Positions 1 to 64,000 of a DNA stretch of 64,000 bases are shown piece after piece. Under the pieces are notes generated by a model. It did not search any database and had not been told where the DNA came from. It was given only the letters and a program-made list of their open reading frames with translations. Within the stretch, counting starts at the first letter, position 1. Each line of letters begins with the position of its first letter. The stretch is from Natrinema sp. DC36 (GTDB lineage: Archaea > Halobacteriota > Halobacteria > Halobacteriales > Natrialbaceae), in NCBI RefSeq assembly GCF_020405225.1, contig NZ_CP084472.1, positions 2,542,001 to 2,606,000 on the forward strand. Reading direction: 5' to 3'. The position numbers and the translations under genes are program-made.

Positions 1-1
1 C

Positions 2-790
2 GCTCGCAGTCTCGCGGCCGCCAGCGTCGACGAACTCGTCGTCGCCAACCGGACCGTCGCCCACGCCGCCCACCTCGTCGACGACATCGCGGACGAGACC
101 GACGCCACCGCCGCGCCGCTCGAGGCGCTCGATACCGTCGCGACCCGCGCCGACGTCGTCGTCACGGCGACCGGAAGCGAGGATCCGATACTCGAGCCCC
201 GACATTTCGAGGGGCAGGCGAATGAACAGGTGATCGTCGATCTCGGGCAGCCTCGCGATGTTGCACCGGCGACCGCCGCACTGCCCGCGGTGCGGATCTT
301 CGATCTGGACGACCTCGAGTCGATCACCGCGGAGACCCGCGACCAGCGAGCCGACGCGGCTCGAGAGGTCGAATCGATGATCGATCGGGAGTTCGACCTG
401 CTCACGGAGCAGTACAAGCGCGCCCGCGCCGACGAGGCCATCGCCGCCATGTACGAGTCCGCCGAGCGGATCAAGGAACGGGAGGTCGAGACGGCCCTCT
501 CGCAACTCGAGGCCGACGAGGTGTCCGACGAGCAACGCGACGTCGTCGAGGCGATGGCCGACTCGCTGGTCAATCAGTTGCTCGCACCGCCGACCAAGAG
601 CCTGCGGGAGGCGGCGGCGGAAGACGACTGGAGCACCATCCATACCGCGCTCCAACTGTTCGATCCGGAGTTCGGCGCGAACGACGGGCCGATCGCGCCG
701 CCATCGATGGCTGCCGTCGTCACCGGCGACACGACGACCGGTGACGCGACGACCGGCGACGCGAGTCTCGGCGCGACCGACGACGACTGA
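2..790 (+). CDS. hemA: Glutamyl-tRNA reductase, C-terminal part (5' end outside window)
   Basis: The frame is open from the first bases, so only about 262 C-terminal residues are seen. Glutamyl-tRNA reductase makes glutamate-1-semialdehyde from Glu-tRNA, the first step of C5 tetrapyrrole synthesis in the cytoplasm. Visible are the end of the NADPH-binding domain (VVVTATGSEDPIL) and the helical dimerisation domain, with REFDLLTEQYKRARADEAI and the LLAPPTKSLREAA segment typical of the family. The tail (about 25 residues) is a low-complexity GDTTTGDATTGDAS run, a common haloarchaeal extension. An internal GTG at 230 also opens an ORF but is not the real start. Identification is confident; the true start cannot be seen. 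Confidence 0.92.
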   Translation, partial: ARSLAAASVDELVVANRTVAHAAHLVDDIADETDATAAPLEALDTVATRADVVVTATGSEDPILEPRHFEGQANEQVIVDLGQPRDVAPATAALPAVRIFDLDDLESITAETRDQRADAAREVESMIDREFDLLTEQYKRARADEAIAAMYESAERIKEREVETALSQLEADEVSDEQRDVVEAMADSLVNQLLAPPTKSLREAAAEDDWSTIHTALQLFDPEFGANDGPIAPPSMAAVVTGDTTTGDATTGDASLGATDDD

Positions 791-1005
791 CGACGCGGCG
801 AAGTTCTATCGCTCTCGAGTCCGTTTTTCGGTTCAACGTAGTCTCCGTCGGACGATAGTAGCCACTGAAGTCATTGCACACCGATCGCACGACTGCTGTA
901 CGATCGGTGTGTAACTCGTTTCCGTTGGTACTATAGCGTCGGTCACTCGACAGCGTCTGCGAAACCCCCTACCCGAACCGCCTCCCATCGGGAGATACCA
1001 CCCCG
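791..1005. other. Intergenic region with hairpin repeat
   Basis: 215 bp between hemA and a convergent small gene. No gene is seen. It holds an 11-bp perfect inverted repeat at 877-911, listed separately, which has a partial relative near 46.2 kb. Confidence 0.6.
875..913. repeat. Short hairpin repeat, copy A
   Basis: An 11-bp inverted repeat (877-887 against 901-911, CACACCGATCG and its complement) surrounds a 13-nt loop with GCACGACTGCTGT-like sequence. The loop and right arm recur at 46201-46226 (GCACGACGGCTGTGCGATCG, then GTGTGTA), so this is a dispersed element and not just a terminator for hemA. It could be a small palindromic repeat family or a transcription-end hairpin. Only two copies fall in this window. 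Confidence 0.6.
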
Positions 1006-1338
1006 TTATCGATTCGGTGCGCCGTACTCGACGTGGACCGTCGGGACGCTCGCGGAGTCGGGCGCTTCGTTGCCGTTCCAGTCGACGAGTCGGACGTTCG
1101 CCATCTCGCCGGAGAAGCGAAACCGCTGGACGCCGACGTCTATTGCCCCCTCCGCGACGCTCCCCGAGAGGACGGTTCCCTCAGCCATCGGATCGTCCGC
1201 CAGCATCTCGAGGTCGCCGTCGACGGCGATCTCGTAGTTCGAGGGGACGCCTCGACCGACGATCGTCACGAGATTTGGCAGTTGAGCATCGTTCGCGGTA
1301 GAGTCAGTTCGATTTCGTATCGGCGTGTCGCGTGCCAT
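1006..1338 (-). CDS. Conserved haloarchaeal hypothetical protein, small beta-rich domain
   Basis: 110 residues starting MARDTPIRNRTD. The frame stays open upstream, but the ATG at 1338 is the first good start after unrelated shadow sequence. Most of the protein is alternating hydrophobic strands: VTIVGRGVPSNYEIAVDG, a SVAEGAIDVGVQRFRFSGEM segment and VRLVDWNG. This resembles small haloarchaeal beta proteins with a 'G-G-Y-F-V-G' opening strand and a later YRFSG strand. There is no signal peptide, membrane segment or catalytic motif. Function unknown. It converges on hemA and runs divergently from the glutaredoxin-like gene. Confidence 0.6.
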   Translation of the reverse strand: MARDTPIRNRTDSTANDAQLPNLVTIVGRGVPSNYEIAVDGDLEMLADDPMAEGTVLSGSVAEGAIDVGVQRFRFSGEMANVRLVDWNGNEAPDSASVPTVHVEYGAPNR

Positions 1339-1500
1339 GCTCGATAACCCGAGTATCCCGGCATAAGCTTTCCTGTCGATATAATGGTAAGATTGCGTGA
1401 ATGCAAACCCATTGTTCGCCGGAGATTGCCCCGGTGGGACGATCGGCGTCGGGGTGTACGGCCAACGTTTACGAGGATCGATGTGGTCGGCGTGCATGGA

Positions 1501-1761
1501 ATGCTCGAACTCTACCAGGCGGAAGGCTGTCCGCATAGTGCTGACGTCCGCGAGAAACTGACGGCCCTCGGCGTCTCGTACGTGATTCACAATCCACGCC
1601 GACCCGGTGACGACGGCGAGGTGCTCAACGAGTGGACCCAGCAGGCGATGATCGATCTGGGTGGCGAGGACGCGATTCCGTTCCTCGTCGACACCGACCG
1701 CGAGGAATCGCGCTACGAGAGCGACGAGATCGTCGACTACCTCGAGAAACACTACGGGTGA
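1501..1761 (+). CDS. Glutaredoxin-like / GST N-terminal domain protein
   Basis: 86 residues in a thioredoxin fold: MLELYQAEGCPHSADVREKL holds the first strand and an EGCPHS active-site-like motif (a CPxS monothiol form of CPYC). It then has IPFLVD, the cis-Pro loop position, and ends SDEIVDYLEKHYG, typical of glutaredoxins and glutathione S-transferase N-termini. Haloarchaea use gamma-glutamylcysteine, so a thiol-disulfide role is inferred, not shown. The open frame reaches back to 1384, but the ATG at 1501 starts exactly where the fold begins. It lacks the second active-site Cys. Confidence 0.8.
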   Translation: MLELYQAEGCPHSADVREKLTALGVSYVIHNPRRPGDDGEVLNEWTQQAMIDLGGEDAIPFLVDTDREESRYESDEIVDYLEKHYG

Positions 1762-1790
1762 GCCGAGTCGAGACGCCGGCGACCTGATAG

Positions 1791-1988
1791 TCAGTCGCTC
1801 GAGGGAACGAGGTCGCGAACGAATATCTCGCCGGTGACGTCGGGAATTGTCGGACGCACGACCGATTCGCTCGAGTCGATCGCGTGTCCCGTCTCGACGT
1901 GGTGCTCGATCGCCGCCCGCGAGCGGTCGCGCTGTGACGGTTCGCTGGCGGCGTTCAGATACCAGTCGCAGTCGAGGCAGTACTTCAT
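1791..1988 (-). CDS. Small zinc-finger-like protein
   Basis: 65 residues opening MKYCLDCDWYLNAAS. C4 and C7 form a CxxC pair, and AAIEHHVETGH supplies histidines about 22 to 29 residues later, a C2H2-like layout. Such mini-proteins are frequent in haloarchaea and may bind nucleic acid or a protein partner; here function is unknown. The C-terminal part (VRPTIPDVTGEIFVRDLVPS) looks like a short beta hairpin. It converges on the glutaredoxin-like gene 29 bp away. Confidence 0.65.
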   Translation of the reverse strand: MKYCLDCDWYLNAASEPSQRDRSRAAIEHHVETGHAIDSSESVVRPTIPDVTGEIFVRDLVPSSD

Positions 1989-2200
1989 CGTAAATCCGTC
2001 TCCAACTGGACCGTTGAATTCTTTGTGGTCTCACCGGCCCCCTCTCTGCCGGTCCCGAGCGTGATCCGGCCGTCGCTCTCGACACGCGTGAAATCCGCTC
2101 GACTCTCCGCCTGCAGGAGAGAGGGGATCGCGCGATCTGTGCGATTAATTTCCATACGTCCTCTCGGACGCCCACCGAAAAGGGAACTCGCCTTGAAACG

Positions 2201-2869
2201 TCAGTCGGTCGCCGATCGATGCGATCCGTCGAACCCCAGTTCGTCGAACGAGCGGACGCGGTGATCGCCGAGCACGCACCGGCCCCGCCGCTCGTGGCCG
2301 ACGCGTTCGACGTGGATCGCGTCGAGTCCGGCGTTCCAGGCCGCGCCGACATCGCAGGCGCCGTCGCCCGCGAGTACACCGCGGTGGCCGTTGTGGCCGA
2401 CGCCCAGATCGGTCATGACGCGTTCGACGGGGTCCGGGTCGGGCTTCCAGCCGGTTTCCTCGGTACAGCACAGGCGCGCGTCGAACCAGTCGCGGATTCC
2501 GACGTGGTCCAGCACGGGCTCGGCGAGGAACTCCTGACAGTGCGTGACCAGCCCGACCGGTGCCTCGAGGTCGGCGACGAACGCGGCGTCCTCGTGGAGG
2601 TAGGTCTGTTCGGCCCGCACCAGCGGATCCTCCTCGTCGTGGAAGACCTCCCAGAACGCCTGCGGATCGACCCCCCACTCCTCGAGCTGGCGGTCCCGGG
2701 AGCCGGTCAGACCGCTCCAGAGGATGTCGGCCTCCCGGTCGGTGAACTCCCGCCCCAGCCGGTCGCCGACCCGGTCGAACACCTCGCGGGTGTAGGACCA
2801 CTCGACGTCGACGAGGGTCCCGTCGAGGTCCAGCAGCCAGAAGTCGTACTCGGATTGCTCGAGGGCCAT
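2201..2869 (-). CDS. HAD superfamily hydrolase
   Basis: 222 residues. Motif I is DFWLLDLDGTLVDVEWSY (nucleophile and acid-base Asp in DLDGT), motif II is in VGLVTHCQEF, the Lys of motif III is in ETGWKPDPDP, and motif IV is VLAGDGACDVGAAWNAG. This is the complete set for a phosphoglycolate-phosphatase-like HAD with a helical cap. The open frame extends to 3139, but ATG 2869 places the first motif at the usual distance. It follows the third binding-protein gene by about 100 bp on the same strand, so it may belong to that transcription unit. Substrate unknown; the end of the gene (DELGFDGSHRSATD) is nonconserved. Confidence 0.85.
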   Translation of the reverse strand: MALEQSEYDFWLLDLDGTLVDVEWSYTREVFDRVGDRLGREFTDREADILWSGLTGSRDRQLEEWGVDPQAFWEVFHDEEDPLVRAEQTYLHEDAAFVADLEAPVGLVTHCQEFLAEPVLDHVGIRDWFDARLCCTEETGWKPDPDPVERVMTDLGVGHNGHRGVLAGDGACDVGAAWNAGLDAIHVERVGHERRGRCVLGDHRVRSFDELGFDGSHRSATD

Positions 2870-2972
2870 TCGGACACAGACGTACGGGGTTCTCCAGTAA
2901 ATGCCTGTCGACCGTCGCAAAAGGGCCGATGGCGGGGAACGCGACGGCTCGAGACGACTATCGCCAGCGCGA

Positions 2973-3962
2973 TCACTCCGCCGTCGGCCGAACCCGATCG
3001 GCGTACTCGGCGACGATCGGCTCGTCGTCTGGCCGGAACTCGTCGGTCCACACCGCGTCCGGATCGATCGCTCCCTCGAGCAGCGCCGTCTCCGAGAGCG
3101 TCTCCCCGAGTCGCCGCCACCGGGCCGAGTCCTGCGCACCCCAGCCGTATTCTGTCACGTACGGCGTGAACTGCAGCCGATTCGCGGCGGTTTCGAACTT
3201 GCGCCGTTCGATCTCCCGGTTGCGCTCAAGCGTGGCGTTCCGGTCGACGAGGGCGTCGATCGCGCGCTCGGGGTCGCGCGTCGCGGCGGCCCAGCCGCGC
3301 GCGGTCGCCCGCAGGAACGACCGAATCGTTTCCGGATTCTCGTCCGCGAACTCGGGGCCGGTGACGAGCGTCATCCCGTAGATGTCCAGGTAGTCGCCGA
3401 TCGGGAGTTCGTCGGCCGTCCGATCGTGCTCCCGACCGATCTCGATTCCGTTCGTGACCACGCCGACCGCCGCGTCGACCGCCCCGTCGATCACCTTGTG
3501 CTGGACGCGGTGGTGCGTGTGCGGATCGACCTCGAGGAGGTCGACCTCGTCGCGGATGCCCGCGTTCGCGAGCAACTGAGCGGTGAGAATCCGCGTCTTC
3601 GTGGCGGACGGCGCAACCGTTCGGCCCGCGAGTTGTTCGGGTTCGGAGAGCTCCTCACCGAAGACGTCCCGCAGCGTGTAGACGGCCGCCGGCGTCTTCT
3701 GGGTCACCGCCGCGACCGCGAGCGGCTCGAAGCCTTCGCTCTGTTTCGCCAACACGGCGCTCGCGCCGGCGAGCGCGATATCGCTATCGCCGCGAGCGGC
3801 GCGTTCGACCGCGAACGGCGAGCCGTGTCCCTCGACGAACTCGATCTCGAGGCCCTCGGACTCGTAGAACCCCGCTTCGCGGGCGAGGAAGTACGGCGAC
3901 TGGAAACCGTTGGGTTCCCAGTTGAGCTGGAACGAAATGGGCTCGCTGTCCGTCGCGGTCAT
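2973..3962 (-). CDS. NMT1/THI5-like substrate-binding-fold protein, no signal peptide (1 of 3)
   Basis: 329 residues with the periplasmic-binding-protein type 2 fold of the NMT1/THI5/SsuA group: FQLNWEPNGFQSPYFLAREAGFYESEGLEIEF, then GDSDIALAGASAVLAKQ, AGRTVAPSATKTR and DGAVDAAVGVVTNGIE. The start overlaps the stop of the upstream gene by 4 bp (ATGA), so the start is secure. There is no Tat, Sec or lipobox signal, and no permease or ATPase gene nearby, so the protein is predicted to stay in the cytoplasm. Relatives of this fold include true transport proteins and cytoplasmic enzymes (Thi5 HMP-P synthase, MqnA/MqnD). No CCCFC Thi5 motif is seen. Ligand unknown. Confidence 0.8.
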   Translation of the reverse strand: MTATDSEPISFQLNWEPNGFQSPYFLAREAGFYESEGLEIEFVEGHGSPFAVERAARGDSDIALAGASAVLAKQSEGFEPLAVAAVTQKTPAAVYTLRDVFGEELSEPEQLAGRTVAPSATKTRILTAQLLANAGIRDEVDLLEVDPHTHHRVQHKVIDGAVDAAVGVVTNGIEIGREHDRTADELPIGDYLDIYGMTLVTGPEFADENPETIRSFLRATARGWAAATRDPERAIDALVDRNATLERNREIERRKFETAANRLQFTPYVTEYGWGAQDSARWRRLGETLSETALLEGAIDPDAVWTDEFRPDDEPIVAEYADRVRPTAE

Positions 3963-4999
3963 GCGTCCACCTCGAGGCTCGGCCGGAACAGTCCGTCCGG
4001 GAGTTCGTCGACGCCGAGCGCGTCCGCGCCGGCGACCGCGCGCAGGTCGTCGAACAGCCGCTCCATCCCCTCGACCGTCGACTCGTCCCAGTCGGAAACG
4101 ACCATCTCCCGCCACCGATCGCGGACGGCTCGGATGACCGCGGGATCGTCCTCGTACATGAGTCGCGCGCCGATCTCGTCCCAGAGGTCGTCGTCGCGTT
4201 GCAGTCGCTCGACGGCGTCCTGAAACGCGCCCTGAAACCCGCGGACAGCATCGGTGTGGTCGGCCAGATACCCTTCGCTCGTCAGGAACGTCGAGACCGG
4301 AATCGGCCGATCGTCATCGCCATCACCATCGGTGTCGGTATCGGTACCGGCGTCCGCGAGGCGGTCTACCAGCCGCGACATCGGCAGTACCTCGCGGTAG
4401 GGGCCGGTCTCGACGATCTCAGGGATAATCTGCCAGAACTGGAGGATCGCGTCGACCTCGCCGTCCTCCAGGAGCCGGGTGAGCTCGACCTTCGAGCCGG
4501 CTTCGATCGGCGTGGCCGTCTCGTCGGGGTCGAAGCCGTGGAACTCCCGGCAGGCCGCCCGGACGAGGATCCAGTTCTTGTCGAGGCGTCTGACGACGCC
4601 GATCCGGTGGCCCGAGAGGTCCGCGAGCCCGTCGATCGGTGAGTCGTCGGGGACGACCAGGCCGCCGACGGTCTGGCCGTAGGGGTGGAAGGCGACGATC
4701 GGCGCGCCGTCGGCGCGCTCGCGGGCCGTCGAGATGTAGTCGATGTCGATCAGGTCGGCGTCGCCGTCCTGCAGTTTCGCCTCGACGGTCTCGCGGCCCG
4801 CCTCGAGTTCGTCGGAGACGAGTTGCAGGTCGAGGTGAAAGCCGTGGTCGTGGTCGTAGCCGAACCGTTTGATCGTATAGAGCATGTACCGCGGGCTGCC
4901 GTTGTGTTCGAATCGTGCCCGCAAGACGGGGCGGTCACCGGGGTCGCCCTGGAACTCGTCGATCGCGGCCTGTTGGGAACTGATGTCGATGTCGGTCAT
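3959..4999 (-). CDS. Substrate-binding-fold protein, no signal peptide (2 of 3)
   Basis: 346 residues, diverged relative of the other two: YTIKRFGYDHDHGFHLDLQL, QDGDADLIDIDYISTARERA, IVAFHPYGQTVGGLVVPDDS, GLADLSGHRIGVVRRLDKNW and LLEDGEVDAILQFWQIIPE follow the order of the binding-protein fold (two alpha/beta lobes). An acidic TDTDTDGDGDDD loop interrupts lobe two near residue 245. There is no export signal or lipobox. It lies 45 bp after gene 3 of the set and overlaps gene 1 by 4 bp, so the three are surely co-transcribed. Ligand or reaction unknown. Confidence 0.78.
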   Translation of the reverse strand: MTDIDISSQQAAIDEFQGDPGDRPVLRARFEHNGSPRYMLYTIKRFGYDHDHGFHLDLQLVSDELEAGRETVEAKLQDGDADLIDIDYISTARERADGAPIVAFHPYGQTVGGLVVPDDSPIDGLADLSGHRIGVVRRLDKNWILVRAACREFHGFDPDETATPIEAGSKVELTRLLEDGEVDAILQFWQIIPEIVETGPYREVLPMSRLVDRLADAGTDTDTDGDGDDDRPIPVSTFLTSEGYLADHTDAVRGFQGAFQDAVERLQRDDDLWDEIGARLMYEDDPAVIRAVRDRWREMVVSDWDESTVEGMERLFDDLRAVAGADALGVDELPDGLFRPSLEVDA

Positions 5000-5044
5000 A
5001 GGTCGGTTGTGAATGTGGGTGTTTCTGGGGAGTTTCGGAACCGA

Positions 5045-5938
5045 TCATAACGGCGCGACGATGTCGTCTATCGTCGCGTCCTCGCCGATCAAGCCGCGGG
5101 TCTGCATCCACTCGAGGTGGTCGTCGAGTTCCGAACGGTCGGCGGGCTCGGGAACCTCGTACTCGGGCACGGCGATCTCTTCGCGGACGGCGTCGATATC
5201 GACCTCGTCGAACAGGTCGGGCGCGACCGCCGCGTCGGCCTCGAGCAACTCCAGATACGTCCCGCGGAAGGCGTCGGGATCGGCGTTGATGTCGTCGACC
5301 GCGCGGCCGTAGGCTCGCAGGAACGCCTCGAGCAGGTCGCGGTCGATCTCGGCGCTGCCGACGATCCCCATGTGGTTGTCGTACTCGAGGAGTCGCCGGA
5401 AGCCGAGGTGATCGGCGAGGGTGCTGTGGGGGTCGATGAGCGTCACGGCGTCGACGCGTCCCTCGCGAAGGGCCCGCAGCCGATCGGTCGGCATTCCGCA
5501 GCCGACGAGGTCGATCTCGTCGGGTGGGACGTGTTCCTCGAGGGCCTTTCGCGCGGTGTACTCCTGGCCGGTCCGCAGGTTGACGCCGACCGAGACCCCC
5601 GCGAGGTCGGCCGGGGTCTCGATCGCGGAATCCGGTCGCGTAACGACGGTGTACGGAAGGTTCGCAAAGGTGCCGTTCGCGACGATGCGGCCGTCGTCCA
5701 TCTCCCACGTCCGACGGATGCTCTCCCACTTGCAGATGGGGTAGAGGTCCACGTCGTAGTCGCCCGTTAGCGTCTCCTCTGCGGGGATATACTTGATTTC
5801 GACGTCGCGTCTATCTCGCTCGACCAGTTCGACCGCGAGCCCCGCATCGCGGAAGTAGCCGCGTTCGGCCGCCACCCGCTGGGGCAGCATGAACGAGAAC
5901 GGGAGGTGAAACAGCCGGACGGATTGGTGTGCCAACAT
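5045..5938 (-). CDS. Substrate-binding-fold protein, no signal peptide (3 of 3, first in operon)
   Basis: 297 residues: LFHLPFSFMLPQRVAAERGYFRDAGLAVEL opens the fold, followed by TGDYDVDLYPICKWESIR, IETPADLAGVSVGVNLRTGQ, LREGRVDAVTLIDPHSTLAD and a helix-rich second lobe ending IGEDATIDDIVAPL. Promoter-proximal of the set; the divergent cupin gene starts 83 bp upstream. No signal peptide, lipobox or membrane helix is seen. Could be an orphan transport receptor or a cytoplasmic enzyme of the same fold, such as the 4,5-dihydroxyphthalate decarboxylase or MqnA/D type. Function not assigned. Confidence 0.78.
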   Translation of the reverse strand: MLAHQSVRLFHLPFSFMLPQRVAAERGYFRDAGLAVELVERDRRDVEIKYIPAEETLTGDYDVDLYPICKWESIRRTWEMDDGRIVANGTFANLPYTVVTRPDSAIETPADLAGVSVGVNLRTGQEYTARKALEEHVPPDEIDLVGCGMPTDRLRALREGRVDAVTLIDPHSTLADHLGFRRLLEYDNHMGIVGSAEIDRDLLEAFLRAYGRAVDDINADPDAFRGTYLELLEADAAVAPDLFDEVDIDAVREEIAVPEYEVPEPADRSELDDHLEWMQTRGLIGEDATIDDIVAPL

Positions 5939-6021
5939 AGGACAATCGACACCGCTGAGGTGCTTAAAGCGTTTTCACGATACGTTTATCAGTGACGGCG
6001 TGGGGAGTGTTGCCTGCTCAC

Positions 6022-6390
6022 ATGGAGAAACGATCGACGGACCGGGCAGCGTTCGAGGAGGTCGCCGACGGCGTCCACCTCGCAGCGCTCCCCGCCGGGG
6101 AACGAGCGGGCATGGTCTACTGGCGGATCGAAGCCGGGGCGACGCTACCGGTCCACACACACGACAACGAACAGATCGGGTTCGTCCTCGAGGGGGAACT
6201 CACCGCGCTGGTCGAGGGCGAGGAGTACGCGCTCACGGCCGGCGACGCGTACCGATTCGCGAGCGACGAACGCCACGGCGCGGAGAACCGAAGTCGCGAG
6301 GACGCGTTCGGTCTCGGGATCCTCGCGCCGCCGCGGGAGGAGCCGGAGTGGCGGCAGACGCCATCGGCGTCGCGAGCCGACGGGGGGTGA
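6022..6390 (+). CDS. Cupin domain protein
   Basis: 122 residues, one conserved beta-barrel. Motif 1 is LPVHTHDNEQIGFVLEGEL (metal-binding H, H and Q/E) and motif 2 is AGDAYRFASDERHGAENR (distal His). The open frame reaches GTG 5992; ATG 6022 is preferred because a TATA-like TTTATC lies about 35 bp upstream, at 5985. It is transcribed away from the binding-protein operon, sharing the 83-bp gap with it. Cupins range from dioxygenases to sensor domains, so function is open; it could be a partner of the divergent operon. Confidence 0.82.
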   Translation: MEKRSTDRAAFEEVADGVHLAALPAGERAGMVYWRIEAGATLPVHTHDNEQIGFVLEGELTALVEGEEYALTAGDAYRFASDERHGAENRSREDAFGLGILAPPREEPEWRQTPSASRADGG

Positions 6391-6520
6391 TCACCGCCCG
6401 CTCGCGGTGGGCTCACTCGCAGACGGACGGCGCGGACCGCTGCAGTCGAGACTCGCTCGAGGCCGGTCCGACGCTGCTGCCACGGCTAGCCTCTTGTCCC
6501 CTCTTGTGGTACTCACTGGC

Positions 6521-6949
6521 ATGAACGCTGTCGATCACATCAACGTCGACGTCGACGCGCTCGAGCCCTGTTACGAGTTCTACCGGGATGTCCTCGAACT
6601 CGAGCTGGTCAGACCCCCCGAGGACTTCCAGGGCGCACACGCGATGTTTCGGGCCGGCGAGACGGTCGTGACGCTGGCTGAAACCGGCCGCGCCGAGAAC
6701 TGGGACGAGCGCGGGCTCGATCACCCGCTCGACAAGGCCCACCTCGCGTTCGCGACCGACCGCGAACCCTACGAGGCCCTGCTGGACGACCTCGAGGGAC
6801 AGTTCCCGAAGCAAGGACCGTACGACTGGGGGGAGTTCGAGGGATTCTATTTCCTCGATCCGGACGGTAACCTCCTCGAGGTCGTCACGTACGATCCACC
6901 CGAGGGCGAGCGAACGCGACGGCTACTGACTCACGACGACGTAGGGTAA
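6521..6949 (+). CDS. VOC-family (glyoxalase/dioxygenase) protein
   Basis: 142 residues: AVDHINVDVDALEPCYEFYRDVLELELV, a VTLAETGR segment, KAHLAFATDR and FEGFYFLDPDGNLLEVVTY give the two beta-alpha-beta-beta-beta modules of one vicinal-oxygen-chelate domain. Metal ligands would be H6 (AVDHINV), H (KAHLAF) and E (NLLEVV). The open frame extends to 6407; ATG 6521 begins the domain exactly. Substrate unknown; candidates are glyoxalase I, fosfomycin-type thiol transferase or extradiol dioxygenase relatives. Confidence 0.85.
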   Translation: MNAVDHINVDVDALEPCYEFYRDVLELELVRPPEDFQGAHAMFRAGETVVTLAETGRAENWDERGLDHPLDKAHLAFATDREPYEALLDDLEGQFPKQGPYDWGEFEGFYFLDPDGNLLEVVTYDPPEGERTRRLLTHDDVG

Positions 6950-7044
6950 CGAGTCCGCGATGGGGTAACGAGTACTGGAGGAACGAGTACCCGGGACCCT
7001 CGACTCTCGAGCGCCGGACGGAACGCGGTCAGCTCACGGCGCGG

Positions 7045-7437
7045 TCACGACGCATCCGTCACTCGAACGCTCGAGCCCAGATACTTCGACAACACCTCGG
7101 AGACGTTATCGGCCTTGAACGCCTCGAGATCCGCCGCAGTCTCCGATTTCAGCGCCTCGAGGTATTCTTCGTCGGCCTGGAGTTCGCGGAAGTCGACCGA
7201 TTCGACGGTCCGCTCGGGAACGCCGAGCCATTCCGCGGCGAGCCGGCGAGCGTAGTCCTCGTCGGATACCTCGCCGCGCCACAGTGTATTGCGGAAAAAC
7301 AGCCAGCCCTCGGCACCCGGCTCCGGGGCCCCGCGAAAGAGCGTGACCGTCGTCTCGGCGCTGCTCGGCTCGAGGGAGACGTCTTCCCCGGCGGGCTCGA
7401 GGCGGAAACGAATGCGGAAGACGTAGCGGGCGTCCAT
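7045..7437 (-). CDS. LWR-salt protein
   Basis: 130 residues, matching the haloarchaeal LWR-salt family named for its LWR motif: GWLFFRNTLWRGEVSDEDYA is the diagnostic centre. The N-terminus (MDARYVFRIRFRLEP) and the helical C-terminal region with FKADNVSEVLSKYLGSSVRV are also family-like. The biochemical role of the family is not known. The gene sits 18 bp downstream of the pterin dehydratase gene in the same direction, so the two may be co-transcribed. Confidence 0.88.
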   Translation of the reverse strand: MDARYVFRIRFRLEPAGEDVSLEPSSAETTVTLFRGAPEPGAEGWLFFRNTLWRGEVSDEDYARRLAAEWLGVPERTVESVDFRELQADEEYLEALKSETAADLEAFKADNVSEVLSKYLGSSVRVTDAS

Positions 7438-7455
7438 CGCGTGGGTACTGCGATT

Positions 7456-7737
7456 TCAGTCGCCGCGTTCGGACTCGATCAGTTCCGCCATCTCGATGTC
7501 GTCCTCGGTGATACCGCCTTCCTCGTGGGAGGTCAGCCGGATCTCGACGCCGGCGTAGCGGATGATGATCTCGGGGTGGTGGAACTGCGCTTCGGCGATC
7601 TCGCCGACCATCTGGGCGAAGTTGACGCCGCGAAGGTAGTCGTCGAACTCGTACACGCGGACGATCTCGTCGCCCTCGCGATTCCAGTCGTCGGGGAGTT
7701 GCGTCTCGATCTCCTCGTCGGAAAGCAGGTTAGTCAT
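7456..7737 (-). CDS. Pterin-4-alpha-carbinolamine dehydratase
   Basis: 93 residues carrying the full family signature: AQFHHPEIIIRYAGVEIRL with the paired catalytic histidines, then TSHEEGGITEDDIEMA. The enzyme dehydrates 4a-hydroxy-tetrahydropterin; in archaea the pterin partner is uncertain and a role in molybdopterin or folate-type recycling has been suggested. ATG 7737 is preferred over the upstream in-frame start at 7758 because MTNLLSDEEI is the usual opening of the family. It runs directly into the LWR-salt gene. Confidence 0.9.
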   Translation of the reverse strand: MTNLLSDEEIETQLPDDWNREGDEIVRVYEFDDYLRGVNFAQMVGEIAEAQFHHPEIIIRYAGVEIRLTSHEEGGITEDDIEMAELIESERGD

Positions 7738-7842
7738 GTGGTGCCGAACGCAAGCCACCCAAATAACGATTGTGCCGCGTTCCCATTCGGCCGCCGCCTC
7801 GCGATCGCAGTCCGTCGCGGCCGATCGACGGTCGACTGGCGA

Positions 7843-8502
7843 TCACTCGAGCTGTGACTCCTCACTTGCGGGCTGGAGTTCGGCGTCAACCAGCGTCTCG
7901 TAAGCCCGACGGAACCGCTCGGAGAGCGCCTGATGGGAGATTCCGAGCTCCTCGGCCAACTCCTCCATCGACACCCCGCGGGGAATCTCGAAGTAGCCGT
8001 ACTCGAGTGCGGCCTCGAGAGCTTCCTGCTGTTCGGGCGTCAACCGCGTCTCGCGGCCGTCGGCGTCGGTCACGTCGGTTACGCGCCGGAGGTCGGCGTT
8101 GATCCCGCGATCGACCAGCCGATCGTAGGCCTCACAGAGCCGATCGCGGTCGCGGTATCGCACCGTCACTTGCCACCAGCCGTCGGTCGCCCGCGCCTCG
8201 AGCAGCGAGCCGCCGTCGATAAGCAGGTCGTTCCAGAGGATCTCGGTCCCCGTCTCCTCCGCGAAGGTCACGTCGTACAGCAACCGCGAGTCCGTCTCGA
8301 CGAGGAGTTCGGCGGCCTCGACCGAGGGGTCGGCCACAAACGCGTCGTCGGCCGTCTCGCGATCGACGCCGGCGACCCACAGCGACGGGCGCGTCTTCGA
8401 CACCGAGGACTCGAGTTCGAACGTGGCCGCCGGCGCGCGCTCGAAGGCGGTCGCCAACGCCGTTTCCGCCGCCGGCAGTCGAAGGTCGGCTATCGTCGAC
8501 AT
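7843..8502 (-). CDS. Bacterio-opsin activator-type HTH regulator
   Basis: 219 residues. The C-terminal domain has LTPEQQEALEAALEYGYFEIPRGVSMEELAEELGISHQALSERFRRA, an HTH of the bat (HTH_10) type, and the N-terminal 150 residues are the alpha/beta sensor part seen in this family. It is a DNA-binding transcription regulator of unknown target, stands alone and points away from the DUF389 gene. Two further members occur in the window (48211 and 56420). Confidence 0.9.
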   Translation of the reverse strand: MSTIADLRLPAAETALATAFERAPAATFELESSVSKTRPSLWVAGVDRETADDAFVADPSVEAAELLVETDSRLLYDVTFAEETGTEILWNDLLIDGGSLLEARATDGWWQVTVRYRDRDRLCEAYDRLVDRGINADLRRVTDVTDADGRETRLTPEQQEALEAALEYGYFEIPRGVSMEELAEELGISHQALSERFRRAYETLVDAELQPASEESQLE

Positions 8503-8648
8503 CGGGCTTCGTACACCACCGCGGCGTAAAAACCGCTGTTGTGGCTCGATTGACTGTCTAATTCGATGATATCGATCTGAGGAGACGTGACTCGAGGCGA
8601 AACCGTTCAGTCCAATCTTTCCGCTAGTACTCCAGACCGGTAAACTGC

Positions 8649-8862
8649 CGTGCGGTGGCGCGCGCTGTCGGCTGCTCGAGCGATAGCGAAGGGGGGCCGA
8701 CGATGCTGCGCGAGGGATGAGTAAGTGAGCCTGCGAGCGAACGTTAGCGCGGGACCGACGGTCCCGCGAACCATACGAGCGGGGCTTCGGCCCGTGAGTA
8801 GAAATCGGCTGGGGAGGGCGTGGCGATTCCTCGTTTCCAGTAGAGGTAGGACGCTCGCCTTT
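8649..8862 (+). repeat. Hairpin-rich dispersed element, copy 1
   Basis: Begins CGTGCGGTGGCGCGCGCTG and runs through GCGCGAGGGATGAG, AACGTTAGCGCGGGACCG, a hairpin GCGGGACCGACGGTCCCGC, a second hairpin around GGGGCTTCGGCCC, then AGAAATCGGCTGGGGAGGGC and GTGGCGATTCC. The same series of blocks in the same order occurs twice more in the window, on the minus strand, at 25.4 and 46.3 kb. This copy appears the most degraded at its right end. Transposon derivative or structured RNA; see findings. Confidence 0.75.
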
Positions 8863-8983
8863 GCAGTAGTTGGTAGTACGGGTTATTTATTCGGAATTGA
8901 GCGTGAAATCGTGGTAAGTACGGGGAAGACACACTTCGGTCAGTGCAAACCGAGACCAGTCGCCACAGAGAAGCGGTTCCAAA

Positions 8984-9094
8984 TCAGAGTATATTGAAAT
9001 ACTGCAATGATGCGATAACCGCAATTGCTAAAACCAGTATCAAAAGCTGTATCTTTGGATCAACGTCTTTGCGAATTCGAAAGGCCCAATCCAT
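8984..9094 (-). CDS. Candidate 36-aa single-pass membrane peptide
   Basis: ATG at 9094 to TGA at 8984 reads MDWAFRIRKDVDPKIQ followed by a hydrophobic run LLILVLAIAVIASLQYFNIL, a plausible transmembrane helix with a basic N-terminus (positive inside). A TATA-like TTATTTAA lies at 9106-9113, only about 16 bp from the ATG, which is closer than ideal. It lies in AT-rich DNA where chance ORFs are rarer in GC-biased codons. It is a candidate only. Confidence 0.35.
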   Translation of the reverse strand: MDWAFRIRKDVDPKIQLLILVLAIAVIASLQYFNIL

Positions 9095-9283
9095 GATTCC
9101 AACAGTTAAATAACTTCACTCCATCTACATGAACCTTGGGAAGGCGTCATGCCATAAGGTAAGCAGACGTAGTTACCGAATTGTTCGATTCATTTTCGAG
9201 CGTATTTCTTTGCTATCACTGATCTATCGAGTCCCGGAACTGGCCGGCCACACCGTCAAGACTCGCGGTCACCGAACGCGAGT

Positions 9284-9691
9284 ATGCCAGCACGCCTCGA
9301 CTCTGAAACCGACTTCGAGGAACTGACCGCCCGCATCCGAACGCAGTCACAGCAAGCGCCCGGCTCGGACACCGAACGGGTGACGATCCGGTCGCTCGAG
9401 GCCGTCAGTTCCGACTCGCTCGCGACCTTGCTCGAGGCCGCCGAGAGCGAACACCTCGAGCCGGGGGCGCTCGTCTTCGTTCTCTCACGGGCCAACGCCG
9501 AACTGCTCTGTGAGCGAGAGTTCGACATCGACGACGTCGACGAGCTCGAGACGGTACTCGACTGCCGCGTTCGCGTCGAGGACGAGATGCCCGACGATAC
9601 GATCCTCCTGTTGCATCCCGACGCGGTCGAGGGCGAGGAACTCGTCGAGCCCGAAGCGGTCGCCTGCGGGATCCTCGGCACCGACGACTGA
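9284..9691 (+). CDS. Conserved hypothetical protein upstream of DUF389 gene
   Basis: 135 acidic residues, soluble. The pattern is VTIRSLEAVSSDSLATLLEAAE, then LEPGALVFVLSRANAELL and a C-terminal PDDTILLLHPDAVEGEEL. It looks like an alpha/beta domain, but I cannot name the family. Codon use is typical of the genome. It ends 57 bp before the DUF389 membrane protein in the same direction, so the two may share a transcript. Confidence 0.65.
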   Translation: MPARLDSETDFEELTARIRTQSQQAPGSDTERVTIRSLEAVSSDSLATLLEAAESEHLEPGALVFVLSRANAELLCEREFDIDDVDELETVLDCRVRVEDEMPDDTILLLHPDAVEGEELVEPEAVACGILGTDD

Positions 9692-9748
9692 CGGGCACCC
9701 GTCCACTGCCGCCCGTGGGACTATCGGGCGGTCGCGTGTGACCCCAAT

Positions 9749-11089
9749 ATGCGGTATCTGGAAATCACGGTGCCGGAGGGGAAGCGACGGGCCGTGCTCG
9801 AGATCCTCGAGGACGAAGGAGTCAACTACGTCGTCAGCGACGAGACCAGCGGTCGGGGGTACACCGCAGTGGTCCGGTTTCCGGTCCCGACGCAGGCCGT
9901 CGAACCGATTCTCGATCGGCTGAAGCGAGCCGGTATCGGCGACGAGGCCAGCGTCGTCGTCATCGACGCCGAGACGGTCATCTCGGAGCAGTTCGCGACG
10001 CTCCGGGACCGGTACAGCCGCGGCGGCCAGATGGGATCGCGTACCTCGAGACAGGTGTTACGCACGAAGGCCGACGAACTCACGCCCCCGTTTCCGATCT
10101 ATGCCGTCATGTTGCTCATCAGCGCCGTCGTCGCCACCGCCGGGCTGCTGGCCGATTCACCGGCGGTCGTGATCGGGGCGATGGTCATCGCGCCGCTGCT
10201 CGGTCCCGCGCTCGCCGCCAACGTCGGCATCGTTACCGGCGACGGTCGACTCAAGTCGACCGGCTTCACCTACCAGCTCGTCGGCGTCACGATCGTCGTC
10301 GTCGCCTCGATCGGACTCGCCACGCTCGCCCGGCTGGCCGGCCTCGAGCCGGCGGGCGTCGATATCGTCGCCGCCACCGAACTCGAGGAGCGGGTCGCGC
10401 CGAACCTGTTCTCGCTGGCGGTCGCGCTGGGTGCGGGAATCGCCGGAATCTTGAGTCTCACGCGGGGGTTCTCGGAGGCCATCGTCGGCGTCATGATCGC
10501 CGCGGCGCTCATTCCGCCGTCGGCCGCGGTCGGGATCACGGTCGCTTGGGGGATGTCCGGCGCGGCGATCGGTGCCGCCGTCCTCGTGATCGTGAACCTC
10601 CTGTCGATCAACCTCGCCGCGCTGGCGACGCTGTGGGTCGCCGGCTATCGCCCGCAGGGACTGTTCGAGGTGTCGCCAACCCGAACCCCGACCTACACGT
10701 ACGCGGCGATCTTCGGCGTCGGACTGCTGGTACTCGCCGCACCGCTGGCCGGCGTCACCCTGCTGGATTTCCATACGACCGAACTCCAGTCGGCGGCCGA
10801 GGACGAGGTCGATGCGGTGCTCGCGGAGCCCCGATACGACGGGCTCGAGACCGAAGACGTCGCGGTCGAACTCGACGGCGACTACCCGATTCAGTCGGTC
10901 GAACGGGTCGTCGTCACGGTCACCGGACGGGACCCTGGCACGATGCCGGGGCTCGCCGACCGACTCTACGAGGAGATCGAACCGCACAGCGACGAACCGC
11001 TGGTCGTCGAGGTCCAGTACGTCGTCGCCGAGGAGCGAGGGAGCAACGCCGAGGAGGAGGAGATCGTTCGGTTCTCGAACGAAGGATGA
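9749..11089 (+). CDS. TIGR00341/DUF389 family membrane protein
   Basis: 446 residues. The N-terminal 80 or so form a ferredoxin-like domain (MRYLEITVPEGKRRAVLEIL), then helices such as IYAVMLLISAVVATAGLLAD, AVVIGAMVIAPLLGPALAANVGIV, LVGVTIVVVASIGLATLARL, a glycine-rich pair around AVALGAGIAGILSLTRGFSEAIVGVMIAAALIPP, and a last helix FGVGLLVLAAPLAGVTLL. A soluble tail of about 100 residues follows. This is the standard layout of the TIGR00341 family, whose function is unknown. ATG 9749 places the first strand correctly. Confidence 0.9.
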   Translation: MRYLEITVPEGKRRAVLEILEDEGVNYVVSDETSGRGYTAVVRFPVPTQAVEPILDRLKRAGIGDEASVVVIDAETVISEQFATLRDRYSRGGQMGSRTSRQVLRTKADELTPPFPIYAVMLLISAVVATAGLLADSPAVVIGAMVIAPLLGPALAANVGIVTGDGRLKSTGFTYQLVGVTIVVVASIGLATLARLAGLEPAGVDIVAATELEERVAPNLFSLAVALGAGIAGILSLTRGFSEAIVGVMIAAALIPPSAAVGITVAWGMSGAAIGAAVLVIVNLLSINLAALATLWVAGYRPQGLFEVSPTRTPTYTYAAIFGVGLLVLAAPLAGVTLLDFHTTELQSAAEDEVDAVLAEPRYDGLETEDVAVELDGDYPIQSVERVVVTVTGRDPGTMPGLADRLYEEIEPHSDEPLVVEVQYVVAEERGSNAEEEEIVRFSNEG

Positions 11090-11099
11090 GCGACGATCG

Positions 11100-11288
11100 T
11101 CAATTTAGTCCCGCACCGATGCCGACGCCGATCGCGACGCCGATGGGGAGCCACAGCGCCAGGTTATCGGTTGCGACGCCGATCGCGACGCCGACTCCCA
11201 TGCCGATTGCGATGCCGACCCCGATGTTCCCCCTCTCGCTATCGTCGCCGTCTCCCGCAGCCGTCGGCTCGTCGCCTCGTTCAGCCAT
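11100..11288 (-). CDS. Small glycine-zipper membrane protein
   Basis: 62 residues. The first 22 are hydrophilic and acidic; the rest alternates glycine and valine or isoleucine (VGIAIGMGVGVAIGVATD and LWLPIGVAIGVGIGAGL), giving two membrane helices rich in GxxxG packing. The DNA here is correspondingly repetitive (CCGATCGCGACGCCGAT repeats). Convergent with the DUF389 gene, ending 10 bp after its stop. Function unknown. Confidence 0.65.
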   Translation of the reverse strand: MAERGDEPTAAGDGDDSERGNIGVGIAIGMGVGVAIGVATDNLALWLPIGVAIGVGIGAGLN

Positions 11289-11450
11289 GGCTAGCCGATA
11301 GCGCTCGAGGGTGATAGCTCTCGGTGTGTTCGTCGGAACTGGACGACGCGTCGGAAAACGAAGCCGGCGAAACGCGTTGGCTGTGGCCGCGTCTCACAGA
11401 ATCGACGCCCTCCACGCAGCGCTGAAGCCCGAACGAGACGTGGGCCAGTT

Positions 11451-12887
11451 TCAGCCGGGATCCGAGGACGGACGGTACCGTCGGCTCACGGCTTTCCACC
11501 GGCCGCTTCGGAACAACCAGTAGTTGATCCCGCCCGGAACCGTCGTCTCGAGGAAGAGCGCGAGGTAGAGACCGTCGACGCCCAGCGGCGTAACGAGTCC
11601 TAGCGCGGCCGCCGGGAGAGCGAAGGCGTACCGACCGAGCAGCGAGGCGACGAACGGCCAGCGGGTGTCGCCGGCACCCAGCAGCGCCCCCGCGGCGGCC
11701 CCGTCGATGCCGAACCCGATCGAGCTGACGGCACCGACGGCGACGAAGACGGCGGCCTGCGCGACCTCGTCGGGGGCCGTCACGAACACCGTCGCGATCG
11801 GTCGTGCGAGGAGCAGAACCAGCGCCGCGATTCCGGCGTAGCACAGCGCCGAGAGCCTGATAATCCCCGCGCCGTAGGCCCCCGCCTCGTCCTCGTCGCC
11901 GGCACCGAGGTGCTGTCCGACGAGCGAACTCGAGGCCAGCGATAGCCCCCAGTTGACGCTGTTGATCAGGTCCCGAACGCGCCGTCCGACCTCGAGGGCC
12001 GTCACGACGACCGGCCCGAACGAGGCGGCGATCCACAGCAACGGGAAGACGACGATTCCCTGTGCGAGTCGTCGACCGATCTCCGGCGTGGCGATTTCGA
12101 TCAGCTGCCGGAACAGCGTCGGCTCGAACCACGGCCCCGACCGCGTGATCGGAACGGGGCTGGGCTGCATGCCGAGACGGCCGTACGACCGGCCGAGCAT
12201 CCCCCACGCGAGTACGAGCGTCACGAACCCGCTCGCGAGCGTCGTTCCGATCGCCGCACCGGCAGCGCCCAGTCCGTACCCGAAGATGAGCACGCCGCTG
12301 AAGACGACGTTGAGAACCGCGCCGCCGGCGCGGGCCATCATCTCCGTGAACGTGTCGCCGACGCCCGTGTAGGTCCGACTGGCGATGAGGTTCAGCAACT
12401 CAAAGACCACCGCGGGCGCGACGAAGACCAGATAGACGCTGCCGTGACGGAGCGCGTCTGGGCCGGCTCCGAGCAGGGCGATCAGTCGCTCGGGGACAGC
12501 GAGAAAGGCCCCCGCGATCGGGACCGAGAGCGCGATCGCCAGGACGACGCTCTGATTGACGGCCAGCGATGCGCGGGCGGTCTCCTCGCCGCCGTAGTTC
12601 TGCGAGACGAGCGTCACGGTGCCGCCCGCGACGCCGAGTCCCAGTAGCGTCACGATCTGCCAGTAGCCGAGCGCGAACGCTAATCCCGCGGTTCCAGCGG
12701 TCCCGACCGCGATCCCGACCATCGCGAGGTCGGCCGTCTGCTTGGACATGATCGCGAAGCCGGTGACGATCCGGGGCCACGCGAGCGCCATCGTCGAGCG
12801 AAAGCGCTCGGCGTCGATCACCCCGTAGCGATCGAGGAGCCCCGCGACGAACTCGACCCCGGACGACCGCAACTGCCGTCCCGTCAT
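11451..12887 (-). CDS. MATE family efflux transporter
   Basis: 478 residues with about 12 hydrophobic segments. The N-half has FAIMSKQTADLAMVGIAVG and the MATE-type WQIVTLLGLGVAGGTVTLVSQNYG (the V-S-Q-x-x-G motif after TM2), and the pattern repeats in the C-half (GLSLASSSLVGQHLGAGDEDEAG). Such proteins export cationic drugs or metabolites with Na+ or H+ antiport. Length is normal for MATE. It stands alone; the 160 bp upstream are not coding. No substrate can be inferred. Confidence 0.92.
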   Translation of the reverse strand: MTGRQLRSSGVEFVAGLLDRYGVIDAERFRSTMALAWPRIVTGFAIMSKQTADLAMVGIAVGTAGTAGLAFALGYWQIVTLLGLGVAGGTVTLVSQNYGGEETARASLAVNQSVVLAIALSVPIAGAFLAVPERLIALLGAGPDALRHGSVYLVFVAPAVVFELLNLIASRTYTGVGDTFTEMMARAGGAVLNVVFSGVLIFGYGLGAAGAAIGTTLASGFVTLVLAWGMLGRSYGRLGMQPSPVPITRSGPWFEPTLFRQLIEIATPEIGRRLAQGIVVFPLLWIAASFGPVVVTALEVGRRVRDLINSVNWGLSLASSSLVGQHLGAGDEDEAGAYGAGIIRLSALCYAGIAALVLLLARPIATVFVTAPDEVAQAAVFVAVGAVSSIGFGIDGAAAGALLGAGDTRWPFVASLLGRYAFALPAAALGLVTPLGVDGLYLALFLETTVPGGINYWLFRSGRWKAVSRRYRPSSDPG

Positions 12888-13053
12888 CTATCGCTCGTTG
12901 CGCTACGGACACCTTCGGTCTGTCGGCTCCGGCACTCGAGACGGTCAACGCCGCCGAGCGATGCGGGGAGGATCGCACTCGAATCGGCTCACTCTCCGCA
13001 GGAGCTGCGAGCGGATCGTCTGCAGGACCTCGAGTTGTCGTGCCTCGACTGAG

Positions 13054-14145
13054 TTATCCGCGGAACCGCGAGAGGACCGCCTTCAGATGCGTCGGCGAGA
13101 CCAGCGACGTCGGTCGGTCCATGTGCACGCCGATCTCGCCCGAGAGCGCTCCGAGGCCGATCCGCTGGACGGGCTCGGGCAGCGAGTAGGCCCGCCGAAT
13201 CCAGCGCCCGAGTTCCTGTTCGCGCTCGAGGTCGTCGCGCCAGGCGCGTTCGTAAGCCGCGAGCGTGGTCGGCCGATCGGGATCGATCTCGCGAGCCGCG
13301 TGGTCGGCGCTGGTCATGCTATAGAGAATTCCCCCGCCGGTGAAGGGCTTGGTCTGGGCGGCCGCGTCGCCGATGAGGAAGCCTCGGCGGGTCGTCACCC
13401 GGTCGGGCGACCCGACCGGGATCGCCCCCGAACAGCGGTGGGAGACGTCGATCTCGTAGCCGTCGATCAGCTCCTCGAAGTGCTTGGTCACCTGCACGCC
13501 CGGCGGGGCCGCGAGGCCGTACTCGACGCCGGCCTCGCCGCGGGGGATCCGCCACGCGAAGAACGTCGGCGGCGTGAGGTGGACGTCGACGAAGTCCTCG
13601 TGGTCTTCTTCCTCGGAGAAGGCGAGCACGCCGTGGAGGAACTCCTCGGGCTGTGGAAGCTCGAGTTCGTCCCGAACTCTCGAGCGCGGACCGTCGCAGC
13701 CGGCGAGCATCTTCGCCTCGAACTCGACGGTGCCGTCGGGGCCACTAGCGACGATTTCGACGCGGTCCTGGTGTTCGGTAACCCCGGTGACGGTGTGTTC
13801 CTCGCGGACGTCCGCGCCCGCCTCTCGAGCGAGCGCCGCGAGGTGGCGGTCGAGTCCGACGCGGTCGATGACGTTCGAGGCGACGTCCCCCTTGTAGAAC
13901 GGGTAGTCGTCGCTGCCGGGCCCGCCGACGTGGAATCGCGCGCCGTAGATCTCGTTCTGGAACAGCTCCTCGCGAGCGCCGTCGCCGGTGAACTCCCAGA
14001 TGTCGGTACTGACGTGGCCCGAACAGGCGAGCGGGTCGCCGATTTCTCCTTTCTCGAGGGCGAGCACGTCGTAGCCTTCTTCGGCGGCACGGCGGGCGAA
14101 GCGCGCGCCCGGCGGACCGACGCCGACGACGACGAAATCGTACAT
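13054..14145 (-). CDS. Geranylgeranyl reductase family FAD-dependent oxidoreductase
   Basis: 363 residues. A near-N-terminal Rossmann motif (YDFVVVGVGPPGARFARRAAEEGYDVLALE), a DPLACSGHVS active-site-like segment as in archaeal geranylgeranyl reductases, VLAG-like CDGPRSRVR and the second FAD motif RRGFLIGDAAAQTKPFTGGGI identify the family. These enzymes saturate isoprenoid double bonds of lipids or quinones; the exact substrate is unknown. ATG 14145 is preferred to GTG 14154. A second, quite different family member is at 27439. Confidence 0.85.
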   Translation of the reverse strand: MYDFVVVGVGPPGARFARRAAEEGYDVLALEKGEIGDPLACSGHVSTDIWEFTGDGAREELFQNEIYGARFHVGGPGSDDYPFYKGDVASNVIDRVGLDRHLAALAREAGADVREEHTVTGVTEHQDRVEIVASGPDGTVEFEAKMLAGCDGPRSRVRDELELPQPEEFLHGVLAFSEEEDHEDFVDVHLTPPTFFAWRIPRGEAGVEYGLAAPPGVQVTKHFEELIDGYEIDVSHRCSGAIPVGSPDRVTTRRGFLIGDAAAQTKPFTGGGILYSMTSADHAAREIDPDRPTTLAAYERAWRDDLEREQELGRWIRRAYSLPEPVQRIGLGALSGEIGVHMDRPTSLVSPTHLKAVLSRFRG

Positions 14146-14274
14146 GGTCGTCACGTTTCCGGCGGAGAGTAAATAGTTACTCGAGACGAGTCGATGGGAT
14201 CCCGGTGCCGACGGGGTGTCGATAGCGGCCGCTCGTAGGGGTGGCCGTTGGCCACCTCCTTCTCGACAATTCGA

Positions 14275-14502
14275 TCACTCCGCCCGTGATTCGGCCGATG
14301 TCAATTGATACACAGCGATACCTACGAGGACGACCGACAGCCCCAACGCGGCGTACTGGACGTACCATGCCATCGTATCCAAGAGGAGCAGACCGACGAC
14401 GTTGAGCGACATCCCCACGGTCAAAAGAGCGACCCACGACTCGGATCCCGTCTCCATGTCCGAAACCGCACTACCAGACACATAATGATTCTCGTTTTTC
14501 AT
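14275..14502 (-). CDS. Small two-helix membrane protein
   Basis: 75 residues from ATG 14502 (MKNENHYVSGSAVSDMETGS); a second possible start at 14457 would give 60. Two helices follow: WVALLTVGMSLNVVGLLLLD and MAWYVQYAALGLSVVLVGIAVY, with a short charged tail ESRAE. Layout resembles small haloarchaeal membrane proteins of unknown role. It diverges from the cyclase gene, sharing about 100 bp with it. Confidence 0.55.
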   Translation of the reverse strand: MKNENHYVSGSAVSDMETGSESWVALLTVGMSLNVVGLLLLDTMAWYVQYAALGLSVVLVGIAVYQLTSAESRAE

Positions 14503-14602
14503 GTGTCTCGCGACAGTATTGGCCGCGGCCACCGGAACTGGCCGGTCTAGAACCCAGCGAATCGGAGTCACTGTTAACTGGGCTCACCGAATCGTGGCGA
14601 CT

Positions 14603-15427
14603 ATGCGCGACTTGGTAACAGCCGACGAGACCACGCTGATCGACCTGAGCATCGGCCTCGAGGACGGCGTCGCGAGCGAACCAACCCCGCCGAAAATCGA
14701 TGCCTTCGACCACGAAGCCGGCGCGAAACGACTCGCCGAAACCCTCCGAGACCAAGGGTACGATGTCGAGGCCGAGGACTTCCCCGACGGGATGGGGCTG
14801 GCTTGGGAAGATCTCGAGGTGATCCCCCACGCGGGCACCCACATGGATGCGCCGTGGCACTACGGCCCCGAGGTCGACGGCGAGCCGGCGAAGACGATCG
14901 AGGAGATTCCCCTCGAGTGGTGTCGCGGGAACGCGGTCGTCCTCGATTTCCGGTGGATGGACCCTGGCGAGGAGATTTCGGTGAGGGATCTCGAGGACGC
15001 CCTCGACGAACTGGATCACGACCTCTCGCCGGGCGAGATCGTCCTGCTCCAGACCGGGGCCGACGAGCTGTGGGGCCGGCCCGAGTACCTGACCGAGTTC
15101 CCCGGAATGAGCGCCGAGGGAACGAAGTTCCTCGTCGAGCAGGGAATCACGGTGATCGGCACCGACGCCTACGGCTTCGACAAGCCGTTCGCGGCGATGG
15201 GCGAGCGCTACGTCGAATCGGGCGACGGGGACGAACTGTGGCCGGCCCACTTCGCCGGTCGCGAGGTCGAATACTGCCAGATCGAGAAGATGGCCAACCT
15301 CGACGAACTGCCCCGCAGGACGGACGTGCCGATCGTCGCGTTCCCCATCAAAATCGAGGGCGGAAGCGCGGGGTGGGTGCGACCGGTCGCACTTCTCGGG
15401 GACGAGACGGGAGGTGAGACCGCATGA
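14603..15427 (+). CDS. Cyclase family protein (kynurenine formamidase-like)
   Basis: 274 residues. LIDLSIGLEDGVASEPTPPK opens the fold; HAGTHMDAPWHYGPE is the metal-binding HxGTHxDxPxH signature; VLLQTGADELW and GTDAYGFDKPF complete the active site. The family includes kynurenine formamidase and related metal-dependent amide or lactone hydrolases. The open frame starts at 14501, but ATG 14603 fits the family. Its end overlaps the next gene by 4 bp (ATGA), so the two enzymes are translationally coupled and probably act on one pathway. Confidence 0.88.
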   Translation: MRDLVTADETTLIDLSIGLEDGVASEPTPPKIDAFDHEAGAKRLAETLRDQGYDVEAEDFPDGMGLAWEDLEVIPHAGTHMDAPWHYGPEVDGEPAKTIEEIPLEWCRGNAVVLDFRWMDPGEEISVRDLEDALDELDHDLSPGEIVLLQTGADELWGRPEYLTEFPGMSAEGTKFLVEQGITVIGTDAYGFDKPFAAMGERYVESGDGDELWPAHFAGREVEYCQIEKMANLDELPRRTDVPIVAFPIKIEGGSAGWVRPVALLGDETGGETA

Positions 15428-16419
15428 AACTCGCGACCGTCGAAGTCGATACGCCGGTCGGCCCCGTCGAACGGATCGGTGCCGTCGACGAGTCCACCGG
15501 ATCCGACGGTGCGCCCGCCGGCGAAGCGACGCTCGTCGATCTCACCGCCGCCTACGGCGCCGCCCTCGAGGCCGAAGGTGAACCCGCGCCGGCCGACCTC
15601 GCGCGGGCACACGTTCCGCCGGAGATGATCGCCTTTCTCGAGCGCGGCGACCGGGCGATCGAAGACGCCCGCGAGGCCCTCGAGTACGCGACCGAGGCCG
15701 ACGCCGAGCGCGGTCCTGGCGGTGCGAAGATCCGGTACGAACCCGGCGAGTACGACCTGCTCGCGCCGCTTCCCCGGCCGAACTCGCTGCGCGACTGCAT
15801 GGCGATCGAAGAGCACGTGCAGAACAGCATGGACGGCGAGATCGCAGACGTCTGGTACGACCTGCCGGTCTACTACAAGGGCAACGCCGACAGCGTCGTC
15901 GCGCCGGGCGAGACGATCGACTGGCCCGATTACTCGTCGATCATGGACTACGAACTCGAGATCGCGGCCGTGATCGGGAAACGGGCCCGGGACATCCCGG
16001 CCGACGAAGCCGAGGAGCACATCGCCGGCTACACCGTCTTCAACGATTTCAGCGCCCGCGACATCCAGGGCCGGGAGATGGAGGGCCGGTTGGGTCCCGC
16101 GAAGGGCAAGGACTTCGCGAACGGTCTCGGCCCCTATTTCGTCCCGCGCGAGGATATCGACGTGCTCGAGGCGCCGATGACCGCCCGAATCGACGGCGAG
16201 GTCTGGTCGGCGGGCACCGTCGACGAGATGTACCACTCCTTCGCGGAGATCGTCGAACACATCTCCCAGTCCGAGACGCTCCACCCCGGCGACGTCATCG
16301 GCAGCGGCACCGTCGGCGAGGGCTGCGGGCTGGAACTGGGGCAATGGCTCGAGGACGGCGATACGGTGGCGCTCGAGATCGAGGGGATCGGCACGCTCGA
16401 GCACACGGTCGTCGAGTGA
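15424..16419 (+). CDS. Fumarylacetoacetate hydrolase family protein
   Basis: 331 residues. The C-terminal two thirds is the FAH domain: ADSVVAPGETIDWP, MDYELEIAAVIGKRARDIPA (metal-binding E-x-E), GYTVFNDFSARDIQGREM, KGKDFANGLGPYFV and the GDVIGSGTVGEGCG turn. The 90-residue N-terminal part is the usual extension. These enzymes hydrolyse acylpyruvates or decarboxylate related keto acids in aromatic degradation. Coupled to the cyclase by a 4-bp overlap; substrate not decided by sequence. Confidence 0.9.
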   Translation: MKLATVEVDTPVGPVERIGAVDESTGSDGAPAGEATLVDLTAAYGAALEAEGEPAPADLARAHVPPEMIAFLERGDRAIEDAREALEYATEADAERGPGGAKIRYEPGEYDLLAPLPRPNSLRDCMAIEEHVQNSMDGEIADVWYDLPVYYKGNADSVVAPGETIDWPDYSSIMDYELEIAAVIGKRARDIPADEAEEHIAGYTVFNDFSARDIQGREMEGRLGPAKGKDFANGLGPYFVPREDIDVLEAPMTARIDGEVWSAGTVDEMYHSFAEIVEHISQSETLHPGDVIGSGTVGEGCGLELGQWLEDGDTVALEIEGIGTLEHTVVE

Positions 16420-16542
16420 GGTCGGCCTCGGCGACGGCAATACTGGTCACTCGTCCCACAGTTTATTGTTTGGCTCCAGCCACGGTAGATAATGCCCGGA
16501 CCGGTCTTTCTGACGGTGCCGGCCGATCCGCTCCCGCGTCGC

Positions 16543-16899
16543 TCACGCGGGATCGGCGTCCGCGGCCGCGGCGCTCGAGGCGTGGAGAAAGCCGATGACG
16601 CCGAGATAGACGACGAGAAACTCGAGGCTGCCGTCGCCCGACGTGTACCGCTGACCGAACGCCACGGATCCGAGACAGAGACCGAGCAGGCCGATCGCGT
16701 AGCCGAGTCGGTCCGCCGACCGATCGAACGCGGGAAACTCGCTCCAGAGCAGTCGCCGGTATCGCACGGCGAAGTACCCCCAGCCGGCGTACAGCGCGAC
16801 CACGGGGACGATCAGGAACCAGTTCGTCCCGAACGCGACGTACACCACAGCACCCGTCGCCGCTCCGAATCCGAGTCCCGCGAGGAGGGACCTATTCAT
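16543..16899 (-). CDS. Small membrane protein, unknown
   Basis: 118 residues with four hydrophobic segments (LLAGLGFGAATGAVVYVAFG, WFLIVPVVALYAGWGYFAV, LGYAIGLLGLCLGSVAFG and LEFLVVYLGVIGFLHA). A conserved-looking charged loop YRRLLWSEFPAFDRSADR lies between helices 2 and 3. ATG 16899 is preferred over a longer frame to 16968. I do not recognise the family. Confidence 0.6.
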   Translation of the reverse strand: MNRSLLAGLGFGAATGAVVYVAFGTNWFLIVPVVALYAGWGYFAVRYRRLLWSEFPAFDRSADRLGYAIGLLGLCLGSVAFGQRYTSGDGSLEFLVVYLGVIGFLHASSAAAADADPA

Positions 16900-17004
16900 A
16901 TCTGGAAAAACACGTTTCAGTGATAATATCCTTGTGAAACGGTGCGCGCTAGCAGCGTCAGCTCGCATCGCGACCGAACGAAACGGTCGTGATCCGCTCG
17001 AGCG

Positions 17005-17469
17005 TTACGATCCGCCTTCGAGAATCTCCCAGAACCGCTCGGTGTTGCCCTCGAATCGCTCGAGCAGGTCGCGCATCTCCGTTCGGTGGTCGTCGGTGAC
17101 TTTCACGTGGATCATCCCTTCGTCGGACCGCCCGTAGACGACGCTCTCTCCCGAGGAGGCGGCGACGATGGCCGGCAGCGCGACCAGATCTCCCTCGCCA
17201 TCGACCAGTATCGTCGTCGGCTCGTTGACGGTGAACGCACGCCGGAGCGTCCGTACGGCCGGCGCGGCGAGTTCGGCCGGCGGGTTCCGCACTTCGATAC
17301 TTGAACCCTCAGTGACCGCCTCGCGGATCCCCTCGTCGGCCGCGCTACGTTTGATCCGGCCATCAACGAGGGCGATGTCGGGTCGATGGCCCGCCTCAAG
17401 GAGACGGTAGCTGACGACATCGCCGACGGCGATCAGGGGTGGCAGGTACGAGGTCTCGACGGTGTTCAC
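17005..17469 (-). CDS. N-terminally shortened GTP-dependent dephospho-CoA kinase paralogue
   Basis: 154 residues from GTG 17469. From the LIAVGDVV segment onward it matches the intact kinase at 19762-20346 at about 80% by eye (roughly 28 differences in 141 positions), including IEVRNPPAEL, TTILVDGE, DLVALPAIVAA, VKVTDDHRTEMRDLLERFEG. The first 50 residues of the kinase are missing; upstream sequence is unrelated. A TTATAA box at about 17519-17524 lies at a fitting distance for a transcript starting near 17495. One change falls in the DGRTKR motif (DGRIKR here). May be a pseudogene or a regulatory remnant. The frame can also be extended to a TTG at 17547. Confidence 0.7.
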   Translation of the reverse strand: MNTVETSYLPPLIAVGDVVSYRLLEAGHRPDIALVDGRIKRSAADEGIREAVTEGSSIEVRNPPAELAAPAVRTLRRAFTVNEPTTILVDGEGDLVALPAIVAASSGESVVYGRSDEGMIHVKVTDDHRTEMRDLLERFEGNTERFWEILEGGS

Positions 17470-17595
17470 TTCGTCGGCGCGCGATCGCCGGGGCAGCCGT
17501 GGTTCCGGCGACGGACCCTTATAAAGAGCCCGGGATACGTCAGTCAATGTCTATTACAGATGATGACATTGCGATAGGTACGACAGTCAGTACCA

Positions 17596-18804
17596 ATGAT
17601 CGACCGCAGTACCTTCGTGGCCGCGTTCCTCGTCGTCGTGGTCATTGCGAGCCCTCCGGCCGTGGCCTACTCCGGCGCACCGGGTTCGAGTTCGTCGTCG
17701 AACGAAGCCGCACAGCTGGCGGACGGAGACCCCCTCGACTCCCTGGCGTGTCTCCCGTCGCCGACGCTCGAAAATATCTCGATGAACGCCTATAAGCAGG
17801 AGGCGACGAATCTCCGGACGAAATCGGGGGACGTTTCCGCGACCAGTACCGGCCCGTCCGACGGGCAAGAGACGTTCGGAATCGAGTCCGGATTGATCGC
17901 CGCGAGCACGATCTGTTTTAGCGGATCGGATCACGACAAGGAGAGTATCGAACTCCGGCTCAACGATGTCGGGTTCCAGGACACCACGCTTATCGGCCCG
18001 TGGACTGACGTCGAGTTCGAGCAGGGTGAGGCTGACTCGATGACCGTCGTTCTCTCACCGGAGGCGGTACTGGATCTCCTGAAGCAGCTCCCCGATTCGA
18101 TCGATGCGATCAAGACCATCAAAAATCTGTTCGGGATAGAAGACTACGGGATCGACGAAACGGACCCCGCGGCAAACGAAACCGACGACACCGAAGACAA
18201 TACGACGGATCCGGACGACGATACCGGGAATAACACCACGGGTTCGGACGACGATGCCGGGGATAACACCACGAGTTCGGACGGCGATACCGGGAACGAT
18301 GTCGTGCTGGATCCGGTCGACGACACAGAAGACGATATGACGGATCCGGTCGACAATTCCACGAATGAGACGACGGAAGCGGTCGATGATACCGTGGACA
18401 ATACGACGGATGCAGTCAACGATACCACGAATAATACGACGGACGCGGTTGACGACACCACGAAGAACACGACCGATGCAGTCGACGGGACCGTAGATAC
18501 CACGACGGATGCGGTCGACGATACCACGAACAGTACGACGGATGCAGTCGACGAGACCGTGAATGACACGGCGCTCGACGAACCCGTAGACAACACGACG
18601 GACGCGGTTGACGAGACCGTAGACGAGACTACCAACGTGGTTGACGATACCGTGAACGGGACCACGGACGTGGTCGATGAAACCGTAGACGGGACCACCG
18701 ACGTAGTCGACGAGACCGTGGATGGGACGACGGGCATAATCGGAGGTATCGCAGAGGGAACGACAGATGCTATCACTATCGGGACCGATTCCGCTATCGG
18801 CTAG
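17596..18804 (+). CDS. Secreted sequon-rich repeat protein
   Basis: 402 residues. A Sec-type signal peptide (MIDRSTFVAAFLVVVVIASPPAVA, cut near residue 24) precedes a globular domain to about residue 190 with two cysteines (LACLPSP and STICFSGS). Residues 195-385 are an acidic repeat of roughly 11 residues based on TTDAVDDTTNN, with more than a dozen N-x-S/T sites, so heavy N-glycosylation is likely. No PGF-CTERM or other anchor is visible at the end (GTTDAITIGTDSAIG). Divergent from the shortened DPCK gene. The globular domain resembles the next secreted protein in general style only. Function unknown. Confidence 0.75.
   Translation: MIDRSTFVAAFLVVVVIASPPAVAYSGAPGSSSSSNEAAQLADGDPLDSLACLPSPTLENISMNAYKQEATNLRTKSGDVSATSTGPSDGQETFGIESGLIAASTICFSGSDHDKESIELRLNDVGFQDTTLIGPWTDVEFEQGEADSMTVVLSPEAVLDLLKQLPDSIDAIKTIKNLFGIEDYGIDETDPAANETDDTEDNTTDPDDDTGNNTTGSDDDAGDNTTSSDGDTGNDVVLDPVDDTEDDMTDPVDNSTNETTEAVDDTVDNTTDAVNDTTNNTTDAVDDTTKNTTDAVDGTVDTTTDAVDDTTNSTTDAVDETVNDTALDEPVDNTTDAVDETVDETTNVVDDTVNGTTDVVDETVDGTTDVVDETVDGTTGIIGGIAEGTTDAITIGTDSAIG
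18160..18750 (+). repeat. 33-nt imperfect coding tandem repeats
   Basis: Within the secreted protein, units of about 33 nt encode TTDAVDDTTNN-like peptides. Units drift in length and sequence, but the array is clear from about 18390 to 18740. Slippage can change the number of copies. The region 18160-18390 has looser repeats of a NTTxSDDDxGD type. Confidence 0.7.
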
Positions 18805-19064
18805 CGACCGACGGAATCGGCGACCGATCGATCCGATAGCCGACCGGAACTCCCGGTCGAAACACGACGTGGTCGGTACCGTCCTGCCGCCGCTGCGTCT
18901 CGCCGACTTCTGATCGAATCACGATTCGTTCTCGAGGCGATTCACGCATCGATCACGGACGGGTTACCGTTCTAACGGCGATACTCGTTCCGGAGACGAG
19001 CGAACGCGTCTGGTCCGTTTTATAGGACCTCGGATACACGTGCAAATTTATAACTACGCATTCG
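18805..19064. other. Intergenic region between two secreted protein genes
   Basis: 260 bp. No convincing gene; a 51-codon minus ORF (18794-18949) has no promoter and overlaps the end of the repeat gene. A good TATA-like TTTATA at about 19019-19024 and AATTTATAA at 19045-19053 precede the next ATG at 19065. Confidence 0.5.
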
Positions 19065-19682
19065 ATGGAATACGGGACACTCGTGCCAATCGATCGCAAA
19101 CGGTTTCTCGTCAGCTTTCTCGTCACGAACGTCGTGCTGGTCTGTGTCTTGACCGGCATGATAACGGCCGGTGTTGGCGCTGCCGTCCCAACCGCCGGCG
19201 TCGGAACGTTCGCGATTACGTTCGACGAACTCCACGGAGAAGGGTTCGAACAACGGTCGACGATGGGGAGCACCGAAACGTGCGGACAGTACTCCGTCAA
19301 CGTCGCCCAGATCGACGACGGGACGATCGAGGGACTGCACCTGTTCAAAGACGCCGAGATGCCCGTCACCGGTGAGACGGTCAGGGTGTCAATAAAATCC
19401 GACGACGTCGAGTTCCAGGGCCTCAGCCAGAAGTTCACTCGCCTCGAGGGCGATCTCTCGTTCGACGAGGACCAGGTTACCGAATACGACACCGAAGGCC
19501 CCCAGGACCAGATGCGAATCTCGGCGTCGAGCATCACGATCGAGGACGGCACGATCCATACCGACCGCCAGTTCATCACCAAACTCTCGCTCGACGACCT
19601 CGAGGTCGATACGATACGGAACCCCGACGAGGGGCTCGGAACTCGAGAAAACGATTGTCTGGCGGGGAACAGCTCAGGCTGA
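19065..19682 (+). CDS. Secreted or anchored protein, DUF6230-like
   Basis: 205 residues. An N-terminal signal or anchor (KRFLVSFLVTNVVLVCVLTGMITAGVGAAV) is followed by a beta-rich domain: FAITFDELHGEGFEQRSTMG, YSVNVAQIDDGTIEGLHLFK and a GETVRVSIKSDDVEFQGL strand. The combination of a short anchor, the 'F-x-G-x-G-F' turn and a later 'I-x-G-L-x-L-x-K' strand recalls the DUF6230 proteins of actinomycetes, but this is a weak resemblance. It sits between the two dpck copies. Function unknown. Confidence 0.6.
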   Translation: MEYGTLVPIDRKRFLVSFLVTNVVLVCVLTGMITAGVGAAVPTAGVGTFAITFDELHGEGFEQRSTMGSTETCGQYSVNVAQIDDGTIEGLHLFKDAEMPVTGETVRVSIKSDDVEFQGLSQKFTRLEGDLSFDEDQVTEYDTEGPQDQMRISASSITIEDGTIHTDRQFITKLSLDDLEVDTIRNPDEGLGTRENDCLAGNSSG

Positions 19683-19761
19683 GACGGTATTCGAAGCGAT
19701 ACTTCGTTTGCGTCGATGGCATCAAAACCCGGCCCGTCGCCTCGTCGGTGTGAGACTGTCG

Positions 19762-20346
19762 TTACGCGCCAGTATTGGATTCGAGGAGTTCCCAGAAGCG
19801 CTCGGTGTCGCCCTCGAATCGCTCGAGCAGGTCGCGCATCTCCGTTCGGTGGTCGTCGGTGACTTTCACGTGGACCATCCCCTCGTCGGGCTGGCCGTAG
19901 ACGACGCTCGCGCCCTCGGGCGCGGCGACGATCGCCGGCAGAGCGACGAGATCCTCCTCGCCGTCGACCAGAATCGTCGTCGGATCATCCGTTGCGAGCG
20001 CGCGTCGAAGCGCTCGGATGACGGGCGCGGAGAGTTCTGCCGGCGGATTCCGAACTTCGATGCTCGCGCCGGACGTGACCGCCTCCCGTATCTCCTCGTC
20101 GACGGCGCTGCGTTTCGTCCGGCCGTCGACGAGCGCGACGTCGGGGCGGTGGCCCGCCTGCAGGAGGTGGTAGGTGACGACGTCGCCGACGGCGATCAGG
20201 GGGCCGTCGACGGCTTCAAGGAGTCGATCCGCGTCGGTCTCGATCGGCCCCATCGGCTCCTTGAGTTCGTGGCGGAGCTCGTCGGGTAAAACCAGTAGCT
20301 GCTCGTCGGCGGCGGACGCGTCGTCGTTGTCGTCGTCGCGAGTCAC
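19762..20346 (-). CDS. GTP-dependent dephospho-CoA kinase
   Basis: 194 residues, the archaeal DUF359 family shown to phosphorylate dephospho-CoA with GTP, the last step of CoA synthesis. The N-terminal LLVLPDELRHELKEPMGPI, then LIAVGDVVTYHLLQAGHRPD, VDGRTKRSA, IEVRNPPAEL, ILVDGEEDLVALP and GMVHVKVTDDHR cover the family in order. It lies 3 bp after Spt4, in the conserved archaeal cluster aIF2-gamma, PIN, Rpo7, Spt4, DPCK. CoaD for the preceding step is at 29623 in this window. The intact copy contrasts with the shortened one at 17005. Confidence 0.92.
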   Translation of the reverse strand: MTRDDDNDDASAADEQLLVLPDELRHELKEPMGPIETDADRLLEAVDGPLIAVGDVVTYHLLQAGHRPDVALVDGRTKRSAVDEEIREAVTSGASIEVRNPPAELSAPVIRALRRALATDDPTTILVDGEEDLVALPAIVAAPEGASVVYGQPDEGMVHVKVTDDHRTEMRDLLERFEGDTERFWELLESNTGA

Positions 20347-20349
20347 GCG

Positions 20350-20547
20350 TCAGCGAACCTTCAGGGCGTACGCGCCCGATTCGGTGATCTGCATCTCCGT
20401 CGCGATCTCGCTTTCCTCGGGATGGGCGATGATGACGTAGCCCGCCCAGTCCTCGGTCAGCGACGAGGAGTTGCAGGCGTCACAGGTTTCGTTGTCCGGT
20501 TCGTTGACCCGGTGACACTCGCGACAGACGAGGCGGTCGGATGCCAT
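20350..20547 (-). CDS. spt4: Transcription elongation factor Spt4
   Basis: 65 residues with the complete zinc site (CRECHRVNEPDNETCDACNS, four Cys) and the family segment DWAGYVIIAHPEESEIATEM. Spt4 pairs with Spt5 and stimulates RNA polymerase processivity. Also called RpoE'' in older annotation. 2 bp separate it from Rpo7 upstream and 3 bp from DPCK downstream, so one transcript. Confidence 0.95.
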   Translation of the reverse strand: MASDRLVCRECHRVNEPDNETCDACNSSSLTEDWAGYVIIAHPEESEIATEMQITESGAYALKVR

Positions 20548-20549
20548 GG

Positions 20550-21119
20550 TTATTCACCTGCGGCCGCTTCGCGTTTCTCGCGTTCTTCCTCGAGCCAGCC
20601 GTGTTTGCCCAGCCCCGGCTGTTTCGCGGTGAGCCCGATCTTCGAGTCGCGCGGGTTGCGCTCGTCGATGCTCTTGGTGACGATGCGAGTTCGGACGGCG
20701 TCGTCGACGCCGAGCGAGCGGGCGGACTCGTTCGAGGCGAGTCGCTGGTTCTCGCCGTCGAAGGCGAGATACTCGTCACTGATCTGGGAGACGTGCAGCA
20801 GGCCGTCGACGGGACCGATGCCGACGAAGGCACCGAACTCGACGACTTCAACGACGGTGCCGTCGACGACTTCCTGCATCTGCGGATCGAACGTCACCGC
20901 GTCGAACTCGGCCTCGTAGTAGACGCCCGGCCGATTCGGCAACACCGTCCCCTCTCCGATATCGTGGACGTTGGTGACGGAGACGATACTCCCCACCTCC
21001 TCGTCCATGCGCCCCTCGAGTTTGTCCTGGAGCAGTCGTTTGACTCGATTCGGCGAAACGTCGCCGAGTTCTTCCGGCGGTACTTCTACCGTGTCCTTCA
21101 GCCTGACCCGTTTGTACAT
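20550..21119 (-). CDS. rpo7: DNA-directed RNA polymerase subunit Rpo7 (E')
   Basis: 189 residues. The N-terminal tip domain (MYKRVRLKDTVEVPPEELGD) and a C-terminal S1/OB domain (VDGTVVEVVEFGAFVGIGPVDGLLHVSQIS) are those of archaeal Rpo7, which with Rpo4 forms the stalk of the polymerase and binds nascent RNA. Length is normal. It starts 1 bp after the PIN gene stop codon. Confidence 0.95.
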   Translation of the reverse strand: MYKRVRLKDTVEVPPEELGDVSPNRVKRLLQDKLEGRMDEEVGSIVSVTNVHDIGEGTVLPNRPGVYYEAEFDAVTFDPQMQEVVDGTVVEVVEFGAFVGIGPVDGLLHVSQISDEYLAFDGENQRLASNESARSLGVDDAVRTRIVTKSIDERNPRDSKIGLTAKQPGLGKHGWLEEEREKREAAAGE

Positions 21120-21512
21120 CTATGGTTGAGTGATCGCTAACTTGTTTCTCCCGCGTAATGCAATTACCGGTCTGCTCGCCTCGAGCACCCGGTCGCGTAG
21201 CGGGCGATCGTTCGTGACGACGTACTCGACGTTGCCCTCGCGGGCGAGTTCGACCAGCGCGTCGTCGGCGTACGATGCCTCCGTGTCGACGACGAGACAG
21301 CGCTCGGTCGCCAGATCGTGGCCGACGGTCGCGGCCGTCCCCTCCTGGCCGCCCTTCTCGGACAGCCGCCGTAATTCCTCCACGACGGCCTGTGGAATCG
21401 TCGGCTCGAATGAATCGAGCAATCGTTCGAGTTCCTCGAACAGCCGCACGTCGAGTTCGACTGGCATCATGAGCGCGCTCGTGTCGAGGGCGACCCGCGT
21501 CCGCGTGCTCAT
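21120..21512 (-). CDS. PIN domain protein of the aIF2/Rpo7 cluster
   Basis: 130 residues. Acidic catalytic residues are visible: D in VALDTSALMMP, E in VVEELRRLSE, D in SYADDALVELA and D in YVVTNDRPLRDRV, matching a PIN-fold nuclease. The archaeal VapC9/Fcf1-like proteins at this locus are thought to be RNA nucleases connected with ribosome or tRNA metabolism and not ordinary toxins. Four bp after aIF2-gamma, 1 bp before Rpo7. Confidence 0.9.
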   Translation of the reverse strand: MSTRTRVALDTSALMMPVELDVRLFEELERLLDSFEPTIPQAVVEELRRLSEKGGQEGTAATVGHDLATERCLVVDTEASYADDALVELAREGNVEYVVTNDRPLRDRVLEASRPVIALRGRNKLAITQP

Positions 21513-21516
21513 CGCC

Positions 21517-22749
21517 TCAGTCCGTGAGCGTTCCCAGCCCGATCAGCCGCCAGCGCGCGCCGATGCGGCGGTTGATCGCGATTTTCGTCCCCGGATCGGC
21601 GGCGACGGGTCGCTTGAGATTGACCTCGCACTCGCCGCTTCGGGCGCTGGTGACGGCCCCGACGGTCGTCGCCGTGCCGACGGTCATCATCAGCGGTTCG
21701 CCGGTGCTGATCTCGTCGACCGTCTCGCCGCTCTCCGCGCCGACGACCCGATCGAGCAGGTCGACGTCCATCGTGAACTCGTTCCACGTCGGCGGGAGCG
21801 TTCCCGGCGGGCCGGCCATCCGGCCCGCCAGCGCGTCGCCTTTCGTCAGCGAGGGGTCGAGCTTGGTTCCGACGCCGAGCAGGCCGCCCGGCGTGACGGT
21901 GTCGACGGTCTCGCCGCCGGCCTGCAGCGAGCGGATGCTCGTTTCGATCGGGACGTACTCGCTCTGGCCGCCCTCCTCGACTTCGCGGCCGGGTCGGATC
22001 TCGATCTCGTCGCCGACCTCGAGTTCGCCCCGGACCAGACTGCCGCCGAGGACGCCGCCGGCGAGATCGTTCGCCGTCGTCCCGGGTTTGTTTATGTCGA
22101 AGCTCCGGGCAACGTGCATCCGGGCGTCGGCGTCTGGATCTCGGTCGGGGGTGGGGATCTCTTCCTCGATCGCCTGAATCAGCAGGTCGAGATTGACCTC
22201 CTGTCCCGCGGAGACGGGGACGATGGGGGCGTCCTCCGCGACCGTTCCCTCGACGAACTCTTTGATCTGCTCGTAGTTGTTGCGAGCGGTCTCGGCGTCG
22301 ACGAGGTCGACCTTGTTTTGGGCGATAACGATGTTGTCGATGCCGATGATGTCCAGCGCCATCAGGTGCTCTTCGGTCTGGGGCTGGGGGACGGGTTCGT
22401 TAGCGCTGACGACCAGCACCGCGCCGTCCATCAGCGACGCGCCCGAGAGCATCGTTGCCATCAAGGTCTCGTGACCCGGGGCGTCGACGAACGAGACGGT
22501 CCGAAGCGGCTCGCTTTCCGAGCCGTCCGGACACTCCTCTTCTACGGTGTAACAGTCGGGTTCGTCCGCTCCCTCGCAGTAGCGGAAGGTCGCGTCGGCG
22601 TAGCCGAGTCTGATGGAGATACCGCGTTTCATCTCCTCGGAGTGCTGGTCCGTCCACGAACCGCTCAGCGCTTGCACCAGCGTCGTCTTGCCGTGATCTA
22701 CGTGACCGACGAGCCCGATGTTCACCTCCGGTTGTCGATTTCCTACCAT
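21517..22749 (-). CDS. eif2g: Translation initiation factor aIF2 gamma subunit
   Basis: 410 residues. GTPase motifs: G1 [15 protein letters not shown]3 VDAPGHE, G4 AQNKVDLV, with the Met-tRNAi-binding beta barrel domains ([22 protein letters not shown] and [16 protein letters not shown]). The zinc-knuckle segment has three cysteines (C-x8-C-x6-C) of the usual four. aIF2-gamma carries initiator tRNA to the small subunit. First gene of the transcription unit, divergent from the DUF5787 gene. Confidence 0.96.
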
Positions 22750-22915
22750 AAGACGATGAGTAATCTTGGGTAGTGATTCCGCTGTGCGACTGATAAAGGT
22801 TGCGAGCTATCCCTTCGGTTTCGGCGACGATACAACCGAGAGATTGCCACGCACACGGTCGGCTTCGAGCCGTCGAACCCGACGACTTTTCTCGACCGCT
22901 GCCCTCCCTACTACC

Positions 22916-23914
22916 GTGTCAGAGTTCGCGTTCGAACTCGAGTTGTGCGCCCATCTCGAGTCGCGCCGGGAGGGGATCGTCGCCCGCCAGCTCGGCGGCA
23001 GCGTCGCCGATCCCGGCGGGCGGATCCTCGACGTGCTCTGCGTCGAGCCCGGTCCCGAATTCGAGGATCGCGTCGCGATCACGAGCGAGTCGATCCCCGA
23101 CGCCGCCATCGAGTCGGCTATCGGCACTGGTCACGCGCGCTACTGGAAAGACGCCTTCGACTGCCATCCAGAGCGCGCCCGCAGCGCCCTCGAGCGCGCG
23201 CTCGAGATCGGCTTCTTCGAACGCGATCACGCCGCCAGCGCGGCCAGCAGTCGCGACCACGTTCGACAGGTCGCCCGCTATCCCGACTGGTACGGTCGCA
23301 TCGTCGGCATCGAAAACAAGCCCGACCTCGGTCGGCCGGGGGATCTCGAGGCCCAACTGCGAACGGACGTGAGCCTCGCGCTGGTCGACGAAGCGATCCT
23401 CGCGACCGAGAGCTACGTGACGCGCGCGCATCTGCACCGAATTCCCGAGGAAATCGGCGTCTGGCGGGTCCACCGCGACGAGTCCGACCCGGACGCCGAA
23501 CTCGAGATCGAGGTGATTCGCGACCCCGCGTCGCTGCCCGTCGCAGAGCCGGGAATCGAACCGCTCGAGTCCCATCCCGGCCGAACGGAGATCGAGGTCG
23601 TCTCTCCCGCGGCGAAGGCGCGAGCGCGACGAAAGATCGCCGAACGCGCGTACGGCAAGGGGTGGCGAACGTACGACTTTCCGGCCTGTTCGGCCTGCCG
23701 CCCCGACGAGTCGAGCGGGGCAGTGCTTCCCTACTGCGAGTGGAAGGGACGGGTGGTCGATGCCGCTGCGGAGTGCGGGCCGTCGTGTTCGGGCTACGAC
23801 GCGGCCGGGGCTCCGGACATAGATCTCGATGCTGAACGCGACCGCCGAACCGCGTGGGAGGCCGATCCGGGCGGTAAGCGGCGACAACAGTCCGGAATCG
23901 GCGAATTCAGTTGA
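22916..23914 (+). CDS. DUF5787 family protein, PD-(D/E)XK-like
   Basis: 332 residues from GTG 22916 (MSEFAFELELCAHLES), chosen because upstream codons are unlike the family. It resembles the haloarchaeal DUF5787 family. The strand GRILDVLCVEPGP, with VVGIENKPDL-like IVGIENKPDLGRPGDLEA about 130 residues on, looks like the D...E-x-K core of a restriction-endonuclease-like fold. Cysteines near the end (FPACSACRPDES and LPYCEWKG) may bind a metal cluster. Nuclease activity is an inference. Confidence 0.75.
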   Translation: MSEFAFELELCAHLESRREGIVARQLGGSVADPGGRILDVLCVEPGPEFEDRVAITSESIPDAAIESAIGTGHARYWKDAFDCHPERARSALERALEIGFFERDHAASAASSRDHVRQVARYPDWYGRIVGIENKPDLGRPGDLEAQLRTDVSLALVDEAILATESYVTRAHLHRIPEEIGVWRVHRDESDPDAELEIEVIRDPASLPVAEPGIEPLESHPGRTEIEVVSPAAKARARRKIAERAYGKGWRTYDFPACSACRPDESSGAVLPYCEWKGRVVDAAAECGPSCSGYDAAGAPDIDLDAERDRRTAWEADPGGKRRQQSGIGEFS

Positions 23915-23939
23915 CGACGGCCCCTCCCGCCCGAAACCG

Positions 23940-24764
23940 TTAGAGGACGTACTGCTCGCTGTCGATCGCGAGCGGCTCCTCGAACGCCTCCTCGGCGGGG
24001 TAGAAGTGCGCGAGGTGGACCAGTCGCGTCCGGTCGGCGTTCAGCCGCTCGGCCATCGCGATCGCCCCCTCTCGAGTCATGTGTTTCGTGCCGAACGTCC
24101 GAGGGGTGCCCTCGCTGTCCTCGTGGCGGCCGCCGAGGGGGTGATGTTTACAGAGGCTCGCAGGGACGATTCCGTCGGCCAGCAGGAGATCCGCATCGGC
24201 CAGTACCGCGCGGGATTCATCGGGGATATCGTAGCTCGTATCGCCCGTTATCGATAGTTTTCTGCCCGTCTCCGGATCCTCGACGGTGAGTCCGTAACAG
24301 ACCAGCGGCGGATGTTCGACCGGGACCAGCGTCACGTCGAGTCCGCAGATCCGGACCGTCTCGAGCGGCGTCGTCGGAACGACGGTGACGGTGTCGAGAT
24401 AGTGATAGTCGTCTCGGACCGTTTCGGCGACGCTCTTGCCCGTCTCGGGGTCGGTCTCGTCGGCCGCGTAGACCTCGAGCGAGTCCAGGACGCGAAAGAC
24501 GTTGCCCAGCCCGTCGAGGTGGTCGAAGTGAATGTGCGTGATGACGGCGGCGTCGGGCAGCGGGACATCGTCGCGGAGGAACTGGTAACGAAAGTCGGGG
24601 CTGAAATCGATCAGCAGCGACTCTCCCGTGCGCTCGTTTTCGACGTGAACAGAGAATCGCGTTCGCTCGACGCCGCGTTCGCGTGCGGCCGTACAGGTGT
24701 CGCAGTCGCAGCCGACGGTCGGCGTTCCGGTCGTGTCGCCGGTTCCCAGCAGCGTCACCCGCAT
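23940..24764 (-). CDS. Metallo-beta-lactamase fold hydrolase (PhnP-like)
   Basis: 274 residues. TLLGTGDTTGTPTVGCDCDTC holds the family's N-terminal Cys-rich loop, ITHIHFDHLDGLGNVF is the HxHxDH site, then LSITGDTSYD and the C-terminal histidine in LVHLAHFYP. The PhnP group are cyclic-phosphate phosphodiesterases; coenzyme PQQ relatives share the motifs. It overlaps nothing and converges with the DUF5787 gene. Substrate not known. Confidence 0.88.
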   Translation of the reverse strand: MRVTLLGTGDTTGTPTVGCDCDTCTAARERGVERTRFSVHVENERTGESLLIDFSPDFRYQFLRDDVPLPDAAVITHIHFDHLDGLGNVFRVLDSLEVYAADETDPETGKSVAETVRDDYHYLDTVTVVPTTPLETVRICGLDVTLVPVEHPPLVCYGLTVEDPETGRKLSITGDTSYDIPDESRAVLADADLLLADGIVPASLCKHHPLGGRHEDSEGTPRTFGTKHMTREGAIAMAERLNADRTRLVHLAHFYPAEEAFEEPLAIDSEQYVL

Positions 24765-24854
24765 GATTACGCAGTCCTCCGATCGGCACTCACCGTCCCG
24801 TCGGCGCTCACCGACCGGTTCGACGCTCTCTCGAGCGCCTTCGAGCGCCGCAGT

Positions 24855-25184
24855 CTACACATACGCGGTCCCTTCTTCGAGCGCCGTCCGGATAAACGGG
24901 TGATCCGCCTTCGCTTCGAACCGATCGGCCGGCAAGACGTGCACCGAGAAGACGACGCCGTGCTCGAGTCCGACGCTTTCGGCGAGCGCCTCGAGTTCCC
25001 GCTCGATCGCTTCGTCGTCTTCCTCGAGGACCAGCAGGATCTCGGTCTCGGTGTGGACGCCGCGGTCGTCGCCCCGGACGGCGGCCCCGAACGCGACGAG
25101 GTGACGGATCGACTCGCCGTGGGCCGCCTCTGCCCGACTGGCGAACGCCGCCGCGGCGTCCCCCGCTGTCGCTCCATCGCTCAT
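24855..25184 (-). CDS. Degenerate nucleotidyltransferase-fold protein
   Basis: 109 residues. IRHLVAFGAAVRGDDRGVHT has the layout of the MNT/Pol-beta fold GS...RG...DxD motif, followed by TETEILLVLEEDDEAIEREL. The canonical S-D-x-D-L is T-E-T-E-I here, so both metal-binding Asp are Glu. A complete enzyme would need DxD. This could be an inactive or substrate-binding derivative. It lies just before the hairpin element and upstream of the PhnP-like gene on the same strand. Confidence 0.65.
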   Translation of the reverse strand: MSDGATAGDAAAAFASRAEAAHGESIRHLVAFGAAVRGDDRGVHTETEILLVLEEDDEAIERELEALAESVGLEHGVVFSVHVLPADRFEAKADHPFIRTALEEGTAYV

Positions 25185-25619
25185 GCGTCGTGGTAGGCAG
25201 CCGTCGCATAAAGGATATGTTGTTCACTGACTGTCACTGAAGGGATTCGACGCAACAGTTGGCGGACAGTTCGCGGCCGTCGGTAGCCGTTTCGTCGCCC
25301 ATATATTGGCGTGGCCGTCAGCCGTTCGCCCGACGACGCGTACTGAACGTCCCGTTTACTACAGGCAATGAATGGAATTGGCTCTGCTAGTGACTGAGTA
25401 AGACAAAGCGACCTGCTATCGTGGCAACACGGAATCGCCACGCCCTCCCCAGCCGATTTCTGCTCACGGGCGCGCAGCGCCCGTTCGCATGGTTCGCGGG
25501 ACCTCCGGTCCCGCGCTAACGTTCGCGCCTTACGGCGCTCACTCATCCCTCGCACGGCGTCAGCCCGCGGCTCACAATTCGTTCGCCGCGGCCCCAGCGC
25601 GCGCCACAGCACGCGGCCG
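25185..25619. other. Intergenic region with repeat element
   Basis: 435 bp. The right half is copy 2 of the hairpin-rich element. The left part (25185-25400) has no ORF with coding character; it contains GAATTGGCTCTGCTAGTGAC and a TATATTGG run. Confidence 0.55.
25400..25613 (-). repeat. Hairpin-rich dispersed element, copy 2
   Basis: Minus-strand copy. Reading 5' to 3' on that strand: CGTGCTGTGGCGCGCGCTGG, CGAGGGATGAGTGAGCGCC, a hairpin at GCGCCGTAAGGCGC, AACGTTAGCGCGGGACC with hairpin GCGGGACCGGAGGTCCCGC, a hairpin GGGCGCTGCGCGCCC, AGAAATCGGCTGGGGAGGGC, GTGGCGATTCC, and CACGATAGCAGGTCGCTTTG. Its 5' edge is 6 bp from the stop codon of the AMP-ligase gene. Copies 1 and 3 match block by block. 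Confidence 0.78.
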
Positions 25620-27290
25620 CTACGCCCGATCGGTGATCACGCCCTCGAGTCGCTCCCGATCGAGCTTCCCCATATCCGTAACGGGCAACTGCTCGAGCAC
25701 GACGACGTCGCGGGGCCGCTTGTACGCGGCCAGTCGGTTCTCGGCCCACTCGAGAAACTCGTCTCTGGCGAACGAGCCGTCGGCGGTCGTGACGGCCGCG
25801 ACGACCTCCGACCCTTTGGTCCCGTGGTCGCGGCCGGCGACAGCGGCGTTAGCGACGGCAGGGTGCGTCTTCAGGACCGTCTCGACTTCGGCGGGCGCGA
25901 TCGAGTAGCCGCTGGACTTGATCATGTACGTTCGTCGCCCGAGGAAGTAGAGCGTCCCGTCGTCGGTCATTCGGCCGATGTCGCCGGTCAGGACGTAGCC
26001 ATCGTGAAACGCCGCCTCGGTCTCCTCGGGTTTGCCGAGATAGCCCTCGAAGAGCGACGGCGACTTCACGGTGATCTCGCCGGTTTCGCCCCGGGGGACC
26101 TCCTCGTGGCTCTCCCAGTCTCGGATCACGATATCGGTCTCGTAGACCGGCTTGCCGACGAATCCCTCCTCGATCACGCCGAGACCCTGCGTGAACGTGT
26201 CCCGCGTGTGGGTCTCGGTCAGGCCGTAAGCCGCTTCGTACATCGTCGAGTCGGTCGCGTCGGCCCACCGCTCGCAGAGGGCCTCGGTCAGCGCCTGCCC
26301 GAAGCTCGTCACCGGCATCGACTCGAGCGAGTCGATCGCCCGCTCCTCGGACTCCAGCAACGGCAGCAGCTCCCGGACCATCGGCGTGGTGATCCAGCCG
26401 TTGGTCGGCTCGTGGGCCGCCAGCGCGTCGACGTAGGCCTCTGGCTCGTATCGGGTCAGGAGGACGGTCGTCCCGCCCTGAATCATCGGGGAGTCGACGG
26501 CGTTGAGCTTCCCGGCCACGTGGAAGACGGGCATCACCGCGAGGTGGCGCGTGTGCTCGTCCCGCCCGGTCAGCGCCGAGGACGTGGCCGCGGCGAACAG
26601 GACGTTCGCGTAGCTGTGCATGCAGCCCTTGGGCAGACCGGTCGTTCCCGAAGTGTACTGCAAGAGGCATATATCGTCCATCGCGACCTCGACGGCCGGC
26701 GGCTCGGCGGGCGTTTCCTCGAGGATCGACTCGAGGTACCGAACGTCATCGGATTCGGGCTGTCGCGGCGTTTCGATCGCGTCCGCCATGTCCTCGTGAA
26801 TCGCGGGCACCGGCTCGTCGGGCAGATAGGTTTCGAAGCGCGTGTAAACGATCTCCTCGAGCGGCGTTTCCTCGCGGACGGCCTCGAGCAGCGGCGCGTG
26901 GGTGTCCCCCGCGACGACGATTCGCGCGCCCCCGTCGGACAGTTGATAGCTCACGCGGTGTTCCTTCGCCATCGGGCTGCAGGGACTGACCCGCATCCCC
27001 AATTTCTGGGCCGCGTAATAGGCGATCACGTACTGCGGGCAGTTCTGGAGAAGCAAGAGGAGGGTGTCCCCGCGGCCGTACCCGCGCTCGGCTAGCTCGG
27101 TCGCGAAGCGGTCGATCGCGTCGCCGAGCTCCCCGTAGGTGAGCCGTGCGCCGTAGTAGTCGATCGCGACGCCGTCCGGCCGCTCCGCCGCGTAGCGGGA
27201 AACGTACTCGTGAAGCGGTCGCTCCCCGAACGGGAGATCTAGCTCGTTTGGAATCCCGTCCGGAAACTCACCGGGTTCCGTGGTAACCAT
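25620..27290 (-). CDS. AMP-dependent acyl-CoA synthetase / ligase
   Basis: 556 residues. ATP-binding motif LLQYTSGTTGLPKGCMHSY, then TMYEAAYGLTETH, YVLTGDIGRMTDDGTLYFLG, and A10-type DRLERDRL-like PVTDMGKLDRERL near the end. The family activates carboxylates to acyl-adenylate and then acyl-CoA. Specificity (fatty, aromatic or other acid) is not visible. ATG 27290 is good; the terminator side abuts copy 2 of the hairpin repeat. Confidence 0.92.
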   Translation of the reverse strand: MVTTEPGEFPDGIPNELDLPFGERPLHEYVSRYAAERPDGVAIDYYGARLTYGELGDAIDRFATELAERGYGRGDTLLLLLQNCPQYVIAYYAAQKLGMRVSPCSPMAKEHRVSYQLSDGGARIVVAGDTHAPLLEAVREETPLEEIVYTRFETYLPDEPVPAIHEDMADAIETPRQPESDDVRYLESILEETPAEPPAVEVAMDDICLLQYTSGTTGLPKGCMHSYANVLFAAATSSALTGRDEHTRHLAVMPVFHVAGKLNAVDSPMIQGGTTVLLTRYEPEAYVDALAAHEPTNGWITTPMVRELLPLLESEERAIDSLESMPVTSFGQALTEALCERWADATDSTMYEAAYGLTETHTRDTFTQGLGVIEEGFVGKPVYETDIVIRDWESHEEVPRGETGEITVKSPSLFEGYLGKPEETEAAFHDGYVLTGDIGRMTDDGTLYFLGRRTYMIKSSGYSIAPAEVETVLKTHPAVANAAVAGRDHGTKGSEVVAAVTTADGSFARDEFLEWAENRLAAYKRPRDVVVLEQLPVTDMGKLDRERLEGVITDRA

Positions 27291-27438
27291 GGGCGCGACG
27301 ACACGATGAACACCTAAATTCGTTCCGTTGGATTCTCCCGTCCGGCTGTCTCTGCCGGGTTAGCGCTCAAGGGACTCGACTCCGTACTAGCCGTCGTAAC
27401 TGGACAAACTAATTAAGGTCCGCTACAGTCTGGATTAC

Positions 27439-28692
27439 ATGAACGACCGCTACGACGTAGTCATCGCCGGTGCCGGTCCCGCCGGTGCACAGTGTGCCCG
27501 CGACCTCGCCGCCAGGGGGTACGACGTCGTCGTCCTCGAGACCGAGGCCGAAGAGGAGTTCCCGCGACAGAGCAACAAGTCCACTGCGGGAACCTTCCAC
27601 TCCATGATGGCGTCCTTCGGCATCCCCGACGACGTGGTCATGCAGTACACCGACAGCGTCGTCCTCGAGTCGCCGACCGAGCACTACGTCCGCGACCAGA
27701 CCGGCGCGGTCCTCGAGTTCGCGGATTTCAAACGCTATCTGGTGAAAGACAGCCGCGACCGCGGCGCCGAGTATCGATTCGACGCTCGCGTCACTGCGCC
27801 GATCACGGAAAACGGCGAGATCATCGGCGTCACCTACAACGGCGACGAGGAGGTCTACGGCGATATTACGATCGACGCGACGGGGCCGAGCGCGCCCCTC
27901 GCGAAGAAACTCGGCGTCGTCGATCTCAAGCGGGAAAACCACGCCATCGGCATCGAGTACGAGTTCGAGGGGATCGACATCGATCGCCCCGGCTTCGCGG
28001 ACCTGCGCGACGCCATGATGTTGCGACTCGACCACGAGATCGCACCCGGTGGCTACTCCTGGATCTTCCACACGGGGGAGGACACCGCCAAGGTCGGCCT
28101 CTGTTACATCCAGAACGGCAGCCACGACCAGTACAGTCGCGACGATTTTACCATCGACGACTACCTCTCTCACTGGCTCGAGACGGACCCCCGGTTCCGG
28201 GACGCCGAACCGATCGAGGGCAAACAACACCGCGGCTCGGCCCACATTCAGGCGCCGGGGGAACTCCACACCGATCGGTTCATGGCCATCGGCGACACCG
28301 TGCCGAGCCTCGACCCGCTCTGGGGCGAGGGAATCAACAAGTGCATGCTGTCCGGTCGCGCGGCTGCCGCCACCGCCGATAGCGTCCTCAAACACGACGG
28401 CGTCGAGCCGACCGCCGAGACCCTCGAGGTCTACGACACCCTCTGGCACCGCGACGTCGCCCCCAACGCGAAGAGCCGGCTGCTGATGACCCAGCTCCTC
28501 TATCTCGCATCGAACGAGCGCTACGACACGCTCATGCGGGATCTCCAGCGGCTCGACGACGACACGCTGGCCCAGGCGAACAAGGGGAATGTCCGCGCCA
28601 TCGCGAACCTGATCGAACTCGATGACGTGCCGCTGCTCGCCCGGTTCGCGAAACAGCAGATGAATCTCGACCTCGGCTCGCTGCTGCCGTAG
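27439..28692 (+). CDS. Geranylgeranyl reductase family FAD-dependent oxidoreductase (second)
   Basis: 417 residues. YDVVIAGAGPAGAQCARDLAARGYDVVVLE is the FAD Rossmann motif, FMAIGDTVPSLDPLWGEGIN is the second FAD segment. A TATA-like ATTAAGG centred near 27413 is about 26 bp from the ATG, so the message is probably leaderless. The family includes digeranylgeranylglycerophospholipid reductase, which saturates archaeal lipid chains; DPLWGEGI instead of the usual NPxTGGGI leaves the precise role open. Only distantly similar to the paralogue at 13054. Confidence 0.85.
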   Translation: MNDRYDVVIAGAGPAGAQCARDLAARGYDVVVLETEAEEEFPRQSNKSTAGTFHSMMASFGIPDDVVMQYTDSVVLESPTEHYVRDQTGAVLEFADFKRYLVKDSRDRGAEYRFDARVTAPITENGEIIGVTYNGDEEVYGDITIDATGPSAPLAKKLGVVDLKRENHAIGIEYEFEGIDIDRPGFADLRDAMMLRLDHEIAPGGYSWIFHTGEDTAKVGLCYIQNGSHDQYSRDDFTIDDYLSHWLETDPRFRDAEPIEGKQHRGSAHIQAPGELHTDRFMAIGDTVPSLDPLWGEGINKCMLSGRAAAATADSVLKHDGVEPTAETLEVYDTLWHRDVAPNAKSRLLMTQLLYLASNERYDTLMRDLQRLDDDTLAQANKGNVRAIANLIELDDVPLLARFAKQQMNLDLGSLLP

Positions 28693-28800
28693 CGCGACCG
28701 GCCGCTGTCGCTCGCCCCGCGGCGATCTCCGCCGGGCGAAACCGGCCGCGAACCGCCGCTTTCGCCGCCGATTTATACACCCGGTCCGACACTCCGGAAG

Positions 28801-29598
28801 ATGGCGCTGCTCGAGAACCTCGTGTTAGTGTTCGTCGCCGGGCTGATAACAGCGCTGGCGACCGGCCTCGGCGCGCTGCCGTTTTTCTTCTTCGAGGGGA
28901 TCAGTGACCGACGAAACGTAATTCTCTGGGGACTCTCGTCGGGGATCATGGTCTCGGCGTCGCTGTTCGGCCTCGTCGATGAAGGACTGGCCGAAGGGAC
29001 GCCCCTCGAGATCGGAATCGGCATGGTGGCCGGCGTCGCGCTCGTCGTCGTCGCCCACGACGTGCTGATGGACACCGAGATCGACCCCCAGCAGTACGAG
29101 GAGGCCGATTTCAAGAAGCTCGTCCTCATCCTCGGCATCCTGACCGTCCACAGCTTCCCGGAGGGGGTGGCCATCGGCGTCTCCTTCGCCGATCTCGGCC
29201 TCGAGGGCGGGACCCAGTTCCTCGGCTTTACCATCCCGGTGCTGGCGATCTTCATGACGATCGCCATCTCGATTCACAACGTTCCCGAGGGGACCGCGAT
29301 CTCGATCCCGCTGCGCTCGATGGACGTCGCGAACTGGAAGCTGGTCTGGTGGGCCGTCTTCTCGAGTCTGCCCCAGCCGATCGGGGCCGTCCTCGCGTTC
29401 GGCTTCGTCCGCTACGCCCGCGAATTCCTGCCCTACGGCTTCGGCTTCGCCGCGGGCGCGATGATCTATCTCGTGCTCACCGAGTTCGTCCCCGAGGCGC
29501 TCGAGATCGGCGAACGGCTGCCCCGGGGCGGCAAGCCGGAGTTAGCGGGCGGTATCGTCGTCGGCGTTCTGGTCATGGTGCCGCTGGCGTTCGTCTAG
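28801..29598 (+). CDS. ZIP family metal transporter
   Basis: 265 residues, about eight membrane helices. The ZIP metal sites are clear: LTVHSFPEGVAIGVSF in TM4 (H-x-x-P-E-G) and SIHNVPEGTAISIPL in TM5. TM1 has ITALATGLGALPFFFF. Imports zinc, iron or manganese; the short cytoplasmic loop between TM3 and TM4 (QQYEEADFKK) has no His-rich motif. 108 bp after the GGR gene on the same strand. ATG 28801 with a TATA-like TTTATA near 28771. Confidence 0.92.
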   Translation: MALLENLVLVFVAGLITALATGLGALPFFFFEGISDRRNVILWGLSSGIMVSASLFGLVDEGLAEGTPLEIGIGMVAGVALVVVAHDVLMDTEIDPQQYEEADFKKLVLILGILTVHSFPEGVAIGVSFADLGLEGGTQFLGFTIPVLAIFMTIAISIHNVPEGTAISIPLRSMDVANWKLVWWAVFSSLPQPIGAVLAFGFVRYAREFLPYGFGFAAGAMIYLVLTEFVPEALEIGERLPRGGKPELAGGIVVGVLVMVPLAFV

Positions 29599-29622
29599 CG
29601 GCTTCTGTGGCCGTCGTTACAC

Positions 29623-30090
29623 CTACTCGAGGACGCGCCCGTGCTCGTCGATCTCCCCCGCGACGATCCGGGTCGACGAGATCCGTTCTCCGTCGTCGGC
29701 GTAGACGTACGGTGCGACGATCCCCGACAGCGGTTCGAACCCCTGCTCGCGCCGCCGGTCGTTGATCCCCTCGAGTTCGGGGGCCGTCTCAGGGGAGACC
29801 ACCAGCGCGTCGATCGACGGCTCGTCGGTCGCAATTCCGTCTTCGGTCTCGAGCGTTCGGATTTCGACGTCGCGATCCCACTCGTCGAGTTCGCGGATCG
29901 CGTCGGTCACGGTCTGCATTCGTTCCTCGAGCGACGGGATCGGGCGGGGCTCGTGACGCGTCTCGACGGCCAACTCGTCGCTGGTCAGCGCGACGACGAC
30001 ACCGTTCTCGCCGAACCGGAGCGCGTGCTCGAACAGAGTTCGATGCCCATCGTGGAGCGGCCCGAACGTGCCGGCGACTGCGACTCGCAT
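29623..30090 (-). CDS. coaD: Phosphopantetheine adenylyltransferase
   Basis: 155 residues. VAVAGTFGPLHDGHRTLFEHAL carries the nucleotidyltransferase HxGH-like DGH motif, then ISSTRIVAGEI is the ISSTxI signature. This is the archaeal type PPAT, which makes dephospho-CoA from 4'-phosphopantetheine. ATG 30090 is preferred to the in-frame 30117. Its product is the substrate of the DPCK at 19762. Confidence 0.92.
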   Translation of the reverse strand: MRVAVAGTFGPLHDGHRTLFEHALRFGENGVVVALTSDELAVETRHEPRPIPSLEERMQTVTDAIRELDEWDRDVEIRTLETEDGIATDEPSIDALVVSPETAPELEGINDRRREQGFEPLSGIVAPYVYADDGERISSTRIVAGEIDEHGRVLE

Positions 30091-30183
30091 AGGTAGTCGT
30101 GAGAGAAGGCGACACATAACTGTACTGCGGACTGTCGCGACTCGATACGGCTTTTGACTCGAACCGGTCGGAAGCGACGCGAC

Positions 30184-30606
30184 TCAGTCTCCGCCGAGAA
30201 GCTCAGCGGTCGTCGCCACGTCGGCGAACTCCCCCTCGAGGTGAGCCAGGGCCGTGCGGTGGACCGTCTCCGCGTCGAAGGTCTCGCCGTCGAACGCCCG
30301 CTCGAACGTCGCGGTGGCGTCGCTGACGACGATCGGGGCGAAACCGAGGTTCTCCGCCATCCGCGTCGTCGTGGAGACGCAGTGGTCCGTCGTGAGTCCC
30401 ACGAGGACGACCGTCTCGAGGCCGCGATCGCGAAGCCACGTCTCGAGATCCGTTCCGATGAACGCGCTGATTCCGGGGTTTCTCCGGCCCGAACGCGCCG
30501 ATCGAGCGTTTCCTGATCCATCAGCGACTGGATCCCAGACTCGTTCATCAGTTCTCACTTGTACTCCGCGAAAATGTAGGTTTTGTTTTCGTTGATTGGG
30601 CATCAT
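30184..30606 (-). pseudogene. Remnant of isochorismatase-family cysteine hydrolase
   Basis: Only the C-terminal half is recognisable: [43 protein letters not shown] with the catalytic Cys, [28 protein letters not shown] and [13 protein letters not shown]. The first about 95 residues of such proteins, which hold the catalytic Asp and Lys, are missing; the upstream frame ([19 protein letters not shown]) is unrelated, and another frame reads ETPESA just before, suggesting small deletions. No intact start. Likely inactive. Confidence 0.72.
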
Positions 30607-30640
30607 CGGAACATATGTAGGGTATTCCGGAGGGGAAGCG

Positions 30641-31105
30641 CTAGATCCGCTCGACGCGATCGCCGGTCGTCACGGTTCCACTCTCGAGGACCCGTGCTCG
30701 GAGCCCGCCGCGGTGAACCAGCGCCTCCCGGATCCCGTTCTTCGCGAGGTGGGACTCGAGGAACGAACACGGCTCGCAGAGTTCGACTCCCTTACAAATG
30801 ACCTCGCCGATCCGGAACCGGACGTCGACCAGATGATTCAGAGCGATCCCCTCGGTCGTCAGATTCCGGCGATGGACGCCGGACTCGAGGTCGATCTCGT
30901 AGTCGCGCTCGACCGCGGACAGCGCCTCGGCCTCGATGAGCGTGACATCGCTTCCCTCGCGGTCGGCGAACGTGCCGTCGGCGCTGTAGTAGCGATCGCC
31001 CTCGAGGCCGCACCCGGCGACGGCTCGGACGCGGTCGACCCGTTCCGTCGGTGCTCCCTGCTCCGGCGCGACGTGGATCGCCCGGACCGTTCCCGTCGAT
31101 GACAT
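30641..31105 (-). CDS. MOSC domain protein
   Basis: 154 residues. [41 protein letters not shown] and [10 protein letters not shown] are the MOSC signature order, with the conserved Cys in [14 protein letters not shown] domains occur in molybdenum cofactor sulfurases and bind the cofactor to transfer sulfur. ATG 31105 chosen because [10 protein letters not shown] is the usual beginning. Start is 35 bp upstream of the isochorismatase remnant's frame end. No companion Moco gene adjacent. Confidence 0.88.
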
Positions 31106-31241
31106 GGGCACAGAGACGACCGCGGTCGAGGTATACTGTTCGATGCGCTCCGCGAGCGGCCGCGATCTCGGTTCGAGTATCTCGAGCAGTGGGCCGTCGG
31201 CGGGAGAACTATGAAAGCGGCCTCGAGAGGAACCGATAGCA

Positions 31242-31934
31242 ATGTTCGATCGCGGCGAATCGGCGGGCGCGCAGATATGCAACGACCGGTCCGATGGGAT
31301 AAGTTGGATGGCTCACCCCGAAGAAGGCGGCCAGCGCGTGAGCCACGCGATTCGAACGGACGACGGGGTCTGGCTTCTCGATCCGTTAGACGCTCCCGAT
31401 ATCGATCGCGTGCTGAGGAATTTCGGTGCGGTCGCCGGCGTCGCCGTCCTCTCGTGCTGGCACTCCCGTGACGCCGACGTGTTCGCAGACCGCTACGACG
31501 TCCCCGTCTCCGTTCCCGACTGGATGGGACGCGTCGAACAGCGCATCGACGCGCCGCTCGAGCGGTACAGCGGCTCGTTCCCGGACTCGAGTATTCGCGC
31601 GATTCCCAACCGACCGTTTTCCGTCTGGGACGAGGTGATCCTCTTTCACGAGCCCAGCGGAACCCTCGTCGTTCCCGATTCGCTGGGGACGATCGATTCG
31701 TTCCTGGTCGGTGAGGAACGACTCGGCTTGCAGCTGTTGCGTCGGCTCAGGCCGCCGCGCCGATTGAACGACCTCGAGCCGGAACGCGTCCTCGTCGGGC
31801 ACGGGGCGGGGATCACGGAGAACGGGAGCGCCGTCCTTCGAGCGGCGCTCAGATCGCCTCGGAGACGATTTCCGCGAGCGCTCGTGAGGAACGGTCCCGC
31901 GACCCTCCGGAATATTATCAGAACGATCGATTGA
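31242..31934 (+). CDS. Metallo-beta-lactamase-like protein with degenerate metal site
   Basis: 230 residues. The order of elements fits the MBL fold: GVWLLDPLDAPDIDRVL, VAVLSCWHSRDADVFADRYD (place of THxHxDH but only one His retained), IRAIPNRPFSVWDEVILFHE, GTLVVPDSLGTIDSF (D site) and PERVLVGHGAGI (last His). So it looks like a non-catalytic or changed member. The first 22 residues are weak, and M23 (MAHPEEGGQRVSH, at 31308) is another possible start. Divergent from the MOSC gene. Function unknown. Confidence 0.6.
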   Translation: MFDRGESAGAQICNDRSDGISWMAHPEEGGQRVSHAIRTDDGVWLLDPLDAPDIDRVLRNFGAVAGVAVLSCWHSRDADVFADRYDVPVSVPDWMGRVEQRIDAPLERYSGSFPDSSIRAIPNRPFSVWDEVILFHEPSGTLVVPDSLGTIDSFLVGEERLGLQLLRRLRPPRRLNDLEPERVLVGHGAGITENGSAVLRAALRSPRRRFPRALVRNGPATLRNIIRTID

Positions 31935-31955
31935 ACGCCGTTCGACTGCGACCGG

Positions 31956-32696
31956 TCACACCGTCTCGGGCAACCAACCGCCGTCGACCTCGAGGTTCTC
32001 CCCGCTGACGTAGCCGCTGTCGGGGTCGAGATAGAAGTACAGCGGCGCGATCAGGTCCTCGAAGCTCGCGGGCCGGTCGCGGGGCAGTTCCTCGGGAAAC
32101 TCGTCGGAGTTCTCGACGACGTACGGCGAGATGGCGTTGACCGTGATCCCGTCGTCCTGCGTGTCGGCCGCGAGCATACGCGTGAACATCAATACGCCCT
32201 TCTTGGCCACGAAGTAGGGAAAGTTCTCGGGACTGACGAGCCCCTGCTCGCTCGAGGCGTAGCCGATGTTCACGATCCGGCCGTACTCGGTCTCCCGCAT
32301 CTCGGGTAGCGCTCGCTTCGAACAGAGGTATGTCCCGTTGAGGTTCGTCTCGAGGACGCGGTTCCAGGTTTCGAACTCGAGGTCGGACCAGTGGGCGGGC
32401 GCGAAGTCGCCGACGTTGTTGACAAGCACGTCGACGCTCCCGAGTTCGGCTTCGACGGCCGCGAAGAGGCCGTCGACGCTCTCGGGATCGGTGACGTCGC
32501 CCTGAACCGTCATCGCCGCGCTTGCGCCGCGGTCGCGGGCCCTCTCGGCCACGTCGCGGGCCGCCTCGGCGCTGGTGTGGTAGTGGACCGCCGTCGCCGC
32601 CCCGCGCTCGGCCGTCGCCAACAGCAGTTCGCGCCCGACGCCTTTCGCGCTGCCCGTGACGAGGACCGTTCGCCCCGTGAGATCGGGTCCGTCCAT
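31956..32696 (-). CDS. Short-chain dehydrogenase/reductase
   Basis: 246 residues. Cofactor motif VTGSAKGVGREL, NNVG site (VLVNNVGDF), catalytic Ser in IGYASSEQG, Tyr and Lys in PYFVAKKGVLM, and the C-terminal ENLEVDGGWLPETV typical of 3-oxoacyl-ACP-reductase type SDRs. Substrate unknown. ATG 32696 is preferred to a longer frame to 32786. The start lies next to the 20-bp tandem array, which separates it from the divergent USP gene. Confidence 0.92.
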   Translation of the reverse strand: MDGPDLTGRTVLVTGSAKGVGRELLLATAERGAATAVHYHTSAEAARDVAERARDRGASAAMTVQGDVTDPESVDGLFAAVEAELGSVDVLVNNVGDFAPAHWSDLEFETWNRVLETNLNGTYLCSKRALPEMRETEYGRIVNIGYASSEQGLVSPENFPYFVAKKGVLMFTRMLAADTQDDGITVNAISPYVVENSDEFPEELPRDRPASFEDLIAPLYFYLDPDSGYVSGENLEVDGGWLPETV

Positions 32697-32764
32697 GCGT
32701 CCGTAGTCAACGACGGCGTGGAAAAACCGTCCGGAACGGGTTGTGCTCGCCGACGACGGCCCGT

Positions 32765-32860
32765 GTTTCGTGACGCGCGGTCGCATTCCGCGACTCGCGC
32801 TCGCGTTTCGCGACCTGCGTGCGTGTTCCGCGACTCACGCCCGCGTTCGTCGACCCGCGG
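32765..32860. repeat. 20-bp tandem repeat array (4.8 units) between divergent genes
   Basis: Units begin GTTTCGTGACGCGCGGTCGC (32765), ATTCCGCGACTCGCGCTCGC (32785), GTTTCGCGACCTGCGTGCGT (32805), GTTCCGCGACTCACGCCCGC (32825) and a partial fifth (32845). Each unit carries the core TTNCGCGAC, spaced 20 bp or about two helical turns. It lies in the gap between the SDR and the first universal stress protein, close to the latter's TATA box at 32862-32867. A regulator-binding array is possible. Confidence 0.75.
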
Positions 32861-32861
32861 A

Positions 32862-32867
32862 TTTACG
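32862..32867 (+). promoter_or_regulatory. TATA-like box of first USP gene
   Basis: TTTACG directly after the tandem array. Its distance of about 26 bp from ATG 32893 suits a leaderless transcript. Confidence 0.5.
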
Positions 32868-32892
32868 GTGGTGTGCGATCAATCCGTCATCC

Positions 32893-33354
32893 ATGCTAGA
32901 TACAGTGTTACTCGCAGTCGGACCCGGTGACGCGGACCGCAGTGATCAACTGGCCAAAGCGGTCCTCGAGGTCGCGAAACCCGCCGGGGCGACAGTCGTC
33001 CTCGCACACGTGTTCACCAGCGACGAGTACGACCAGGTGCTCGACCGCCTCGACTTCGACCGGAACGTCGACGAGATCGACCCCGACGCGGTCGCGTCGC
33101 GCCACTCGACGATCCACGATCTGCAGGCCGTCCTGGACGAACACGACGTCGACTACGAGATCCGCGGCGCGGTCGGGGAACACGGGCCGTCGATCGTCGA
33201 TCTGGCCGCGAGTACCGGTGCCGACCGGGTCGTCGTCGGCGGACGCCGTCGATCGCCGACGGGGAAGGCCGTCTTCGGCTCGACGGCCCAGGAAGTACTG
33301 CTCTCGGCGCCGTGCCCCGTCACCTTCGTCCGGAGCGAGGAGTTCGAGGACTGA
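32893..33354 (+). CDS. Universal stress protein
   Basis: 153 residues in the UspA fold: MLDTVLLAVGPGDADRSDQL, ATVVLAHVFTSDEYDQVLD, then DRVVVGGRRRSPTGKAVFGS (the nucleotide-binding G-x2-G-x9-G region) and SAPCPVTFVRSEEF. Small ATP/AMP-binding stress protein. Divergent from the SDR across the tandem array; a second copy follows 215 bp downstream. Confidence 0.9.
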   Translation: MLDTVLLAVGPGDADRSDQLAKAVLEVAKPAGATVVLAHVFTSDEYDQVLDRLDFDRNVDEIDPDAVASRHSTIHDLQAVLDEHDVDYEIRGAVGEHGPSIVDLAASTGADRVVVGGRRRSPTGKAVFGSTAQEVLLSAPCPVTFVRSEEFED

Positions 33355-33536
33355 TCGATTGCGCCGGTCAGCCGTCGAGCGACGGCGCGTCGGCAGAGAG
33401 CGGCGGTTCCCCGCCACTCATACGGTCTGCTGTAACGATTTACCGTTGCGACCGCGGGTCGTATCGCGGTCGCATCGGAAATGACTGACAGCAGTCCGTA
33501 TCACGCGTCGTTCCTCGAATACTGCAACGACGAGAA

Positions 33537-33546
33537 TACTTAAGCG
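33537..33546 (+). promoter_or_regulatory. TATA-like box of second USP gene
   Basis: ATACTTAAGC, centred about 27 bp before ATG 33570, fits an archaeal promoter giving a leaderless message. Confidence 0.55.
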
Positions 33547-33569
33547 GATGGCCCGAACAGTGTGCCGGT

Positions 33570-34034
33570 ATGGCAATCGATACAGTACTTCTCGCAGTCG
33601 GACCGATGGACACAGTTCGCGCGCCGGAGCTCGCCGAAACGGTTCTCGAGATCGCCGAACCCCTCGGTGCAACGGTCGTCATCGGCCACGCCTTCACGGA
33701 AGACGAGTACGAGGACGTCCACGACGATCTCGGCCTCGAGGCCCGCGTCGACGACATCGATCCCGATGAAGTCGCCGCCCGGCGCGCACCGGTTCCCGAA
33801 CTCGCCGAGCGCTTCGAGGAGGCCGGCGTCGACTACGAAATCAAAGGTGCGCTCGGCGAGGTCAGTACCAAGGTCGTCGACATGGCGATCGACGTCGATG
33901 CGGATCGAATGGTCGTCGGCGGTCGGCGACGTTCGCCCGCCGAAAAGGCCGTTCTCGGTTCCGTCTCCCAGGAGATCATCCTGCAGGCTCCCTGTCCGGT
34001 CACCTACTTCCGCGATCTCGACGTGATGGAGTAG
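33570..34034 (+). CDS. Universal stress protein (tandem copy)
   Basis: 154 residues. MAIDTVLLAVGPMDTVRAPELAE, GATVVIGHAFTEDEYEDVHDD and RMVVGGRRRSPAEKAVLGSVSQEIILQAPCPVTYFR are very similar to the preceding USP at 32893, so the pair arose by tandem duplication. It has its own promoter and is not overlapped, so expression can differ. Confidence 0.92.
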   Translation: MAIDTVLLAVGPMDTVRAPELAETVLEIAEPLGATVVIGHAFTEDEYEDVHDDLGLEARVDDIDPDEVAARRAPVPELAERFEEAGVDYEIKGALGEVSTKVVDMAIDVDADRMVVGGRRRSPAEKAVLGSVSQEIILQAPCPVTYFRDLDVME

Positions 34035-34088
34035 CGACCCACGCCGCGGACTCACCGCCGACCCACCGCGCCGCTTTCTTCGGTCTCC

Positions 34089-34520
34089 TCACGGCTCGTC
34101 AGCGCGTCGCTTCCACGCTCGCTCCTGTCGACGCTCGCGGACGTGGCGCTCCCCGTCGGCCAACTCCCGCCGAACCCGCCGCTCGAGCGACCGCGTCTCG
34201 GCCAGCAGGCTCTCCTGAAAGTTCTCGAGGACGTCGTATGACCACCGGTCCTCGTCGACGACGCCGTGGGGAAGGAGGTCAGCCCGAATCGCCGCCGCGA
34301 GGTCGTCGCGGCCGGCCGCCCTGAGCAACTCCTCGGCCCGGGAGAGGTGGTCCATGCCGTGTCCCGTCGCGTGGTGGAACTCGAGCAGACTGCCCTGGGC
34401 GCGCTGGGCCCATTCGAGCCCCAACTCGACCTCGTGGAGGGCCTCGAGTTCCGCCTCGGACAGCGCGGGGGTCGGCTCCGATTCGGCCGCTGATTTCGGG
34501 AACGTATCGTCGGTGGTCAT
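34089..34520 (-). CDS. Conserved haloarchaeal hypothetical protein
   Basis: 143 residues, charged and mostly helical. ALHEVELGLEWAQRAQGSLLEF, HHATGHGMDHLSRAEELLRAAG and a basic end (VRERRQERAWKRRADEP) look like a haloarchaeal family of unknown function. ATG 34520 is used because a longer frame begins in unrelated sequence. The start sits 5 bp from a strong inverted repeat (34525-34557) that would fold in the 5' end of its transcript. Confidence 0.65.
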   Translation of the reverse strand: MTTDDTFPKSAAESEPTPALSEAELEALHEVELGLEWAQRAQGSLLEFHHATGHGMDHLSRAEELLRAAGRDDLAAAIRADLLPHGVVDEDRWSYDVLENFQESLLAETRSLERRVRRELADGERHVRERRQERAWKRRADEP

Positions 34521-34524
34521 ACGA

Positions 34525-34557
34525 CAACATATGCCACGAAGTGGCATACATATGTTG
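34525..34557. promoter_or_regulatory. Inverted repeat at the 5' end of the 34089-34520 gene
   Basis: CAACATATGCCAC (34525-34537) pairs with GTGGCAT at 34541-34547 and ATGTTG at 34552-34557, with an ACAT bulge and a 3-nt GAA loop. 13 bp of stem just upstream of the minus-strand start. It could be an operator or a regulatory RNA hairpin; no repeat partner was noticed elsewhere. Confidence 0.55.
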
Positions 34558-34775
34558 CCGGATCATCGAGGGAATTGCTATCGTCGTCGTCGCCACGCCA
34601 TCGTCGCAATCGTCGCCGCCATACCGTCATCGCCATCATCGCCGCCACACCGTCGTCGCTGTCGATGGACGCAACCGCGGCGCTCGCTATCGACGCCACA
34701 ACGTATCGAAATCGCTACTCGTTGTCGAGTATAATCTGGGTAGTTAAGTACGGCCGCGGTCGTCCCTAGGACAGC

Positions 34776-35753
34776 ATGGTCTACTATGCGGGCGTCGACC
34801 TCGGTGCGACCAACGTCCGGGCCGTCGTCGCCGAGGCCGACGGGACGACGATCGGTGCGAGCCGCCGGTCGACGCCGCGCGGGCCGACGGGAATCGACGT
34901 GACGGAAGGGGTCCTCCGAACGCTTCGCGACGCCTGTGACGAGGCCGAGGTCGATCCCAAACGGATCGCCGCCGCCGGGATCGGCTCGATCGGCCCGTTC
35001 GATCTCGCGGAGGGAACGGTGATCGATCCGGCCAACTTGCCGGACTCGATCGATCGAATTCCGCTGACGGGACCGATCGCGAAGCTGATCGACAGCGAGG
35101 ATGTCTACCTCCACAACGACACCGCCGCGGGCGTCATCGGCGAGCGGTTTTACGCCGCCAGCAACCCGGACGACATGGTCTACATCACCATCTCCTCGGG
35201 GATCGGTGCCGGCGTCTGCTCCGACGGCAGGATCACGAGCGGCTGGGACGGCAACGCCGGCGAGGTCGGCCACTACGTCGTCGACCCCCGCGGTCGGCTG
35301 ACCTGTGGGTGCGGCCACGACGGCCACTGGGAGGCCTACTGCTCCGGCAACGCCATCCCCGACTACGCCCGACTACTCGCCGACGACGACCCGACGATCT
35401 CGACCGATCTCCCGCTCGAGGGGCCGGATTTCACGGCGAAGGACGTCTTCGATCTCGCCGGCGAGGACGAGCTGGCCGATTACGTCATCGAACAGCTCGC
35501 CCACTGGAACGCGATCGGCGTGACCAACGTGGTCCACGCGTTCGCGCCGATCGTCGTCTCCGTCGGCGGTGCGGTCGCGTTGCACAACGAGGAACTCGTC
35601 GTCGACCCGATTCGCGAGCGCGTCTCGGAGATGGTGATGACGAACGTCCCCGAGATCCGCGTCACCGAACTCGGCGACGACGTCGTCGTCGAAGGGGCGC
35701 TCGCCAGCGCCATGACCGAGGGGACCGGCGACCGGCGACGGCTGCGCGGCTGA
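34776..35753 (+). CDS. ROK family sugar kinase or regulator-like protein
   Basis: 325 residues. VDLGATNVRAVVAEADG is the phosphate-binding motif; ISSGIGAGVCSDG and then GHYVVDPRGRLTCGCGHDGHWEAYCSG carry the ROK zinc site (H, C, C, and a C where many have GCLE). No DNA-binding domain is present, so it is the kinase type, probably a glucokinase-like enzyme. The C-terminal VVHAFAPIVVSVGGAVA is the ATP-binding G-G-A segment. Sugar specificity not determined. Confidence 0.9.
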   Translation: MVYYAGVDLGATNVRAVVAEADGTTIGASRRSTPRGPTGIDVTEGVLRTLRDACDEAEVDPKRIAAAGIGSIGPFDLAEGTVIDPANLPDSIDRIPLTGPIAKLIDSEDVYLHNDTAAGVIGERFYAASNPDDMVYITISSGIGAGVCSDGRITSGWDGNAGEVGHYVVDPRGRLTCGCGHDGHWEAYCSGNAIPDYARLLADDDPTISTDLPLEGPDFTAKDVFDLAGEDELADYVIEQLAHWNAIGVTNVVHAFAPIVVSVGGAVALHNEELVVDPIRERVSEMVMTNVPEIRVTELGDDVVVEGALASAMTEGTGDRRRLRG

Positions 35754-35870
35754 GTCGCTCGCCGTTCAGTATCCGCCCGGATCCCAGTCTTCGAGCGACG
35801 TCCAGTCGGGCGAGCGGCGTCGCCGCCTCGAGGGACCATCTCTATATGCCTTCGAGCCTGCGCTGTAATT

Positions 35871-37319
35871 ATGAATCGGAGAGCGTTCCTCCGAGCGACC
35901 GGCGGTGCCGGTCTCGCCCTGTCCCTTTCGAGTCCGGCGGCAGCGACCGGCTCGAGCGGTGGGGCCGTTCAGGGGACGTACGAACCGCTCGGTCGGGTTC
36001 CCGTTACCGGTGCCGCGGAAGCCGTCGTCGGTGACGACGGCGAGACCGCGTACGTCGCGGCGACGACCGGATTCGCGTCCATCGACGTGAGCGATCCCGC
36101 GACACCGACGGTTCTCGCCGAGAAACGCGGCATCGAAATCGATGGGGCGACCCTGACCGAGATCCTCGACGTGGCCGTCGACGGTGATCGATTGGTCGTC
36201 GCGGGCCCGGCAAACCCCGGCTTCGGCGTGATGGGTTTTCGCTGCTATGACGTGAGCGACCCCGAAAACCCCGTCTCGACCGGCGCACACGAAACCGATT
36301 TCTTCATCCACAACTGCTATCTCGAGGACGATCTGCTGTTCGTCGTCGTGAACACACAACGGGAGAGTCCGCTCGTGATTTACGACGTCGGTGGCGACGG
36401 GATCACGCAGCTCGGCTACTGGTCGCTGCTCGAGCGCGAGCCTGGCTGGCGCGACATCGACTGGTCGCCCCGCCAGCTCCACGACGTCTACGTCCAGGAC
36501 GAGACCGCGTATCTCGCCCACTGGAACGCCGGAACCTACCTGGTCGATGTCAGCGATCCGACCGAACCGGCGTACGTTTCTCACGTCGCACAGACGTCCC
36601 TTGAGGAACAACGCGGGATCGCCGACTCCGATGCGGCCACGAAGGGGCTCCCGGGAAACGACCACTACGCCGCGGTCGACGACACCGGCGACCTGCTGGC
36701 GATCGGCCGGGAAGCGTGGTCGACGGGGGGCGAGGACCCCGATCGGCCCGGTGGGATCGATCTCTACGACGTGACCGATCCCGAGGATCCGATACAGCAG
36801 GGATCGATCGACGCGCCGCGGACGGCCGACGAGACCTATCGCGGCGGCACGTGGACGACGTCGCACAACTTCGAGCTTCGCAACGAAACGCTCTACTCGT
36901 CGTGGTATCGAGCCGGCGTGATGATCCACGACGTTACCGATCCCACCGCCCCCGAACGACTTGCCTGGTGGCGCGATCCCGGGACGACGGGATTCTGGAC
37001 GGCCCGCGTCATCGAACCCGGGGAAACGTTCCTCGCGAGCAGCACCGAGGCGATTCCGAACACGTCGCTCGAGGGGGCACTCTACACGTTTCCGATCGGG
37101 GCCGGCGAACAAGCCGACCCGCCGTCGTTGCGAGATCCCGCCACCTGGACGACGGACGGCAACGAGACGAACGATACCGGTACCGGACCCGGACCCGGCG
37201 AGAACGAGAGTGCAGACACCGACGATCCGATCCCCGGCTTCACCGGCCTCGCCGGGGTCATTGGCAGCGGGGTCGCACTCGAGTGGCTGCGCCGACGCTG
37301 CGGAAACGTTCAGGATTAA
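35871..37319 (+). CDS. Tat-exported LVIVD-repeat protein with PGF-CTERM anchor
   Basis: 482 residues. The N-terminus MNRRAFLRATGGAGLALSLS is a twin-arginine signal (NRRAFLRA, then a hydrophobic stretch ending SSPAAA). The middle is a beta-propeller of LVIVD-type repeats (VYVQDETAYLAHWNAGTYLV and AVDVSDPTEPAY-like DVSDPTEPA, DVTDPEDPI, DVTDPTAPE). A linker of NETNDTGTGPGPGENES precedes DPIPGFTGLAGVIGSGVALE, then basic residues: a PGF-CTERM sorting signal. A surface protein is predicted; ligand not known. A TATA-like CTATATGC 26 bp upstream supports the ATG. Confidence 0.88.
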   Translation: MNRRAFLRATGGAGLALSLSSPAAATGSSGGAVQGTYEPLGRVPVTGAAEAVVGDDGETAYVAATTGFASIDVSDPATPTVLAEKRGIEIDGATLTEILDVAVDGDRLVVAGPANPGFGVMGFRCYDVSDPENPVSTGAHETDFFIHNCYLEDDLLFVVVNTQRESPLVIYDVGGDGITQLGYWSLLEREPGWRDIDWSPRQLHDVYVQDETAYLAHWNAGTYLVDVSDPTEPAYVSHVAQTSLEEQRGIADSDAATKGLPGNDHYAAVDDTGDLLAIGREAWSTGGEDPDRPGGIDLYDVTDPEDPIQQGSIDAPRTADETYRGGTWTTSHNFELRNETLYSSWYRAGVMIHDVTDPTAPERLAWWRDPGTTGFWTARVIEPGETFLASSTEAIPNTSLEGALYTFPIGAGEQADPPSLRDPATWTTDGNETNDTGTGPGPGENESADTDDPIPGFTGLAGVIGSGVALEWLRRRCGNVQD

Positions 37320-37379
37320 TTCGCCGGATTTCGGCGGCGCGACCGAACTTATTCACCGTTCGAGTTCCTAGCACGACGC

Positions 37380-37745
37380 ATGAGTGACTCCGAGGACGAG
37401 CCGTCGCTGCGGGAACGCGTCGAGAAGTGGTTGGCCCGCGAGATGCCGATCATCCAGATGCACGGCGGAACCAGCGCGGTGCGCGCGGCCGATCCCGAGA
37501 CCGGCGAGGTCGTCATCGAACTCGGCGGCGGCTGCAAGGGCTGTTCGGTCAGCGACGTGACGACGGGCAACATCGAGGCCGAACTCATCACGTGGCCCGA
37601 GATTAGCGAGGTGACGATCCGGGTGCCCGACGCGCGCGACAGCCTCGGCGGCCCCGACCAGCCCGAATCGATCATGGGCGTCGACCGGACCGAGGGCGGC
37701 CGCGGCGACTGGGGATCGTCGAACCCGGGGAAAGATCACCTTTGA
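37380..37745 (+). CDS. NifU-like Fe-S scaffold domain protein
   Basis: 121 residues. The NifU C-terminal domain with its CxxC pair is clear (VVIELGGGCKGCSVSDVTTG). The N-terminal part WLAREMPIIQMHGGTSAV has the family's long helix and strand. Such proteins carry 4Fe-4S clusters for transfer to apoproteins. 60 bp after the LVIVD gene with a weak TATA (CTTATT) at 37348. Confidence 0.9.
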   Translation: MSDSEDEPSLRERVEKWLAREMPIIQMHGGTSAVRAADPETGEVVIELGGGCKGCSVSDVTTGNIEAELITWPEISEVTIRVPDARDSLGGPDQPESIMGVDRTEGGRGDWGSSNPGKDHL

Positions 37746-37833
37746 GGTTCATCGGGACGAGCCTCGCTCGAGCGGTCGTGGGCGTGTGGCCATCGTTGAC
37801 AGGGACGGCTAGTTTTGGCAAGTCCTATATCCT

Positions 37834-37839
37834 TTTACG
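37834..37839 (+). promoter_or_regulatory. TATA-like box of the homoserine operon
   Basis: CTTTTA after CTATATC at 37829-37835 puts a transcription start near 37863, exactly at the ATG of the 15-codon leader ORF (37864). Confidence 0.45.
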
Positions 37840-37863
37840 CGCCCCGTACGGACATCAGATACT

Positions 37864-37911
37864 ATGACGACGAGTAGACGCCCGCAGGCAGGAGGTGCCG
37901 TCGATGGGTGA
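37864..37911 (+). CDS. 15-codon leader ORF overlapping the ACT-domain gene
   Basis: ATG at 37864 to TGA at 37911 reads MTTSRRPQAGGAVDG. The transcript is predicted to begin at or right before this ATG. The downstream gene's GGAGGTG ribosome-binding site (37891-37897) and its ATG (37904) are inside the little ORF, and its TGA overlaps the gene's start. So translation of the leader would cross the initiation site of the next gene. Regulation by coupling is inferred. It is not rich in threonine or methionine. Confidence 0.45.
   Translation: MTTSRRPQAGGAVDG
37891..37897 (+). promoter_or_regulatory. Shine-Dalgarno site GGAGGTG for the ACT-domain gene
   Basis: A near-perfect match to the 16S rRNA 3' end, 6 nt before ATG 37904 (between lie CCGTCG). 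It decides ATG 37904 over GTG 37895, which overlaps the SD itself. Confidence 0.7.
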
Positions 37912-38470
37912 CGTACCCGAACCCGACGACGACAACCCCGACGCCGAGACCGACGGCGGCGTCCGCGCCTATACCGTCCGGCTCGAACTCGTCGACGAAC
38001 CCGGCGAGTTGCTTCGCGCGCTCGCGCCGATCGCCGACAACGGCGGCAATCTGTTGAGCATCCACCACGAACGCGGCAACATCACGCCTCGCGGGCATAT
38101 TCCCGTCGAGGTCGACATCGAGTGCCCGCCCGACCGGTTCGACGGCATCGTCGAGGCGCTGCGCGACACCGGCGTCAACGTCATCCAGGCCGGCGAAGAG
38201 CACTACGGCGAGGAGATGAACGTCATCCTGATCGGCCACCTCGTGGAAACCGACCTCTCGAACACGCTCTCGCGAATCGAGGACGAGGCCAACGCCGTCG
38301 TGGAAGACCTCTCGCTGGCCGCGCCCGACGGGACCGAAGCCGTCGCGAGCGCTCGAGCGCGACTCGCGGTCAACTCCGGGCGGTCCACGGAGGCGCTCGC
38401 AGCCATCCGCGCGATCGGGACGGACAAGGAGCTAACTGTCGTCGAACCGCTGCTCGGAGGTGAGGCCTGA
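37904..38470 (+). CDS. ACT-domain amino-acid-binding regulatory protein
   Basis: 188 residues. An ACT domain is at residues 20-90: YTVRLELVDEPGELLRALAPIADNGGNLLSIHHERG. The rest has ALRDTGVNVIQAGEEHYGEEM and VILIGHLVETDLS; the pair of domains is typical for proteins next to archaeal homoserine dehydrogenase. It probably senses an aspartate-family amino acid and controls the enzyme. Stop overlaps the next start by 1 base (TGATG). Confidence 0.87.
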   Translation: MGDVPEPDDDNPDAETDGGVRAYTVRLELVDEPGELLRALAPIADNGGNLLSIHHERGNITPRGHIPVEVDIECPPDRFDGIVEALRDTGVNVIQAGEEHYGEEMNVILIGHLVETDLSNTLSRIEDEANAVVEDLSLAAPDGTEAVASARARLAVNSGRSTEALAAIRAIGTDKELTVVEPLLGGEA

Positions 38471-39417
38471 TGGAGCTCGCGATTCTCGGCGCCGGTGACG
38501 TCGGCCGCTCCGTGGCCGATCTCGTGGCCGAATACGGCCACGAGGTCGTCGCGCTCGCCGACTCCACCAGCGCCGCGGTCGATTCGGACGGCATCGCCGT
38601 CCAGGACGCCCTCGAGCGCAAGGTCGGCGGCGAACCCGTCGGCACCGCCGATCCCGAGGCCGTCTTCGACGCGGGCTACGACGTACTGGTCGAAGCGACG
38701 CCGACGACGCTCGGCGACGCCGAGCCCGGTTTCTCGCACGTCACGCGCGCGCTCGAGGCCGACCGTCACGTCGTGCTGGCGAACAAGGGGCCGGTCGCCG
38801 AGCGTTACGAAGAGTTGCGTGCGCTCGAGGCCGAGCACGCGGGCTCGGTTCGGTTCGAGGCGACCGTCGGCGGCGCGATTCCGGTGCTCTCGACGATCGA
38901 CGACTGCACGCCACAGGCCGTCACCGCGGTTCGTGGCGTCCTCAACGGCACCGCGAACTTCATCCTCACCCGGATGGCCGCCGAAGGGCTCGACTACGAG
39001 CACGTTCTCGCCGAGGCTCAGGACCTGGGCGTCGCCGAGGCCGATCCAACCTTCGACGTCGACGGCACCGACGCCGCCCTCAAGTTCGTCATCCTCGCGA
39101 ACGTGCTGGCCGACGGCGGCTTCGCGCTCGAGGACGCAACGGTCGAGGGAATTCAATCGATTCCGGGCAGTGCACTCGACCTCGCAGCCGAGGACGGCCG
39201 CACGATCCGGCTCATCGGGGAGGCCACGCGCGACGGTATCCGCGTCGGTCCGCGACTCGTCCCCGAAAACGGCGCGCTGGCCGTGACCGGCACGCGAAAC
39301 ATCGTCCAGATCGAGACCCGTAATGCGGGATCGCTCCACTCGAGCGGCCGCGGTGCCGGCGGTCCGGAGACGGCCACGGCGGTCCTCTCGGACGTCGGTC
39401 GACTGCCGCCGCTGTAG
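38470..39417 (+). CDS. hom: Homoserine dehydrogenase
   Basis: 315 residues. LAILGAGDVGRSVADLVAEYG is the NAD(P) motif, VVLANKGPVAERYEEL and AVRGVLNGTANFILTRMAAEG are homoserine dehydrogenase signatures, DVDGTDAALKFVILAN completes the catalytic domain. It converts aspartate semialdehyde to homoserine on the way to threonine and methionine. The ACT regulator is the separate upstream gene, coupled by a 1-bp overlap, so the enzyme has no C-terminal ACT itself. Confidence 0.93.
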   Translation: MELAILGAGDVGRSVADLVAEYGHEVVALADSTSAAVDSDGIAVQDALERKVGGEPVGTADPEAVFDAGYDVLVEATPTTLGDAEPGFSHVTRALEADRHVVLANKGPVAERYEELRALEAEHAGSVRFEATVGGAIPVLSTIDDCTPQAVTAVRGVLNGTANFILTRMAAEGLDYEHVLAEAQDLGVAEADPTFDVDGTDAALKFVILANVLADGGFALEDATVEGIQSIPGSALDLAAEDGRTIRLIGEATRDGIRVGPRLVPENGALAVTGTRNIVQIETRNAGSLHSSGRGAGGPETATAVLSDVGRLPPL

Positions 39418-39783
39418 TCGTCGTTCGTTCGCTGCTCTCTTCTGTCATCTCTCGGTATTCGGCCCGGTTCTCGTTCGGAGATTCGGACGCGGAGACCAAG
39501 CGCGGCCGCCGAGAATAACGGGTTAGGGTAACAACTGCAAACGGATCCATCTCGGCAGGGTACCGGAATCGCGCGCCAGGAGTTCGGCGCTCGCTCGAGC
39601 GAGAATCGCCGCTCTCAGGGCCTATCTTCCACCCCGCCCTCCGCTGCCGAACGTGCCGTGGCGTGTGAATGCTAGCCAAACCGCAAGACGGCGGCGGGAT
39701 CGGCTGAATACGCTTTCGAAATGGTTTTAACCGCAACGAGCCAAAGAGACCGATATAAGCGCCTCAGCGCGTGAGCTACAACA
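39418..39783. other. Intergenic region with aEF1A promoter
   Basis: 366 bp without a gene. The last 60 bp hold GATATAAG at 39752-39759, a TATA box about 26 bp before the start, giving a nearly leaderless transcript for aEF1A. The rest is ordinary noncoding sequence. Confidence 0.6.
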
Positions 39784-41049
39784 ATGAGCGACCAACACCA
39801 GAACCTGGCCATCATCGGTCACGTTGACCACGGGAAGAGTACGCTCGTGGGACGACTCCTCTACGAAACGGGGAGCGTACCCGAGCACGTCATCGAACAG
39901 CACCGCGAAGAAGCAGAAGAGAAGGGCAAGGGCGGCTTCGAGTTCGCCTACGTCATGGACAACCTCGCCGAAGAGCGAGAGCGTGGTGTCACCATCGACA
40001 TCGCCCACCAGGAGTTCTCGACCGACGAGTACGACTTCACCATCGTCGACTGTCCTGGCCACCGCGACTTCGTGAAGAACATGATCACGGGCGCATCCCA
40101 GGCGGACAACGCCGTCCTCGTCGTCGCCGCCGACGACGGTGTCGCGCCCCAGACCCAGGAACACGTCTTCCTGGCTCGAACCCTCGGTATCGACGAACTC
40201 ATCGTCGGCATCAACAAGATGGACATCGTCGACTACGAGGAGTCGACGTACGACGACGTCGTCGAGGAAGTCGAGCAACTGCTCAAGCAGGTTCAGTTCA
40301 ACACCGACGACGCCTCGTTCATCCCGATCTCGGCGTTCGAGGGCGACAACATCGCCGAGCGCTCCGACAACACGCCGTGGTACGACGGCGAGATCCTGCT
40401 CGAGGCCCTCAACAGCCTGCCGGAGCCGGAGCCACCGACGGACGCGCCGCTCCGACTCCCGATTCAGGACGTCTACACCATCTCCGGCATCGGTACCGTC
40501 CCCGTCGGACGTATCGAGACCGGTCTCCTGAACACCGGCGACAACGTCTCCTTCCAGCCCAGCGACGTGGGCGGCGAAGTCAAGACGATCGAGATGCACC
40601 ACGAAGAGGTGCCCAAAGCAGAGCCCGGTGACAACGTCGGATTCAACGTCCGCGGCATCGGCAAGGACGACATCCGCCGCGGTGACGTCTGTGGCCCCGC
40701 CGACGACCCGCCGAGCGTCGCCGAGACGTTCCAGGCGCAGATCGTCGTCATGCAGCACCCCAGCGTGATCACGGCCGGCTACACCCCGGTCTTCCACGCT
40801 CACACGGCGCAGGTCGCCTGTACGATCGAGTCCATCGACAAGAAAATGGACCCCGCAAGCGGCGAAGTCGCCGAGGAGAACCCCGACTTCATCCAGTCGG
40901 GTGACGCTGCCGTGGTCACCATCCGACCGCAAAAGCCCCTCAGCATCGAGCCGTCCAGCGAGATCCCCGAACTCGGGAGCTTCGCCATCCGCGACATGGG
41001 TCAGACCATCGCCGCCGGAAAGGTCCTCGAAGTTCACGAGAAGCAATAA
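39784..41049 (+). CDS. tef1: Elongation factor 1-alpha (aEF1A)
   Basis: 421 residues. [20 protein letters not shown] (G1), [12 protein letters not shown] (G3), [10 protein letters not shown] (G4) and the family-specific [20 protein letters not shown]. It carries aminoacyl-tRNA to the ribosome. Length and order are normal for archaeal aEF1A. The stop TAA is directly followed by the start of uS10. Confidence 0.96.
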
Positions 41050-41358
41050 ATGCAGCAAGCACGCGTTCGACTCGCGGGCACGAGTCCAGACGACCTCGAC
41101 AACATCTGCGACGACGTCCGCGAGATCGCGAACAACACCGGCGTCAACCTGAGCGGTCCGATCCCGCTGCCGACGAAGACCCTCGAGGTGCCGACCCGGA
41201 AGTCGCCCGACGGCGAGGGCACCGCGACGTGGGAGCACTGGGAGATGCGCGTCCACAAGCGCCTGATCGATCTGGACGCCGACGAACGCGCACTCCGCCA
41301 GCTCATGCGCATTCAGGTGCCGAACGACGTCTCGATCGAGATCGTCCTCGAAGACTGA
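41050..41358 (+). CDS. rps10: Ribosomal protein uS10
   Basis: 102 residues with [41 protein letters not shown] and the ending SIEIVLED; a complete uS10. It follows aEF1A without any gap, the usual archaeal arrangement. Confidence 0.96.
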
Positions 41359-41540
41359 GGTCGGTTTCGGTTCCGACTTACGGACGAGTTATATACCATT
41401 TTTGTCGCTTTCGAGTAGTCCGCCAGCGATAGCTGCGCGGCCCGAAGCGGCGAGTCTGCTCGAGACCGACTCGCTATTTGTACCCCTCGTCGTCTCGGAA
41501 AGCGGCGGGACTTTTGTCGGTCGCCGTGGCAGTCGCTCGT

Positions 41541-42212
41541 ATGGCGCGGCGCTCGCGGTCACGATCACAGTCGAACACCTACCTGCAGCCCGATTCCGAC
41601 GGGAACGACGGCACGCAGACGGGATCGGGGAGTCCGATCCTCGAGGTGCTCGTCATCTTTGTACTCGTGTTCGTCATTCAGGGCATCACCTACGCCGTGG
41701 GCGTGATGGGTGGGTTGTTCGTCCTCAGGCCGCCGCTTTCGACCGATCCGTGGACGATCGTGACGAGCGTCTACGCCCACGACGGGCTGGGCCACCTCGT
41801 TTCGAACAGCCTCTCGCTGATCGTCTTCGGCTGGCCGGTCGCGCGGGCGACGACGCGGCTCCGCTTTCACGTCTTCGTCGCGATAACGGGCGCGATCGCG
41901 GGCGTGGCCCAGATCGTTCTCACGGGGCTGCTCGCGGCGATGCCCTTCGTTCCCATCGCGCCGACGGCGGGCGTCCTCGGTGCCAGCGGGGCCGTCTTCG
42001 CGCTGCTGGGCTATCTCGTCGCGTCGAATCGGCTCTCGAGCGGGCTGGCCTCGTTCGTCGACGTCCCGCAGTGGGTGTCGATCCTCGTCATCGTCGGGCT
42101 CGCAACCGCGGTTACCCTCGCGACCGCTTCGCCCGGCGTGGCGCTGATCGCTCACTTCGCGGGGTTCCTGGTCGGGGTTGTCGCCGGACGCGCTCGCGTG
42201 CTCGCCGTGTGA
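41541..42212 (+). CDS. Rhomboid family intramembrane serine protease
   Basis: 223 residues, about six membrane helices. HDGLGHLVSNSLSLIVFGWP holds the HxxxN oxyanion motif, VLGASGAVFALLGYL the catalytic GxSG Ser, and ALIAHFAGFLVGVVAG the catalytic His. The first 35 residues are a basic hydrophilic extension. ATG 41541 (MARRSRSRSQ) is chosen. It is a candidate for surface protein processing. Divergent neighbours are unrelated. Confidence 0.92.
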   Translation: MARRSRSRSQSNTYLQPDSDGNDGTQTGSGSPILEVLVIFVLVFVIQGITYAVGVMGGLFVLRPPLSTDPWTIVTSVYAHDGLGHLVSNSLSLIVFGWPVARATTRLRFHVFVAITGAIAGVAQIVLTGLLAAMPFVPIAPTAGVLGASGAVFALLGYLVASNRLSSGLASFVDVPQWVSILVIVGLATAVTLATASPGVALIAHFAGFLVGVVAGRARVLAV

Positions 42213-42474
42213 TCGCGCGGTCGGTCGGACTCTTCGCGGGACTGCGTGCTCGAGCACGAACCGTTTGGCAGGAGCGGAATTACGGGTCTACTGCTGCTGT
42301 CGTCGATTTGTGAGCGGGCTCGAGTCCAGTGCGACGACGGCTGGGACTGAGTGGGGACGCCGCCACAGTGAGCCCGGCTCACGACACTGACAGCCGACCA
42401 CCACCGTGGTGCCGTGTCCCGTTCCGTCCCCGAAACACAAGCCTCAAATAGAAACCGAGGGTATGAACGTGCGA

Positions 42475-42546
42475 GGGCTCGTAGATCAGTGGTAGATCGC
42501 TTCCTTCGCAAGGAAGAGGCCTCGGGTTCAAATCCCGACGAGTCCA
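42475..42546 (+). tRNA. tRNA-Ala (anticodon CGC)
   Basis: 72 nt: acceptor GGGCTCG/CGAGTCC with a G3-U70 wobble (the alanine identity pair), D-arm GATC...GATC, anticodon arm TTCCTTCGCAAGGAA with CGC, T-arm CGGGTTCAAATCCCG. Discriminator A at 42546. CCA is not encoded as such (sequence continues CTATTTT). No intron. It marks the left edge of the accessory region. Confidence 0.95.
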
Positions 42547-42910
42547 CTATTTTGCGCCGCGAGCAAATTCTCGAGCGGCGCAAATTATCGTCGAGGAGGG
42601 ATTTGAAGCCCTGGAAGTCGCAGCGCGAGCGGAGCGAGCGACCGTCTACCTCTGGATTCAAATCCCGACATTTTTGCGAGCACAGCGAGTAAAGGCTCGG
42701 AAGACGAAGTCTTCCGTTGGGTCCACCGTTCTGTGTGATGAGTAGCTCGAGTCAGTTCCAGGCCGCCGAGCGCGGAATCGACGAGACGACGAGCGCGCTG
42801 GTCGCGTGGTGTGCCCGGCTTTCCGAAATTGGATGCTACCCGATAATCGTTTATAACAACTGACTTTTTTGCTGTCAATGTTTAAGACATCTTAGATACT
42901 ATTATATCCA
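42547..42910. other. Region behind tRNA-Ala with partial tRNA-like repeat
   Basis: About 360 bp without a gene. At 42658 TTCAAATCCCGAC, 13 nt identical with the tRNA T-arm region, occurs again in GATTCAAATCCCGACATTTTTGCG, like an attachment-site remnant. Around it are inverted repeats (GAGCAAATTCTCGAGCGGCGCAAATT and complement pieces). The last 80 bp are AT-rich and lead into the lipoprotein gene. Confidence 0.5.
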
Positions 42911-43621
42911 ATGAGACGGCGTAAATTCCTCGTTTGTGGCAGCCTAGTTGCAATTGGTACAGCTTCCGGATGTCTCGGAACTATTCAATCAACTCACAAT
43001 ATTCCAAGTGATGCAGACCGTACACAATTCAAGGAAATAGAGAGCGTCTACGTCGTCACGATTCAAAATCAACTGAACAAACCAGTAGATGTGGATGTTT
43101 CAGTCACTGATGCCGAGGGGACGACGGTGGAAGAGAACATCACCGTGGAACCGGGAGACAAGAGGGTGATCAGAAGTTTCTTCCCAATGGGTTCGTACAA
43201 CAGAGACTCAGAACCGTACACTCTTTCAGTGTCGGCTGATGGAAAGGAGACAGAACAGACACTACGACCGAGCAGGTCTTCGAATGACGAGTTTGTGTTT
43301 ACAATTAATTGGGATGAGATTAGCTTCCAGAAGAGTCACAGGCCGTCAGCTGATCTCGTCCTCTCCAATCAACTTAACGAGGATGTTGACGTTCAAGTAA
43401 CGGTCAGCGATCACTCAGATAACGGTGCCGTCTACGATATCCTCCCTATACCGTCAAACGATATCGTGACCTATCGGGGTGTCCTCGCAGACGGGAAAGA
43501 ATACGATGTCACGGCCCAGGCCAACGGGATGACTGCATCAATCACACATTTCAATTCTTTCACCAACAGTATTTCAATCACTATCGAACACGGTATCAGT
43601 ATGGCAACGTCGGAGGATTAA
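42911..43621 (+). CDS. Lipoprotein with two beta-sandwich repeats
   Basis: 236 residues. MRRRKFLVCGSLVAIGTASG ends in a lipobox ASGC; the RRRKF start suggests Tat export. Then two similar halves: YVVTIQNQLNKPVDVDVSVTDA and LVLSNQLNEDVDVQVTVSDH, likely two Ig-like domains. Codon use and base composition are lower in GC than the rest of the window (about 48%), with AAT, ATT and AGA codons, so it may be acquired. Function unknown. Confidence 0.75.
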   Translation: MRRRKFLVCGSLVAIGTASGCLGTIQSTHNIPSDADRTQFKEIESVYVVTIQNQLNKPVDVDVSVTDAEGTTVEENITVEPGDKRVIRSFFPMGSYNRDSEPYTLSVSADGKETEQTLRPSRSSNDEFVFTINWDEISFQKSHRPSADLVLSNQLNEDVDVQVTVSDHSDNGAVYDILPIPSNDIVTYRGVLADGKEYDVTAQANGMTASITHFNSFTNSISITIEHGISMATSED

Positions 43622-44467
43622 TGGATACTTCCTACGCGGAGAAATACAATTCGGAGATGGCGAAAAACTCTTTCTCTTATGTTGCTTTCCGAATATTCAC
43701 GAACTGGTTATCAAGGTGAGGGTTCTTCATCTGAATTATATTTCACAGATGACTATTTCACTGAAAAGGCCGTACACTGCTGTCTCTCTACTGACTGCGA
43801 GATCCATGCAGATTTCACCTGAATAGAACTCTGAGAAACAGGCTTCGATGTGACTGCATTTGGTTACTCGTCGACAAATCCCGTTCCTCAAATATGCACA
43901 CGAGACGTGAACCCTCGTGTGCATATCTCGAGTCGTTTGGTCGGTTGAGACCGCGTTCTTTTCTGGATGACGATACGTTCCGCCGATTGTGGGCCGAAAT
44001 GGACCGTCTAGTGAGCCGAAAAAACGAGGATTTCGGGTGTCGTGTGTCTGAGTATGCGAATCAGACCCGACGGAGACTATGCGAACCGACGAGACGCGAT
44101 CGAACGCGCAGCCGACTCCGACGACTGCAATAAGACGAAAGCGGTGGTGAGTGCTTGCGACGACATACGAAAGTTCGTTCAGGCGTCCCGCGCCACAAGA
44201 CAGCCACACCGATGCTGACACCCAGCAGGAGATGCTTGGATTGTATGCGTCGAAACCGTAGGGTCAAGCCGACGCTCGGCCTAAAATTCCGTGAGGCCAT
44301 ACGTAGCGCGTCAGAATCTCGAGACTGTCCGGCGAGTCGGTCGGGACACGCGAGCGGTAACCGCCAAGTCAAGCCGATCTCGAGCCGGCATCACGCTACG
44401 AGTCCGAGCACGGCCGACGCACCTATTACATGACCATTTTTATATGATATCGAGAGAGTCAGCCGAT
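43622..44467. other. Long gene-poor AT-richer region
   Basis: 846 bp. No gene with coding character was found; the long minus frame 43736-44221 is a shadow or a decayed remnant. A 32-codon ORF at 43621-43719 overlaps the lipoprotein stop and is likely chance. It holds a perfect 13-bp inverted repeat at 43892-43926. Confidence 0.5.
43892..43926. repeat. Perfect 13-bp inverted repeat
   Basis: ATATGCACACGAG (43892-43904), a 9-nt loop (43905-43913) and CTCGTGTGCATAT (43914-43926). It could be a terminator of the lipoprotein region, an operator, or the end of a lost mobile element. Confidence 0.65.
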
Positions 44468-44608
44468 ATGAATGGTTCAGCGCTACAGCGACGGGACGTC
44501 CTCCTCGCGGTGTCGGGCGCGTGCGTTACGTTCGCCGGGTGTACCAACAGCGAGGCCGCGATATCCGGCTACGGAACGGCGTACGGACGGGGCTACGGGG
44601 GCGAATAA
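44468..44608 (+). CDS. Signal and linker segment of the beta-helix protein (frameshifted 5' part)
   Basis: 46 residues. MNGSALQRRDVLLAVSGACV is a Tat-like lipoprotein signal (QRRDVLLAV) with lipobox FAGC, then the linker SEAAISGYGTAYGRGYGG. The stop TAA is right before a GTG-starting ORF that lacks any signal. One extra G in the run GGGGG at 44597-44601 would join the two in frame. So it is likely the beginning of the beta-helix protein, separated by a frameshift. As a separate gene it would be a tiny lipoprotein. Confidence 0.6.
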   Translation: MNGSALQRRDVLLAVSGACVTFAGCTNSEAAISGYGTAYGRGYGGE

Positions 44609-44610
44609 GC

Positions 44611-46125
44611 GTGGCCGATGAGACACCGCGGCTCGAGCTGGGAACGTTCGACGAGGGCGAGGAGTGGGACCACACCGACACGGTCGAGGCGGTCGACGAG
44701 CACGCGATCGTCCACGGGCCGATCGCCGAGCGTCCGTCGACCGGCGAGTACGACGACGAACTATACCACGCGACCGATCAGGAGATCACCTGGCGGTGGG
44801 ACGCCTCGAGCGAGGACTGGTGCTATTTCGGCGGGCGGGGAAGCGCCGAGCAACCGGTTCCGGGGACGAGCCACTTCGAGGCGACAGACGTGGTCCACGC
44901 GCGGACCGCGGAGACCCCCGTGTGGAACGTCGAGGCCCACGGGATCGAGGGCGACGGAGAAACCGAGGTCGGCGAGGCTGTCCACGAACTCCTCAAAACC
45001 GTGGCCAAGGCCGGCGGCGGGATCGTCTACTTCCCGCCGGGTCGATACCTGCTCGAGCGGACGCCGCTGGTGGGCGACGATACGATCGTCATGGGTGCGG
45101 GTCGTTCGACGGTTTTCGAGGGGACGCGGCCCGACGGTGAGGAAGGCAAGGCGCTCCTCTCCAACAGGGGCTTCGACGCGACGGGATACGACGGCGCGTC
45201 GAACTGGGGCGTGTGCAACGTCCGAATAGACACGCCGAAGACGACCGGGATCATGCCCGCGCACGCGGCGACCGTCCGATTGGAGAACATCTACGGCGAC
45301 CACACCTACAATCATCATATCGACGTCGTCTCGTCGAAAAACGTCGTCGTGGACGGCTACTGGGCGACTCGAGGCGGCGAGAGCGGGTCGGATGCGCCGG
45401 TGCAGTTCGACGCGCAGTATCCGGGGGCATCCTGGAACGGCGTATGGGACGGGAGCGAGTATACGCTCGTCGAGGACGACGACACCCCGACCCGGAACTG
45501 CACCCTCACGAACTTCGAGATCGATCCCGTGAACAGCCCGGAGCACGGCGTTCACCTCCACCACGGCAGCAACGAGTCGATCACGATCACGGACGGCTAT
45601 ATCACCGGCTGCGAGTATACGGCGATCAGGGCCGACCCCGACGAGGCGGTCGCGGATCTGACGATCGACGGCGTCTCGTGTATCGACAATGCGAGGGGTA
45701 TCACGCTGGGGCACGTCGAGAGCGGCCGGCGAGAGCTGACGATCAGTAACACGACGATCAGGACCGACGGCCGCGATCTGGCTGCCGGATCGGGGCTGTA
45801 CGCCGCCGGATTCGACGGCGCTGCGATCTCGAACGTCGTCGTCGACGGCCCGTTCACGAACGCGATCATCTTCGACGACATGGACGACCTGAAGATGAGC
45901 AACGTAACTGCGAGAGGGTCGGACGATCAGGCGTTCCGATTCCGAGAGAACGTCGACGTAACGCTCACCACCGCTCGAGCGGCGGATTGCGGTACCGACG
46001 GCATCTACTCGGGCCCCGGTAGCAGCGTCGCCTACGGCGGCGTCACGTTCGACGATGTCGGGACGCAGGTCGACATCGATGACGACGGTGAGACTCGAGC
46101 GTGGGTCACGTCGGAATCGTCGTAA
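44611..46125 (+). CDS. Right-handed beta-helix (pectate-lyase-like) protein, lacks own signal
   Basis: 504 residues from GTG 44611 (VADETPRLELGTFDEG). After the 150-residue N-terminal domain (WRWDASSEDWCYFGGRG), AGGGIVYFPPGRYLLERTPL opens the beta-helix typical of pectate-lyase-like and polygalacturonase-like proteins; then many TITDGYITG, LTIDGVSC and AISNVVVDGPF rungs. No catalytic residues can be assigned. It continues the small lipoprotein segment upstream after a presumed single-base frameshift. A secreted polysaccharide-acting role is plausible. Confidence 0.75.
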   Translation: MADETPRLELGTFDEGEEWDHTDTVEAVDEHAIVHGPIAERPSTGEYDDELYHATDQEITWRWDASSEDWCYFGGRGSAEQPVPGTSHFEATDVVHARTAETPVWNVEAHGIEGDGETEVGEAVHELLKTVAKAGGGIVYFPPGRYLLERTPLVGDDTIVMGAGRSTVFEGTRPDGEEGKALLSNRGFDATGYDGASNWGVCNVRIDTPKTTGIMPAHAATVRLENIYGDHTYNHHIDVVSSKNVVVDGYWATRGGESGSDAPVQFDAQYPGASWNGVWDGSEYTLVEDDDTPTRNCTLTNFEIDPVNSPEHGVHLHHGSNESITITDGYITGCEYTAIRADPDEAVADLTIDGVSCIDNARGITLGHVESGRRELTISNTTIRTDGRDLAAGSGLYAAGFDGAAISNVVVDGPFTNAIIFDDMDDLKMSNVTARGSDDQAFRFRENVDVTLTTARAADCGTDGIYSGPGSSVAYGGVTFDDVGTQVDIDDDGETRAWVTSESS

Positions 46126-46186
46126 TCTATTCGGCAGAGACGAGTTCTCGAGCGTCGTTCGCACCGACTGGCAGTCAGTGCACAGT

Positions 46187-46226
46187 GCACACCGCATTGC
46201 ACGACGGCTGTGCGATCGGTGTGTAG
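46187..46226. repeat. Short hairpin repeat, copy B
   Basis: GTGCACACCG, then GCACGACGGCTGTGCGATCG followed by GTGTGTA; matches the loop and right arm of copy A at 875-913. The left arm is changed (ACACCGCATT), so the hairpin is weaker here. It lies 36 bp from copy 3 of the larger element. Confidence 0.55.
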
Positions 46227-46261
46227 CCGAGTTTACTGAGCAGGATTCTCAGTAGTAAGTT

Positions 46262-46538
46262 CGATGAGAGAAGTGCCCTGCTATCGTGGCGACAGGGAAT
46301 CGCCACGTCCTCCCCAACCGATTTCTCCTCACGGACGCTTCGCGTCCGTTCGGATGGTTCGCGGGACCGACGGTCCCGCGCTAACGCTCGCTCCTGGCGT
46401 CGCTCGCTCATCCACTGGAAGACGCTTTGCGTCTTCCAAGCCATTCGCTCATGAAGTTCGCGAAGACCTCGCGCAGTGTCAGGCCGCGGTTCATTTCCAT
46501 TCACCGCGGCCCAGCGCGCGCCACCGCACGCCGGCTGG
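46262..46538 (-). repeat. Hairpin-rich dispersed element, copy 3 (with extra hairpin)
   Basis: Minus-strand copy. From 46538 downward: CGTGCGGTGGCGCGCGCTGG, GCGCGAGGTCTTCG, then an extra insert with hairpin GGAAGACGCAAAGCGTCTTCC, GATGAGCGAGCGACGCC, AGCGTTAGCGCGGGACCG with hairpin GCGGGACCGTCGGTCCCGC, hairpin ACGGACGCGAAGCGTCCGT, AGAAATCGGTTGGGGAGGAC, GTGGCGATTCC and CACGATAGCAGGGC. The stems in the loops differ between copies while pairing is kept. Confidence 0.78.
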
Positions 46539-46815
46539 TCAATCTGGAGTGAGACGCGGCTCCCTTTACTACGCAGGAAAGCGGCATCGTCGTTCGAGTT
46601 CTCCGCGTTCCTCGAGATCGAGCCGAGCACGTCGCTTCAGGCGGCTGCCGGCATCGAATCGGGGCGGCGGCCCGAACGTCGGCGCTCGAGCGGACGGATA
46701 TCAAGCGCCTACCGACCGACGACGTGGCTGTGTTATCGGTTGGGAGTCGTTACGATCTCCAACCGATGAGTAATGGGCGGACTACCAAAGAGGAAACCCG
46801 TATTGGGTTCGGGCA

Positions 46816-47940
46816 ATGGCCCAACAGACCGGCGGCAACAGTCGCTCGAGACTCCATCGAATCGGATCGCAGTTCGCGAATCGGTACGGGCGATCCGCGG
46901 AGACCGAGGAGTCGAGTCTCGAGGTGGACGTCGTCGATTCGGTGCGGGACGTGGGGAAATCGCAGTGGAACGGGATCGTCGAGCGCTCGAGTCGCGGGAG
47001 CGTCTTCCATCGCTACGAGTGGCTCGAGGCGATCGAGACGGGGTTGGGGTACACGCCGCGACATCTCGTTGTCACCAAAGACGGGAACACGATCGGCGGC
47101 ATGCCCAACTTCGTCGTCGGGATCGAGAAGACGCCGTTCGATCGGTTGTCGTCGCTTTATCCGGGCTTCGGCGGGCCGTTGCTCCCGACGGATACGGAAG
47201 ACACCCTCGAGCGCGTGATCGAAGCGATCCCGCGGCTCTGTCGCGGACGGACGATCGTCCACCAGATCCGGGGCCTCGATATGAGCTATCTGCGGTACAA
47301 CGACGCTCTGCAGTCACACGGCTATCGGCCCTACCGGCGGGAGTGTCGATTTCTGCTCGATCTCACCAGGAGCTACGACGAGCTCCTCGAGGGGATGAGC
47401 CGAACGCGGCGGCGGGGGATCGAACACGGGCAGGACATCGACTACGAGGTGGTCGAGGAGGAGATCACGCGGGAGAATCTGCGGCGGTTTCACCGGACCT
47501 ACGAAGGCGTCATGGACCGCGTCGACGGAGCGGTGTATCCGTTTTCGTTTTTCGACGAACTGCAGGCGATGGACGATCGCCTCCTCTTGCTCACGATCCG
47601 GATCGACGGCGAGTACGCCGGCGGGATGCTCGAGTTGCTCGACGACGAGCACGAGACGGTCCACGGGTTTTTCGCCGCCGTTCCTCGGGAATACTTCGAC
47701 GATCACGCGTCGGAACTGCTCTACGATCACGTCTTCCAGTGGGGAATCGAGCACGGCTACGAGACGTACGACTTCGGGAGCACGAACACGAACTTCGAGG
47801 ACGGCGTCTATCGGTTCAAGGAGGGGTTCGGCGGTAGCCCCGTCCCGGTCCTCGTCTGGGAGCGGGGCTGTAGTCCACTCTGGCCGCTTGTAAAGGCGGG
47901 CCGGTCGCTGTACTGGCCGTACTACACGGAAGCGTCGTAG
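46816..47940 (+). CDS. FemAB/GNAT-like acyltransferase
   Basis: 374 residues. The N-terminal half has SVFHRYEWLEAIETGLGYTP, as in peptidoglycan bridge (FemX/FemAB) enzymes; the C-terminal half ends in an acetyltransferase-type GNAT fold with GEYAGGMLELL, GFFAAVPREYFDDHASELLYDHVFQWG, YETYDFGSTNTNFEDGVYRFKEGFGG. Archaeal members probably attach acyl or aminoacyl groups to surface polymers or lipids. Function not resolved. ATG 46816 is used; a longer frame starts 46773. Confidence 0.82.
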   Translation: MAQQTGGNSRSRLHRIGSQFANRYGRSAETEESSLEVDVVDSVRDVGKSQWNGIVERSSRGSVFHRYEWLEAIETGLGYTPRHLVVTKDGNTIGGMPNFVVGIEKTPFDRLSSLYPGFGGPLLPTDTEDTLERVIEAIPRLCRGRTIVHQIRGLDMSYLRYNDALQSHGYRPYRRECRFLLDLTRSYDELLEGMSRTRRRGIEHGQDIDYEVVEEEITRENLRRFHRTYEGVMDRVDGAVYPFSFFDELQAMDDRLLLLTIRIDGEYAGGMLELLDDEHETVHGFFAAVPREYFDDHASELLYDHVFQWGIEHGYETYDFGSTNTNFEDGVYRFKEGFGGSPVPVLVWERGCSPLWPLVKAGRSLYWPYYTEAS

Positions 47941-48210
47941 CGGCGGTTCGGGGTCGTCCGTCGTCGCGCGTCGAATTCGGCTTCGTCGCCGCTCGTCGAA
48001 ACCGGACCGCTCGTCGAGAGCCGCGGCGATCAGTTTCTCATCCGTCCTCGGTTGTTCTCGCTCCCCGAGACCGACATCGGAAGCGACTATATACCTCGTC
48101 TTGTTACCAGTGTTTTAACCGAATTCTATTTTACAATACAGAGTTCTGTTATTCAATTAACTAATGAACGACCATAACTGTTTTCTATGAGAGTCTTGTA
48201 ATCGGAAGTC
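47941..48210. other. Intergenic region, AT-rich right part
   Basis: 270 bp. The right half (48100-48200) is AT-rich and carries ACAGAGTTCTGT-type palindrome at 48138-48149. No gene is supported. Confidence 0.45.
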
Positions 48211-48927
48211 ATGCGATACGTGACATACGTTCTCACACCGCCGCGGGGATACTTCGATCGGGGCGCGGAGCGTCTCCGCGAGCTGGGGGTCACGTTCGAA
48301 TCCATCCGAAACATCGATCAGCTCAACGATGGAACGATCATCACGCAAAAGATAGTTCGAGGGGACAGAGCGGCCGTCGAACGCGCGTTAGCGGAGACCG
48401 GGCCGGAAGTCGTCGACTATCAGCTCACCGACGCCGGTGAAACGACGATCCTGCAGTTGCACTATCGGCCCAGCGACCTCACGCTGGAGTTGCTCGCGAT
48501 CCACAACCGACACGCCGTGTTGCTGGACTACCCGCTCGAGTACACGGGCCCGGAGAATCGGTGTCTTCGCGTCTCGGAGATCGGTCGCGAGGAAGCGCTG
48601 CGTCGTGTCATCGAGGAAACTCGGTCGCTCGTCGATGTCGAAATCGAGCGCCTCGGAACGTACGATCCGTCCGACGAACGGCCGTTCACCGAGCTCACGG
48701 ACCGCCAGCGGGAAGTGTTGCGCGTCGCGGTCGAGGAGGGGTACTACGAGGAGCCGCGACAGGTGACCTACGAGGACATCGCCGTCCGACTCGACTGTTC
48801 TGCGGGAACCGTTGGGCAGCACCTCCGCCGGATCGAAGCCCGGCTCATGTCGACGCTCATCGGGAATACCAACCGCATGGAGACGGAACCAGAACGCGAT
48901 CCGACGCCGACAGGTCCGTCCCGATGA
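48211..48927 (+). CDS. Bacterio-opsin activator-type HTH regulator (second)
   Basis: 238 residues. The C-terminal LTDRQREVLRVAVEEGYYEEPRQVTYEDIAVRLDCSAGTVGQHLRRIEARL is the HTH domain of the family. The N-terminal sensor part (MRYVTYVLTPPRGYFDRGAE) is family-like. Convergent with the histidine kinase at 48969. A regulator of unknown target; an AT-rich promoter-like region precedes it. Confidence 0.9.
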   Translation: MRYVTYVLTPPRGYFDRGAERLRELGVTFESIRNIDQLNDGTIITQKIVRGDRAAVERALAETGPEVVDYQLTDAGETTILQLHYRPSDLTLELLAIHNRHAVLLDYPLEYTGPENRCLRVSEIGREEALRRVIEETRSLVDVEIERLGTYDPSDERPFTELTDRQREVLRVAVEEGYYEEPRQVTYEDIAVRLDCSAGTVGQHLRRIEARLMSTLIGNTNRMETEPERDPTPTGPSR

Positions 48928-48968
48928 ACGCTCGTGCCGTCACATCGCACGGCGTGCACGCGCCTCGA

Positions 48969-50477
48969 TCACCGTCTCTGCATCGGTGACGGATCCGTTG
49001 TCGCATCCCTCGCGATCGGGAACGAAAGGCGAACCGTCGTTCCGTTCTTGAGGGGGTCAGCGAAGGAGAGTTCACCACCGGTCGTGTTGACGATCCAGTT
49101 GACGAGCCACAGTCCGAGCCCGGAGCCGTGTTCCAGCGGCGTTTCTCGGCCGCCGAGGATCGTCCGCCGTTCGGTCGCCGGAATTCCCGGCCCGTTGTCG
49201 GTTACCGTAAACTCGAGCCGCGACGAGTCGTCGGACTCGACGGTCCGGACGGTGATTTCGACGGTCGGTCCGTCAGCGGCGCGGTCGGACGTTGCGCCGC
49301 GTCCGTCGGCTGATCGCCCCGTCGTGTTGTGCTCGATCGCGTTGTCGACGAGTTCGGTGAGCGCGTCGATCACGACGTCGTTGATGGTCGTCGCTGATCC
49401 GCGCTCGGCGATCTCGATCCGGGAGACAATTGCGGCGTCCGGATAGGACGCTCGTGCCCGATCGGCGACCCGTCGGACCGCCTCGGCGGCCTCGATCACG
49501 TCGGCGTTCCCGTGTCGATCGAGCGCTCGTTCGACGCTGCGAGCTTTGTCGGCCGTCGTGAGCAGGTCGTCGATCTCTTCGCGGATCGGGCGGACGTGTC
49601 GCCGCTCGAGTTCGGGGGACCGATCGGCGATGAGGTTCGCGTGGCCACGGATAACGGTAAACGTGTTCCGGAGGTTGTGCCGGAGCACTCGGTTGAGCAC
49701 CTGAATGCGCTGTTCGCGGTCCCGTTGGTCGGTCACGTCCCGGACCACGACGACGTATCCGTCTTCGAGGGTGCTCACCGTCACGTCCTGTGGAAACGTC
49801 GTGCCGTCCGTTCGCTTGCCGGTTAACATCCCCCGCCAGTAGCTCCGATCGGACAGTGCAGGGACGACCTCCCGTTCGACTCGGCGTTGTGACTCGCTCG
49901 TGTACACCGTGTGCCACGGTCGCTCCGCGAGGGCGGACTCGTCCTGCAGTCCGTAGAGCGCGGCGTACGCGTCGTTGATGTAGACGTGACGACCGTCGAC
50001 GACGACTGCGATGCCGTCCATCGAGGCGTCGATGGCCCGCGAGAGCCGTTTGTTCTCGCGGTAGTGCTGTGCGAATTCGACGTAGACGTGACCGAGGACG
50101 ATTCCGAGACCGAGGCCGACGCTCAACGAGATGAGTACCGGCTGCATCAATCCGCCGGTGACATCTATCCCCATCCGAAGCGAGAAGAGATAGATACTGC
50201 ACAGACAGAAGAACGCGAACACGATTCCACAGAGACACGAACAGATCGTAACGATACTCGCCCGATCGACCCCCTCAACGTCGTCGTGAGATCGGAGTCC
50301 GTACCAGACGTGCCCGCCACCGATCACCGTCGGCAGTGCCAACTCGAGCGCGAGGAGGTCGTACGGGCCGCCGACCGTCAACGCGTACGCACCGACGATT
50401 CCGAGCAGCCCGAGACCGACGAGCGTCACTGCATTTCTTCGGACGGAATCGATCGGGCGACGAGTGAGTGTCCCCAT
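48969..50477 (-). CDS. Membrane PAS-domain histidine kinase
   Basis: 502 residues. The first 150 are hydrophobic with about four or five helices (VTLVGLGLLGIVGAYALTV and IVTICSCLCGIVFAFFCLC). A PAS domain follows (residues 170-270: DASMDGIAVVVDGRHVYINDAYAALYG), then the H-box LNRVLRHNLRNTFTVIRGH, N-box LTELVDNAIEHN, G1 VTDNGPGIP and G2 GSGLGLWLVNW. A haloarchaeal sensor kinase of unknown signal. No response regulator adjacent. It ends 41 bp from the bat regulator, converging. Confidence 0.92.
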   Translation of the reverse strand: MGTLTRRPIDSVRRNAVTLVGLGLLGIVGAYALTVGGPYDLLALELALPTVIGGGHVWYGLRSHDDVEGVDRASIVTICSCLCGIVFAFFCLCSIYLFSLRMGIDVTGGLMQPVLISLSVGLGLGIVLGHVYVEFAQHYRENKRLSRAIDASMDGIAVVVDGRHVYINDAYAALYGLQDESALAERPWHTVYTSESQRRVEREVVPALSDRSYWRGMLTGKRTDGTTFPQDVTVSTLEDGYVVVVRDVTDQRDREQRIQVLNRVLRHNLRNTFTVIRGHANLIADRSPELERRHVRPIREEIDDLLTTADKARSVERALDRHGNADVIEAAEAVRRVADRARASYPDAAIVSRIEIAERGSATTINDVVIDALTELVDNAIEHNTTGRSADGRGATSDRAADGPTVEITVRTVESDDSSRLEFTVTDNGPGIPATERRTILGGRETPLEHGSGLGLWLVNWIVNTTGGELSFADPLKNGTTVRLSFPIARDATTDPSPMQRR

Positions 50478-50682
50478 CGAACTCGTTTACGGTTTCTCAA
50501 CCTCGCTCATTAGTGAATTGGCACATTCGTTGACACGAGTGAGATCCGAATAGCGGACCGATATCCGCGGACTCGACGGAGTGGCGAATCGACACGAGCG
50601 GCGTTCCGCGGGCGGTTCGGCGTCATTCGCGGCGACTGACGCGTACCCGATAGTATATCCGACACACTCCGGTAGCTCCGGT

Positions 50683-51753
50683 ATGGTGACGGTCCTCGTC
50701 GCACTTCGAGATCGACTGCTCGTCTGTCCGAGCGACGGAATCGAGCCCGACCGGTGGGTCACGACGACGCGACTCGAGGGGAGCCGTCTCGAGTGCGTCG
50801 CGGCGGCCCCCGACGCACCGGCTCGCTCCGTCGTCGGGACGGTCGACGACGGCCTGTTCCGAAGCACTGACGGCGGCGAGACGTTCGCTCGCCTCGAGAC
50901 CGAATTCGTGGCCGAGGGGCCAGCGGGCGTTCAGGGAGACGAGGGCAACGGGACTGTCGGCCGTGAGAGCGATCCCGTGATGTCGGTGACGATCAGCCCG
51001 CACGATCCGCAGGTCGTCTACGCCGGTACCGAACCCAGCCGCGTCTACCGCTCCCGCGACGGTGGCGACTCCTGGACCCGTCTCTCGGGACTACTCGACC
51101 TCCCCTCGGCCGACGAGTGGTACTTCCCGCCGCGGCCGGACACCCACCACGTCCGCTGGCTCGCGGTCGACCCGTTCGATCCCGACCGCCTCTACGTGGG
51201 GATCGAGGCCGGCGCGTTCGTCTACACCCCCGACGACGGCGACACGTGGCACGAGCGGCCCGCCGGTTCTCGGCGGGACAATCACAGTCTCGCGACCCAC
51301 CCCGATCGCGAGGGGCGACTCTACGCCGCGGCCGGCGACGGCTACGCCGAGAGCGACGACGGCGGCGAATCGTGGCGTCGGCCGCAGGCGGACCTCGAGC
51401 ACCGGTATTGCTGGTCCGTCGTCCCCGATCCCGGCGAGCCCGACCGCGTCATGGTCTCGAGCGCCAGCGGCGCGTCGACGGCCCACACCGCGAGCAGGGC
51501 GGATTCGCACGTCTATCGCAGGGACGGCGTCGATTCGTCGTGGGAACGGCTCGAGGGGCGCGGTCTGCCGACCGGCGAGGGCGTCGTTCGAGCGGTGTTC
51601 GCGACCACCGGGGAGCCGGGTGTCGTCTTCGCGGTAAACAATCGCGGACTCTTCCTGACGCGGGACTTCGGCGACTCGTGGGAACGAGTGGGGGTCGACT
51701 GGCCCGACGGATTCGAAGATCAGACGCCGCGTGGACTGGTCGCGCTGCCCTGA
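50683..51753 (+). CDS. BNR-type beta-propeller (photosystem assembly-like) protein
   Basis: 356 residues. Repeats of the 'S-x-D-x-G-x-S/T-W' (BNR) kind are visible: RSTDGGETFARLET, RSRDGGDSWTRLSG, TPDDGDTWHERPAG, SDDGGESWRRPQAD, LTRDFGDSWERVG. A propeller of five to seven blades. No signal peptide, so cytoplasmic; family members are sialidase-like or bind proteins. ATG 50683 is used because upstream codons are unconserved; a TATA (TAGTATAT) is at 50651. Confidence 0.85.
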   Translation: MVTVLVALRDRLLVCPSDGIEPDRWVTTTRLEGSRLECVAAAPDAPARSVVGTVDDGLFRSTDGGETFARLETEFVAEGPAGVQGDEGNGTVGRESDPVMSVTISPHDPQVVYAGTEPSRVYRSRDGGDSWTRLSGLLDLPSADEWYFPPRPDTHHVRWLAVDPFDPDRLYVGIEAGAFVYTPDDGDTWHERPAGSRRDNHSLATHPDREGRLYAAAGDGYAESDDGGESWRRPQADLEHRYCWSVVPDPGEPDRVMVSSASGASTAHTASRADSHVYRRDGVDSSWERLEGRGLPTGEGVVRAVFATTGEPGVVFAVNNRGLFLTRDFGDSWERVGVDWPDGFEDQTPRGLVALP

Positions 51754-51920
51754 GTCGTCACTGGCCGCCGTCTTACTCATCCGCGGGCAACAGATCCCGA
51801 GCGCGAGGGGATCCCTCGAGCGGCGACGATGCGAACCGATTCGGTCACCGGCGCGCTGGTGGGTCGCTTCGAAATCCTTTTAGGCGCTACACGGGGATAG
51901 TAGGGTAACTGAGTGATATC

Positions 51921-52250
51921 ATGGACGTCGACATCATCTCCGAAACGGAGAACCCCATGTTGCATCGAACTGACGTGACTTTCGAACTCTCCCACGAGGA
52001 CGCGACGCCCGAGCGACTGCAGGTTCGGGACAGCCTCGCGGCGAAGTTGAACAAAGACGCCGGCGAGGTCGTCATCCGCAAACTCGACACCAAGTTCGGG
52101 ATGCGCAAGACCGTCGGTCAGGCGAAGGTCTACGAGACGGCCGACTACGCCCGCGACGTCGAGCAAGACCACATGCTCGAGCGCAACAAGATCGGCGCGG
52201 ACGACGCGGAAGCCGACGCCGACGCCGAAGCCGAACCGGAGGAAGCCTAA
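51921..52250 (+). CDS. rps24e: Ribosomal protein eS24
   Basis: 109 residues: MDVDIISETENPMLHRTDVT, TPERLQVRDSLAAKLNKDAG and DTKFGMRKTVGQAKVYETAD. Full-length with an acidic tail. Directly followed by eS31 without a gap. TATA-like CCTTTTAGG at 51876-51884 drives the pair. Confidence 0.96.
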   Translation: MDVDIISETENPMLHRTDVTFELSHEDATPERLQVRDSLAAKLNKDAGEVVIRKLDTKFGMRKTVGQAKVYETADYARDVEQDHMLERNKIGADDAEADADAEAEPEEA

Positions 52251-52385
52251 ATGGCGCACTACGACCTCTACGGCGACGACGGGAGCACCGAGGGCGAACT
52301 GTGCCCCCGTTGCGGTGACGTCTTCCTCGCCAACCACGGCGACCGGAAGCACTGCGGGAAGTGCAGCTACACCGAGTGGGAATAA
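52251..52385 (+). CDS. rps27ae: Ribosomal protein eS31
   Basis: 44 residues ([20 protein letters not shown]) with a four-Cys zinc site ([20 protein letters not shown], then C). ATG immediately after the eS24 stop, so the two are co-transcribed. It is short enough that automated ORF lists miss it. Confidence 0.95.
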
Positions 52386-52457
52386 TCCCCGACCGATGGG
52401 CGACGTGCCGAATACGGATGTGGCACGTCGAACGCCGGTAACAGCCGCTTTTCAGCC

Positions 52458-54200
52458 GTGACTGACACCGTCCGTATCCTCGGGATCGAAGGCACCGCCT
52501 GGGCCGCCAGCGCAGCGGTCTTCGACGCCGAGACCGACGACGTATTCATCGAGACCGACGCCTATCAGCCCGAGAGCGGCGGCATTCACCCTCGAGAGGC
52601 GGCCGAACACATGCACGACGCGATTCCGCGCGTCGTCGAACGGGCCCTCGAGCACGCTCGCGAGACCCACGACGGGCACGCGACGGAGGCATCCGTCGAC
52701 GTCGACGAGCGCGGCTCGTCGGGCCAACAGGCGGCGCCTGTTGACGCCGTCGCCTTCTCCCGCGGCCCCGGCCTCGGCCCCTGTCTTCGCGTCGTCGGGA
52801 CGGCCGCTCGAGCGCTGAGTCAGGCGCTCGAGGTGCCACTGATCGGCGTGAACCACATGGTGGCCCACCTCGAGATCGGCCGGCACACTTCCGGCTTCGA
52901 CTCGCCGGTGTGTCTCAACGCGAGCGGCGCGAACGCACACCTGCTGGCCTACCGCAACGGCCGCTATCGCGTCCTCGGCGAGACGATGGACACCGGCGTC
53001 GGCAACGCGATCGACAAGTTCACCCGCCACGTCGGCTGGTCCCATCCGGGCGGGCCGAAAGTCGAGGCGGCCGCGAAGGACGGCGAATACGTCGATCTCC
53101 CCTACGTCGTCAAGGGAATGGACTTCTCCTTTTCGGGGATCATGAGCGCCGCCAAGCAGGCGTACGACGGCGTCTCCGCGAGCAGTGCGAGCGGAGGCTC
53201 GTCGGACGAGCGTCGCGAGTCCGGCGGTGGGGTGCCGGTCGAAGACGTCTGCTACTCCCTCCAGGAGAACGTCTTCGGCATGCTGACCGAAGTCTCGGAG
53301 CGCGCCCTGTCGCTGACCGGCAGCGACGAACTCGTCCTCGGCGGCGGCGTCGGCCAGAACGCCCGCTTCCGAGAGATGCTCACGGAGATGTGCGCCCAGC
53401 GGGGTGCCGAGTTCCACGCGCCCGAGCCCCGCTTCCTGCGAGACAACGCGGGAATGATCGCGGTCCTGGGCGCAAAGATGTACGAAGCGGGCGACACGCT
53501 CGCGCTCGAGGACTCGCGCGTCGACCCCGATTTCCGACCGGATCAGGTTTCTGTTACATGGAGATCCGACGAACCCGAACTCGCGGCCGGGCGCAGCGTG
53601 AGTGCGGCGGCCGATGAGCAGGTTCGCGGTGCCGAAGCGCTCGTCACCCTCGAGCCGGATGCGGGCCGCGTGACGAAACGCCGCGAGACCAAGACCTACC
53701 GCCACCCCGAACTCGACGAACGGCTCCGCCGCGAGCGGACGACCCTCGAGGCCCGACTGACCAGCCTGGCCCGCCGCGAGGGCGTCCCGACGCCCGTCCT
53801 CTCCGACGTCGATTCCCGCGAGGCGCGCCTCGAACTCGAGTACGTCGGCGACCGGGACCTCCGGGAGGGGCTGACCCCCGAGCGGGTCCGCGACGTCGGC
53901 CGCCACCTCGCGGGACTGCACCGAGCCGGATTCGTCCACGGCGACCCGACGACGCGAAATATCCGTCTCGCTCCCGAGCGGACCTACCTCATCGACTTCG
54001 GCCTCGGCTACCACACCGATCACGTCGAGGACTACGCGATGGATCTCCACGTCTTCGACCAGAGCCTCGTCGGCACCGCCGACGACCCCGAGCCGCTCCG
54101 CGAGGCGGTCCGGGACGGGTATCGCGAGGTCGGCGAGGAACGCGTGCTCGAGCGCCTCCGAGACGTCGAGGGGCGCGGTCGGTACCAGTCGGACGCCTAA
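52458..54200 (+). CDS. Bifunctional Kae1-Bud32 protein (t6A tRNA modification)
   Basis: 580 residues from GTG 52458. Kae1 (residues 1-330): LGIEGTAWAASAAVFDAET, GVNHMVAHLEIGRH with the metal-binding histidines, VLGGGVGQNARFREML. Bud32 kinase (380-580): LVTLEPDAGRVTKRRETKTYR, FVHGDPTTRNIRL (HGD-like catalytic loop) and LIDFGLGYHTD. Fusion of the KEOPS threonylcarbamoyl transferase and its kinase, as in many euryarchaea. Follows eS31 by 72 bp. A low-complexity SSASGGSSDERRESGGG loop is within Kae1. Confidence 0.95.
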   Translation: MTDTVRILGIEGTAWAASAAVFDAETDDVFIETDAYQPESGGIHPREAAEHMHDAIPRVVERALEHARETHDGHATEASVDVDERGSSGQQAAPVDAVAFSRGPGLGPCLRVVGTAARALSQALEVPLIGVNHMVAHLEIGRHTSGFDSPVCLNASGANAHLLAYRNGRYRVLGETMDTGVGNAIDKFTRHVGWSHPGGPKVEAAAKDGEYVDLPYVVKGMDFSFSGIMSAAKQAYDGVSASSASGGSSDERRESGGGVPVEDVCYSLQENVFGMLTEVSERALSLTGSDELVLGGGVGQNARFREMLTEMCAQRGAEFHAPEPRFLRDNAGMIAVLGAKMYEAGDTLALEDSRVDPDFRPDQVSVTWRSDEPELAAGRSVSAAADEQVRGAEALVTLEPDAGRVTKRRETKTYRHPELDERLRRERTTLEARLTSLARREGVPTPVLSDVDSREARLELEYVGDRDLREGLTPERVRDVGRHLAGLHRAGFVHGDPTTRNIRLAPERTYLIDFGLGYHTDHVEDYAMDLHVFDQSLVGTADDPEPLREAVRDGYREVGEERVLERLRDVEGRGRYQSDA

Positions 54201-54343
54201 CAGCGAGGATGCGTGAACGACGACGCGGACACGGAACGGCGCGTAACGACGGGAACGCGGAACGACCCGGGATCACAGCCGGCCGCTCGCACCGATCGTC
54301 GCAGCACACAATACTCTTAATAGGGGAGGACGTATCACCCGCC

Positions 54344-54628
54344 ATGGCAGAGAAGCCGACTTCCGGTGAGATTCTCGGGGTACCGTACAACTTTGAACGA
54401 CCGAGCATCGGCCGCATGCTCTCGTCGTACTGGCAGCCCGGCGAAGGGATGCTCGTGGAGAAACCCTTCGGCGTCGGCTACACCCTGAACCTCGCTAACT
54501 GGCGATCGTGGGTCGTCGTCCTCGTCGCCGGCGGCCTCCTGTGGCACCAGGAGCAAAGTTCGTCCGACGAGAGCGAGGATCGAGCGGACGAACCCGTCGA
54601 AGTCATCGTCGACGATACGGACGACTGA
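54344..54628 (+). CDS. DUF5808 family membrane protein
   Basis: 94 residues. EILGVPYNFERPSIGRMLSSYWQPGEGMLVEKPFGVGYTLN is the DUF5808 type segment, followed by one helix WRSWVVVLVAGGLLWHQEQ and an acidic tail. ATG 54344 is used (longer frame to 54209). Converges with the NuoCD gene. Function unknown; these modules occur alone or at membrane protein ends. Confidence 0.78.
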   Translation: MAEKPTSGEILGVPYNFERPSIGRMLSSYWQPGEGMLVEKPFGVGYTLNLANWRSWVVVLVAGGLLWHQEQSSSDESEDRADEPVEVIVDDTDD

Positions 54629-54668
54629 ACGGCGCTCGATTCGATTTCTCGCGGCATCGATACCTCGA

Positions 54669-56336
54669 TCAGCGATCGACTTCGCCCATGATGCAGTCGA
54701 GACTGCCGATCGCGGCGACGAGATCCGGAATGTACTCCCCCTCGGCGATTTCGGGGAGTACGGAGAGGTTCGAGAAACACGGGCTGCGGATCTTGAATCG
54801 GGCCGGCGTGTCGGAGCCGTCCGCGCGGATGTAGATTCCGAGTTCGCCCTTCGCCCCCTCGACAGCGCGGTAGGTCTCGGCCCCCGCGTCCGGTTTGAGC
54901 GTCCGCGGAACGTTGCTCTGGACCGTGCGCTCGTCGTCGGGCCAGTCTGCGAGCAGGTCGAGACACTGCGCGATGAGCTTCGCCGACTCCTCGACCTCGC
55001 GCATTCGGACGAGGACGCGGCTGTAGTTGTCGCCGTCGGGTTCCGTGATGACGTCCCACTCGAGGCGGTCGTAGTAGCCGTACGGATCGTCCCGGCGGAG
55101 ATCGTAATCGATCCCGGAGGCGCGGGCGACCGGGCCGGTGCAGCCGTACTGCGTGGCCACCTCGCGCTCGAGGACGCCGGTATCGATACAGCGGCGCTGA
55201 AAGATCTCGTTGGTGACCAGCAGGTCGTGGTACTCGTCGATCTTGGCAGGGAGCCCGTCGAGGAAGTCCCGCGTTTCCTCGATGAACTCCGCGCGGGGTT
55301 CGGGGAGGTCCCAAGCGACCCCACCAAGCCGGAGGTAGTTGTACATCATCCGCTGGCCGGTCAGGTCCTCCAAGCGGTCGAGGACGAGTTCGCGGTCGCG
55401 GATGGCGTACTGGAAGGTAGCGGTGAACTCGCCGAAGACGTCCAGCGCGTAGGTGCCAAGCGAGATGAAGTGGGAGGCCAGCCGCGAGAGCTCGGCCCCC
55501 ATCGTCCGAATGATCTGCGCGTACTCCGGGACCTCGAGGCCCGCAAGATCCTCCGCGGCGCGGGCGTAGGCCCACTCGTTGCACAGCCCCGACATCCAGT
55601 CCCAGCGGTCGGGGTAGGGCATGATCTGGTGGCGGTAGGTGCCGTTTTGGCACATCTGCTCCTCGCAACGGTGGATGTAGCCGATATCGGGATCGATGTC
55701 GACGACCGTCTCGCCGTCCAACACCGCTTTCACGTGCATGACGCCGTGGGTCGACGGGTGGTGCGGACCGATATTGAGGAACATCGTCTCCGACGCGGCG
55801 TCGTGCTCGTCGCCCGCGATCGGGTTCGCGTGCTCCGAGAGGGCGACGACCTGTGGCTGCTCCTGGTCGTATGCCAGCCCCAGCGGATGGCCTTGCCACG
55901 TTTCGGGCAGTAAAATCCGCCGCAGGTCGGGGTGGCCCTCGTACTCGATCCCGACGAGGTCGTAGGCCTCGCGCTCGTGCCAGTCGGCCGTCTCGAAGAC
56001 CGGCGCGGCGGACTCGCTGACCGGGTCGTCGATCGGCGTCGGGACGACGACGCTCACCTCTCGAGTCGGATCAGCGTAGCACTTCAGGTGGTAGATCGTC
56101 TCGAACCGGTCGGGGTACTGCTGGGCCGTCACGCAGGAGCAGTGGTCGAACCCAGCTTCGTCTCGCAGCGTCGTGAGGACGTCCCGAACCTCGTCCGGCC
56201 GGATCACGAACGCGGGCGCATTCTCGTGATCGTCGCGACCGAGAACCGCGTCGCCGAGCAGGCTCTCGAGGTCGATCTCCCCCGCCGAACCCTCCGTCCC
56301 GGTCGGCCGGGACTCGAGCGTCGAATCCGATGACAT
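54669..56336 (-). CDS. nuoCD: NADH-quinone oxidoreductase subunit CD (NuoCD fusion)
   Basis: 555 residues. NuoC (1-170): LTTLRDEAGFDHCSCVTAQQ, the LKCYADPTREVSVVVPTP strand and the EREAYDLVGIEYEGHPDLRRILL signature. NuoD (190-555): MFLNIGPHHPSTHGVMHVKA, CNEWAYARAAEDLAG, ELSRLASHFISLGTYALDVFG. It forms the quinone-binding part of complex I. In haloarchaea, nuo genes are usually in one operon; this gene stands alone, flanked by DUF5808 and an HTH gene. Either the rest is elsewhere or this is a second copy. Confidence 0.92.
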   Translation of the reverse strand: MSSDSTLESRPTGTEGSAGEIDLESLLGDAVLGRDDHENAPAFVIRPDEVRDVLTTLRDEAGFDHCSCVTAQQYPDRFETIYHLKCYADPTREVSVVVPTPIDDPVSESAAPVFETADWHEREAYDLVGIEYEGHPDLRRILLPETWQGHPLGLAYDQEQPQVVALSEHANPIAGDEHDAASETMFLNIGPHHPSTHGVMHVKAVLDGETVVDIDPDIGYIHRCEEQMCQNGTYRHQIMPYPDRWDWMSGLCNEWAYARAAEDLAGLEVPEYAQIIRTMGAELSRLASHFISLGTYALDVFGEFTATFQYAIRDRELVLDRLEDLTGQRMMYNYLRLGGVAWDLPEPRAEFIEETRDFLDGLPAKIDEYHDLLVTNEIFQRRCIDTGVLEREVATQYGCTGPVARASGIDYDLRRDDPYGYYDRLEWDVITEPDGDNYSRVLVRMREVEESAKLIAQCLDLLADWPDDERTVQSNVPRTLKPDAGAETYRAVEGAKGELGIYIRADGSDTPARFKIRSPCFSNLSVLPEIAEGEYIPDLVAAIGSLDCIMGEVDR

Positions 56337-56419
56337 ACTCGGCCATTCGGAGACGGAAGGCGAGTCGGTTCTGCGTCACGAGCTAGGCTATTTATATATG
56401 CAGCCCGGACCCTCCGGCC

Positions 56420-57070
56420 GTGAAGACCGTTCGGCTCACGCTGCGCTACGACGCCGAGACGATCCATCCGATGCACCGGTTCGTCGCCGACAGCGACGCG
56501 TTCGATTCCTATCGGATGATCCACGGCAACCTCGTCGGCGACGACGACAACACCTTCATCTTCTACGTCGTCGGCGATCCGGACGCCTACGCGGCAGCGA
56601 TGGAGCGGACCGAGGAGGTCGGCGAGTACGACCTCAACCGGACCGGCGACCGCTCGTTCACCGTCTACGTGCGCGACGTTCCGGAAGATGTCGACGAGCG
56701 ACTGCTCGAGAGTCTCACAAAGGGAAGCCTCGTCGTTCTCCCGCCGATCGAGTACCGATCCGACTGGACGATCCGCTTTTCCGTCGTCGGCGAGTCCGAG
56801 GACCTCCGGCGCGCCCTTGAGGAGATTCCCGAGGGAATCGAGGCGACCGTCGGTCGCGTCGGCGAGTACGACGGCAACGACGCCGCGGTCGGGGCGCTGA
56901 CCGACCGCCAGCGCGAGGCGCTGCGGGTCGCTCGCGAACTGGGCTACTTCGACGTCCCCCGCACCGCGAGCGTCGAAAACGTCGCCGCGGCGCTGGACTG
57001 CGCGCCCGGCACCGCGGCCGAGCACCTGCGGAAGGCCGAAGCGACCGTGATGAACGCGCTCGAACTGTAG
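56420..57070 (+). CDS. Bacterio-opsin activator-type HTH regulator (third)
   Basis: 216 residues from GTG 56420. The HTH is LTDRQREALRVARELGYFDVPRTASVENVAAALDCAPGTAAEHLRKAEATV. The N-terminal 140 residues form the family sensor domain. Divergent from NuoCD, with 83 bp between the starts, so it may control it. Regulation of complex I by such a protein is an inference only. Confidence 0.9.
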   Translation: MKTVRLTLRYDAETIHPMHRFVADSDAFDSYRMIHGNLVGDDDNTFIFYVVGDPDAYAAAMERTEEVGEYDLNRTGDRSFTVYVRDVPEDVDERLLESLTKGSLVVLPPIEYRSDWTIRFSVVGESEDLRRALEEIPEGIEATVGRVGEYDGNDAAVGALTDRQREALRVARELGYFDVPRTASVENVAAALDCAPGTAAEHLRKAEATVMNALEL

Positions 57071-57143
57071 ACTCGAGGGGGAGCCGACCGTCCCGCGCGG
57101 CGCAACCGACGACGCTTTGCCGTCGCCGCCACGTCGCTCGCAC

Positions 57144-57695
57144 ATGGCCATTCGATTCGTCACCGGGAACGAGGGGAAAGTCCGCGAGGCGCGAGAGTAC
57201 CTCGAGGGAGTCGAGCCAGTCGAACAGGTCGAGTACGACTACACCGAGATCCAGAGCGACTCGCTCGAGGAGATCGCGGCCCACGGCGCCCGCGAAGCCT
57301 TCGAGGAACTAGGGAGCGACGAACCGGTACTCGTGGACGACGCGGGACTCTTCGTCGATTCGCTGGGCGGGTTTCCGGGACCGTACTCGGCGTACGTCGA
57401 GGACACCGTCGGCGTCGAGCGACTCTGGCGACTCGCGAGCGAGGAGGAGAACCGCCGCGCGCAGTTCCGGACCGTACTGGCCTACGTCGACCGAAACGGA
57501 ACCGAGACGTTCGCGGGGTCGGTCGCCGGCACGCTCGTCGCCCCCCGCGGCGAGGGCGGGTTCGGCTACGATCCGATCTTCGAGTACAACGGCCAGACGA
57601 TGGCCGAGATGAGCACCGAGGAGAAGAACGCGATCTCGCATCGCGGTCGCGCGCTGGCGGCGTTCGCGGAGTGGGACGCCGGACGCGACGAGTGA
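57144..57695 (+). CDS. XTP/dITP diphosphatase (HAM1/RdgB family)
   Basis: 183 residues. IRFVTGNEGKVREAREYL, VDDAGLFVDSLGGFPGPYSA, EGGFGYDPIFEYNGQTMAEM and NAISHRGRAL are the family's substrate and metal motifs in order. It hydrolyses non-canonical purine NTPs to avoid mutation. ATG 57144 starts the family domain. Only 60 bp follow before the GTG of the next gene. Confidence 0.95.
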   Translation: MAIRFVTGNEGKVREAREYLEGVEPVEQVEYDYTEIQSDSLEEIAAHGAREAFEELGSDEPVLVDDAGLFVDSLGGFPGPYSAYVEDTVGVERLWRLASEEENRRAQFRTVLAYVDRNGTETFAGSVAGTLVAPRGEGGFGYDPIFEYNGQTMAEMSTEEKNAISHRGRALAAFAEWDAGRDE

Positions 57696-57755
57696 CCGTC
57701 GAACATCACCTTCGTCGTCAGTATACTGAAGGGAACCGATGCCGGGCGGAGCGAC
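57696..57755 (+). pseudogene. Remnant of the first USP domain (last ~20 residues)
   Basis: In the frame of the next USP gene, after the rdgB stop TGA, the codons read PSNITFVVSILKGTDAGRSD, directly joined to VPVLVVPAGDR of the USP. VSILKGTDAGRSDVPVLVVP looks like the C-terminal end of another USP domain. So a two-domain USP may have lost most of its first domain by deletion against rdgB. Confidence 0.45.
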
Positions 57756-58289
57756 GTGCCCGTCCTGGTCGTTCCGGCGGGGGATCGATCGGCCGAGGAC
57801 GCGTTCGACTACGACCGGGTTCTCGTGCCGACCGACGGGAGCGAAAATGCCGCCGCGGCCGCTCCCCACGGAGCCGCGGTGGCCCGACGGTACGGCGCGA
57901 CCGGCCACGTGTTGAGCGTCGTCGACCTGCAGGCGGCAGGCGGCGCGTTCAACGCCGGCGGCCTCGAGAAATCGTTCGTCGAACGGCTCGAGGCGCAGGG
58001 GATGGCGGCCGTCGACGAACTCGCGGACGAGATCGAGGAGAGAGACGCCGACCTCGAGCTCGAAACCGACGTCGTCCGAACGACATCGTTCGACGGCGTC
58101 GCCGCCGGGATTCGCGAATACGTCGCCGAGCACGACGTCGATATCGTCGTCATGGGGTCGCACGGCCGATCGAATCTCCGGCGGCAGCTACTGGGCAGCG
58201 TCACCGCGACCGTGCTCCGGACGGTCGACGTCCCGGTACTGGTCGTGACCCGGTCGGAATCCCCGGCTGCGGTCGAGAGAAACGAGTGA
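57756..58289 (+). CDS. Universal stress protein with a residual leader from a lost domain
   Basis: 177 residues from GTG 57756. A complete UspA domain begins at FDYDRVLVPTDGSENAAAAA and contains VVMGSHGRSNLRRQLLGSVTATVLRTVDVPVLVV. The first 15 residues (VPVLVVPAGDRSAED) look like the end of an upstream USP domain, so the start is not that of a normal single USP. Function as ATP-binding stress protein is likely kept. Confidence 0.85.
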   Translation: MPVLVVPAGDRSAEDAFDYDRVLVPTDGSENAAAAAPHGAAVARRYGATGHVLSVVDLQAAGGAFNAGGLEKSFVERLEAQGMAAVDELADEIEERDADLELETDVVRTTSFDGVAAGIREYVAEHDVDIVVMGSHGRSNLRRQLLGSVTATVLRTVDVPVLVVTRSESPAAVERNE

Positions 58290-58313
58290 GTGAAACCGTC
58301 GTCGGGGCCGCCT

Positions 58314-59468
58314 TCAATCGTCGTTCACTGCGTCCGCGTCCCCGGACCGCGATTCGTCGCCGTCGTTCGCCCCGTTGTCGGCTGCGGTCGCCTCGCCGTC
58401 ACCGTCGTTCGCCTCGCTGTCGACGCTGACGCCCTCCCAGTCGTGATCCGCGTGGTACCCCTCGCGGGCTTTCGCGCTGGGAGCGACGCGGATGAACTCC
58501 GCCTTCTCGCGGGCCGCCGGGATCGTGTGGCCGCCGCAGTAGGAGAGGCCCGACTGGATGCCGGCGCGGAACTCCGCGACGACGTCGGCGACCGGTCCCT
58601 TGTACGGCGTCAGCGCCTCGACGCCCTCGTCCGCGCGAACGTCGCTCTCCTTGTCGTCGCGCTTTTCGGCGGCGGTGGTGGTCGCCATTCCCCGCGAGCG
58701 CTTGTACCGCGTGCCGTCGACCTCGACCACCGCGCCCGGCGCTTCCTCGGTGCCGGCGAGGAGGCTCCCCGCCATGACGGTGTCGGCACCGGCCATCAAC
58801 GCCGTCACCGCGTCCCCGGAGGTTCGAACCCCGCCGTCCGCACAGATGGTTACGTCCAAGTCCGCCGCCGCCGTCGCGCAGTCGTCGACCGCGGTCAGTT
58901 GCGGGACGCCCGCACCGGCGACCTTCCGGGTAGTGCAGTGTGAACCCGGCCCGATACCGACCTTCACGCAGTCGGCACCGGCGGCCGCGAGGTCCTCGAC
59001 GCCCGCGGGCGTCGCGACGTTGCCGGCGACGAGATCGGTGTTCGGGAACGCCGCTCTGAGCCGCTCGACGGCCTCGAGCGTCCGCTCGAGGTGGCCGTGT
59101 GCGACGTCGATCACGAGCGCGTCGACGCCGGCCGCGACCAGGCCGTCGCTGCGGCCGACGTAGTCCTCGTTGATTCCGACGGCGGCGGCCACCCGTTCGT
59201 CAGCGGCCGTCACCCGCTCGACCTGTGCGGCCTGTTCGTCCGGCGAGAGAAATCGGTGGATGACGCCCACTCCGCCGGCCCGCGAGAGTTCGATCGCCAG
59301 TTCGGCCTCCGTGACGGTATCCATGGCGGCGGCGACCAGCGGCGTCTCGAGTTCGACGCTCGGCGTGAACGGCGTCGAGAGATCCACGTCGTTCCGACTG
59401 TCGACTGGCGAGCGCTTCGGGACGAGGAGCACGTCACCGTAGCTCAATCCGGTGCGAAGATCGTTCAT
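58314..59468 (-). CDS. IMP dehydrogenase/GMP reductase family protein without CBS domains
   Basis: 384 residues. TGLSYGDVLLVPKRSPVDSR, PLVAAAMDTVTEAELA, the catalytic loop VKVGIGPGSHCTTRKVAG with Cys, ICADGGVRTSGDAVTALMAG and MAGSLLAGTEEAPG are typical. The absence of CBS domains and the length of about 350 catalytic residues suggest a GMP reductase-like activity. A 45-residue acidic low-complexity tail is at the end. Converges with the USP. IMPDH activity cannot be ruled out. Confidence 0.85.
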   Translation of the reverse strand: MNDLRTGLSYGDVLLVPKRSPVDSRNDVDLSTPFTPSVELETPLVAAAMDTVTEAELAIELSRAGGVGVIHRFLSPDEQAAQVERVTAADERVAAAVGINEDYVGRSDGLVAAGVDALVIDVAHGHLERTLEAVERLRAAFPNTDLVAGNVATPAGVEDLAAAGADCVKVGIGPGSHCTTRKVAGAGVPQLTAVDDCATAAADLDVTICADGGVRTSGDAVTALMAGADTVMAGSLLAGTEEAPGAVVEVDGTRYKRSRGMATTTAAEKRDDKESDVRADEGVEALTPYKGPVADVVAEFRAGIQSGLSYCGGHTIPAAREKAEFIRVAPSAKAREGYHADHDWEGVSVDSEANDGDGEATAADNGANDGDESRSGDADAVNDD

Positions 59469-59576
59469 TGCCCCTCAGTACTGCGGGTTCCCGTCGGATA
59501 AGGCTCTCGGCGTTCGATCAGTTCGTGCGAACCCGCTCGCGGTGCTGTAGTCGCTTCGCGAGCCGGACCGCCGCGG

Positions 59577-60056
59577 CTACGCTCGGGGATCCCGATCCGG
59601 TCCCGGGTACTTGCCACCCTCGACGGCCACGTACAGGCTCTCGGGATCGAAGAGGCGGGCGAACGCGTCCGGCGGACGGACGCTGACGGACACCCGCGGC
59701 TGGAGCGTGAGCCCGGCTTTCGCCGATCGAAGGCGCTCGTCGTACGAGAGGAGGTGCGCCGCCTCGCCCCGATAGGCCGAGGCCAGCGCTGGGTGGTCTC
59801 CCTCGGGCTGGTCGACCGAGACGCGCTCGGCCTCGAGGCGCTCCCGGTGATCGGCGGCGAGGGTCGGATCGGCGAGTTTCGACACGAGCCGTTCGGTCTG
59901 TGCGAGCAGCGGATCGCTCGCGACCAGTTCGACCCAGGAGTGGCGGCGGACGTGGTCCAGCGCCTCGCGCGCGTCGCCGCCGATGAGGAGATCCGCCGCG
60001 AGCACATCGGCGTCCGCGACGACGCGCGCGGGGTTCGGCTCGTCCCGCTCAGGCAT
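59577..60056 (-). CDS. PIN-like domain protein with upstream small gene
   Basis: 159 residues. ARVVADADVLAADLLIGGDA (first Asp), a middle with EADRERLEAE-like acidic residues, HLLSYDERLRSAKAGLTLQP (Asp) and SVSVRPPDAFARLFDPESLY suggest a PIN-like nuclease fold. Its start codon lies inside the end of a 35-aa gene (60049-60156), the arrangement of toxin-antitoxin pairs or of coupled housekeeping pairs. Function unproven. Confidence 0.72.
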   Translation of the reverse strand: MPERDEPNPARVVADADVLAADLLIGGDAREALDHVRRHSWVELVASDPLLAQTERLVSKLADPTLAADHRERLEAERVSVDQPEGDHPALASAYRGEAAHLLSYDERLRSAKAGLTLQPRVSVSVRPPDAFARLFDPESLYVAVEGGKYPGPDRDPRA

Positions 60057-60156
60057 CGCTCTCCTCCCGGATCGCCTCGAGTTCAGTTCGTATCGCCTCG
60101 AGATCACCCTCGTACTCCGCCCCGCGGTCGAAGAGGTCTGCCCAGCTCGTAGCCAT
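60049..60156 (-). CDS. 35-aa coiled-coil-like gene overlapping the PIN gene
   Basis: ATG 60156 to TGA 60049: MATSWADLFDRGAEYEGDLE, then AIRTELEAIREESDA. The stop codon and the PIN start overlap within ATGCCTGA. The protein is a single amphipathic helix after a WADLFDRG start. Overlap and direction suggest that it is translated with the PIN gene, possibly an antitoxin or a partner. Missed by length cut-offs. Confidence 0.6.
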   Translation of the reverse strand: MATSWADLFDRGAEYEGDLEAIRTELEAIREESDA

Positions 60157-60226
60157 TGGCGGCGGTTGGCGCTACGGAATCAAAGGTCGTCCGGCTCACG
60201 TTCTCCGATTAGGGCCTTCGGACCGC

Positions 60227-61330
60227 TCACGACTGCCGCGAGAGCAGCCAGAACGCGACGGTTCCGAGGACGAACGCGATACCGACGTTGCCCACGAGGC
60301 CGACGACCCCGACCCCCGCGACGAGCGCGAGCGCCCGGAGATCGTCGACGGGCGCGAATGCCGCTCGAGCCAGCTCGAGTGCGACGACGACGAGTAGGAC
60401 GCCCAGGATGGCCATCGGGAAGGCCGCGAGGACGGCCCCGGCGGCGACCAGCGCGAGCGCGAGGTAGCCGAGCCCGAGCAGGACGTTCGCGCCGCCGGTT
60501 CGCGCGCCGAAGGCGTGTTTTCCGGCGAGGCCCCCGCTCCCGTGACACATCGGCACGCCGCCCAGCGGGATCGCCGCGAGGCAGGTGACGCCCATACTGC
60601 TCGAGAGCGCGTCCGGCGAGACGTCCCGGTCGTAGAGGTCGCCACAGAGCAGGGCGGTCGCGATGGCCGCGTTCCCGACCGTCATCCCGAGCTGAGCGAC
60701 GGTCCCCTCGAGCGCCGCCGCGCTGAACGACGGCGACCCGGCGGGAAAGACTGCGAGGGTCGGAACCGTGGGCGTCGGAACGCCGGCCGTCGCGACGGCG
60801 ACGACCCCGCCGAGGCCGAGGACGACCAGCACGCTCGCTCTCCGATAGCCGACGAGCGCGAGCAGGCCGACGACGGCGAGCCCGCCGGCTGCGACCGGCA
60901 GGTTCCCGATCGAGAGGTCGACGGCCGCCTCGAGCAGGAGGAGGGCCACGGCGAACTGGACGCCGCGGATGACCGGTTCCCCGACGACCCGCTGGAGCCG
61001 CCCGACGAAGCCGAGTTGTCCGACCGCGAGCAGGACGCCGCCGGCGAGCAACCCGGCGGCTGCGAGTTCGGCGTGCGTGAGCGCGCCGACGATGGCCAGA
61101 CCGACCAGCGCCTTCATCGGCTCGACGGAGAGGGGCATCCCGTAGTAGACGCCCCAGAAGATCTGGAAGACGCCGAAGCCGATCAGCACGTGGGGCAGTG
61201 AGACGCTCGTCGTCGCCCCCAGCGCCACGAGCAGCGGCAAGACCGTAACTGAATCACCTAGCGCACCCGTCAGTTCGTTCGCGGAGAACTCGAGGTCGAT
61301 GTCGGCCCGTGACCGGATCGAGTACGCCAT
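60227..61330 (-). CDS. Putative sulfate/molybdate transporter (MOT1/SulP-like)
   Basis: 367 residues, about 10-11 helices. FSANELTGALGDSVTVLPLLVALG is the MOT1-type first motif; GVYYGMPLSVEPMKALVGLAI and PLGGVPMCHGSGGLAGKHAFGARTGG are the other two conserved blocks. Members take up molybdate, tungstate or sulfate. Operates alone here; no Moco genes adjoin, though a MOSC gene is at 30641. Substrate cannot be decided. Confidence 0.88.
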   Translation of the reverse strand: MAYSIRSRADIDLEFSANELTGALGDSVTVLPLLVALGATTSVSLPHVLIGFGVFQIFWGVYYGMPLSVEPMKALVGLAIVGALTHAELAAAGLLAGGVLLAVGQLGFVGRLQRVVGEPVIRGVQFAVALLLLEAAVDLSIGNLPVAAGGLAVVGLLALVGYRRASVLVVLGLGGVVAVATAGVPTPTVPTLAVFPAGSPSFSAAALEGTVAQLGMTVGNAAIATALLCGDLYDRDVSPDALSSSMGVTCLAAIPLGGVPMCHGSGGLAGKHAFGARTGGANVLLGLGYLALALVAAGAVLAAFPMAILGVLLVVVALELARAAFAPVDDLRALALVAGVGVVGLVGNVGIAFVLGTVAFWLLSRQS

Positions 61331-61572
61331 CTATCACCGATAATTCGGGGACGGTATTCACTCTTGTCTGTAATCTATACCGGTTTCGTGACGCCGCGAT
61401 CGATAGTGACTGTGGTTACGGTACTGCCGTTCGAAATCGGCGACGAAGCGCGTTCGATCGGGGTCGCCCCTCGAGTCACGGTCGGAAAGACCGACTCTCG
61501 ACGAGCCGTCGTGCCGGGGCGCGGTCGACGCGGATCATCACCGCTAAGACCGCTCGGTGGGACCTGCCGGCC

Positions 61573-62601
61573 GTGAGCGACCTCGGAAAAATCGACCGCG
61601 CGTTCTTCGATCGGCACGTCGCACCGAATCTCGGTGCCGACCGCGACGACGTCGCCGTCGGCCCGACCCACGGCGTCGACTTCGGCGTTCTCGATATCGG
61701 CGGTCGGGCGCTGGTCACCGCCACCGATCCGCTCTCGATCCTCCCCGCGCTAGGCCTCGAGCGGGCGGCACGGTTCGCACTCGACCTCGTGCTCGCGGAC
61801 GTGGCCGTCAGCGGCGTGGCCCCGTCCCACCTCTCGGTCTGTTTCACGCTCCCGGAGGGGATGACCGACGACGAGTTCGCGACGGTCTGGGAGACGATCC
61901 ACGCGGAGTGCGTCGATCTCGGCGTCTCGGTCGTGACGGGTCACACGGCGCGATACGCGGATGTCTCGCACCCGTGGGTCGGCGCTGCGACCGCGATGGG
62001 CGTCGGTGATCACGACGAAATCGTCCGCCCCGACGGAGCCCGCCCCGGTGATCGACTCCTCCTGACGAACGGCCCCGCCGTCGAGTCGGTCGGTCTCTTG
62101 AGCACGCTCTTCGGCGATCAGCTAACCCTCCCGAACGACGTGATCGCGGACGCACAGGACCGACTCGAGGAGGTCTTCGCCGTCCGCGACGCTCTCACCG
62201 CGGCCGCCGCGGGACCGGTGCGGGCGATGCACGACGTGACCGAAGGCGGCCTCGCCGGTGCGCTCAACGAGATGGCGGACGGCGCGGGCGTCCGGTTCGC
62301 GGTCGACCGCGCAGCAGTCCCGATGCGCCCCGGCGTCCGCGAAGTGTGCGATGCCCTCGCGATCGACCCCTGGGCCGCGACCAGTTGCGGCTCGCTCCTG
62401 CTCGCGGTCGACCCCGGTGGCGTCGACGACGTACGTGGGGCGCTCGAGTCTCGGGACACTTTTATCACCGAAATCGGCCGCGTCGAAGCCGTGGCGGGCG
62501 AGGGCGGAGAGGTCGTCGTGGACGGAGATCGGCTCGAGCATCCCACCGTCGATCCGTCGTGGGACGCGTACGCCGCGCTCGCCGAGGAGGCGACCGAGTA
62601 G
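61573..62601 (+). CDS. AIR synthase family protein (HypE/ThiL/SelD-type fold)
   Basis: 342 residues from GTG 61573. DDVAVGPTHGVDFGVLDIGG, LVTATDPLSILPALGLERAARFALDLVLADVAVSGVAP (ATP-grasp-type AIRS N-domain with the metal D) and AMHDVTEGGLAGALNEMADGAG, the C-domain signature. Haloarchaeal members are close to HypE but no hydrogenase genes are present. Reaction unknown, possibly a thiamine or other cofactor phosphoryl-transfer. It precedes thiD by two genes in the same direction. Confidence 0.85.
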   Translation: MSDLGKIDRAFFDRHVAPNLGADRDDVAVGPTHGVDFGVLDIGGRALVTATDPLSILPALGLERAARFALDLVLADVAVSGVAPSHLSVCFTLPEGMTDDEFATVWETIHAECVDLGVSVVTGHTARYADVSHPWVGAATAMGVGDHDEIVRPDGARPGDRLLLTNGPAVESVGLLSTLFGDQLTLPNDVIADAQDRLEEVFAVRDALTAAAAGPVRAMHDVTEGGLAGALNEMADGAGVRFAVDRAAVPMRPGVREVCDALAIDPWAATSCGSLLLAVDPGGVDDVRGALESRDTFITEIGRVEAVAGEGGEVVVDGDRLEHPTVDPSWDAYAALAEEATE

Positions 62602-62654
62602 CGCGATTCGAAGCCCAGGTCGGCGGTTCGCGCTCGACCGGCGGGAGCGTCGGC

Positions 62655-62690
62655 GACCGCCGGATCGTTAGTGACCGCCGGATCGTCAGT
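62655..62690. repeat. 18-bp direct repeat, two copies
   Basis: GACCGCCGGATCGTTAGT (62655-62672) and GACCGCCGGATCGTCAGT (62673-62690), one mismatch, about 59 bp before the winged-helix gene. May bind its product or be chance. Confidence 0.45.
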
Positions 62691-62748
62691 GAGAGACGAC
62701 GGTCGGGCAAGAGCTACCCGTGTCGGGGGACTAACGATACCGAGACCG

Positions 62749-62946
62749 ATGCGTGATTTCGAACGCCTGAAGGCGGCGATCATCGACGAACTCGAGCGGG
62801 AGCCACACACCCACAAATCGCTCAGGCAGACGATTTCGGACGAACACGATTGCAGCGAGAACGATGTCAGTCAGGCGATTTCTGCGCTTCACGACGCTGG
62901 AGTGATCGAACACGAACAGGGGTTCTTCGTACACGCGACCGACTAA
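62749..62946 (+). CDS. Small winged-helix protein
   Basis: 65 residues: MRDFERLKAAIIDELEREPH, THKSLRQTISDEHDCSENDV and SQAISALHDAGVIEHEQGFF fit a winged-helix with the recognition helix around NDVSQAISAL. No partner domain. Probably DNA binding or part of a regulator; family unnamed. ATG 62749 used in preference to 62671. Confidence 0.7.
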   Translation: MRDFERLKAAIIDELEREPHTHKSLRQTISDEHDCSENDVSQAISALHDAGVIEHEQGFFVHATD

Positions 62947-62998
62947 CTCCCGCCGCTCCAGCTCGAGGACGATTCTCAGCTTCGCTGACCATCATCGC

Positions 62999-63008
62999 TT
63001 AGTATAAC
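62999..63008 (+). promoter_or_regulatory. TATA box of thiD
   Basis: TTAGTATAAC centred about 25 bp before ATG 63027 fits a leaderless transcript. Confidence 0.6.
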
Positions 63009-63026
63009 CCGGGAATACGATTCCGT

Positions 63027-64000
63027 ATGCGAACACCAGCACCCGAGAGCCGGCCGGTCGCGCTGACGATCGCGGGCAGCGACTCCGGCGGCGGCGCGGG
63101 GATTCAGGCAGACCTCGCGACGATGGCCGCCCACGGCGTCTTTGGCACGTCGGCGATCACCGCCGTCACCGCCCAGAACACCCGCGGCGTCGACTCCTCC
63201 CACGTTCTCCCGATCGGGGAGATCGAGGCCCAGCTCGCGGCCGTCACCGACGACTTCGCCGTCGGCGCGGCGAAGACCGGGATGCTCGCGACCGCGGAAA
63301 TCGTCCGAACCGTCGCCGAGCGCGCGAGCGAGTTCGATTTCCCGCTCGTGGTCGATCCCGTGATGGTCGCAACCGCCGGCGACCGCCTGCTCGAGCCCGA
63401 GGCCGAACGCGCCTACGAGGAGTTGCTCGGCGAGGCGACGCTGGCGACGCCCAACGCCGACGAGGCCGAGGTGCTGACGGATATCGCCGTGGTCGACGAG
63501 GAAACGGCTCGCGAGGCCGGTGACGCGATCCTCGAGACCGGCGTCGACGCCGCCCTCATCAAGGGCGGCCACGTCCCCGGCGAGCGCGTGCGGGACGTGC
63601 TCGTCACGGCGGACGGCGCTCGAGCGTTCGAACACCCGCGCGTCGGCACGGAGGCGACTCACGGCTCGGGCTGTACGCTCGCCGCCGCGATCGCGGCCCG
63701 CCTCGCAAACGGAGAGGCCCTCGAGCGCGCAGTAGCGGGCGCGACCGACTTCCTCGCGCGTGCCGTCCGATACTACTACGATGTCGGTGAGGGCCACGGC
63801 GCGGTCAACCACATGGTTCCGCTGCGCAACGAGGCCGCGCGGGAACCGACCGCCGAGGAGGTCCAGGCGATCGTCGACCGATTCGTCGACGCCGACGTCT
63901 CTGCGCTGGTTCCCGAAGTCGGGATGAACGTCGTCGGCGCGACCCCCTACGCCGAATCCGTCGCCGAAACCGCGGCTATCGAGGGCCGTATCACGCGAAC
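63027..64000 (+). CDS. thiD: Hydroxymethylpyrimidine/phosphomethylpyrimidine kinase, start of ThiD-ThiN fusion (3' end outside window)
   Basis: 324 codons seen. TIAGSDSGGGAGIQADLATM, FGTSAITAVTAQNTRGVDSS, VVDPVMVATAGDRLL, TPNADEAEVLTDI and GSGCTLAAAIAARL are the complete ThiD kinase signatures. It phosphorylates HMP to HMP-PP for thiamine synthesis. After residue 265 the sequence EEVQAIVDRFVDADVSALVP, VGMNVVGATPYAESVAETAA looks like the ThiN (thiamine-phosphate synthase) domain common in archaeal fusions. The end is beyond the window. Confidence 0.93.
   Translation, partial: MRTPAPESRPVALTIAGSDSGGGAGIQADLATMAAHGVFGTSAITAVTAQNTRGVDSSHVLPIGEIEAQLAAVTDDFAVGAAKTGMLATAEIVRTVAERASEFDFPLVVDPVMVATAGDRLLEPEAERAYEELLGEATLATPNADEAEVLTDIAVVDEETAREAGDAILETGVDAALIKGGHVPGERVRDVLVTADGARAFEHPRVGTEATHGSGCTLAAAIAARLANGEALERAVAGATDFLARAVRYYYDVGEGHGAVNHMVPLRNEAAREPTAEEVQAIVDRFVDADVSALVPEVGMNVVGATPYAESVAETAAIEGRITR

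Follow-up and report, generated by a model that had tools for sequence, protein, structure and literature searches.

Leaderless small open reading frames (ORFs) that are coupled to the gene behind them by an RTGA overlap of stop and start codons have been described in mycobacteria, with one example in which the linkage, and not the peptide, is conserved (Shell et al. 2015, PMC4633059). According to a review, a function of such ORFs may be to deliver ribosomes (PMC12548453). Among archaea, translational coupling has been studied in Haloferax volcanii, where nine of nine gene pairs were strictly coupled, ACT/hom among them, where the tested downstream genes showed no de novo initiation at their Shine–Dalgarno (SD) motifs and where the contribution of the SD motif to reinitiation was variable (Huber 2019, PMC6728339). 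The commonest overlaps in this species are 4, 1 and 8 nt, and a distance of about 20 nt between stop and start almost abolishes coupling; in Escherichia coli, the last 15 nt of the upstream gene are enough for it (Huber 2023, PMC10666635). Leaderless transcripts make up 72% of the protein-coding transcripts of H. volcanii (PMC4983044), and the species is reported not to use SD motifs for initiation in leaders, a report that rests on sod in this one species (PMC3986360). Three other systems are related more loosely: polycysteine leaderless ORFs that respond to cysteine (Canestrari et al. 2020, as cited in PMC9094748), an engineered leaderless bicistronic design in the bacterium Corynebacterium glutamicum, in which a fore-cistron and an SD motif drive the second gene (PMC10367133), and upstream ORFs (uORFs) of 15–31 codons in long 5′ untranslated regions of H. 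volcanii (Babski 2016, PMC4983044).

Here we analyse a 15-codon uORF in front of the genes for an ACT-domain protein and homoserine dehydrogenase (hom) in Natrinema sp. DC36. It shares with the mycobacterial ORFs of Shell et al. a short frame whose stop overlaps the next start, a linkage that is kept without the peptide and a proposed role in ribosome delivery, and its promoter spacing fits the leaderless start that theirs have. It differs from them in that theirs, as described, are bacterial and of the RTGA type, whereas the haloarchaeal ones overlap the gene by 4, 8 or 11 nt or abut it, and recur at one operon in most surveyed families of an order, in hosts reported to lack SD initiation in leaders. 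With the coupled H. volcanii pairs it has in common the overlap geometry, and ACT/hom itself is one of the pairs tested; those pairs are annotated genes, and the sections that describe them (PMC6728339, PMC10666635) do not mention a leaderless mini-cistron before ACT. The ACT/hom construct, as presented there, consists of the ACT gene cloned in an expression vector, with the native leader and its uORF outside its scope (PMC6728339). The H. volcanii uORFs are likewise small haloarchaeal ORFs in leaders; they number 16, come from leaders of 150–250 nt only and include none for hom, and the section on uORFs does not describe coupling or conservation (PMC4983044). In the open-licence literature we found no description of such a uORF for the haloarchaeal hom operon, and the accessible text of a ribosome-profiling paper on H. 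volcanii (PMC12482152) does not mention homoserine or threonine.

The window, by which we mean the whole stretch of 64,000 nucleotides that was analysed, carries the operon on its forward strand. The gene for the ACT-domain (amino-acid-binding) protein, of 188 amino acids, spans 37904–38470 (+) and matches Pfam ACT (PF01842) with an E-value of 1.5e-05 and 25.1 bits, slightly below the 27-bit cut-off. Homoserine dehydrogenase follows at 38470–39417 (+; Homoserine_dh, PF00742, E-value 7.3e-51; NF004976, 240 bits against a cut-off of 205). Its start codon and the stop codon of ACT share 1 nt (TGATG, 38468–38472), and its SD motif as read from the sequence, GGAGGTGA, lies within the ACT gene at 38456–38463 (+).

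The predicted leaderless uORF, which would encode MTTSRRPQAGGAVDG, occupies 37864–37911 (+) and consists of an ATG, 14 more sense codons and a TGA that ends at 37911. A TATA-like box, TTTTA, can be read 27–31 bases 5′ of its ATG (37833–37837, +), and a second AT-rich hexamer, CTATAT, lies at 37825–37830 (+). The SD motif GGAGGTG (37891–37897, +) sits within the uORF, six bases 5′ of the ACT ATG at 37904, and the two frames overlap by 8 nt, ATGGGTGA (37904–37911, +), with the uORF stop as bases 6–8 of the gene. The uORF is thus found as the initial annotation had described it, spanning the SD motif and the start of ACT and ending inside the gene. Its frame is +1 relative to ACT, at a start-to-start distance of 40. 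Upstream of ACT, the nearest stop in its frame shares bases with the uORF start codon (ATGA), which rules out a longer version of the gene that reaches back to the promoter. In a survey of 313 genes from this genome, AT-rich tetramers have their peak 28–31 bases 5′ of the start codon, which is the spacing expected for leaderless transcripts; the uORF promoter fits this peak, and transcription is predicted to start at 37864. A scan for sigma-70 promoters and terminators gave no matches, as expected in an archaeon. The same genome holds a second, paralogous ACT–hom pair (contig position 3796423, locus L002), with 71% identity in ACT and 83% in hom, which has its own coupled promoter-spaced uORF, MLPMTIYHAPTDGDPDG, at the same offset and with an unrelated peptide.

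We probably see here a leaderless fore-cistron that loads ribosomes, which terminate, reinitiate on ACT and then go on to hom. As judged from the promoter spacing, the transcript would start at the uORF ATG or a few bases from it. Ribosomes would enter at this ATG by leaderless initiation, translate the 15 codons, terminate at the TGA within the overlap and reinitiate at the ACT ATG, aided by the SD motif that the uORF carries; a second reinitiation at the TGATG junction would bring them to homoserine dehydrogenase. A single leaderless entry point would in this way set the translation of the whole operon and hence the output of a committed step on the way to threonine and methionine. The geometry that termination–reinitiation requires is present in the window in the 8-nt overlap, and a leaderless cistron of 15 codons with an internal SD motif and such an overlap has what coupling is known to need in H. 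volcanii and E. coli.

The arrangement recurs well beyond the window. We collected the regions upstream of ACT orthologues through searches of the genus and the family, from 55 loci of named genomes, from 80 stretches picked by hand among matches in the family and the order (for most genera between one and a few) and from 60 loci in two additional genome sets. The 227 matching loci yielded 194 regions distinct over 230 nt and, after stricter deduplication, 185. A region was scored as coupled if it held a promoter-spaced ATG that opens a frame with its stop within 0–11 of the gene start; the promoter tetramer was sought from −34 to about −24 for the orthologues, from −32 to −27 in the genome control described below and from −31 to −28 in a strict repeat. 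By this definition, 171 of the 185 regions are coupled, with frames of 7–70 codons, in 10 the gene itself is scored as leaderless and 4 are neither (180, 10 and 4 in the 194-region set); the surveyed regions share ancestry, and the 171 leaders are not 171 independent events. The threonine, shuffling and codon-position tests below were run on the larger set of 194 regions, where some genomes are present twice. Coupled leaders occur in 11 of the 12 labelled families that make up the leader survey (which leaves out f2, f9, f11, f15 and f16) and in 57 genus-level groups, with paralogues counted separately and some named-genome loci bearing no family label. The annotated frame is therefore kept in close relatives, a point on which its significance had been made to depend: the arrangement holds through the genus, the family and most other haloarchaeal families surveyed.

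What is constant in the 171 coupled leaders is the position of the stop: directly before the gene in 4, at base 4 of the gene in 62, at base 8 in 95 and at base 11 in 10. The distance from the uORF ATG to the gene ATG takes 43 different values between 20 and 205 nt. In 162 of these leaders, an AT-rich tetramer has its first base at −28 to −31. An RTGA overlap is present in 62 of the 171 leaders of relatives; the 8-nt overlap of the window is not of this type. Matches to the SD motif of at least 6 nt were found in 109 of 171 leaders and are nearly absent in two families that keep the uORF (1 of 16 in f12, 0 of 7 in f6). The frame of the uORF switches inside three genus groups (f12g52, f1g11 and f6g48) with coupling intact; in f6g48, start-to-start distances of 88 and 89 (L150 and L208) lead to stops at +8 and +4, the former at the second TGA of ATGAGTGA and the latter at the first. 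The uORF peptides, 7 to 70 codons long, look unrelated between families by eye, and the linkage is kept. The pattern that Shell et al. noted, conserved linkage without a conserved peptide, is thus found in 171 of 185 regions, with peptides compared by eye. In the short class, which includes the window, the peptide would apparently be immaterial, and what is kept would be a frame that stays open and stops at the right place.

The exceptions are few. The six f17 loci (L135, L136, L155, L163, L164 and L166) lack a coupled promoter-spaced uORF and have a promoter-spaced ATG in frame with ACT, as expected if leaderless loading must be kept; this suggests an evolutionary swap between a leaderless uORF and a leaderless gene. 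Two of them, L136 and L163, also contain short out-of-frame coupled ORFs that are not promoter-spaced. Outside f17, the coupled uORF is missing in four regions, two in which the gene starts in frame (L098 and L222) and two paralogues with neither (L121 and L122). In L119, L219, L224 and L226, the coupled uORF is kept and the promoter test failed, and the promoter of L140, which was scored as coupled, is doubtful. As a separate observation, the usual promoter sequence is unrecognisable by eye in L075 (Saliphagus), where an ORF of 41 codons nevertheless has its stop at +8 of the ACT start.

On the sequence comparisons that follow, the arrangement is not a product of chance. In a strict test, we took every out-of-frame ATG within 220 nt of the gene that has a tetramer at −28 to −31, irrespective of where its frame stops. 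Such an ATG exists in 162 of 185 regions, a coupled one in all 162, and 167 of the 172 ATGs found are coupled, with a stop within 0–11. As a control, 332 genes from 464 kb of the window's own genome were examined with a spacing of −27 to −32. Of these, 126 appear leaderless in their own frame, an out-of-frame promoter-spaced ATG precedes 29 and a coupled one 6, and among the 6 there are 3 that lack a leaderless start in the gene's frame. With the arrangement at 6 of 332 genes only, we do not claim a widespread class of coupled leaderless uORFs in this genome. Interior stops are absent from the uORF frame (0 of 3,380 codons) and present in the other two (57 of 3,380 and 95 of 3,275). The openness of the frame alone is modest evidence for any one lineage, because GC-rich DNA has few stops: when interiors were shuffled with the frame and the gene start fixed, 70% on average were still coupled (180 regions, before final deduplication), a high figure because gene starts such as that of L150 and L208 stop both other frames. 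The gene itself bears a further mark. All 95 members of the +8 class have T as the wobble base of its second codon, which the uORF stop demands; in the +4 class the count is 10 of 62, and for codons of Natrinema genes in general the share is 9.4%.

Two further genes with a similar layout came to our attention. In the window, the gene at 44611–46125 (+), whose product begins VADETPRLEL, follows a promoter-spaced ORF of 49 codons with a stop that overlaps its GTG start. In L229, a gene at 17676–19142 (−), which by eye resembles those for phage portal proteins, has a 16-codon promoter-spaced ORF with ATGA on the gene start.

Against these data, several other readings of the uORF can be weighed. 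Promoter and SD motif are strongly conserved across the genus, and one could take the conserved element to be promoter and initiator DNA, with ACT as a plain leadered gene that uses its SD motif and the frame as incidental; the lack of interior stops in the uORF frame only, a stop position constant over 43 distances, frame switches that retain coupling and the 167 coupled ATGs of 172 make this very improbable. Hardly more credible is drift, in which indels moved a leaderless start out of frame and the overlap with ACT is a by-product free of selection for coupling. Gene starts of the ATGAGYGA type do stop one or both other frames, so that random indels would often yield an overlap, yet in the Natrialbaceae (f1) 55 of 56 coupled leaders end at +8 or +11, which needs a T wobble and then RA in the first gene codons, and the uORF frames lack interior stops. 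We likewise give very little weight to a small functional peptide. A sequence like MTT(C/S)xRP recurs in Natrialbaceae, and at a start-to-start distance of 37 third codon positions are somewhat more variable (mean non-consensus 0.30, 0.30 and 0.41 at the three positions), but there is no third-position excess at distance 40 (0.26, 0.21 and 0.25), and the peptides of other families look unrelated over their range of 7 to 70 codons. A conserved peptide, as judged by this codon-position test, was set aside on account of the inconsistent signal between distances 37 and 40.

The initial annotation had left it open whether leaderless initiation on the leader would interfere with SD initiation on ACT or feed it. 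Interference would mean that translation of the uORF occludes an SD motif and start at which ACT is otherwise initiated de novo, with stalling at threonine codons freeing the site. The window uORF does cover both the SD motif and the ACT start, low threonine would then raise expression, which is the right sign for feedback, and the long uORFs of other lineages are rich in threonine in frame and enriched in ACA. Occlusion, however, tolerates any stop past the start, and only 1 of the 172 ATGs of the strict test has its stop beyond base 11 (L184, at +59); threonine in the short uORFs is no commoner than in frame +2; and many leaders, above all in f12 and f6, have no good SD motif. Where the uORF is kept with hardly any SD motif there is little left to occlude, which favours feeding. 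Feeding also fits better because a stop at the gene start is the geometry needed for termination–reinitiation, and because de novo SD initiation in a 5′ leader has not been seen in H. volcanii. We therefore regard interference as unlikely, and delivery of ribosomes by the uORF as the half of the earlier proposal that fits the data better.

The same annotation had taken the ORF as a candidate translational control of aspartate-family synthesis. In the window, the uORF may be such a control or a fixed loading device; the threonine signal appears only in the longer leaders of other families. In the long uORFs, compared in 23 groups before final deduplication, threonine accounts for 117 of 789 codons (summed group means); the two other frames give 54 and 52, and shuffled sequences 51. 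The uORF frame has the most threonine in 15 of the 23 groups (p 0.0017). Stretches such as STITVILTARG, MTIITSTG, QPTTT and TIIGSTTT stand out. ACA makes up 46 of 168 threonine codons in 30 genus-by-distance representatives, whereas the ACT-gene sequence available for all long-leader loci has 17 of 558. Leader ORFs rich in threonine, or in threonine and isoleucine, were noted in L215, L216, L151, L083, L084, L086, L211 and L156; we take them to resemble bacterial thr leader peptides. These longer versions in other families give a hint of a leader linked to threonine. In mycobacteria, polycysteine leaderless ORFs reportedly act as attenuators, and the interference reading of the uORF would be of that kind. 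Like these ORFs, as far as their description in PMC9094748 goes, the long class has a leaderless leader ORF of an amino-acid operon rich in the relevant residue; it differs in that the residue is threonine, not cysteine, and the short member in the window has no frame-specific enrichment.

The short class as a whole, the window included, shows no excess of end-product codons in the frame of the leader: the uORF frame is the richest in threonine in 10 of 38 groups, with 36.8 of 238 codons, and frame +2 has 35.0 of 223. Threonine sensing by the short uORF of the window was considered and rejected, since the 45 of 282 interior codons exceed the 8.2% of shuffled sequences but frame +2 reaches 15.5% and the group test was negative; leaderless-like genes have 8.2% threonine in codons 2–9.

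RNA structure was examined as well. The fold of the window leader has a z-score of −1.07, and those of eight long leaders range from 0.27 to −3.00, the last for L151, whose leader folds better than 199 of 200 shuffles. A candidate hairpin 5′ of the threonine codons, which had appeared compensatory by eye, found no support in the pair count, with a covariation of 0.138 against 0.117 (s.d. 0.014) and 38 of 500 shuffles as high, in an alignment of 31 long leaders that mixes distant rows. Rfam gave no match at the gathering score in 12 loci; the one sub-threshold match is on the opposite strand, far from the leader.

In lineages with long leaders, the threonine codons may tune the output of the operon. 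If reinitiation were the sole route to ACT, stalling at these codons would turn a shortage of threonine into lower expression, the opposite of what simple feedback calls for; with occlusion or a transcriptional step, the sign would be right. It is a tentative possibility, and in our estimate a rather doubtful one, that an order-wide leaderless leader cistron controls threonine and methionine synthesis through the flow of ribosomes into the genes for the ACT sensor and for homoserine dehydrogenase, and that in several lineages this cistron is rich in codons for threonine and isoleucine, the rare ACA among them. Such a leader would be an archaeal counterpart of the bacterial thr attenuator, built on termination–reinitiation.

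Haloarchaeal transcripts are mostly leaderless and their SD motifs are reported to be without use in leaders, which raises the question of how a leadered gene receives its first ribosome. At one operon, in most surveyed families of an order, evolution's answer would be a leaderless mini-cistron that ends on the gene start. The reading of the uORF as a loading fore-cistron predicts that unannotated tiny ORFs can serve as functional entry points for ribosomes and that reporter fusions made without the leader would mislead. For these organisms, it also implies a possible point of translational control in aspartate-family synthesis.
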